Origin: a virus
DNA length: 22,483 nt
Reading direction: 5' to 3' (one strand)
IMG/VR virus record: IMGVR_UViG_3300004457_000084
Location: 1-22,483 of that record
In this document: positions 1-22,483 of the stretch, in pieces
Position numbering within the stretch: position 1 is the stretch's first letter
Layout of the letters: each line of letters begins with the position of its first letter
Translations under genes and position numbers: made by a program
Notes under the pieces: generated by a model
What the model saw: the letters and a program-made list of their open reading frames with translations, nothing else
Told to the model about the DNA's origin: nothing
Databases searched by the model: none

Positions 1-51
1 ATGAAATGGAACAAGCCTGGCGAGCCGGTGTTGCCGAGGGGGAAGAAATGA
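1..51 (+). CDS. C-terminal end of an unidentified gene (partial)
   Basis: An open frame runs from the window edge to a TGA at 49-51. The last 16 residues are charged and proline/glycine-containing (ending PRGKK). The stop overlaps the preferred start of the GcrA-like gene at 48 in an ATGA arrangement, the coupling used repeatedly in this window, and this is the only support for calling it a gene. The first visible codon is ATG, but the true start may lie upstream. No function can be assigned. Confidence 0.4.
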   Translation: MKWNKPGEPVLPRGKK

Positions 52-263
52 GCTTTTTCAACTGGACGCCGGAAATCTGCGACACGATCCGCGCATGGTG
101 GGAGATCGGCAAGTCCGCCGGGTGGATCACGCGCGAGCTGAACGGGCCGTCCCGCAACAGCATCATCGGCAAGCTGCACCGGATGGGTGCGGTGCGGGGC
201 GAGCGCGGGCGGCAGGAGCCGGAGTGCCTGGCCGCGAGCGCCAAAGGCCGCAAGCGCATCTAG
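48..263 (+). CDS. GcrA-family regulator, N-terminal DNA-binding half (ends at an in-frame amber codon)
   Basis: GcrA proteins are alphaproteobacterial transcription factors that bind DNA, often methylated GANTC sites, through an N-terminal helix-turn-helix. They contact sigma70 region 2 through a C-terminal domain. The 71 residues here match the N-terminal part: a WTPEICDTIRAWWEIGKSAG stretch at residues 6-25, then a recognition-helix region with SRNSIIGKLHRMG at residues 35-47. I chose ATG 48 because it follows a GAGGGG ribosome-binding site and overlaps the previous stop as ATGA; ATG 6 is the upstream alternative. The frame stops at TAG 261-263, but the same frame continues straight into a recognisable GcrA C-terminal domain (264-494). 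As read, the product can bind DNA but lacks the sigma-binding half. The family call is firm; whether the protein is active is unknown. Confidence 0.85.
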   Translation: MSFFNWTPEICDTIRAWWEIGKSAGWITRELNGPSRNSIIGKLHRMGAVRGERGRQEPECLAASAKGRKRI

Positions 264-494
264 ACGACAGTTAAGCCGCCAACGCCTCCGGAGGTAGAGC
301 GTGTCGTATTGCCATTTGCGATTGGCGATTTTTCGCCGCGCGGGCACTGCCGGTTCATCCATGGAGACCCCGCAACGCCGAGTTGGGCGTGCTGTATCGA
401 AAAGGCTGTGCCAGGCCGGTCTTACTGCCTCGACCATGCGCGGATCGTGTTCGCGCCGGCAAGGAAGGTGGCGAATGCAGCCGCTGGGGATTGA
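264..494 (+). pseudogene. GcrA C-terminal (sigma-interaction) domain, in frame after the amber codon
   Basis: Reading on after TAG 261-263 without changing frame gives a proline-rich linker and then a cysteine/histidine-containing block with CRFIHGDP, a CC pair and SYCLDH, ending at TGA 492-494. This matches the conserved GcrA C-terminus (C-x-W/F-x-x-GDP ... F-C ... YC-x-x-H), which in Caulobacter binds sigma70. The two halves together encode about 148 residues, close to normal GcrA length, so one nonsense codon is the only defect. No good independent start is visible: TTG 309 is 14 bases from the GGAGG at 290-294, a long spacing. The last 20 bases overlap the methyltransferase start. Alternatives are readthrough, a suppressor tRNA or a sequencing error. 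TAG ends several other genes here, so the codon is not generally reassigned. Confidence 0.75.
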
Positions 495-1284
495 TCTGTT
501 CTGCGGCCTCGGGGGCTGGACGGAAGGGTTACTTGCGGAGGGTTATTACGTGGTTGGGTTCGACATCGAGCGGCATCAATACGGCGATGCGAAGTATCCG
601 GCGCAGTTGGTGTTGCAGGACGTGACTACGCTGCATGGTTCGCAATTCCGCGATGCGGCGTTGATTGTCGCTTCGCCGCCCTGTCAGGAGTTTTCATATA
701 TGGCTATGCCGTGGTCGAAGGCGAAGGCGAAGGAGCGCGACTTGCTTGAAGGGCGCGACGATCCGAAGCGCCTAACCGCGCTATTCGATGCATGCTTTCG
801 CATCCAGCGCGAGGCGTGCGAAGCGGCTGGGCGGCACATTCCGATGGTCGTGGAAAACGTCCGCGGCGCGCAGAAATGGGTCGGGCGCGCGAGGTTCAAC
901 TATGGGAGCTTTTACCTGTGGGGCGATGTTCCGGCGCTGATGCCGGCTGGAAACCATACCACGGTTGGGGGTATTAATTGGTCGAAATTCGGCGAGCCCG
1001 GCTACAAGGCTAAGGCATTCACCTCCACGGCTGAGCAGCGGTTCCGATTGGAGCACAGCGGCATCAAGGGCATTCCGCCCCGCACGAAGGGCCATTTGAC
1101 CAACCCGGCAGAGCATGAGGGCGGAACCAAGGTTGGCGGCAACTGGTGGCACGATCCCAATTCGCCGTCGTGCACAAGCTCCAGCGGCTCACACGCCCGC
1201 AAGGCCGCATCCGCCATGATTGCCAAAATTCCGAAGCCGCTGTCCCGGCACATAGCGATGGTGTTCAAGCCATGCGCAGAGTGA
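475..1284 (+). CDS. C5-cytosine DNA methyltransferase
   Basis: This enzyme should transfer a methyl group from S-adenosylmethionine to carbon 5 of cytosine in DNA. The 269 residues contain the SAM-binding motif I (IDLFCGLGGW, residues 6-15), the catalytic PPCQ loop (residues 68-71, nucleophile Cys70) and motif VI ENV (residues 127-129). Motifs IX and X and a long target-recognition domain are not obvious; the protein is short, as many phage enzymes are. ATG 475 is preceded by AAGGAAGG at a good distance. A GTG at 301, six bases after a GGAGG, would add 58 residues, but that stretch is the out-of-frame shadow of the GcrA C-terminal domain, so I reject it. No partner restriction enzyme is visible, so protection from host restriction or a regulatory mark is more likely than a restriction-modification pair. 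Sequence specificity cannot be read from the sequence. Confidence 0.88.
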   Translation: MQPLGIDLFCGLGGWTEGLLAEGYYVVGFDIERHQYGDAKYPAQLVLQDVTTLHGSQFRDAALIVASPPCQEFSYMAMPWSKAKAKERDLLEGRDDPKRLTALFDACFRIQREACEAAGRHIPMVVENVRGAQKWVGRARFNYGSFYLWGDVPALMPAGNHTTVGGINWSKFGEPGYKAKAFTSTAEQRFRLEHSGIKGIPPRTKGHLTNPAEHEGGTKVGGNWWHDPNSPSCTSSSGSHARKAASAMIAKIPKPLSRHIAMVFKPCAE

Positions 1285-1682
1285 CGTTCGCGGAGTGCCA
1301 GAAGGCCGTGCTGGACCATTTCGGCATCAGCAAGACCGCGCTGCTAGGCGACACGCGGCGGCGGTCAATCGCTTGGCCGCGAATGATCCTGATGGTGATG
1401 GCGAGGGAGTTTACCGGCATGACAACGGCGGCGGTCGGTCGCCGACTTAACCGGGACCATTCTACGGTCATCGTAAATTGCCGTCGTGTTGGCAGATTGT
1501 GCGTATCTGACCCAAGCTTTTGCGCCGATGTGGACGCGATCCGGCACCGGCTCGATCTTATTTCTTGCGGCGCCCGAGACGAAGAATATGTCCAGGCCGT
1601 CCAGGTTTGGAATGTGAGTTACAAGCCGTCGTCTCCTGTCGTGGCGCCGCCAGTGCGGTTGATCCGGCACAAATACCTATGA
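1272..1682 (+). CDS. DnaA domain IV-like DNA-binding protein
   Basis: The 136-residue product carries the C-terminal DNA-binding domain of the chromosomal replication initiator DnaA but no AAA+ ATPase. Residues 28-75 read as the domain IV signature: an R-R-x-S-I-A-W-P-R helix, an REFTGMT turn and the NRDHSTVIVNCRRV recognition segment (residues 60-73), whose RDHSTV matches the DnaA consensus. A role in recognising a phage origin, or in interfering with host DnaA at its boxes, is inference. The start ATG 1272 overlaps the methyltransferase stop by 13 bases, so the two are probably co-transcribed and translationally coupled. An upstream extension to 1146 is a shadow of the methyltransferase. 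I saw no convincing cluster of DnaA boxes nearby. Confidence 0.75.
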   Translation: MRRVTFAECQKAVLDHFGISKTALLGDTRRRSIAWPRMILMVMAREFTGMTTAAVGRRLNRDHSTVIVNCRRVGRLCVSDPSFCADVDAIRHRLDLISCGARDEEYVQAVQVWNVSYKPSSPVVAPPVRLIRHKYL

Positions 1683-1744
1683 TTTCCGCGCGTTCCATGC
1701 CATAATCGCGCGCGGATCACCTCGACGGAGGCCCGCGAGCGTAA

Positions 1745-1787
1745 ATGCCGGGTCGGGTTGTGGGCTGCAACCAGGCCCGACCGGCAT
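1745..1787 (+). other. Strong imperfect hairpin upstream of the HNH gene
   Basis: ATGCCGG at 1745-1751 pairs with CCGGCAT at 1781-1787. TCGGG at 1753-1757 pairs with CCCGA at 1776-1780, and TTG at 1758-1760 pairs with CAA at 1768-1770, with a small bulge on each arm. It lies in the 128-base gap between the DnaA-like and HNH genes, 23 bases before the HNH start. No T-run follows, so an intrinsic terminator is not clear. It may be a processing or attenuation structure, or part of the inserted nuclease unit. Confidence 0.6.
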
Positions 1788-1810
1788 CCCTCTTGCAGCG
1801 AGGTTTCGCC

Positions 1811-2350
1811 ATGGCCAGGACACAACTATCAAAAAAGCAACGCTTCGACGTGTTTAAGCGCGATGCATTCACCTGTCAGTATTGCGGGCGAACGCCACCG
1901 GCGGTGGTTTTAGAATGCGACCACATTACCGCTGTAAAAAATGGAGGCGGGAACGTGGAAGAAAATCTCGTAACATCTTGCTTTGATTGCAACCGCGGGA
2001 AATGTGCGGCTGATATCAACATCGCTTCGATGCCTTTGGCAGATCGGGCGGCGATCATTGCCGAGAAAGAAGCGCAGTTGCATAGCTATCAAGAAATTCT
2101 GGCCGCGCGCCGTGCGCGTATCGAAGCTGAGGCTTTTGAGATTACCCGCGCTTTACGCGACGAAAGTCCAATCCATAGGCGAGATTTCTTAAGTATAAAG
2201 AGGTTTCTTGACGACCTTGGGTTTGATGAGGTTGCCGAAGCGGCTGAAATAGCTCGGGCCGCGAAGCCATATTCTCACAACAGGATGTTCCGATATTTCT
2301 GCGGCGTATGTTGGAACAAAATCAATCGTAGATCGGCTGCGAATGGCTGA
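1811..2350 (+). CDS. HNH endonuclease
   Basis: The 179-residue protein has an N-terminal HNH nuclease of the McrA/5-methylcytosine-enzyme type: CQYC (Cys22, Cys25), then ECDHI (Asp37-His38 as catalytic core), Asn52, and CFDCN (Cys57, Cys60, Asn61). The four cysteines should bind structural zinc, and the DH and N residues should bind the catalytic metal. The remainder (residues 70-179) is helical and charged, with no recognised domain. ATG 1811 is preferred because an upstream extension to 1745 would run through the hairpin. The gene looks more AT-rich than its neighbours, consistent with a mobile free-standing nuclease. Its stop overlaps the start of the next gene within ATGGCTGA (2343-2350). 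Homing is inferred; a role in packaging or host DNA breakdown is possible. Confidence 0.85.
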   Translation: MARTQLSKKQRFDVFKRDAFTCQYCGRTPPAVVLECDHITAVKNGGGNVEENLVTSCFDCNRGKCAADINIASMPLADRAAIIAEKEAQLHSYQEILAARRARIEAEAFEITRALRDESPIHRRDFLSIKRFLDDLGFDEVAEAAEIARAAKPYSHNRMFRYFCGVCWNKINRRSAANG

Positions 2351-3188
2351 GTTCCCCAAGCTTCCGCTTTGGACGGACGCCCTAATTGGCGACACGTTTC
2401 ACCTTACGCCAGCCGAGTTCGGCGCATATATGCGGCTTCTTATCGTGGCGTGGCGGCGCAAGGATTGCGCCCTGCCTGCTGACGACGTTTTCCTGGGGAG
2501 ATGCGTTGGTGATCCGAAGAACTGGCATAGGCTCAAGCCTAGAATCATTGGTTTTTTTCAACTATCTGGAGACGGGTTCTACCGCCAGATGCGATTACTA
2601 GATGAGCGTGAATCGTGCGCACGTTATGCGGAGAATGCCACCGCACGAGGCAAGGCTAGTGCATTGAAAAGAAAGAATAGGGGTGCAGACGGTTTAAAGA
2701 CAGTCTCCAAACAGGAGGCAACTCCTAATCCCAATCCCAATCCCAATCCACCTGTTGAAAAGAAAGGGACGCGCGCGAGGCGCGCTGTTGAGATTGAGCC
2801 CATAATTTCATTCCCAGATTGGTGGCCCTTGGAAGCATGGGTTTCATTCGTTGAGATGCGGAAGTCGATCCGCAAGCCGATGACCTCGGCGGCAATCAAG
2901 CTCATGCTGGGGAGGGTTTCCAAGCTGAGAAACGCCGGGGAAGACCCGAAAGACATGTTCGAGCAAGCAATTATTAATTCGTGGGCTAATGTCTACGCGG
3001 CAAAGTCAGGAGGGAACGGAAATGGACGACACAAAGCTACCGCTCACGACAACTTCATCGCCGGCCTCGCAGACTTCGCGGGTTACGAGATGGGGGACAC
3101 CCCTGATTTCGAGGGGCGAACTCGCAGCGATCCTCGCGGACATGTCATTGATTTACCATCGCGCGCCATTAAGCGCGATCCAGGCTAA
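2343..3188 (+). CDS. DUF1376 (YdaU-like) phage replication-type protein
   Basis: The N-terminus (FPKLPLWTDALIGDTFHLTP, residues 4-23, followed by EFGAYMRLL) is the DUF1376 signature found in YdaU-like phage and prophage proteins, usually encoded with replication and helicase-loading genes. After about residue 100 comes a lysine/arginine-rich linker and a PNPNPNPNP repeat (about residues 128-137). A second conserved-looking region follows around residues 155-225 (WWPLEAWVSFVEMRK ... MFEQAIINSWANVY), typical of the winged-helix C-terminal part of such proteins. The probable role is origin recognition or helicase recruitment in phage DNA replication. The start overlaps the HNH stop by 8 bases. 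The last 167 bases overlap the following gene in another frame. Confidence 0.8.
   Translation: MAEFPKLPLWTDALIGDTFHLTPAEFGAYMRLLIVAWRRKDCALPADDVFLGRCVGDPKNWHRLKPRIIGFFQLSGDGFYRQMRLLDERESCARYAENATARGKASALKRKNRGADGLKTVSKQEATPNPNPNPNPPVEKKGTRARRAVEIEPIISFPDWWPLEAWVSFVEMRKSIRKPMTSAAIKLMLGRVSKLRNAGEDPKDMFEQAIINSWANVYAAKSGGNGNGRHKATAHDNFIAGLADFAGYEMGDTPDFEGRTRSDPRGHVIDLPSRAIKRDPG
2727..2750 (+). repeat. Hexanucleotide tandem repeat (AATCCC) inside the DUF1376 gene
   Basis: Three copies of AATCCC and one AATCCA follow each other and encode the Asn-Pro repeat of the linker. A change in copy number would alter linker length without shifting the frame. Confidence 0.85.
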
Positions 3189-3393
3189 GGCGTTGGGGAG
3201 GATATATTTTGAGGACCTGAACGAGTTCACGGCGCATGCTGTATTGGAGGCTTGCCGACAGTACCGCCGGGAGGCGGACGCGGAGCATTTTCCAAAGCCA
3301 GGACGGCTGATCGAGCTCGCGCGCAAGGTGAAGGACCCGAATTACGATCCGGCGGCGGACCCGTGGCAGCGCAAGCGCGAGGGCGGGCAATGA
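3022..3393 (+). CDS. Putative phage helicase loader-like protein
   Basis: The 123-residue product has a polar Ser/Thr-rich N-terminus followed by a helical domain (about residues 33-105). The pattern of that domain (LAAILADMSLIYHRAPLS ... ALGRIYFEDLNEFTA ... HFPKPGRLIELARK) resembles small phage helicase-loader/inhibitor proteins of the G39P type, which have a similar L-x-D-x(n)-F-P-x-P ending. The resemblance is weak and the function is inferred partly from position after the DUF1376 gene. ATG 3022 is supported by a strong AGGAGGG at 3008-3014. This start places the first 55 codons inside the upstream gene in a different frame, an unusually long overlap. The stop overlaps the next start (ATGA, 3390-3393). 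Confidence 0.6.
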   Translation: MDDTKLPLTTTSSPASQTSRVTRWGTPLISRGELAAILADMSLIYHRAPLSAIQAKALGRIYFEDLNEFTAHAVLEACRQYRREADAEHFPKPGRLIELARKVKDPNYDPAADPWQRKREGGQ

Positions 3394-3644
3394 GCGAGGA
3401 CGGATTCCGCGAGCAACTGCGGCAACAGCACGTCAACGATCTGATCGAGCGGACACGGGCAAAGTACGCCGGCGCGGTCAAGCCTGAGCCGGGAACGCCG
3501 GGCTACGTCGCCGCGCTCAAGGCGGAGATATTGGCCCGCCCGCCGCTGGTGATGACGCCGGAATTGCAGCAGCGCGAGCGCGACCTTGCCGGCGAGCGCC
3601 AGGCCGCTCTGTCGCGGCGGATCCAATCGGGAGGCGTGGGATGA
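3390..3644 (+). CDS. Hypothetical protein (84 aa)
   Basis: A hydrophilic, mostly helical 84-residue protein rich in Arg, Glu and Gln (ELQQRERDLAGERQAALSRR near the end), without cysteine motifs or membrane segments. It is coupled to both neighbours by ATGA overlaps at 3390 and 3641, which is the main evidence that it is translated. The upstream extension to 3252 lies in the shadow of the previous gene. I do not recognise a family. Confidence 0.7.
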   Translation: MSEDGFREQLRQQHVNDLIERTRAKYAGAVKPEPGTPGYVAALKAEILARPPLVMTPELQQRERDLAGERQAALSRRIQSGGVG

Positions 3645-3823
3645 GCGACGCGAGGGTGTTGGCTGCGGCCCAGGCCATCAACGACGAGCTGGAGCCGTAT
3701 CTCGGGCGCCCGGCGCCGGCCGATCGAGGGAGGCGGGAATTGTGCCTGCGCTTGGCCAAGGCCGCGATCAAAGCCGCCGGCGCCGTACAAACTAGCCGTG
3801 AATGGCACCAAAACGGGGTTTGA
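3641..3823 (+). CDS. Hypothetical protein (60 aa)
   Basis: A short alanine-rich protein with a helical first half (VLAAAQAINDELEPYLG) and a second helix with several basic residues. Its start overlaps the previous stop as ATGA. It is the last gene of the early/replication series before a gap with two inverted repeats. Function is unknown. Confidence 0.6.
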   Translation: MSDARVLAAAQAINDELEPYLGRPAPADRGRRELCLRLAKAAIKAAGAVQTSREWHQNGV

Positions 3824-3851
3824 TCGGGGTCTAGGCGGGCAGTTGATAGGG

Positions 3852-3866
3852 ATCACGCATCGTGAT
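3852..3866. promoter_or_regulatory. Perfect 15-bp dyad (possible operator)
   Basis: ATCACG-CAT-CGTGAT forms a perfect 6-bp inverted repeat with a 3-base centre in the intergenic gap before the second HNH gene. It has the size and symmetry of a repressor half-site pair, but only one copy is seen and no -35/-10 pair could be assigned next to it. Confidence 0.35.
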
Positions 3867-3871
3867 AGATA

Positions 3872-3899
3872 AATGCGTCCACCTTGGAAAGGGCGCATT
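3872..3899 (+). promoter_or_regulatory. Hairpin covering the ribosome-binding region of the HNH gene
   Basis: AATGCGTCC at 3872-3880 pairs with GGGCGCATT at 3891-3899 (nine pairs, one of them G-U) around a 10-base loop. The best ribosome-binding site for ATG 3902, the GGAAAGGG at 3885-3892, lies in the loop and in the first bases of the 3' arm. The start codon is two bases after the stem. When folded, the mRNA should translate poorly. Confidence 0.55.
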
Positions 3900-3901
3900 C
3901 T

Positions 3902-4399
3902 ATGGGGTTAGTCGGGAGAAGGATAAAATGCCGGGAGTGCGGCGGGCAATTTATCGAAAATAGGCAGTGGCAAGTTTTTTGCCAAATTGATTGCCGCCGC
4001 AGATGGAACAAACGCTTTCGGGAAATCTGTTTCTATTGCGGTTCTTTTGGAGATCATCGGGATCACGTTTTGCCGCACTCGTACCGAACGCTAAATTTCA
4101 AAAGGCATTTTGGGGAATTGGAGTACGTTTTTGCATGCACGGAATGCAATTCTATACTTGGTGCGAACATTTTTGAGACAATTTTTGAGCGAGTCGAATA
4201 TGTGGCGAGCGCCATCTACGCCCGCAATAAACTCAGCATAGGTGCGGTGGAATGGGACGAGGAAGAATTAGGAGAACTGGGGCCAAGTCTAAAGCGCCGC
4301 ATTAAAAAAATGCTTTCTAAGCGCCGGATCGCAGAAGATAGGTATGTTTACGCAAAGATGATCTCAGCCGAGTTTAATAATTCAAAAGACGAGGTTTAG
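3902..4399 (+). CDS. HNH endonuclease with an extra zinc-binding motif
   Basis: The 165-residue protein begins with a four-cysteine zinc motif (Cys10, Cys13, Cys27, Cys31). An HNH-type core follows: CFYC (Cys43, Cys46), RDHVLPHS (Asp54-His55) and CTECN (Cys79, Cys82, Asn83). This arrangement is seen in small phage HNH nucleases. The C-terminal half is charged and helical with no known domain. ATG 3902 is chosen; TTG 3884 would add six residues but lies in the hairpin loop. The gene is clearly more AT-rich than the flanking replication and terminase genes, which suggests separate acquisition. It faces a convergent GIY-YIG gene 33 bases away. HNH genes next to terminases sometimes aid packaging, so that role is an alternative to homing. 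Confidence 0.8.
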   Translation: MGLVGRRIKCRECGGQFIENRQWQVFCQIDCRRRWNKRFREICFYCGSFGDHRDHVLPHSYRTLNFKRHFGELEYVFACTECNSILGANIFETIFERVEYVASAIYARNKLSIGAVEWDEEELGELGPSLKRRIKKMLSKRRIAEDRYVYAKMISAEFNNSKDEV

Positions 4400-4432
4400 C
4401 GGAAAACGGAAAAAGGCATCTATAAAGTTGCG

Positions 4433-4864
4433 CTAGTTTTTGCGCCAATGCCGCATTTCAGCGAGCGCGTCCGCCCCCGCCGCTGACGCAACCCTCTTAT
4501 CTATCTTAGCTCGTGCCGCGAGCTGTTCTGGCGTGGGTGCCCATGTCAGCACCGGCAATCCGCGCTCAAGAATTATTTTTGCAGCGGCATCAATGGCTTG
4601 TCGTTTTGTGACCTGAGCCCATTCTCCCACGAGAGACACCCCGGAAAAACGTTCAAGGCACATTGTTTCGGCCCGCAATGCGTCATCCTGTGACGGGAGC
4701 CACCATGCGCGGTAAATGCGCAGCCTGTACGGGTTGCCGGTTTGCAGCCCGGCAAGGCGTGCAACGGGATCAATGGCGACGCCAAATTTAACCGGCCCAC
4801 GCTCACGCCACCCGATGACGTACAAAGAGCATTGTGGGGTGTTTTCATTCTCAAATAATTCCAC
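4433..4864 (-). CDS. GIY-YIG nuclease-like protein (T5orf172/Mug113 type)
   Basis: The only convincing - strand gene in the window encodes 143 residues. LYVIG (residues 14-18) and VKFG (residues 25-28) correspond to the two GIY-YIG strands. Arg36 lies in the following helix (PVARLAGLQTGNP), Glu66 in DALRAETMCLERF fits the metal-binding glutamate, and GEW (residues 80-82) fits the T5orf172/Mug113 subgroup. These are single-domain metal-dependent nucleases, often free-standing in phages. The start is GTG 4864; an in-frame TGA lies just upstream, so no longer form is possible. The ribosome-binding site is weak. It lies tail-to-tail with the HNH gene and divergent from the terminase genes. Confidence 0.78.
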   Translation of the reverse strand: MELFENENTPQCSLYVIGWRERGPVKFGVAIDPVARLAGLQTGNPYRLRIYRAWWLPSQDDALRAETMCLERFSGVSLVGEWAQVTKRQAIDAAAKIILERGLPVLTWAPTPEQLAARAKIDKRVASAAGADALAEMRHWRKN

Positions 4865-4937
4865 AATTCAAACCCGTTAAATTAGTTAACTCGTAAAATC
4901 AATGCAAAAACTACCCTATTGACAAGCGATCGGCAAC
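4865..4937. promoter_or_regulatory. AT-rich divergent intergenic region with a dyad
   Basis: This 73-base gap separates the divergent GIY-YIG and small terminase genes and is markedly AT-rich. It contains the inverted repeat GTTAA-ATTAG-TTAAC at 4876-4890, overlapping the palindrome AGTTAACT. Reading toward the GIY-YIG gene, TTGCAT and TAATTT lie 17 bases apart, a weak sigma70-like pair. It is a likely place for divergent promoters, including one for the late genes, but no strong consensus is present. Confidence 0.4.
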
Positions 4938-5525
4938 GTGAAAGCCCTCGCGCGCGGCACCAACAAAACAAGAGCAGCACAAACCGCCAGACATTCCACA
5001 GCCCAAGCCTGTGAAATCCCACCGTTGCAGCCAAGCCAAAAACGGCCTAACGTCCCCAGCGCAACGTACCGCAAGGCAAAAATCGTGCCGCACCCGTCGA
5101 TGTACACTCCGGAAATCGCCGCTGAAGTCTGCCACCGCATCATGGCAGGCGAAAGTGTCAGAGAAATCACAAAAGATAAGGGAATGCCTTGCCAACGATC
5201 TATTTACAATTGGCTGCTAAAACAGCCTGACTTTGTGCAGCAATACGCGCGCGCACGCGAAGAATCTGGTCACACATCGGCGGACGACGTGAAACACATA
5301 TCGAACGCTGTTTTCCGAGGCGAAATCGAGCCGGATGTTGGACGTGTTGCGATGGATGGCTACAAATGGCACGCGTCGAAAATGGTTCCGAAAGTGTATG
5401 GCGACCGTCAGGAACACGAGCACACCGGATCCGTGACCGTTGAGATTCGCCGCTTTGCCGAGATTGAGGCCGGCGACGTGATCGACGGCAATTCCCGACG
5501 CATCGCAGACCAGACCAGCGAGTGA
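4938..5525 (+). CDS. terS: Terminase small subunit (Sf6-like)
   Basis: The small terminase recognises viral DNA and recruits the large subunit at the start of packaging. From about residue 55 the protein reads as the Sf6-type family: YTPEIAAEVCHRIMAGESV, a helix-turn-helix region (MPCQRSIYNWL), then QQYARAREESGHTSADDV and a DGYKWHASKMVPKVYGDR segment that normally precedes the oligomerisation/C-terminal part. The start is uncertain. GTG 4938 gives 195 residues with a basic, low-complexity 54-residue leader and no good ribosome-binding site; GTG 5085 or ATG 5100 would give the usual compact length. It lies three bases before the large terminase, the normal order. Confidence 0.85.
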   Translation: MKALARGTNKTRAAQTARHSTAQACEIPPLQPSQKRPNVPSATYRKAKIVPHPSMYTPEIAAEVCHRIMAGESVREITKDKGMPCQRSIYNWLLKQPDFVQQYARAREESGHTSADDVKHISNAVFRGEIEPDVGRVAMDGYKWHASKMVPKVYGDRQEHEHTGSVTVEIRRFAEIEAGDVIDGNSRRIADQTSE

Positions 5526-5528
5526 CCG

Positions 5529-6881
5529 GTGGCGCGGGTAATCCTGCCGAACAACTGGACGCCGCGAGCATATCAGCGCCCGCTCTGGGATTATCTCGAG
5601 CGCGGCGGAAAACGCGCGGTACAAGTCGCGCATCGCCGCTGGGGCAAGGATGATGTTGCGCTTCACCACGCAGCATGTTCGGCGATGCAGCGGGTTGGCA
5701 ACTATTGGCATTTGCTGCCGGAAGCAGCTCAAGCCCGCAAGGCAATCTGGGACGCAGTAAATCCGCACACCGCCAAGCGCCGCATTGATGAGGCGTTCCC
5801 GGACGCTATCCGCGCCGGCGTGCGAAACAACGAGATGAGCATCAGGCTTAAGAACGGTGCGACGTGGCAGGTGGTGGGAAGCGATAACTACAACAGCCTT
5901 GTCGGCTCGCCGCCTGTCGGGCTTGTGTTCAGCGAGTGGGCGCTAGCCAATCCGGCGAGCTGGGCTTATCTCCGCCCGATCTTGGCGGAAAACGGCGGCT
6001 GGTCGCTTTTCATCTACACGCCGCGCGGGCGGAATCACGGAGCGACGCTGTACGAGGCGGCAAAGGACGATCCGGCATGGTTCGCGGACAGCTCGCCCGC
6101 GTCGAAGACATCGGTCTTTTCCAAGGCCCAGCTTGATACCGAGCTGAAGGAATACCAGCGCGAATTCGGGCGGGATGACGGGGAAAGCCGCTTCCGCCAA
6201 GAGTACATGTGCGACTTCAATGTCGCCGTGGTCGGATCGTATTACGGGCGATTGATGAGCGAGCTTGAGGATAACGACAAGATCACACGTGTCTCACACG
6301 ATGCCGCGCTCAAGGTCGATACATGGTGGGACTTGGGGCACTCGGACGCGACAGCGGTATGGTTCGTCCAGCACAGCTTCAACGCCATTCACGTCGTCGA
6401 CTATTACGAGGTCAACGGGGCCGATCTGGACCATCTGGCGCGGATGCTTCAGGAGAAGCGGGAGACCAAGCGGTACGTCTACGGCCGTCACATCTGGCCG
6501 CATGATGGCGGGCACAAGACGCTCGCATCTGGCGGGCGCAAGTTGAGCGACATGTTCGGGGACTTGGGGTTCACGGTGGAGGTGCAGAGGCCGCATGACA
6601 TACAGGTTGGGGTTACGCGGGTTAGGCAGGTTCTGCCTCGGTGCTGGTTTGATCGTCACGGTTGCGCTATGGGGATTGAGGCGCTGCGGTCGTATCAGAA
6701 GGAATGGGACGAGAAGGGGCGGGTATTTTCCGTGAGACCGCTGCACAATTGGGCCTCGCATGGCGCGGACGCTTTCCGGACCGGTGCGATGGCGTACGTT
6801 GACGCGGGCGACACGCGGGTGAAGCGGCGGGACCGGTACGCGGGCGAGGGGCGTCGGCAATCGAGCGGGTGGGCGGCATGA
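5529..6881 (+). CDS. terL: Terminase large subunit
   Basis: This is the ATP-driven motor and nuclease that fills the prohead. In 450 residues it shows a degenerate Walker A (HRRWGKDD, residues 35-42), a Walker B with catalytic glutamate (GLVFSEW, residues 131-137) and a coupling segment (IYTPRG, 162-167). The C-terminal RNase H-like nuclease has acidic residues in WWDLGHSD (Asp268), PHDGG (Asp326) and HGADAF (Asp414). The length fits the family. The start is GTG 5529, three bases after the small subunit stop; the ribosome-binding site is weak, so coupling is likely. The stop overlaps the following small gene as ATGA. With an Sf6-like small subunit and a P22-like portal, headful packaging is plausible but not shown. 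Confidence 0.95.
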   Translation: MARVILPNNWTPRAYQRPLWDYLERGGKRAVQVAHRRWGKDDVALHHAACSAMQRVGNYWHLLPEAAQARKAIWDAVNPHTAKRRIDEAFPDAIRAGVRNNEMSIRLKNGATWQVVGSDNYNSLVGSPPVGLVFSEWALANPASWAYLRPILAENGGWSLFIYTPRGRNHGATLYEAAKDDPAWFADSSPASKTSVFSKAQLDTELKEYQREFGRDDGESRFRQEYMCDFNVAVVGSYYGRLMSELEDNDKITRVSHDAALKVDTWWDLGHSDATAVWFVQHSFNAIHVVDYYEVNGADLDHLARMLQEKRETKRYVYGRHIWPHDGGHKTLASGGRKLSDMFGDLGFTVEVQRPHDIQVGVTRVRQVLPRCWFDRHGCAMGIEALRSYQKEWDEKGRVFSVRPLHNWASHGADAFRTGAMAYVDAGDTRVKRRDRYAGEGRRQSSGWAA

Positions 6882-7066
6882 TCGATGACGGTTACGTTCC
6901 GCCATGGGTGCATGACGGCCCGCCTGACCCAGAGTGTGAGCGCGCGGTCGAGGAGCACGGTTTTGTGGCGTGTGAGCGGTTCAGTTATGGGAAATTGATG
7001 GCGTGCCGGCGTAGCGATGGCCGGGTGATCGTTTTGAAACGACCGTTTCAGGAGTTACCGGCATAA
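6878..7066 (+). CDS. Hypothetical protein (62 aa) between terminase and portal
   Basis: A 62-residue acidic-to-neutral protein with PPWVHDGPPDPECERA near the start and no transmembrane segment. ATG 6878 overlaps the terminase stop (ATGA), and its stop overlaps the portal start (TAATG). The tight coupling on both sides supports translation. Position suggests a packaging or head-assembly accessory role, but no family is recognised. Confidence 0.65.
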   Translation: MIDDGYVPPWVHDGPPDPECERAVEEHGFVACERFSYGKLMACRRSDGRVIVLKRPFQELPA

Positions 7067-9309
7067 TGGCGCGTGACATTGACGACGACGAGGCGATGGA
7101 CGACGTGGTGCGGATGGCGCACCGGTTCTACAAGCGGGGCAAGAGCGCGTCGTCCGAATGGCGGGCGGAAGCGCCGAAGTGGTACGACCTCGTAGCGAAT
7201 AAGCAGTGGGATGAGGACGATGTTGCCAAGATGTCGGAGCAGCGCCGCATCCCGGTCGTCATCAATCGTGTAGCGCGGACGGTCAACGCGATATTGGGGA
7301 CACAGGTTAACAATCGGCAGGAGACGCGGTTCATTCCGCGCGAGCAGGGCGACGTTCAGGTCAACGAGGTATTGACGGGCGCGGCGGACTGGGCGCGGGA
7401 CTGTTGTGACGCCGAGGACGAAGAAAGCGACATGTTCGAGGATGTGACGACGTGCGGCATGGGCTGGACGGAGACACACCTCGATTACGAGAAGAACCCG
7501 GAAGGCATGATCCTGATCGACCGGGTTGACCCGTTCGAGATGTACTGGGACCCGAGTGCGCGGAAGCGGAACCTGTCCGATGCGAAGTGGGTCATGCGGA
7601 TGGTGCGGTATGAGCGGGACGAGTTCGAGGCTCGCTGGCCTGATGCGGACGTGGATACGGCTGCGATGCCGTGGGAGGATGTGGACAACGACGAGGATGG
7701 CGACGGGACGCGGGGCCATGTCTACCCGCAGGACGCTTACAAGAATCAGCAGTCACGGAGCGGACGCGAGAAGGGGTCTACGATCCTGGTAGCGCATGTT
7801 CAGTGGCTTGAGCGGGTGCCGGTATACCGGATCGGGAAGAGCGCTGAGACGCTGGACGCGGAGAAGTTCAAGAAGCTGAAGCCGCGGCTCGATCTTGAGG
7901 GCATCCCGTACATGAAGCAGCAGAGCATCCGCTGGCGCGAGGCGTTTGTTGCGGGCGGGGAACTGCTGGAGGAGAAGGATTGCCCTTACGATAAGGGGCC
8001 GACGTTCAAGTGCACGACGTACAAGCGGGACCGGAACAAGAATAGCTGGTACGGGCTGGTTGCGGCGATGATGGACCCGCAGAAGTACGGGAACAAGTTC
8101 CTGTCGCTGGTGATGGACATCATCGTGAAGAACAGCAAGGGCGGCATCATGGCGGAGAAGGACGCCTTTGATGACCAGGCCAAGGCTGAGATGAACTGGG
8201 CGCAGCCGGATGCGATCGTTTTCATGCGCCCGGGGGCTCTTGCTGGCGGGAAGATACAGCCCAAGCCGCAGGTGAGTTTGCCGGCCGGGCTTGACAGGCT
8301 GATAGCCTACTTCCTGGACAGCGTTCACGAGGTGACGGGCGTCAATCTTGAATTGTTGGGCATGGCGAACCGGGAGCAGGCTGGCGTGCTGGAGACGACG
8401 CGCAAGCAGGCCGGAATTACGATCATTGCGCCGCTGTTCGATGCTCTGCGGCGCTATCGCAAGGAGCAGGGCCGGGTTCTGCTTCATTTCATAACGACCT
8501 ATTTGAGCGACGGGCGGCTTGTTCGCATCGTCGGGCAGGGCGGAGAGCAGTATGTCCCGCTCGTGCATCAGCCAGGGCTTGCGGAATACGATGTTGTTGT
8601 CGATGAGAGCCCAAACAGCCCGAACATGAAGGAAAAGACCTTCGGCGCGCTGGTGGAATTGATGCCGGCGCTGGCGAAAATCGGCGTGCCGATGCCGCCT
8701 GAATTGCTGGATTACGCGCCGATTCCGTCGAGTTTGGCGGCCAAGTGGAAGGAATTGATCGAGGCCAGCAAGGCTGCGGGCGATCCGAAGGTGGCGCAGG
8801 AACAGATGAAGAAGATGGGCCAGGAAATGCAGGCCCTTTCCGAGGAAAACAAGAAGCTGAAGGACAATCGCGAGATCGAGGCGGTCAAGCTGCAATCGCA
8901 GACGGTGCTAGCGCAGAAGAAGACCGAGGACGAGTTCGCGTTGGCACAACAGAAGATCGAGAACGAGTTCCGGCTTGCGCAACAGAAGCTTGTGCTTGAG
9001 CGGCAAAAGGCCGAGGCCGAATTGCAACTGGAGCGCGAGCGTGCGAATGCGGAACTGATGCTGGACCGCGAGAAGGCTGAAGCTGATCTGACGTTGCAGG
9101 GTGAGAAGACATCCGCCGAGATGGAGATGGGGCATCGGAAGTTCGAGACGGAGACGAAGTTCAAGACGGACGCCATCCGGGCGGAACGCGCTGCGAAGGA
9201 AGGCGACGATATTGGCGACGATGGACAGGTAAAGAAGAAGAGGAAGCGGGCGACAATTGAGCGTGATGCCAAGGGCGACATGATCGGCGCGATGATCGAG
9301 GATGAATAA
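7066..9309 (+). CDS. Portal protein (P22 gp1-like)
   Basis: The portal is the dodecameric ring at the capsid vertex through which DNA enters and leaves. The 747-residue product matches the P22-type family in its N-terminal half (PVVINRVARTVNAILGTQ, residues 63-80; then MFEDVTTCGMGW and DPFEMYWDPSARKRNLSDA). The central segment HEVTGVNLELLGMANREQAG is the usual stem/clip region. Residues 586 to about 705 form a long charged coiled coil rich in Glu, Gln, Lys and Ala, corresponding to the barrel that projects into the P22 capsid. A clear CAGGAG precedes ATG 7066. It lies directly downstream of the terminase, as expected. The coiled coil contains near-repeats around EFALAQQKIENEFRLAQQK. Confidence 0.93.
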   Translation: MARDIDDDEAMDDVVRMAHRFYKRGKSASSEWRAEAPKWYDLVANKQWDEDDVAKMSEQRRIPVVINRVARTVNAILGTQVNNRQETRFIPREQGDVQVNEVLTGAADWARDCCDAEDEESDMFEDVTTCGMGWTETHLDYEKNPEGMILIDRVDPFEMYWDPSARKRNLSDAKWVMRMVRYERDEFEARWPDADVDTAAMPWEDVDNDEDGDGTRGHVYPQDAYKNQQSRSGREKGSTILVAHVQWLERVPVYRIGKSAETLDAEKFKKLKPRLDLEGIPYMKQQSIRWREAFVAGGELLEEKDCPYDKGPTFKCTTYKRDRNKNSWYGLVAAMMDPQKYGNKFLSLVMDIIVKNSKGGIMAEKDAFDDQAKAEMNWAQPDAIVFMRPGALAGGKIQPKPQVSLPAGLDRLIAYFLDSVHEVTGVNLELLGMANREQAGVLETTRKQAGITIIAPLFDALRRYRKEQGRVLLHFITTYLSDGRLVRIVGQGGEQYVPLVHQPGLAEYDVVVDESPNSPNMKEKTFGALVELMPALAKIGVPMPPELLDYAPIPSSLAAKWKELIEASKAAGDPKVAQEQMKKMGQEMQALSEENKKLKDNREIEAVKLQSQTVLAQKKTEDEFALAQQKIENEFRLAQQKLVLERQKAEAELQLERERANAELMLDREKAEADLTLQGEKTSAEMEMGHRKFETETKFKTDAIRAERAAKEGDDIGDDGQVKKKRKRATIERDAKGDMIGAMIEDE

Positions 9310-10172
9310 TGGCCGGCACGAAAAACAATCAGGCGGAAAAGCTTAGCATTGAGCAAATGCGCGCGATGGCCATTGAGAACATGGCCTCGAATGCGCAGTT
9401 GCGGCTTCCGGCGTTGCCGGTGGTGAATGAGCACGACGGGGCTTTCGTCATCGTCGGCGGCGGGCCGTCTGTACTGTCGCGTCTTGGTGATATCGAGCGC
9501 AGGCAGAGGAATGGTGCTGCGGTTGTCGCGTGCAATGGCGCGAATTTGCTGTTGCGCAAGCACGGTATCGTGCCTGACTACGCGCTGTTTCTGGACCCGC
9601 AGGAGATCGTCGCGGACTACATCGAGGACGATGCCGGCGAAGAGACAACATACCTCACGGCGGTCATGCTTCACCCAAAGGCAATGGCAAAGCTGACAAA
9701 GCCGCACGTGTTTATGTTCCATGCCGAGATACCGGAAGCCATCGGCGAAAAATATCACGCGATGATACAGGAGTGGCCTGTCATCCCTACCTCGGTGGGC
9801 GGCTTCGGCAACACCGTTTGCCTTCGCGCCATCAACATCGGGCATTTGCTGGGCTATCGCGAGTTCCACTTGTACGGCGTGGATAGCTCCTATCCGAAGG
9901 GTGGGGCCGACCATGCCTATGTCAACTCTCACAGCGTCGAGCCTGACGCGATGGAAATCCGCTTCGATGGCAAGATGTACACGGCATCGCCATGGATGGT
10001 TGTCCAGGCGGACGATTTCAAGAAATACCATCTTCAATTCCATAACCTCGGGTGCCGCGTGAAAGTGCATGGCGATGGGCTGATGCCGGATATGTCGCGG
10101 CATTTGGACGCCAAGCGCACGAAATGGCTGATTTGGAAAACCTCTCGCGAACTGGTGTCCGCAAATGGCTGA
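9309..10172 (+). CDS. DUF115/Maf-like protein (possible glycosyltransferase)
   Basis: The 287 residues carry the DUF115 (6-hydroxymethylpterin pyrophosphokinase MptE-like) pattern. This is a nucleotide-binding GGGPS loop (AFVIVGGGPSVLS, about residues 45-57), an ALFLDPQE segment near residue 93, and SVGGFGNTVCLRAINIGHLL followed by HLYGVDSSY (about residues 162-195). Known relatives include flagellin Maf glycosyltransferases, which transfer nonulosonic acids, and archaeal MptE. The fold therefore does not fix the reaction; given the other sugar-transfer genes in this window, transferase activity is my inference. The start overlaps the portal stop (TAATG). The stop overlaps the next gene in ATGGCTGA. 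It interrupts the usual portal-to-scaffold order. Confidence 0.75.
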   Translation: MAGTKNNQAEKLSIEQMRAMAIENMASNAQLRLPALPVVNEHDGAFVIVGGGPSVLSRLGDIERRQRNGAAVVACNGANLLLRKHGIVPDYALFLDPQEIVADYIEDDAGEETTYLTAVMLHPKAMAKLTKPHVFMFHAEIPEAIGEKYHAMIQEWPVIPTSVGGFGNTVCLRAINIGHLLGYREFHLYGVDSSYPKGGADHAYVNSHSVEPDAMEIRFDGKMYTASPWMVVQADDFKKYHLQFHNLGCRVKVHGDGLMPDMSRHLDAKRTKWLIWKTSRELVSANG

Positions 10173-10971
10173 CACTAAAATCAGCGCGTTGCCGACCGAT
10201 GTGACGACGCTTGCGGCGGGGGACCGTTTCCCGATTGCCGATGTGAGCGCGAGCACGACGGACACGTATTGCACGTCCACGGAGATACAGACCTTTGCAT
10301 GCAATGCGCCGGTGTTCGCGGCAGGCTCCGCAAGCGCGAATAGCTGGCCTAAGCTGACGGTCGGCACGCTGTTGACGACAGCGGAAGACGGCGCCATCGA
10401 AATGGACGCCGATTGTCTGTACGGCTGCACGGACGCGGGCAATCGCGGCGTGATCCCGGTCATGCACTTCATTCGTGCGGATGCGGCGCGCAATCTGACC
10501 AACTCGACGGCAGAACAGAAGATATTCGATAGCCCGAGCGCCGGTAAGCTCGCCCTCGAAACGGGGTGCTACCGCTTCGAGGCGCAGCTTTACATCACGA
10601 GCATGTCCGGCACGTCCGGCAATGTGCGGTTCTCGCCGGTTGGGACCACCACATCGACCACGGCCACATCGGCGGCGTTCTTGTGGCATGCTTGGGGCAT
10701 CGACGCGACGGCGCCAACGACGGCGGCGACGCAGACGGGATCGTTCGCGGTAACCAGCCAGACGGCGGCAGCCGTGTCGCTTGTGACGGCGGCGACAGGG
10801 ACGGGGATGGGCGCGTCGATCAGCGGATCGTTCGAGATCAGCGGTGCAGGCAACATCGTGCCGACAGTCATTCTGTCCACGGCGGCGGCGGCAAGCATCA
10901 ATATTGGAACCTACATCGCCTATTGGAGGATTGGCAGCACGTCGGTCGCGAGCGTCGGGCAGTGGTCATAG
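10165..10971 (+). CDS. Virion protein, first copy of a tandem pair
   Basis: The 268-residue product begins with the TKISALP-type leader typical of phage head or tail decoration and fibre proteins. It continues with a conserved middle (GTLLTTAEDGAIEMD, then CLYGCTDAGNRGVIP, about residues 66-100). The last 140 residues are Thr/Ser/Ala/Gly-rich, beta-predicted, and end with a GSFEISGAGNIVPTVIL ... IGTYIAYWRIG pattern that resembles trimeric TNF-like or jelly-roll tip domains. The neighbour at 10972 is a clear paralogue over its whole length. Receptor binding or capsid/tail decoration is plausible. The start overlaps the DUF115 stop by 8 bases. Confidence 0.72.
   Translation: MADTKISALPTDVTTLAAGDRFPIADVSASTTDTYCTSTEIQTFACNAPVFAAGSASANSWPKLTVGTLLTTAEDGAIEMDADCLYGCTDAGNRGVIPVMHFIRADAARNLTNSTAEQKIFDSPSAGKLALETGCYRFEAQLYITSMSGTSGNVRFSPVGTTTSTTATSAAFLWHAWGIDATAPTTAATQTGSFAVTSQTAAAVSLVTAATGTGMGASISGSFEISGAGNIVPTVILSTAAAASINIGTYIAYWRIGSTSVASVGQWS
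10306..10325 (+). repeat. 20-bp direct repeat, copy 1 (paralogue pair)
   Basis: GCGCCGGTGTTCGCGGCAGG occurs here and again at 11110-11129, 804 bases apart, at the same codon phase in the two paralogous virion genes. A second shared run, AGCGTCGGGCAGTGG, ends both genes (10951-10965 and 11746-11760). These are remnants of the tandem duplication and possible recombination points. Confidence 0.85.
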
Positions 10972-11766
10972 ATGGCGAACAAGAAGATCACATCGCTGAC
11001 GGACGTGGTAACGCTCGCGGCAGGCGACCTCTTCGCCATCAACGACGTGAGCGCGGCCGGGGTGAACACGTTCGCCACGGCAACGGAGGTGAAAACCTTC
11101 ATCTGGACGGCGCCGGTGTTCGCGGCAGGGACTTCCTCGGCGAACACATGGCCGAAGTTCACATCCGGGACATTGCTTACGACAGCGGAAGACGGTGCGA
11201 TCGAGGTCGATACCAATTGCATTTACGGATGCACCGATGCGGGGAACAGGGGGGTAATCCCGCTCAAGCATTATATCCGCGCCGATGCGACGAACACGCT
11301 CACCAGCACGACAGCGCGGCAGAAGCTGTTCGCATCTCCTACAAACGGGACGCTGACGCTGGAAACGGGCGTCTACTTCTTCAATTGCCTGTTCCGTCTT
11401 TCGTCGATGAGCAGCACGAACGGGAATTGTTCCGTTTCGCCGAAGGGCGGCGGCACGGCGACAACCGGGAAGTGCCTGTCGCATTATTGGGGCTGGGACA
11501 ACAACGGCACGACGGCGAACAGAACCGTGGCGGGGTCGTTCACGGTGACGGCCTCGACGCTTTCGTCGGCGCCGGTCGTGACGGCGAACACTGCGACGGT
11601 GCTGGAATTGAGCGGGCGCGGATCGTTCGAGGTAAGCGGCGCTGGGACGATCATACCGTCGATTACGCTGCTGACGGCGGCGCCTGCCGTTCTCGGCATC
11701 GGATCGTATTTCGAGATTTACCGTGTTGGCGCAACAGGCGTCGTCAGCGTCGGGCAGTGGAGTTAG
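10972..11766 (+). CDS. Virion protein, second copy of the tandem pair
   Basis: This 264-residue protein is a paralogue of the preceding gene. It shares TDVxTLAAGD near the start, the APVFAAG and GTLLTTAEDGAIE blocks, C-x-YGCTDAGNRGVIP, a matching FEVSGAGTIIPSITLLTA strand region and the terminal SVGQWS. The variable parts lie mainly in residues 110-215, where sequence and length differ. This pattern suggests duplication followed by divergence of an exposed surface. ATG 10972 directly follows the stop of the first copy. It may form mixed trimers with the first copy or act as an alternative receptor-binding tip; neither can be read from the sequence. Confidence 0.72.
   Translation: MANKKITSLTDVVTLAAGDLFAINDVSAAGVNTFATATEVKTFIWTAPVFAAGTSSANTWPKFTSGTLLTTAEDGAIEVDTNCIYGCTDAGNRGVIPLKHYIRADATNTLTSTTARQKLFASPTNGTLTLETGVYFFNCLFRLSSMSSTNGNCSVSPKGGGTATTGKCLSHYWGWDNNGTTANRTVAGSFTVTASTLSSAPVVTANTATVLELSGRGSFEVSGAGTIIPSITLLTAAPAVLGIGSYFEIYRVGATGVVSVGQWS
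11110..11129 (+). repeat. 20-bp direct repeat, copy 2 (paralogue pair)
   Basis: Identical to the copy at 10306-10325 and located at the equivalent position of the second paralogue. Confidence 0.85.
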
Positions 11767-11768
11767 CG

Positions 11769-12029
11769 ATGGCGAATTTTCTGGTCAATGTCCTCTCCTT
11801 CGGCAATGGCGGCAAGAACGGCACACTGGAAATAAGCGGCGGCGCTGTCGAGAGCGGGAGCGGGTTCTACATCGGGTGGTCGCTTAAGATCGACACGACG
11901 GACACGGTTGCGATGGTCCCGGCCACGATCAATCAAACGATAAAGGATGCGGCGATTGCGGAAGCTGCGAAGGTTGGGCGCACCAAGGGCGTTGGCGACA
12001 CCGTGACGCTGTTCGGCGGCGTCTCCTAA
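11769..12029 (+). CDS. Small structural-region protein (86 aa)
   Basis: The product reads MANFLVNVLS followed by a glycine/serine-rich stretch (GNGGKNGTLEISGGAVESGS) and a mixed C-terminus ending GDTVTLFGGVS. It has no membrane segment or cysteine. ATG 11769 is two bases after the stop of the second paralogue, and its stop overlaps the next start (TAATG). A longer reading back to 10566 in this frame runs through both paralogues and is a shadow. It is probably a minor virion or assembly protein; the family is not recognised. Confidence 0.6.
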   Translation: MANFLVNVLSFGNGGKNGTLEISGGAVESGSGFYIGWSLKIDTTDTVAMVPATINQTIKDAAIAEAAKVGRTKGVGDTVTLFGGVS

Positions 12030-12253
12030 TGGCGAGCTATTACACGCTCCAGTCGGGCGGCGGCGTTCTCGTCCTCGAAGACGGGAGCGGCAATCTTTTG
12101 CTCCAAAGCGACGCTGGCGGGGCTGCGGCTGGTCTGTCGGTGCATCTGGCGGGCACTGGCGGGCTTGCCGGGCGTGGCGGGCTTGCTGGCCCAGGCGGCG
12201 GCATTTGCGCGGTATCGCAGGATGATACCGTGAAGAAAGCGCGGGAAGCGTAA
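12029..12253 (+). CDS. Small glycine-rich protein (74 aa)
   Basis: The first half has the repeated motif of short phage virion proteins (YYTLQSGGGVLVLEDGSGNL followed by LLQSD). The second half is glycine-rich (GTGGLAGRGGLAGPGGG, residues 42-58) and the C-terminus is basic. It is joined to its neighbours by TAATG overlaps at both ends. A tail or fibre accessory role fits the context, but this is inference. Confidence 0.6.
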   Translation: MASYYTLQSGGGVLVLEDGSGNLLLQSDAGGAAAGLSVHLAGTGGLAGRGGLAGPGGGICAVSQDDTVKKAREA

Positions 12254-13479
12254 TGTACCGCGGTGACATCCGGCTTGGCGAGACCGTCGACATCAAATTC
12301 ACTTCTCGCTCATTCACGACGGGCGCGCCGACGACGCTTGCCGGGTCTCCTGTCATCTCGGCCTATGTCGGCAACGGCACGACGGAAATAACGGCCGGGA
12401 TCACGCTCACGGTGGATTTCGACGGGCGCACGGGACTGCACAATATCCGCGTGGTGGCTACGAGCGGCAACGGCTTTGCGACTGCCACGAATGTAGATCT
12501 GGTCATCACGACAGGCACGGTCGGCGGCGTCTCGGTTGTGGGTGAGACGGTTGGGTCATTCTCAATCGAGGCGCGTTCTGCGGTTATGCCGACGACAGCG
12601 GCTCGGACCCTCGATGTGTCGGCAGGCGGCGAAGCCGGGGTGGACTGGGCGAACGTCGGCAGTCCGACGACATCGCTTGCTCTGACCGGCACGACGATTG
12701 CGGTGACGCAAAAGGTAGACGTAGATACGATCAAGACAAACCCCGTTGTCAACGGCGGCACGATTACGTTTCCGACTACGGCAACGCTCGCGAGCACGAC
12801 GAACATAACGGCGGGCACGGTCACGACGGCGACCAATGTGACGACCGTCAATGGTCTCGCGGCCAATGTGATTACCGCCGCAGCGACGGCGGCGGACTTC
12901 GGCGCTGAGCTGGCAACCGCGATCTGGACCGACACGACGGCAGGCGACTTCACGGTAGCGGCCAGTGTCGGCAAGTCCGTGATGAACGGCGTAGCGCTTG
13001 GAACGGGATTGACGATCAACGCCTATACGGGAAACACGCCGCAGACGGGCGATAGCTTCGCGCGGATCGGCGTTGCCGGCGCGGGGTTGACGAATATCGA
13101 TCTGCCTGACCAGACGATGAACATTACCGGCAATATCACCGGCAATCTTTCCGGGTCGGTTGGCTCTGTTACGGGCGCCGTTGGTTCCGTGACGGGTAAT
13201 GTCGGAGGCAATGTCACCGGCTCAATCGGCTCGCTCGCGGCGCAGGCCAAGACGGATGTTACCGCGGCGGCAAATACGGTGGCTATGACGGAAAGCTATG
13301 CCGCGCTCGCGGCGGCGCCAACCCCCGCGCAGATATGGTTCGAGATCCGCGCGCTACTTGCCGAAAAGGCCGTTGCGGGCACGACGCTCACGGCGAAGAA
13401 GCTGGACGGGGCCACGACGGCAGGGACTTACACGCTCAACGATGCGGTTACCCCGACTGCGATCACGAGAGCCTCGTAA
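12253..13479 (+). CDS. Beta-rich repetitive phage structural protein
   Basis: The 408-residue product starts with a compact Ig-like or beta-sandwich domain (RGDIRLGETVDIKFTSRSF, residues 3-21, to about residue 110). This kind of leader is common in structural proteins of alphaproteobacterial phages. The middle is extremely rich in Thr, Ala, Val and Gly, and around residues 290-325 it forms short repeats of the type ITGN, VTGN and VGSV, which suggest a beta-helix or fibrous stalk. The C-terminal part (about residues 350-408) is again compact, with an alpha-helix IWFEIRALLAEKAV. A tail spike, fibre shaft or head fibre is likely. The stop and the next start abut (TAAATG). Confidence 0.68.
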   Translation: MYRGDIRLGETVDIKFTSRSFTTGAPTTLAGSPVISAYVGNGTTEITAGITLTVDFDGRTGLHNIRVVATSGNGFATATNVDLVITTGTVGGVSVVGETVGSFSIEARSAVMPTTAARTLDVSAGGEAGVDWANVGSPTTSLALTGTTIAVTQKVDVDTIKTNPVVNGGTITFPTTATLASTTNITAGTVTTATNVTTVNGLAANVITAAATAADFGAELATAIWTDTTAGDFTVAASVGKSVMNGVALGTGLTINAYTGNTPQTGDSFARIGVAGAGLTNIDLPDQTMNITGNITGNLSGSVGSVTGAVGSVTGNVGGNVTGSIGSLAAQAKTDVTAAANTVAMTESYAALAAAPTPAQIWFEIRALLAEKAVAGTTLTAKKLDGATTAGTYTLNDAVTPTAITRAS

Positions 13480-13986
13480 ATGACGGTTGCGGCACTCATT
13501 ACCGAAGGCATCGGGCCCGGCAGCTCGCTGCTTTTTGTGATGACGGGCGGGCTAGGCAGCGGTGCGGCTGCTCCCCAAGCCGCAGTTGTGGACGAATTTC
13601 GCAAGCACGGTGCTTCCCGTCGCGCGAACTGGCCGCCGCAGCGGTTCTATCTGCCGCCCGGGTGGAAGGAGAAGAAAGAGCTTCCAAGCATCGAGCAAGT
13701 CAAGGCGCTCTATGTCGAGGCGCGCAAGGAAATACCGCTGGAGGCGCAGGCCGGACTTCTCCCGGAGGCCTTCAGGCTTCGCGCCAAGGGCACGAAGAAA
13801 CTGCCGGCAGCGGCGAGCGTCGATTTCGAGGCGCTGCGCCGGAATATCGAGGTGTTGCAGGGGATCGTGACCGCCCTTGCGGAGTACGATGCTGATTTCG
13901 CCGCGGAGCAGGCCGAGGCGGAGATCATTGCGAGGCGCCGCAAACGGGAAGAAGAGGCGCTGATTGTCATCCTGCTCAACTCATAG
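13480..13986 (+). CDS. Hypothetical protein in the structural operon (168 aa)
   Basis: The N-terminal 30 residues are hydrophobic and glycine-rich (ALITEGIGPGSSLLFVMTGG), a leader often found on small phage proteins next to beta-rich structural genes. The remainder is charged and helical (EQVKALYVEARKEIPLEAQ; later AEQAEAEIIARRRKREEE). No signal peptidase site is clear and a membrane segment is doubtful. Its position before the scaffold suggests an assembly role; the family is not recognised. Confidence 0.65.
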   Translation: MTVAALITEGIGPGSSLLFVMTGGLGSGAAAPQAAVVDEFRKHGASRRANWPPQRFYLPPGWKEKKELPSIEQVKALYVEARKEIPLEAQAGLLPEAFRLRAKGTKKLPAAASVDFEALRRNIEVLQGIVTALAEYDADFAAEQAEAEIIARRRKREEEALIVILLNS

Positions 13987-13995
13987 GGAGGTTTT

Positions 13996-14910
13996 ATGGC
14001 TATCGTTGCGGAAAAAGTGAACAATTTGGGCTTTACGCCGGAAGAACAAGCGGAACTGGACAGCGGTCCCGGCGAGGGCGCGGAGAGCATTGAACCGGAG
14101 GCGGAAGAGCCGGAAGCGGAAGCGGAGGCCGACCCTGAGCCGGAAGCGGAGGCCGAGGTAGCGCCAGCGGCTCAAAAGGCCGCGCCGACCAAGCCACCGC
14201 CAGGATTCGTGCCGCAACAGGCGATGCACGAGGCCCGGCAGCAGGCCCGCGAGGCAAAGGAACGCGCCGATCGCTATGAGCAGATGTTCCAGAAGCTCAT
14301 TGCCGGTGGACAGCCGAACGGCGAGGCAAAGTCTGGACAGCCGGAAGTTCAAATCCCGGATTATGACCAAGACCCGCTCGGCCATACCAAGGCCCAGCTT
14401 GATCTTGCCATGCGCCAGATCCAGCAGTTGACGGGCACGCAGCAGGAGCGGGCGCAAAACGAGCAGCGGCAGGCCCAGACGCACCACGTTCTGAGCCAGT
14501 ACGCCGAGAGTGTGAAGAACTATTCCAAGACGGCCACCGACTTCAACAAGGCCTATGATTTTGCGGTTCAGGCTCGGGATGCCGAATTGCAGGCGCTTGG
14601 CGTGGACGACCCCGGCGAGCGGAACTACCGCATCCAGTACGAGGAAGGCCAGGCCATAGCCTATGCCATGTCCAAGGGCCGCGATCCTGCCGAGGCGGTC
14701 TATAATTACGCCAAGGCAAAGGGCTGGAAGACGGCGGCGGACGAAAACAAGCTCGCGCGCCTGCAACAGGGCCAGCAGCACGCCAAGTCCCTCACCCCGT
14801 CCAAGGTGGCGGGCGACGACGAGTTGACGTTGCAGAAGCTGGCCGATCTGGACGGCGACGAGTTCGACCAGGCGTGGGAAAAGGCGCGGAAACTGGGGAG
14901 GCTCGGGTGA
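13996..14910 (+). CDS. Capsid scaffolding protein
   Basis: Scaffolds guide coat assembly and then leave the prohead. This 304-residue protein lies just upstream of the major capsid gene and has the typical composition: an acidic Glu/Ala/Pro-rich N-terminus with EAEAEADPEPEAEAE-type repeats (about residues 30-54), a long Gln/Ala/Glu-rich helical middle (residues 75-160), and a compact C-terminal end (LQKLADLDGDEFDQAWEKAR) that would serve as the coat-binding part. There are no cysteines. A good GGGAGG (13986-13991) precedes ATG 13996. The identification rests on composition and position. Confidence 0.82.
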   Translation: MAIVAEKVNNLGFTPEEQAELDSGPGEGAESIEPEAEEPEAEAEADPEPEAEAEVAPAAQKAAPTKPPPGFVPQQAMHEARQQAREAKERADRYEQMFQKLIAGGQPNGEAKSGQPEVQIPDYDQDPLGHTKAQLDLAMRQIQQLTGTQQERAQNEQRQAQTHHVLSQYAESVKNYSKTATDFNKAYDFAVQARDAELQALGVDDPGERNYRIQYEEGQAIAYAMSKGRDPAEAVYNYAKAKGWKTAADENKLARLQQGQQHAKSLTPSKVAGDDELTLQKLADLDGDEFDQAWEKARKLGRLG

Positions 14911-15113
14911 AGGCTATCCCCCTGTTCCTCCGGGACGATGTTGTCTCATTCATAGATAATGTCGCCAAGCACCGGTCCGCCAAGGCCAACCGCGAGGTTT
15001 CCCGCTCGGAAGTGGTCGACGACATCGTGACAAAGCACTGGATCAACATCCAGAAAGCCAAGGCCAACAAGCGCTTTGACAATAAACTTGCGCAGAAGCA
15101 GGCGCGGGCGTAA
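14907..15113 (+). CDS. Small ribbon-helix-helix-like protein
   Basis: The 68-residue product begins with a beta-strand-like VKAIPLFLR, then a helix DDVVSFIDNVAKHRS, a turn with SRSEV and a second helix VVDDIVTKHWINIQK, followed by a basic tail. This order resembles the ribbon-helix-helix fold of Arc/CopG-type DNA-binding dimers. GTG 14907 is supported by GGGGAGG (14894-14900) and overlaps the scaffold stop as GTGA. GTG 14874 is an alternative without that support. A transcription regulator placed between scaffold and capsid would be unusual; a capsid-assembly accessory is the alternative. The fold assignment is by eye. Confidence 0.55.
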   Translation: MKAIPLFLRDDVVSFIDNVAKHRSAKANREVSRSEVVDDIVTKHWINIQKAKANKRFDNKLAQKQARA

Positions 15114-15276
15114 TGTGGTAGCCGAATACCGCTTCGCCATGGGCGATACCATGGCAAGGGTTCGATGCACCACATTAGCATCGTTCGTGGCTCACCCGCG
15201 TCAGAGGTGTTGATCGCTAGGCTCCCGCGTTACGGAACCGAATGTTCAACCCCTTTAACCGCGAGGATGCCCAAAA
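15114..15276 (+). promoter_or_regulatory. Structured leader upstream of the major capsid gene
   Basis: This 163-base gap is the longest in the window. Its first part folds: TGTGGT (15114-15119) with ACCACA (15169-15174), and inside it GCCATGG (15136-15142) with CCATGGC (15149-15155) around a 6-base loop. It resembles neither a complete tRNA (only about 61 bases) nor a terminator with a T-run. The second part holds GAGG (15263-15266) before the capsid ATG at 15277. A capsid mRNA leader, processing site or promoter is possible, but no clear -35/-10 pair was found. Confidence 0.5.
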
Positions 15277-16398
15277 ATGGCAACTACGAATTTTCCCGTC
15301 AACCATCCCCAATCTGTAAAGATTTGGGGAAAAAAGCTCATGCGAGAGGCGCTGAAAGAGACCTATGTTTCGCGCTTCATGGGCTCATCCAAGGATTCCT
15401 TGATCTACGTCAAGGATGAACTCAACAAATCCGCCGGCGACCAGATAAAATACGGTCTCCGTATGCAGCTTACCGGCGACGGCATTACCGGCGACGGCAC
15501 GCTGGAGGGCAACGAAGAGGCGCTGACCACCTATCAGGACAGCATCCTCATCGACCAGCTCCGCCATGCGGTCCGCTCGGGCGGTGAAATGTCCGAACAG
15601 CGCATCCCGTTCTCGGTGCGCGAGGAAGCCAAGGACGGGCTCCGCGACTGGTTCGCGGCACGCCTCGACACATGGTTCTTCAACCAGATCACGGGCAACG
15701 TCCAGGCGCTTGCAGGCTATGACGGGAACAACACCCCGACGGTGCCGACGAGCGCGGCAGGCAATACCCGCATCATCTACGGTTCCGGGTCTACCTCCAC
15801 GACAGCCTCGTTCACTGCCACGACATCCAATTCGGCATCGGCGAAGGGCATTTCCTTCCACAACGGCCTTGGCGCCATCGACAAGCTGGTCAACATCGCC
15901 AAGACGGCAACGCCACTCATTCGGCCTATCAAGGTCGATGGAATGTCGAAGTACGTGATGTTCCTGCACCCCAACTCGGTGCGGCAACTCCGCAGCGCGG
16001 CCCTCAACACCACGAGCATCACATGGTTCGACATCATGCGCGCCCGTGCCGAGGGCGGCGATGTGAAGAACAACCCGATCTACAACGGGGCTCTTGGCGA
16101 GTACAACGGCGTGATCCTGCACGAAAGCACTCGCATCCCGGCCCTGACCACGGCCAACGGCGCGATGAGCACGAACGGCTCCGTCAAGATGAATGTCTTC
16201 TGCGGCGCTCAGGCGGCGTGTTTTGCCACCGGCAGGCGCGACAAGGACAGTCAAATGAAGTGGGTCGAGGAAATGTTTGACTACGAGAACCAGCTTGGTG
16301 TCAGTGCGGCGCTCATAGGTGGTTTGAAGAAAACCGTCTTCAACTCGGTCGACTTCGGCACAATCGTGTGCCTCACCCACTCTCCTGATCCGTCCTAA
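15277..16398 (+). CDS. Major capsid protein (N4 gp56 family)
   Basis: The 373 residues match the N4-gp56-type coat family. They include an N-terminal WGKKLMREALKETYVSRFMG segment (residues 17-36), a KSAGDQIKYGLRMQLTGDG strand region, then the helix RIPFSVREEAKDGLRDW (about residues 109-125). The later segments RPIKVDGMSKYVMFLHP and NGVILHESTRIP, and the C-terminal CGAQAACFATGR, also fit. The protein should form the HK97-like shell. It has its own ribosome-binding site and follows a structured leader, which fits high expression. The scaffold lies two genes upstream and a probable decoration protein directly downstream. Confidence 0.93.
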   Translation: MATTNFPVNHPQSVKIWGKKLMREALKETYVSRFMGSSKDSLIYVKDELNKSAGDQIKYGLRMQLTGDGITGDGTLEGNEEALTTYQDSILIDQLRHAVRSGGEMSEQRIPFSVREEAKDGLRDWFAARLDTWFFNQITGNVQALAGYDGNNTPTVPTSAAGNTRIIYGSGSTSTTASFTATTSNSASAKGISFHNGLGAIDKLVNIAKTATPLIRPIKVDGMSKYVMFLHPNSVRQLRSAALNTTSITWFDIMRARAEGGDVKNNPIYNGALGEYNGVILHESTRIPALTTANGAMSTNGSVKMNVFCGAQAACFATGRRDKDSQMKWVEEMFDYENQLGVSAALIGGLKKTVFNSVDFGTIVCLTHSPDPS

Positions 16399-16412
16399 AG
16401 GAGGGCTGACCA

Positions 16413-16952
16413 ATGGCTACTGTTTCCTTTACTTTCAGCCAGTTGCATGGAAATCCCGGGGTTCCGGTTCCTCTGGTGCATACTTGCGTCAACGTCGCCG
16501 GCGCGGCTCTGTCTCTCGCGGTCAACACCTCGGCTTCGAGCGTGTTCCGCCTGCTTACGGTTCCGAACGGCACAACCCTCGTGGACTTCTGGCTGCGCGC
16601 ACAGACAGGCGGTGCAAACCAGACAATCGAGCTAGGCACGTCGCAAACGAGATCGGGCATCATGTCGATTACCACGGCATGCCAAACCTTCTCCATTTCG
16701 ACGCAGCCGACGGTTCCTACCGCAATGGGTGTCTTCAACCAGGGATGGTTCAGAGCCCCTGGCGGCACTCAGGGCGGCACAGGCGCCGTCACCGATCTGA
16801 TGCCGGTCCGCATATCGTTGTCCGACGATGTGCAGCCTGCTCAGGTCGACATCCTGATGAAGCTTGGCGTGGCTGTTTCAAGCTCCGCCTTCTTCACGTT
16901 CATGCTGTTTTACACGAACAACGGCATGAAGGGTCACACGACCATTCGTTAA
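16413..16952 (+). CDS. Putative capsid decoration protein
   Basis: A 179-residue beta-rich protein, high in Thr, Val, Ser and Gly, with no charged helices until the end (NNGMKGHTTIR). Proteins of about this size directly after an N4-type coat gene are commonly capsid cement or decoration proteins. A strong AAAGGAGGG (16397-16405) precedes ATG 16413, giving a signal for high expression like that of the coat. A strong hairpin begins five bases after its stop. I do not recognise a specific family, so the role is based on position, size and composition. Confidence 0.65.
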   Translation: MATVSFTFSQLHGNPGVPVPLVHTCVNVAGAALSLAVNTSASSVFRLLTVPNGTTLVDFWLRAQTGGANQTIELGTSQTRSGIMSITTACQTFSISTQPTVPTAMGVFNQGWFRAPGGTQGGTGAVTDLMPVRISLSDDVQPAQVDILMKLGVAVSSSAFFTFMLFYTNNGMKGHTTIR

Positions 16953-16956
16953 TGGC

Positions 16957-16983
16957 ATGGGGGAGCCGCGTTGGCTCCCCCAT
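16957..16983 (+). terminator. Terminator-like hairpin after the capsid/decoration genes
   Basis: ATGGGGGAGCC (16957-16967) and GGCTCCCCCAT (16973-16983) form a perfect 11-bp stem around the loop GCGTT, beginning five bases after the decoration protein stop. The stem is very GC-rich. No T-run follows (CCAGCTATCC), so it may act as a partial terminator or as a 3' end that stabilises capsid mRNA. Confidence 0.65.
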
Positions 16984-17005
16984 CCAGCTATCCGGGGCGC
17001 GAGGC

Positions 17006-18484
17006 ATGGAATACGTCAAGGCAGACGATATCTTCCGCGAGGCCCGGTGCTATCTCGAAGGCGCTACGCCGGAAGGCGGGCCTCATCCGCGCGACCTTGC
17101 GCGGTCTGAGCGGCTGCTCCACGAGCTTTACAATCACAATTGGGGCTCCCATATCGTGCTTTACACGCTTGGAAGCCTTTACCTTGCCCGCGGCGATGTT
17201 GGCCTAGCAGCGACATTGTTGCAGGGCGTTACAAATTCTCACCCGGAATTCGGCGAGGCTTGGAACAATCTCGGGCTCGCTTTCCGAGACTTGGGCATGT
17301 GGAAGAAATCCGTCTATTGCACGGAAAGGGCGTCAAAGCTCATTCAAAACCCCGACATCCCGTGCAATTTGTCTGGCCTCCACATCACGCGGAACATGCC
17401 TGAAAAGGCTTTGGAGTATGCGGAACAGGCCCTTGCGGTCGATCCAGATCATATCAAGTCGCAATGGCACAAGGCCTTGGCGCTTCTGGAAATGCGCAAA
17501 TGGGACGAGGCCTGGGACTGGCACGAGACGCGGCTGAAGGGCGGCGCCAACGAGGACATCGCGCACCGGAACTACCACGGCGAGGAGCAGACGCCGGTAT
17601 GGGACGGCAAGACCAAGGGCAAACTGGTGATTCACGGCGAGCAGGGCCTTGGCGACGAGATCATGTTCGCCTCGTGCATCCCGGACGCCATCGCCACCGG
17701 CTGCGAGATTGTCTTCGAGCCCGCCCCGCGCATGGGCAATGTGTTCAAACGCGCCTTTCCGGCGATCGCGGTCTACGGCACGCACAAGGCTGACGGGCGC
17801 GAGTGGGTCGCAAAGCACGGCAAGCCTGATTTCAAGATTGCACTAGGTTCGCTGCCGAAGTTCTATCGTCGGTCAGCCTCGGCGTTCCCGGGAACGCCAT
17901 TTCTCAAGCCGGACAAGGCCAAGGCAAAGTGGTGGGGCCAGAAGTTGCACGCCCTCGGCCGCAAGCCGAATATCGGCGTGGCGTGGCAGGGTGGCGTGCA
18001 ATCGACCCGCTTCGACGCGCGGTCGTTCCATCCCTCGACCTGCATGCCGATGTTCTCCGTGGTCGATGCGAATTGGATATCGCTGCAATACGACATCACG
18101 GCGAAATCGTGCGTCGAGGACATGAAGCGCGCCGGGGTCGAGATTCACCACTGGCCGCGCGCGGTCGAGCAGTACGACCCGGAGACCAAGGTCCCGAACG
18201 ATATGGACGAGTTGATTGCGCTGGTGTCCAAGCTCGATCTTGTCGTGACCGTTTGTCAGACCGTGGTGCATGTGGCTGGCGCGCTGGGCGTGCCGTGCTT
18301 CTGCCTCACGCCATCGGAGCCGTCATGGCGCTATGGCGCGGGCGATGCGACCGACATGCCTTGGTACAATTCCGTCCGCCAGTTCCGGCAGGACAAAGGA
18401 ACGACTGATTGGGCGCCTGTCGTGGACAGCGTAGCCATAGAGGTGAACACATTTCTCAACACAAGGAAAACCGCGTGGGCGTGA
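17006..18484 (+). CDS. TPR-containing GT9-like glycosyltransferase
   Basis: The 492-residue protein fuses tetratricopeptide repeats (about residues 48-185, for example AWNNLGLAFRDLGMWKKSV and EKALEYAEQALAVDPDH) to a GT-B domain related to family 9, the ADP-heptose transferases. The GT part has GEQGLGDEIMFAS near residues 208-220, PNIGVAWQGG around residue 325 and a DLVVTVCQTVVHVAGALGVP stretch (about residues 411-430) matching the donor-site motif; SWRYG and PWYNSVRQFRQ follow. TPR plus GT-B is also the layout of protein O-GlcNAc transferase, although the catalytic family differs. The start is set at ATG 17006 because ATG 16952 would place the hairpin inside the gene. It is the first gene of a coupled cassette. 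Donor and acceptor are unknown. Confidence 0.85.
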   Translation: MEYVKADDIFREARCYLEGATPEGGPHPRDLARSERLLHELYNHNWGSHIVLYTLGSLYLARGDVGLAATLLQGVTNSHPEFGEAWNNLGLAFRDLGMWKKSVYCTERASKLIQNPDIPCNLSGLHITRNMPEKALEYAEQALAVDPDHIKSQWHKALALLEMRKWDEAWDWHETRLKGGANEDIAHRNYHGEEQTPVWDGKTKGKLVIHGEQGLGDEIMFASCIPDAIATGCEIVFEPAPRMGNVFKRAFPAIAVYGTHKADGREWVAKHGKPDFKIALGSLPKFYRRSASAFPGTPFLKPDKAKAKWWGQKLHALGRKPNIGVAWQGGVQSTRFDARSFHPSTCMPMFSVVDANWISLQYDITAKSCVEDMKRAGVEIHHWPRAVEQYDPETKVPNDMDELIALVSKLDLVVTVCQTVVHVAGALGVPCFCLTPSEPSWRYGAGDATDMPWYNSVRQFRQDKGTTDWAPVVDSVAIEVNTFLNTRKTAWA

Positions 18485-19017
18485 CAATTTCCGAGAATTA
18501 CAGGGATCAGAACCGGCAACTGCATGAGACAAATGCCTCGTACGGCAACGGGATTGCCTCAGAGTATTGGTTCCCGCTGATTGAGGGCATCGCGAAGGAT
18601 TTGGACGCCGCGGCGGTGCTGGACTATGGGGCCGGGAAGCAGGCGATGGCGCGCAAGCTGCCGGGGCTGCTGATTGTCAGCTACGATCCGGCTGTTCCGG
18701 GCATCGACGCGACTCCTTCGCCGGCAGACTTCGTTGTCTGCAACGACGTGCTGGAGCATATCGAGCCTGAAATGCTGGACGCGGTGCTGGACGATCTGCA
18801 GCGTCTCGCCATCAAGGGCGTGTTCCTGTCCGTCTGCGTGGCGCCTGCGGGCAAGCTTCTCCCGGACGGGCGCAACGCGCATCTTATCCAGGAGCCTGCC
18901 GATTGGTGGCTCCCCAAGCTCATGTCGCGCTGGAAACTCCAGATGTTCCACCTTCACAAGAAGGGCGGCACATTTGGCGTGTTCATGCTGCCCAAGAAAA
19001 ACAAGGTGCGAGGATGA
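18475..19017 (+). CDS. Class I SAM-dependent methyltransferase
   Basis: The 180 residues contain a Rossmann-type methyltransferase core: motif I VLDYGAGKQ (about residues 47-55), an acidic strand end SYDP, and motif IV DFVVCNDVLEHIEPE (residues 85-99), followed by VFLSVCVAPAG. Such small phage enzymes often act on sugars or proteins, but no substrate-recognition domain is visible. GTG 18475 is seven bases after AAGGA (18463-18467); GTG 18481 would overlap the previous stop as GTGA. The stop overlaps the next start (ATGA). Its place between two sugar-transfer genes suggests O-methylation of a glycan. That is inference. Confidence 0.78.
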   Translation: MGVTISENYRDQNRQLHETNASYGNGIASEYWFPLIEGIAKDLDAAAVLDYGAGKQAMARKLPGLLIVSYDPAVPGIDATPSPADFVVCNDVLEHIEPEMLDAVLDDLQRLAIKGVFLSVCVAPAGKLLPDGRNAHLIQEPADWWLPKLMSRWKLQMFHLHKKGGTFGVFMLPKKNKVRG

Positions 19018-19805
19018 AACACTGGTTTCTTGGCTGGGATGCCCGCGACGATCTGGCGGCTCAAGTCGCCATCCGCTCTGCGCTCAAGACGGCGCGCAAC
19101 CCTGGCAATATCAAGGTTCACTTTCTCAAGGACCATGAATTGCGCCGGGCAGGCATCTATTGGCGGGCCTATGAGGTTCGCCCGAACGGCCAGCGCATAG
19201 ACATCGGCGACGGCAAGCCGTTCTCGACCGATTTCAGCTTCTCGCGCTTTGCCGTGCCGGAACTGGCGCGGATGATGGGCATTCACGAGCCGGTCCTGTT
19301 CACGGACCCGGACGTGATGTTCCGCGCGCCTATCGAGGAACTGTTCGAGCGCTACGACGAGAAATATTCCGTCATGTGCATCCCGCACGACCACACGCCG
19401 AAGGAAATGACCAAGTTCGACGGCATAGAGCAGACGCGCTATTTCCGCAAGAACTGGTCGAGCGTGATGCTGATGCACCCTGACAAGGCTTCCGGTCTTA
19501 CCCCGCAGAAGGTCAACAACTGGCCGGGCGCGCAACTGCATGCACTATTGTGGGCTGTCGATAGTGAGATAGGCACCGTCGAAATGAGTTGGAACCATCT
19601 CGTCGGGTACGACGAGCCGAACTCGAATGCGAAGTTAGTACACTTCACACTAGGAACGCCTGACGTTCCTGGGCGCGAGAATGATGAGTTTGCCGCCGAG
19701 TGGCGCGGCTATGTAGAACCGGGCGAAATGCCGGTACACTTTGCGGCCGATGGGCAGGCCAGGATCAAGGCCGCCATCGGCGGCTATAAGCGTGGCGGGC
19801 CATGA
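19014..19805 (+). CDS. GT-A type glycosyltransferase-like protein
   Basis: The 263-residue protein opens with HWFLGWDARDDLAAQVAIRS (residues 3-22), a pattern found in GT8-like transferases that begin on a DxR/DxRE strand. It has a metal-binding DxD motif in LFTDPDVMFRAPIEELFER (Asp98 and Asp100) preceded by a conserved SFSRFAVPELARMMG. Later it shows SWNHLVGYDEPN and VHFTLGTP, which fit the C-terminal acceptor/phosphate side of the fold. It should transfer a sugar from a nucleotide donor, but the sugar is not determined. ATG 19014 overlaps the methyltransferase stop. The stop overlaps ATG 19802. Confidence 0.75.
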   Translation: MKHWFLGWDARDDLAAQVAIRSALKTARNPGNIKVHFLKDHELRRAGIYWRAYEVRPNGQRIDIGDGKPFSTDFSFSRFAVPELARMMGIHEPVLFTDPDVMFRAPIEELFERYDEKYSVMCIPHDHTPKEMTKFDGIEQTRYFRKNWSSVMLMHPDKASGLTPQKVNNWPGAQLHALLWAVDSEIGTVEMSWNHLVGYDEPNSNAKLVHFTLGTPDVPGRENDEFAAEWRGYVEPGEMPVHFAADGQARIKAAIGGYKRGGP

Positions 19806-19837
19806 GGCGCCGTCAGATCATCAAGGAGAAAATGGCA

Positions 19838-20062
19838 ATGGCAGGCAAATCTCACTCTTACCGCGCTGGTCCCAACTTTGCCGGGAACAAAACGAACCGC
19901 GGCCAGGAAACGAACCGCAGTGGCGATCAGCAATTGGTCAAGGCGGAAGGCACGCACATGTCGGGCGGCGGCACGCCGAAGAAGAACCCGAGCATGGCCG
20001 GGAAAAAGACCAAATCCGGCAAGCTGCAGCTTCGCCCGTCGTCCTATCTCGGCAATAACTAG
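19838..20062 (+). CDS. Small basic protein (74 aa)
   Basis: A Lys/Arg/Asn/Gly-rich, disordered-looking protein (AGKSHSYRAGPNFAGNKTNR at residues 2-21; later KKNPSMAGKKTKSGK). ATG 19838 is nine bases after AAGGAG (19823-19828) and is my preferred start. ATG 19802, overlapping the glycosyltransferase stop as ATGA, would add 12 residues. The composition suggests nucleic-acid or acidic-surface contact in the virion, but no family is recognised. Confidence 0.6.
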   Translation: MAGKSHSYRAGPNFAGNKTNRGQETNRSGDQQLVKAEGTHMSGGGTPKKNPSMAGKKTKSGKLQLRPSSYLGNN

Positions 20063-20072
20063 GCCGCCGTGA

Positions 20073-20822
20073 GTGAGCGACACAAACGCCCTGAGAGCCC
20101 GCATCGCGAGCGAACTCAATCGTTCGCTTACGGATGATTTCGGCAATTCGGGCGAGACGTTCGCAACGGCGGTTAACCGTGAGATCAACAACGCAATCCG
20201 TCATTATGAAGCGGTGCGCTTCCGCTGGAACGAGGTTCTGCCGGCATCTCAGTTTCAGACGACGGTATCGGGAACGCGCAGCTACTCCATGCCGCAAGTG
20301 TTCACGCGGATAGACACGCTCAAGCTTGTCTATAACGGGAACTACATCACGCTGAACAAGCGCAACCTTGCCGAGATTGACGGGACTGACACCAAGGTGA
20401 CGGGCGCTCTTGGTGTTCCGAATGTGTACTGCATTTACGGGAACCAGGTCCGCCTCTATCCCGTACCGAATGGGGCCTACACACTGGTTGCCACGGGCAT
20501 ATCGAGCCCGATGCCGACAAGCGTGACGGGCTCCTACACTGCCGTTGAGACGGTGCCTCCCCATAGTCTCACGGTAACGTCCACTGCGTCGCACAATGCC
20601 CGTCGCGATGGCTGGACGAGCGCGGGCGCGGATTTGATCTGCGCCCGCGCTAAGGCCGCGATCCAAGTCAATTACCTTCGCGACCAGATCGCGCTTATCG
20701 AGATGGGGACGCTTGCGGGGACGGATTTTCTCTCGCTCCGGGAAAAGCAGGCGTTCAACCGGCATCGCGCGGCGAGCGCTGAATTGCAGGCCACGGGGCG
20801 GATACTGGGGTACGATCTGTGA
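20073..20822 (+). CDS. Head-tail adaptor protein (P22 gp4-like)
   Basis: The 249-residue protein begins with helices LRARIASELNRSLTDDFG and FATAVNREINNAIRHYEAVRF, the pattern of phage tail-adaptor proteins that bind beneath the portal. A beta-rich middle follows (VSGTRSYSMP ... TRIDTLKLVYNG ... PNVYCIYGNQVRLYP), and then a C-terminal helical part (CARAKAAIQVNYLRDQIAL). Its position before a gp10-like gene fits the P22 order gp4-gp10. GTG 20073 is the only possible start because TGA precedes it directly. The stop overlaps the next gene as GTGA. Confidence 0.72.
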   Translation: MSDTNALRARIASELNRSLTDDFGNSGETFATAVNREINNAIRHYEAVRFRWNEVLPASQFQTTVSGTRSYSMPQVFTRIDTLKLVYNGNYITLNKRNLAEIDGTDTKVTGALGVPNVYCIYGNQVRLYPVPNGAYTLVATGISSPMPTSVTGSYTAVETVPPHSLTVTSTASHNARRDGWTSAGADLICARAKAAIQVNYLRDQIALIEMGTLAGTDFLSLREKQAFNRHRAASAELQATGRILGYDL

Positions 20823-22324
20823 GCAAGCTCACACTCCCCTTCGGCAAGCTGCTCCCGGATCGCGCGGCATTCCGCAGCGAGGGATTGACGATTGCGAAGA
20901 ATGTCGTGCCGCATGAGCCTGGCTCATATGGGCCGTTCCGCAGTCTGGTCGAGGTCTCGAACGCTCTAAGCGCGCGCTGCTATGGCGGCGTCTCGGCGCG
21001 CGACAAGGATAACAACGTCTTTGTTTATGCGGGCGATAGCTCGAAGCTTTACGAGCTTGTGGGCAGCACGTTCACCGACCAGAGCAAGGGCGGCGGATAC
21101 ACTCTTGCGGCGGACGATATATGGGAATTCGCCGTCTGGTACAAGAATAACAAGGTGTTCGCGACAAATCTCACGGACCCGGTTCAATCCATGGGGACGG
21201 GGCTTGGGTCGAGCACGGCCTTTGCCGATCTGTTCACGAGCACGGCCAAGCCGAAAGGAAAGCATATCGCCATCATCGGGAACTTCCTGATGCTCGGGAA
21301 CACGAACGATGCAACGGACGGCCAGCAGGCCGCCCGGGTCTGGTGGTCGGCATTCGGCGACGAGACGGACATGGACCCGGACGCGGCAACTCAATGCGAT
21401 TATGAGGACTTGGCCGCCGGCGGATGGGTTCAGCGCATCGTTGGCGGCACGGAATATGGCTTGGTCTTCCAGCAGGATATGGTCCGCACGGCGCGCTATG
21501 TCGGTGCCGGCGTCGTGTTCGAGCTGCTGCCGATCAACAATGCGCCGGGCACGCCGATCCCGAATAGCGTCATCGCACACAAGGGTCGCGTCTTCTACAT
21601 CGCGGAAGACGGTTTCTTCGCCTTCAACGGCGGCGCGGTCGAGCCTATAGGCACGTCGCAGATAGACCGCTATTTCTGGGACCAGTTCGACATCACGAAC
21701 AAGCGCGCTGTCACCGCCGCGATAGACCCTATCAAGAAGCTCGTATGCTGGGGATTCCCTGGATCGGGGGCCGTGGCCGGGCTGGCAAACCGAATCCTCA
21801 TGTACAAGTGGGACGAGGGCCGCTGGTCAGAGGCCGAGGTAGATCACGACATCCTCTTCCGCACGGAAACGGCAGGCTACACCCTGGACACCCTCGACAC
21901 GGTCGGGACCAGCATCGACGACAGCAGCGCCTTTCCGGTGTCGTTCGATGCTGACCGGTGGAAGGGCGGCTCGCTCCGCTTCGGGGCGTTTACGGACACG
22001 CACAAGCTGGCGTTCTTCACGGGCTCTACGCGCGGCGGCAGCATCGAGACGGGCGACGTTCAGCCGGTCGACGGGCAGCGCTGGCAGGTCAATTCCGTGC
22101 GGCCTCTGGTCGACGGCGGCGACGTTGGAATATCCGTCGCGACACGCTCGCGGCTCAAGGACACGGTGAGTTACGGCACTGCGTCCACGATGAACGCGGA
22201 CGGGCTGTGCAATTACCGGCGCGAGGGGCGCTATCATCGCTTCCGCGCGTCTCTGACGGCCTCGACATCCTGGGAGCATATCCAAGGCGTGCAGATCGAC
22301 TACGAATTGACGGGTGAGCGGTGA
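20819..22324 (+). CDS. P22 gp10-like tail/DNA-stabilisation protein
   Basis: The 501-residue protein has the family start (FGKLLPDRAAFRSEGLTIAK, residues 8-27). Repeated beta blades follow, with segments such as NNVFVYAGDSSKLYELV, HIAIIGNFLMLGNTND and GRVFYIAEDGFFAFNGG, consistent with a beta-propeller, and the C-terminus is beta-rich. In P22, gp10 forms a ring under the adaptor, helps keep DNA in the head and connects to the tailspikes. The start GTG 20819 overlaps the adaptor stop (GTGA). The stop overlaps the next start (TGATG). Homology to gp10 is by pattern and gene order. Confidence 0.82.
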   Translation: MSKLTLPFGKLLPDRAAFRSEGLTIAKNVVPHEPGSYGPFRSLVEVSNALSARCYGGVSARDKDNNVFVYAGDSSKLYELVGSTFTDQSKGGGYTLAADDIWEFAVWYKNNKVFATNLTDPVQSMGTGLGSSTAFADLFTSTAKPKGKHIAIIGNFLMLGNTNDATDGQQAARVWWSAFGDETDMDPDAATQCDYEDLAAGGWVQRIVGGTEYGLVFQQDMVRTARYVGAGVVFELLPINNAPGTPIPNSVIAHKGRVFYIAEDGFFAFNGGAVEPIGTSQIDRYFWDQFDITNKRAVTAAIDPIKKLVCWGFPGSGAVAGLANRILMYKWDEGRWSEAEVDHDILFRTETAGYTLDTLDTVGTSIDDSSAFPVSFDADRWKGGSLRFGAFTDTHKLAFFTGSTRGGSIETGDVQPVDGQRWQVNSVRPLVDGGDVGISVATRSRLKDTVSYGTASTMNADGLCNYRREGRYHRFRASLTASTSWEHIQGVQIDYELTGER

Positions 22325-22483
22325 TGGCGAGTGGGCTGCTTAATCGACCAAATGTTAGGATTCCATATAGGCCGCGCCCACAGCCTAGCTATCCAGATTG
22401 GCAGGCCATCGAGGCTTACGGCGGGCCGAATATGTATGAGCACGGCAACCCCCACAGGGTCAAAGCTGGGGATAAAAGGGGTT
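22324..22483 (+). CDS. N-terminal part of an unidentified structural-region gene (partial)
   Basis: ATG 22324 overlaps the stop of the gp10-like gene, and the frame stays open to the window end (53 residues seen). The visible part is rich in Pro, Arg, Tyr and Asn (RIPYRPRPQPSYPDWQA), with no helix or signal peptide. Position after gp10 would fit a tail component such as a needle or spike-linked protein, but nothing in the sequence identifies it. Confidence 0.6.
   Translation, partial: MASGLLNRPNVRIPYRPRPQPSYPDWQAIEAYGGPNMYEHGNPHRVKAGDKRG

Follow-up and report, generated by a model that had tools for sequence, protein, structure and literature searches.

A phage gcrA frame interrupted by a single TAG between its DNA-binding and sigma-binding domains

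The window, by which we mean the whole 22,483-base stretch analysed, carries at positions 48-494 of the plus strand one frame coding for a GcrA-family protein, in which a DNA-binding domain (DBD), a linker, a TAG at 261-263 and a sigma-binding domain (SID) follow in that order. Translation from 48 gives MSFF...KGRKRI*TTVK...AAAGD*, with the TAG as the sole internal stop and TGA 492-494 closing the frame. The start at 48 is backed by homologues and by GAGGGGGAAGAA immediately upstream, and an in-frame ATG at position 6 is a less likely alternative gcrA start. The gene is made up as follows:

48-263, plus strand: N-terminal part of GcrA, with the DBD (residues 1-47) and the start of the linker (PF07750, structure model); expected product 71 aa
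261-263, plus strand: TAG stop, in frame, within the linker between the domains (translation, genome profile search)
264-494, plus strand: C-terminal part of GcrA, with the remaining linker, the SID (about 309-467) and TGA 492-494 (PF07750, leave-one-out score, structure match)

The profile PF07750, whose cut-off is 26.9 bits, was exceeded by the whole 48-494 frame (65.9 bits, E 7e-18, profile 2-150 of 155) and by the N half taken separately (43.0 bits, profile 2-58). The sequence-only reading had named a poor match of residues 88-148 to GcrA as the result that would count against a split gene; the C half in fact matched at 27.7 bits (profile 110-150). An independent PF07750 search of the genome returned a single match, 60-467, with '1 TAG' inside, and the score against the NCBIfam equivalog NF050816 (GcrA sigma70 cofactor), 55.6 bits, lay below its cut-off of 280. 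Same-frame open stretches are common in this 22,483-base, 60% G+C sequence: the plus strand has 29 adjacent same-frame pairs of 60 codons or more, and the chance expectation for the 76 open codons after the stop is about 7%. The evidence for a split gene therefore comes not from the open frame but from the C half, whose match to the profile is collinear. A frameshift or larger damage in gcrA was ruled out, as a single stop is the only lesion. These results, together with the superposition on solved structures described below, bear out the earlier assignment of 48-494 to the GcrA family, with the TAG as the only interruption of one frame, and a gcrA with a single in-frame stop is a real feature of the deposited phage sequence.

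In Caulobacter crescentus GcrA, the DBD occupies residues 1-45 and the SID, which binds to domain 2 of sigma, residues 108-173, with a disordered linker at 46-107 between them (PMC7403470). The window frame shares this order with the C. crescentus protein (PF07750; PDB 7ye1, 5yiv, 5yix) but is phage-borne, has a shorter linker and is interrupted within it. Modelled with AlphaFold2, the read-through frame had pLDDT values of 88-96 in the DBD and 89-96 in the SID (10-residue blocks), with a loose linker. The model DBD, an N-terminal helix-turn-helix, superposed on the solved C. crescentus DBD 5yiv at 0.8 A over 44 columns (TMt 0.92, Foldseek), and the model SID superposed on the solved SID 5yix_B, also at 0.8 A. 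Because the model thus resolves into a confident DBD and a confident SID joined by a loose linker, the TAG falls between domains, and the proposal that the two halves are separable DNA-binding and sigma-binding domains agrees with both the model and the published Caulobacter layout. Residues invariant across 20-21 aligned GcrA proteins are kept on both sides of the TAG, and the key SID residues C101, C116, Y126, C127 and H130 are all present in the C half. Under the standard code, this Cys/Tyr-Cys/His core lies behind the TAG and outside the polypeptide that carries the DBD. Phages of the phiCbK group also encode GcrA homologues (gp222), which have been proposed to steer host replication (PMC3556154); like the protein studied here they are phage-encoded members of the family, but their match to GcrA is ungapped and spans the entire protein, and the phages are different and much larger.

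Recoding of TAG, as in phages with an alternative code, was considered and rejected, as several genes in the record end with this codon. TAG terminates at least four other genes, at 10971, 11766, 13986 and 20062, and probably a further one at 4399; the TAG at 10971 is directly adjoined by the next ATG, and that at 13986 is immediately followed by GGAGGTTTTATG. No tRNA genes were found in the window, although the record is a linear 22,483-base fragment and tRNAs may lie elsewhere in the phage or in its host. With the code unaltered, the expected product is therefore a 71-aa protein with the DBD and without the SID, as in the SID-less GcrA-DBD proteins of other phages, and the C-terminal part, 264-494, is probably untranslated at present.

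The genes and motif next to the split are:

290-295, plus strand: GGAGGT, Shine-Dalgarno-like, 5 nt before GTG 301 in the methyltransferase frame and 13 nt before TTG 309 in the SID frame
475-1284, plus strand: C5-cytosine DNA methyltransferase (PF00145, 33.2 bits), whose relatives start at the same point
1275-1682, plus strand: stand-alone DnaA domain IV (Bac_DnaA_C) protein, next but one after gcrA (PF08299, 68.8 bits)

The first 20 nt of the methyltransferase gene overlap the end of the SID frame, which is the usual operon arrangement for an intact upstream gene. A methyltransferase start at GTG 301, with its good GGAGGT, was rejected, since in relatives the start corresponds to ATG 475 and no N-terminal extension is conserved; the GGAGGT is probably a chance occurrence inside Pro-Glu-Val codons. 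A scan with the DnaA-like neighbour (1275-1682) found no relatives. DNA-binding pieces of two host cell-cycle regulators, GcrA and DnaA, thus lie close together in one phage.

GANTC, the CcrM site, occurs 17 times in the window against about 98 expected from dinucleotides, is absent from the first 2.5 kb and is the most depleted of all NN-N-NN palindromes in the window. Depletion of GANTC has been reported for many pelagiphages (PMC9516812), and the terminase relative L169 has no GANTC in 15.7 kb. Given this depletion and the fact that GcrA is characteristic of the Alphaproteobacteria, the host is probably a member of that class. With few GANTC sites in the phage itself, the DNA targets of its GcrA would mostly be host promoters.

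To see the split in context, GcrA genes were gathered from viral contigs by protein similarity and neighbourhood and scanned with PF07750 and with our own DBD and SID profiles. About 21 distinct SID-bearing GcrA genes in other viral contigs are all open from DBD to SID, and the window holds the only split one; a second copy of the TAG site was not found among these contigs, a set that may contain no near-identical records. Among alphaproteobacterial genomes, 159 of 385 had a match, and no linker stop could be demonstrated among the matches listed for them. Four listed matches contain a stop (G421, G416, G250, G343); each extends to the end of the query range (144-147), none of the stops is resolved to the linker, and at all four loci a single frame carries both domains. 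What looked like stops in G001 and G041 were the ends of complete genes, the short bacterial matches L150-L153, which looked DBD-only, have a SID after a short linker, and the apparent SID-only hits L058-L062 are full-length divergent GcrA. Related phages differ in having gcrA at all, and the record with the closest portal (57%) had no GcrA match. In L093 (IMGVR_UViG_3300010368_000031), with a portal 45% identical, the same region holds a gcrA, 4.5 kb upstream of the portal gene, but its product is intact, 184 aa long and has a long linker. The nearest GcrA found was 30-36% identical overall and 48% over the DBD. As the searches turned up no near relative whose frame is intact, the argument for a recent stop rests on the lack of decay and not on comparison.

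The SID half shows no visible decay. Its leave-one-out score was 40.5 bits, within the 25.8-71.4 of intact SIDs, and the DBD, at 61.6 bits, was likewise in the middle of the range of the others (26-90). In a drift simulation that starts from the present sequence and ignores indels (including them would tighten the bound), fewer than 5% of cases stayed free of another stop and kept the five key residues after free drift of the SID half beyond 0.2 substitutions per site. The overlap of 20 nt with the methyltransferase start is preserved as well. Since the SID half is undecayed, the stop is young, or the main population lacks it, or SID production continues; to judge from the sequence, the lack of decay speaks for a recent event rather than for a functional split kept over a long time.

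We consider the locus most probably a recent nonsense allele of an ordinary, lately full-length phage gcrA with its stop in the linker, and give this reading a probability of a little under 0.6. The full-length ancestor, like host GcrA, would have docked sigma70 RNA polymerase at GANTC-methylated promoters and so steered the host cell cycle. A nonsense codon would then have arisen in the linker, translation from 48 to 261 would give a 71-residue DBD protein without the SID, and the SID sequence downstream would be a fresh relic whose decay has not yet begun. The short form, if stable, would bind GANTC-methylated DNA but could not recruit polymerase; activation would therefore be lost, and the residual effect would be passive competition. 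The sequence-only reading had likewise foreseen DNA binding without polymerase contact. This follows directly if the TAG terminates and has counterparts in the SID-less proteins of other phages, but any function of the short form is hypothetical. After recent truncation, a selected short form, an artefact and readthrough are possible readings, in that order.

GcrA proteins without a SID do occur in other phages, and this leaves room for a selected short form. Phaeobacter phage MD18 encodes a 124-aa protein (QJA43130.1) with a DBD 71% identical to that of C. crescentus GcrA (Pfam 66.6 bits), and no SID was found at this locus in any forward frame of 5.1 kb. The Brevundimonas jumbo phages Marchewka, Papperlapapp, Bambus, Domovoi and Kikimora have proteins of 173-182 aa, annotated 'cell cycle regulator', with a GcrA DBD and no SID. 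Two viral contigs, L124 (80 aa) and L128 (52 aa), have a GcrA DBD above the Pfam cut-off and no SID, with no further GcrA match in these possibly incomplete records, and L129 has a 90-aa GcrA-DBD-like protein, below the cut-off, near a DUF1376-type replication gene. In L129 (93-1776), the GcrA-DBD-like gene is followed by a small HTH/DnaA-IV-like ORF and then by the DUF1376-type replication protein, an order resembling that of the window minus the methyltransferase, with the DnaA-IV and DUF1376 likenesses judged by eye only. SID-less phage GcrA proteins were not found as a described group in the part of the literature that our search covered. MD18, Marchewka, Bambus, Kikimora and the others share with the product expected here a GcrA DBD without a SID, and a short form of this kind is, on sequence comparison, also encoded by several unrelated phages.

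Some further architectures were seen during this comparison. Lactobacillus phage CL2 (L245, 1201-2418) and about 38 related records from Lactobacillus phages carry a GcrA-like DBD as the front part of a fusion with a DNA repair exonuclease-like protein; these fusions are annotated 'GcrA cell cycle regulator', a name that is probably misleading. Brevundimonas phage Bajun (L251, 688-1395) has a GcrA with two tandem DBDs and one SID, and the viral contig L084 looks similar.

The short form could have been selected as a regulator, either competing with host GcrA at methylated promoters as a dominant negative or regulating phage genes alone. Besides the natural proteins of MD18, the five Brevundimonas phages and L124, L128 and L129, the Caulobacter structures 5yiu and 5yiv are consistent with this, as they show a DBD of this size folded and bound to methylated DNA on its own. 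We nevertheless regard it as unlikely, at about a third of the weight of recent truncation. The counterparts end cleanly, carry C-terminal tails of their own or have no SID nearby, whereas the window retains at 264-494 an undecayed in-frame SID relic for which a long-kept short form would have no need; moreover, Caulobacter GcrA is reported to be a dimer (PMC3667746), which places the dimerisation of a short form in question. As we see it, natural SID-less proteins prove that the format exists, not that the truncation here is functional. Slightly more doubtful is the broader suggestion that phages repeatedly turn GcrA into a DNA-binding-only competitor by shedding the SID, with this locus caught at the step just after the cut by a stop.

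A sequencing, assembly or minority-variant artefact, with the frame open in the main phage population, has a smaller chance again. It would fit a lone stop in an otherwise undecayed gene when all compared GcrA genes are intact, and the IMG/VR record of 22,483 bases, classed as linear, is probably a metagenome assembly. However, the other recognisable genes (portal, terminase, major head protein, methyltransferase) have their full length and give no hint of general error, and a well covered assembly seldom has a single-base error in its consensus. It is improbable that the stop is leaky, with occasional UAG readthrough yielding a small amount of full-length GcrA alongside the DBD-only form and so setting a ratio of activator to competitor. 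The SID is undecayed and in frame, and the stop is immediately followed by a hairpin at 264-307 (z -2.1; 9 of 200 shuffles fold as well), but the hairpin signal is weak, a larger fold containing the hairpin is no better than shuffles (z -0.43), no suppressor tRNA was found in the window, and among the viral contigs and the listed alphaproteobacterial matches no stop at that place could be shown for another GcrA. Least credible of all is that two proteins are made, the SID being produced as a free sigma-binding peptide by re-initiation at TTG 309: the GGAGGT at 290-295 and the in-frame TTG do lie just ahead of the SID, but the 13-nt spacing is poor, the motif sits within ordinary Pro-Glu-Val codons, and a SID-only GcrA was found in no related locus.

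If the short form works, the locus would be a simple natural test of GcrA's need for sigma contact and would reveal a strategy by which a phage uncouples methylation-dependent transcription from the cell cycle of its host. If the locus is only a nonsense allele, some populations would be able to do without phage gcrA. In both cases, there are cultured phages with SID-less GcrA proteins in which such proteins can be tested, and their recurrence is a more useful lead than the split itself.

Elsewhere in the window, two adjoining genes of the virion region, 10165-10971 and 10972-11766, neither of which had a PHROG match, have similar starts (MADTKISALPTDVTTLAAGDRF / MANKKITSLTDVVTLAAGDLF) and are apparently a tandem duplication.

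Follow-up and report, generated by a model that had tools for sequence, protein, structure and literature searches.

What do three coupled genes for two glycosyltransferases and a methyltransferase do in the head operon of a podovirus? The window, i.e., the whole 22,483-nucleotide (22.5-kb) stretch of viral DNA analysed here, is recognisable as podoviral by its P22-type portal, Sf6-like small terminase, Phage_capsid_3 capsid, SU10/gp4-like adaptor, and gp10-like protein. Near its left end, matches to GcrA (E=1e-10) and to the C-terminal domain of DnaA (E=4e-19) suggest that the host of this phage is an alphaproteobacterium. The features considered are as follows:

9309..10172, + strand: DUF115/MptE-like, Maf/PseD-related putative glycosyltransferase, by the portal gene (PF01973, E=4e-21)
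15277..16398, + strand: major capsid protein (MCP), candidate substrate (Phage_capsid_3, E=1e-64)
16413..16952, + strand: small virion structural protein, probably a decoration protein, directly 3' of the MCP gene, 22% Ser+Thr, candidate substrate
17006..18484, + strand: TPR plus GT9-like (GT-B) glycosyltransferase (TPR-GT9), 492 aa, candidate initiating protein O-glycosyltransferase (Pfam, fold, motifs)
18475..19017 (alternative start 18481), + strand: class I SAM methyltransferase (MT), 180 aa, candidate sugar O-methyltransferase (Pfam, phrog, signature)
19014..19805, + strand: GT8-like GT-A glycosyltransferase, 263 aa, with a DxD motif (D98, D100) and H210, candidate extending transferase (phrog, fold, relatives)
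19802..20062, + strand: basic ORF of 86 aa
20073..20822, + strand: head-tail adaptor (gp4-like), downstream border of the slot (SU10_adaptor, E=3e-13)
20819..22324, + strand: gp10-like virion structural protein, downstream border (phrog_3287, E=1e-72)

The three ORFs of the cassette are all intact and coupled, as first described. The TPR-GT9 and MT genes overlap by 10 bases if the latter starts at GTG 18475 and by 4 bases if it starts at GTG 18481; the MT and GT8-like genes share the 4 bases ATGA at 19014-19017, and the GT8-like gene overlaps the 86-aa ORF by another 4 bases. Short gene overlaps by themselves are ordinary in phages. The placement of the cassette between structural and adaptor genes also held, with the MCP and small-protein genes upstream and the adaptor and gp10-like genes downstream. 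Among the fetched loci, the 86-aa ORF has a clear homologue solely in L104, and it is more likely to go with the adaptor than with the cassette. The small proteins of cassette-bearing and cassette-less phages align as groups (hhalign probability 96), and the cassette-less group includes a KLEP18-1 protein annotated as a "structural protein"; a decoration role for the protein encoded at 16413-16952 is probable.

To judge from Pfam, an AF2 model, and a fold search, the lead enzyme consists of an N-terminal TPR domain at residues 1-185, whose repeats are clearly significant (Pfam, E=1e-11), and a C-terminal GT-B domain. The Glyco_transf_9 match is weak (E=0.009, 15.9 bits, under the curated cut-off of 22); 12 of 44 relatives match GT9 at E<=0.1, and the structure 1psw is matched at E=0.15 with its motifs aligned. 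On sequence evidence, the GT-B domain is at most GT9-like, an assignment backed by the relatives and the fold. For the AF2 model (pLDDT 93.7), the best PDB folds were SPINDLY/OGT/XcOGT, with E down to 6e-12 and a global TM of just 0.3-0.4; the domain orientation therefore differs, and the TPR part weighs heavily in the match. The sequence gave no Glyco_transf_41 match at E<=0.1, and the likeness to GT41 (OGT/SPINDLY) is one of fold only. Two motifs, GEQGxGDE and D-x10-H-x2-G, are kept across the family, and D217, D411, and H422 of the phage enzyme are among the conserved residues. In its SPINDLY/OGT fold and FlmG-like layout, the enzyme resembles cytoplasmic protein O-glycosyltransferases.

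The second protein reaches the Pfam cut-off for Methyltransf_23 (E=4e-6, 27.0 bits at a cut-off of 27) and matches the phrog_24759 methyltransferase (E=1e-18). Its family has a strong signature (DVLEHIEPE...LPDGRNAHLI) and recurs in glycan-type neighbourhoods; phages also have it next to tail-fibre genes or on its own. Moreover, in viral loci DUF115 is fused to a member of this same family in 14 ORFs. These fusions and the glycan-type neighbourhoods together argue for glycan methylation. The profile also matches HEN1 (E=7e-5), as would be expected if the enzyme methylated RNA (Hen1-like 2'-O-methylation) and belonged to the cassette by position only. The motif shared with HEN1, D/E-x2-EH, is however general to class I methyltransferases, and with the family recurring beside or fused to glycosyltransferase-type genes, we consider an RNA substrate extremely unlikely. 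In a distant DNA search, the sole match was the Caulobacter phage methyltransferase gene.

The third protein, initially labelled a GT-A transferase, matches phrog_28018 (E=2e-56). It has no Glyco_transf_8 Pfam match itself, whereas 34 of 43 relatives do (best 2e-7), and the DxD and His are invariant across the family. Its AF2 model (pLDDT 92.4) matches the folds of WbbM, LARGE1, GlyE, LgtC, and glycogenin in the PDB. We regard "GT8-like" as a modest upgrade of the earlier label. Each of the three cassette proteins keeps conserved motifs of catalytic appearance, so none of them looks decayed. All three are also free of any prominent long hydrophobic stretch (the highest mean hydropathy over 19 residues is 1.9), consistent with their being cytoplasmic enzymes.

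The initial annotation proposed that phage genomes be searched for the same gene set and position, and the arrangement does recur. Neither the TPR-GT9 nor the GT8-like protein found matches among viral contigs as a single-sequence query, and profiles were required. Profile searches recovered the complete trio at 91 distinct viral loci; the genes lie on one strand with TPR-GT9 first in 91/91 and follow the order TPR-GT9/MT/GT8 in 76. In 88 of the 91, the trio adjoins genes homologous to the MCP or adaptor/gp10 genes of this phage. Among 80 viral loci reached via TPR-GT9, both partners lie within 3 kb on the same strand in 49, the MT alone in 12, the GT8-like gene alone in 13, and neither in 6. 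Scattered occurrence without linkage, which had been named as evidence against a system, was thus not found for TPR-GT9 and the MT, which are strongly linked. The GT8-like family is broader and often stands alone: none of the other three genes is present in 43 of 80 GTA-anchored viral loci, and in phages the family also occurs by tail-fibre genes, alone, or beside DUF115.

We then considered relatives chosen by capsid similarity alone. Of such contigs, 53 extend 4 kb or more beyond the MCP gene; TPR-GT9 occupies the slot in 38 of these, with the full trio in 30, and the cassette is absent in 15. The distance from MCP to adaptor has a median of 3.7 kb with TPR-GT9 and is mostly 0.4-1.3 kb without. 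Because dozens of divergent phages share the set, its order, and its position, the arrangement is not due to chance. The statement that P22-like phages have no genes in this slot does not hold for this lineage, in which many environmental relatives carry the cassette. Cultured relatives that lack it are phages of Paracoccus, Rhizobium, Microcystis, and Pseudanabaena; a positive control was run with the TPR-GT9 profile for these absence calls. Other genes found in the slot mostly encode sugar-related or methylating enzymes (FkbM and rhamnosyl-type O-methyltransferases, GDP-mannose dehydratase, and GT1- and GT29-like proteins), and radical-SAM/SPASM proteins are also among them.

The DUF115 gene by the portal, which the initial annotation had included in the system, is a sporadic accessory. 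It was found in 3 of 67 loci having portal, MCP, and TPR-GT9 and, by Pfam, in 3 of 23 records, and we rejected it as a fixed fourth member of the cassette. The 14 fusion ORFs nevertheless make its functional link to the MT family real. Its protein matches NCBIfam PseD at E=3e-12 with 46 bits, far under the curated cut-off of 670, and its profile matches the Maf structure 5mu5 at E=1e-10 with the central domain alone shared. Of the candidates for the role of initiating protein glycosyltransferase, the best is the TPR enzyme and not the DUF115 protein.

The cassette trees track the MCP loosely, with a Mantel r of 0.15-0.34 compared with 0.79 for MCP and portal, and strict co-inheritance with the capsid was rejected on these values. 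Presence or absence of the cassette requires just 6 changes on the MCP tree. Cassette genes are thus swapped more freely than capsid genes, and the loose match would likewise be expected of a module traded on account of the host. The main alternative is that the two transferases, GT9-like and GT8-like, modify host LPS or O-antigen during infection and the terminal sugar is methylated, so that superinfection or re-adsorption to debris is blocked. GT8 and GT9 are classic LPS-core families. Published interpretations of glycosyltransferase-rich phages also favour surface-polysaccharide modification: pelagimyophage GT8 genes were read as modifying the O-chain (PMC7029224), and cyanophage glycosyltransferase clusters as modifying outer polysaccharide (PMC7824862). 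LPS modification is a possible function for these reasons. The slot, however, is fixed inside the head operon, and a TPR domain is, to our knowledge, not usual among LPS transferases. A GtrA flippase was found neither in the window nor in 17 cassette-bearing records, in which positive controls matched, though core-LPS modification would need none. With the bacterial neighbourhoods described below, we hold an LPS target to be unlikely.

Could the transferases instead glycosylate hydroxymethylated phage bases as protection against restriction, given that phage glycosyltransferases can modify DNA (according to work cited in PMC12619734)? No gene of the thymidylate-synthase family (base hydroxymethylase) was found in 17 cassette-bearing records, most of them fragments, again with matching positive controls, which makes DNA modification unlikely. 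A search for Tet/JBP in cassette-bearing records also gave no match and is uninformative, as its control likewise gave none. Neither the TPR architecture nor the position by the capsid gene suits a DNA substrate, and we see only a very slim chance of one.

We also picked bacterial loci by TPR-GT9 sequence alone. In 13 of these 79 loci, which are not all independent of one another, a type IV pilin gene lies within 1.3 kb of the TPR-GT9 relative (median 145 bp), on the same strand in 11 of the 13. About 0.15 pilin-adjacent loci would be expected by chance in 79, on the basis of 56 pilin hits in ~121 Mb from 30 of these genomes. Eight of the 13 pilin loci also have a GT8-like gene and three a methyltransferase. 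A flagellin gene lies within 3.6 kb in 7 more bacterial loci and within 10 kb in 2 further ones. On the well-supported branches of the enzyme tree, the pilin label changes at least 8 times and the flagellin label at least 3 times, and the capsid-linked phage enzymes form one set of 41 rows, 39 of them capsid-linked (support 96). One enzyme family beside three self-assembling subunits is what would be predicted of a subunit-modifying protein glycosyltransferase and not of an LPS transferase. Such linkage to a subunit gene supports placing the enzyme among FlmG/OGT-like TPR glycosyltransferases, although it does not define that group.

These neighbourhoods could also mean that the phage enzyme glycosylates host pilin or flagellin during infection, remodelling a filament that serves as its own or its rivals' receptor. 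The phage enzymes, however, stand apart from the bacterial clades and adjoin capsid genes, and the presumably late head-operon position would leave little time to remodel filaments; we judge this quite improbable. The odds seem to us evenly balanced that TPR glycosyltransferases of this sort form a general class whose members adjoin and modify a neighbouring highly repeated structural subunit. They would act on pilin and flagellin in bacteria and, in a widespread lineage of environmental podoviruses, on the capsid or decoration protein, there as part of an O-methylated-glycan module in a fixed head-operon slot.

For the phage cassette itself, we consider it probable that it glycosylates the abundant capsid or decoration subunit encoded next door, with the GT8-like enzyme extending and the MT capping the glycan. 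What was observed is which genes are present, how they are ordered, linked, and placed, the folds and conserved motifs of their products, and the repeated proximity of the enzyme family to subunit genes. In the proposed sequence of events, the TPR domain would dock on fresh MCP or on the small neighbouring protein in the cytoplasm of the infected cell, and the GT-B domain would attach the first sugar, most probably to Ser/Thr, with a host nucleotide sugar as donor. The GT8-like enzyme would attach a further sugar, the MT would O-methylate the glycan as a cap, and the resulting particles would bear a methylated surface glycan. We infer the biochemistry here, i.e., the acceptor, site, sugar, O-linkage, and order of reactions, as well as the biological benefit. 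Of the earlier proposal, the linked glycosylation and O-methylation cassette, its slot, and the likely virion target are supported, and the TPR enzyme is a better candidate than DUF115 for the initiating role.

Ser/Thr content could not single out the target. Total MCP Ser/Thr did not differ between cassette-bearing and cassette-less phages. An S/T-rich stretch of the MCP (residues 168-188) has 6.8 S/T with the cassette and 4.5 without (naive p=1e-7), and the small protein has 22.9% Ser/Thr compared with 20.8% (naive p=0.003), neither difference being significant when allowing for relatedness (3 independent pairs). Hence, we rejected MCP Ser/Thr content as proof of the target. MCP residues 168-188 and the protein encoded at 16413-16952 are candidate modification sites.

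Few cases of virion glycosylation are documented in phages. Cassette-bearing and cassette-less natural relatives with similar capsids (~50-70% identity to this one) make the proposal directly testable, and the slot predicts which uncultured phages bear surface glycans. The cassette also offers soluble enzymes, with a TPR domain that may recognise capsid, pilin, or flagellin subunits. It further warns that not every phage glycosyltransferase should be annotated as an O-antigen or DNA modifier.

How does the cassette compare with known systems? The initial annotation knew of none with this composition. We likewise found no description in the open-licence literature of a head-operon TPR-GT9/MT/GT8 cassette or of the pilin, flagellin, and capsid neighbourhood of its lead enzyme; with 91 loci, however, the cassette is widespread and not peculiar to this phage. 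A close counterpart is ctDrO704 (MW202512.1), a complete metagenomic podovirus with the same three genes, order, and place between MCP and adaptor at ~35-45% protein identity. It differs in an endonuclease gene inserted between TPR-GT9 and MT and in having no DUF115 match, and its annotations leave the cassette unrecognised. The Caulobacter jumbo phages CcrColossus, C1, CcrPW, and CcrSC share adjacent GT8-like and MT genes, but downstream of tail-fibre genes. CcrColossus also has a gene annotated as a family-9 transferase, and no TPR-GT9 relative was found by profile in CcrColossus or C1. Gtr serotype-conversion cassettes are likewise phage glycosyltransferase clusters; the present cassette differs from them in that GtrA was not found, in its soluble enzymes, and in its head-operon location. 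SPINDLY/O-GlcNAc transferases (GT41) and XcOGT share the TPR plus GT-B fold, and they differ in domain orientation (low global TM) and in the sequence family, Glyco_transf_41, that the phage enzyme does not match.

By analogy, an experimental precedent for a TPR glycosyltransferase acting on a structural subunit is FlmG of Caulobacter crescentus, a flagellin O-glycosyltransferase whose TPR domain binds flagellin (PMC7591256). Like the phage enzyme, to which we liken it by layout, it has an N-terminal TPR and a C-terminal GT-B domain, and its cytoplasmic O-glycosylation of a multi-copy structural protein is what we propose for the phage enzyme. It differs in acting on flagellin with pseudaminic acid, and the passages of that paper on the enzyme describe no GT8 or methyltransferase partners. 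Among phages, glycoproteins were detected in XacN1 (PMC5852040), and the mycobacteriophages Che8, Corndog, and Myrna are reported to glycosylate capsid and tail proteins with their own glycosyltransferases (Freeman et al. 2023, as cited in PMC12363180 and PMC11256854). Compared by description, these phages have other hosts, the relevant passages describe no TPR/GT8/methyltransferase composition, and in the F1-cluster phage Maravista the transferases lie near the genome 3' end, unlike the head-operon slot seen here. Phage-directed virion glycosylation is thus already known, and the cassette would differ from these cases in its composition and slot.

Two further groups of genes in the window lie outside the three-gene cassette.

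6-263, GcrA-like cell-cycle regulator
1266-1682, DnaA C-terminal DNA-binding domain
10165-10971, first member of a tandem protein pair
10972-11766, second member of the pair

The GcrA-like and DnaA-domain genes might serve the phage in tuning host cell-cycle transcription or replication initiation. The genes for the tandem proteins, which are 56% identical to each other, have the DUF115 gene on one side and the scaffold region on the other; the two proteins matched no Pfam, NCBIfam or PHROG entry where tested and are possibly virion fibre or decoration paralogues.

In other cassette-bearing phages, radical-SAM/SPASM proteins were found repeatedly in the glycosylation slot between the MCP and adaptor genes (loci L126, L159, L185, L222, and L341). 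Elsewhere, a single 904-aa phage ORF (L010:7149-9863) fuses DUF115, a methyltransferase of the cassette type and an FkbM-like domain; its C-terminal part resembles, as judged by eye, a 2OG oxygenase, and a tail-fibre-like gene lies immediately downstream.

Among bacteria, a TPR-GT9 homologue forms part of an Azospirillum ORF of ~1,880 aa (L303:9131-14782) that adjoins a flagellin gene. In betaproteobacterial and Methylococcus genomes, a TPR-GT9 gene is directly adjoined by a type IV pilin gene (L255, L256, L258-L262, L264, L266, L273, L275, L282, and L286; for example, L273:167-2227), often with a GT8-like gene nearby. We suggest that these pilin-adjacent loci, which merit separate study, are candidate cytoplasmic pilin-glycosylation loci.
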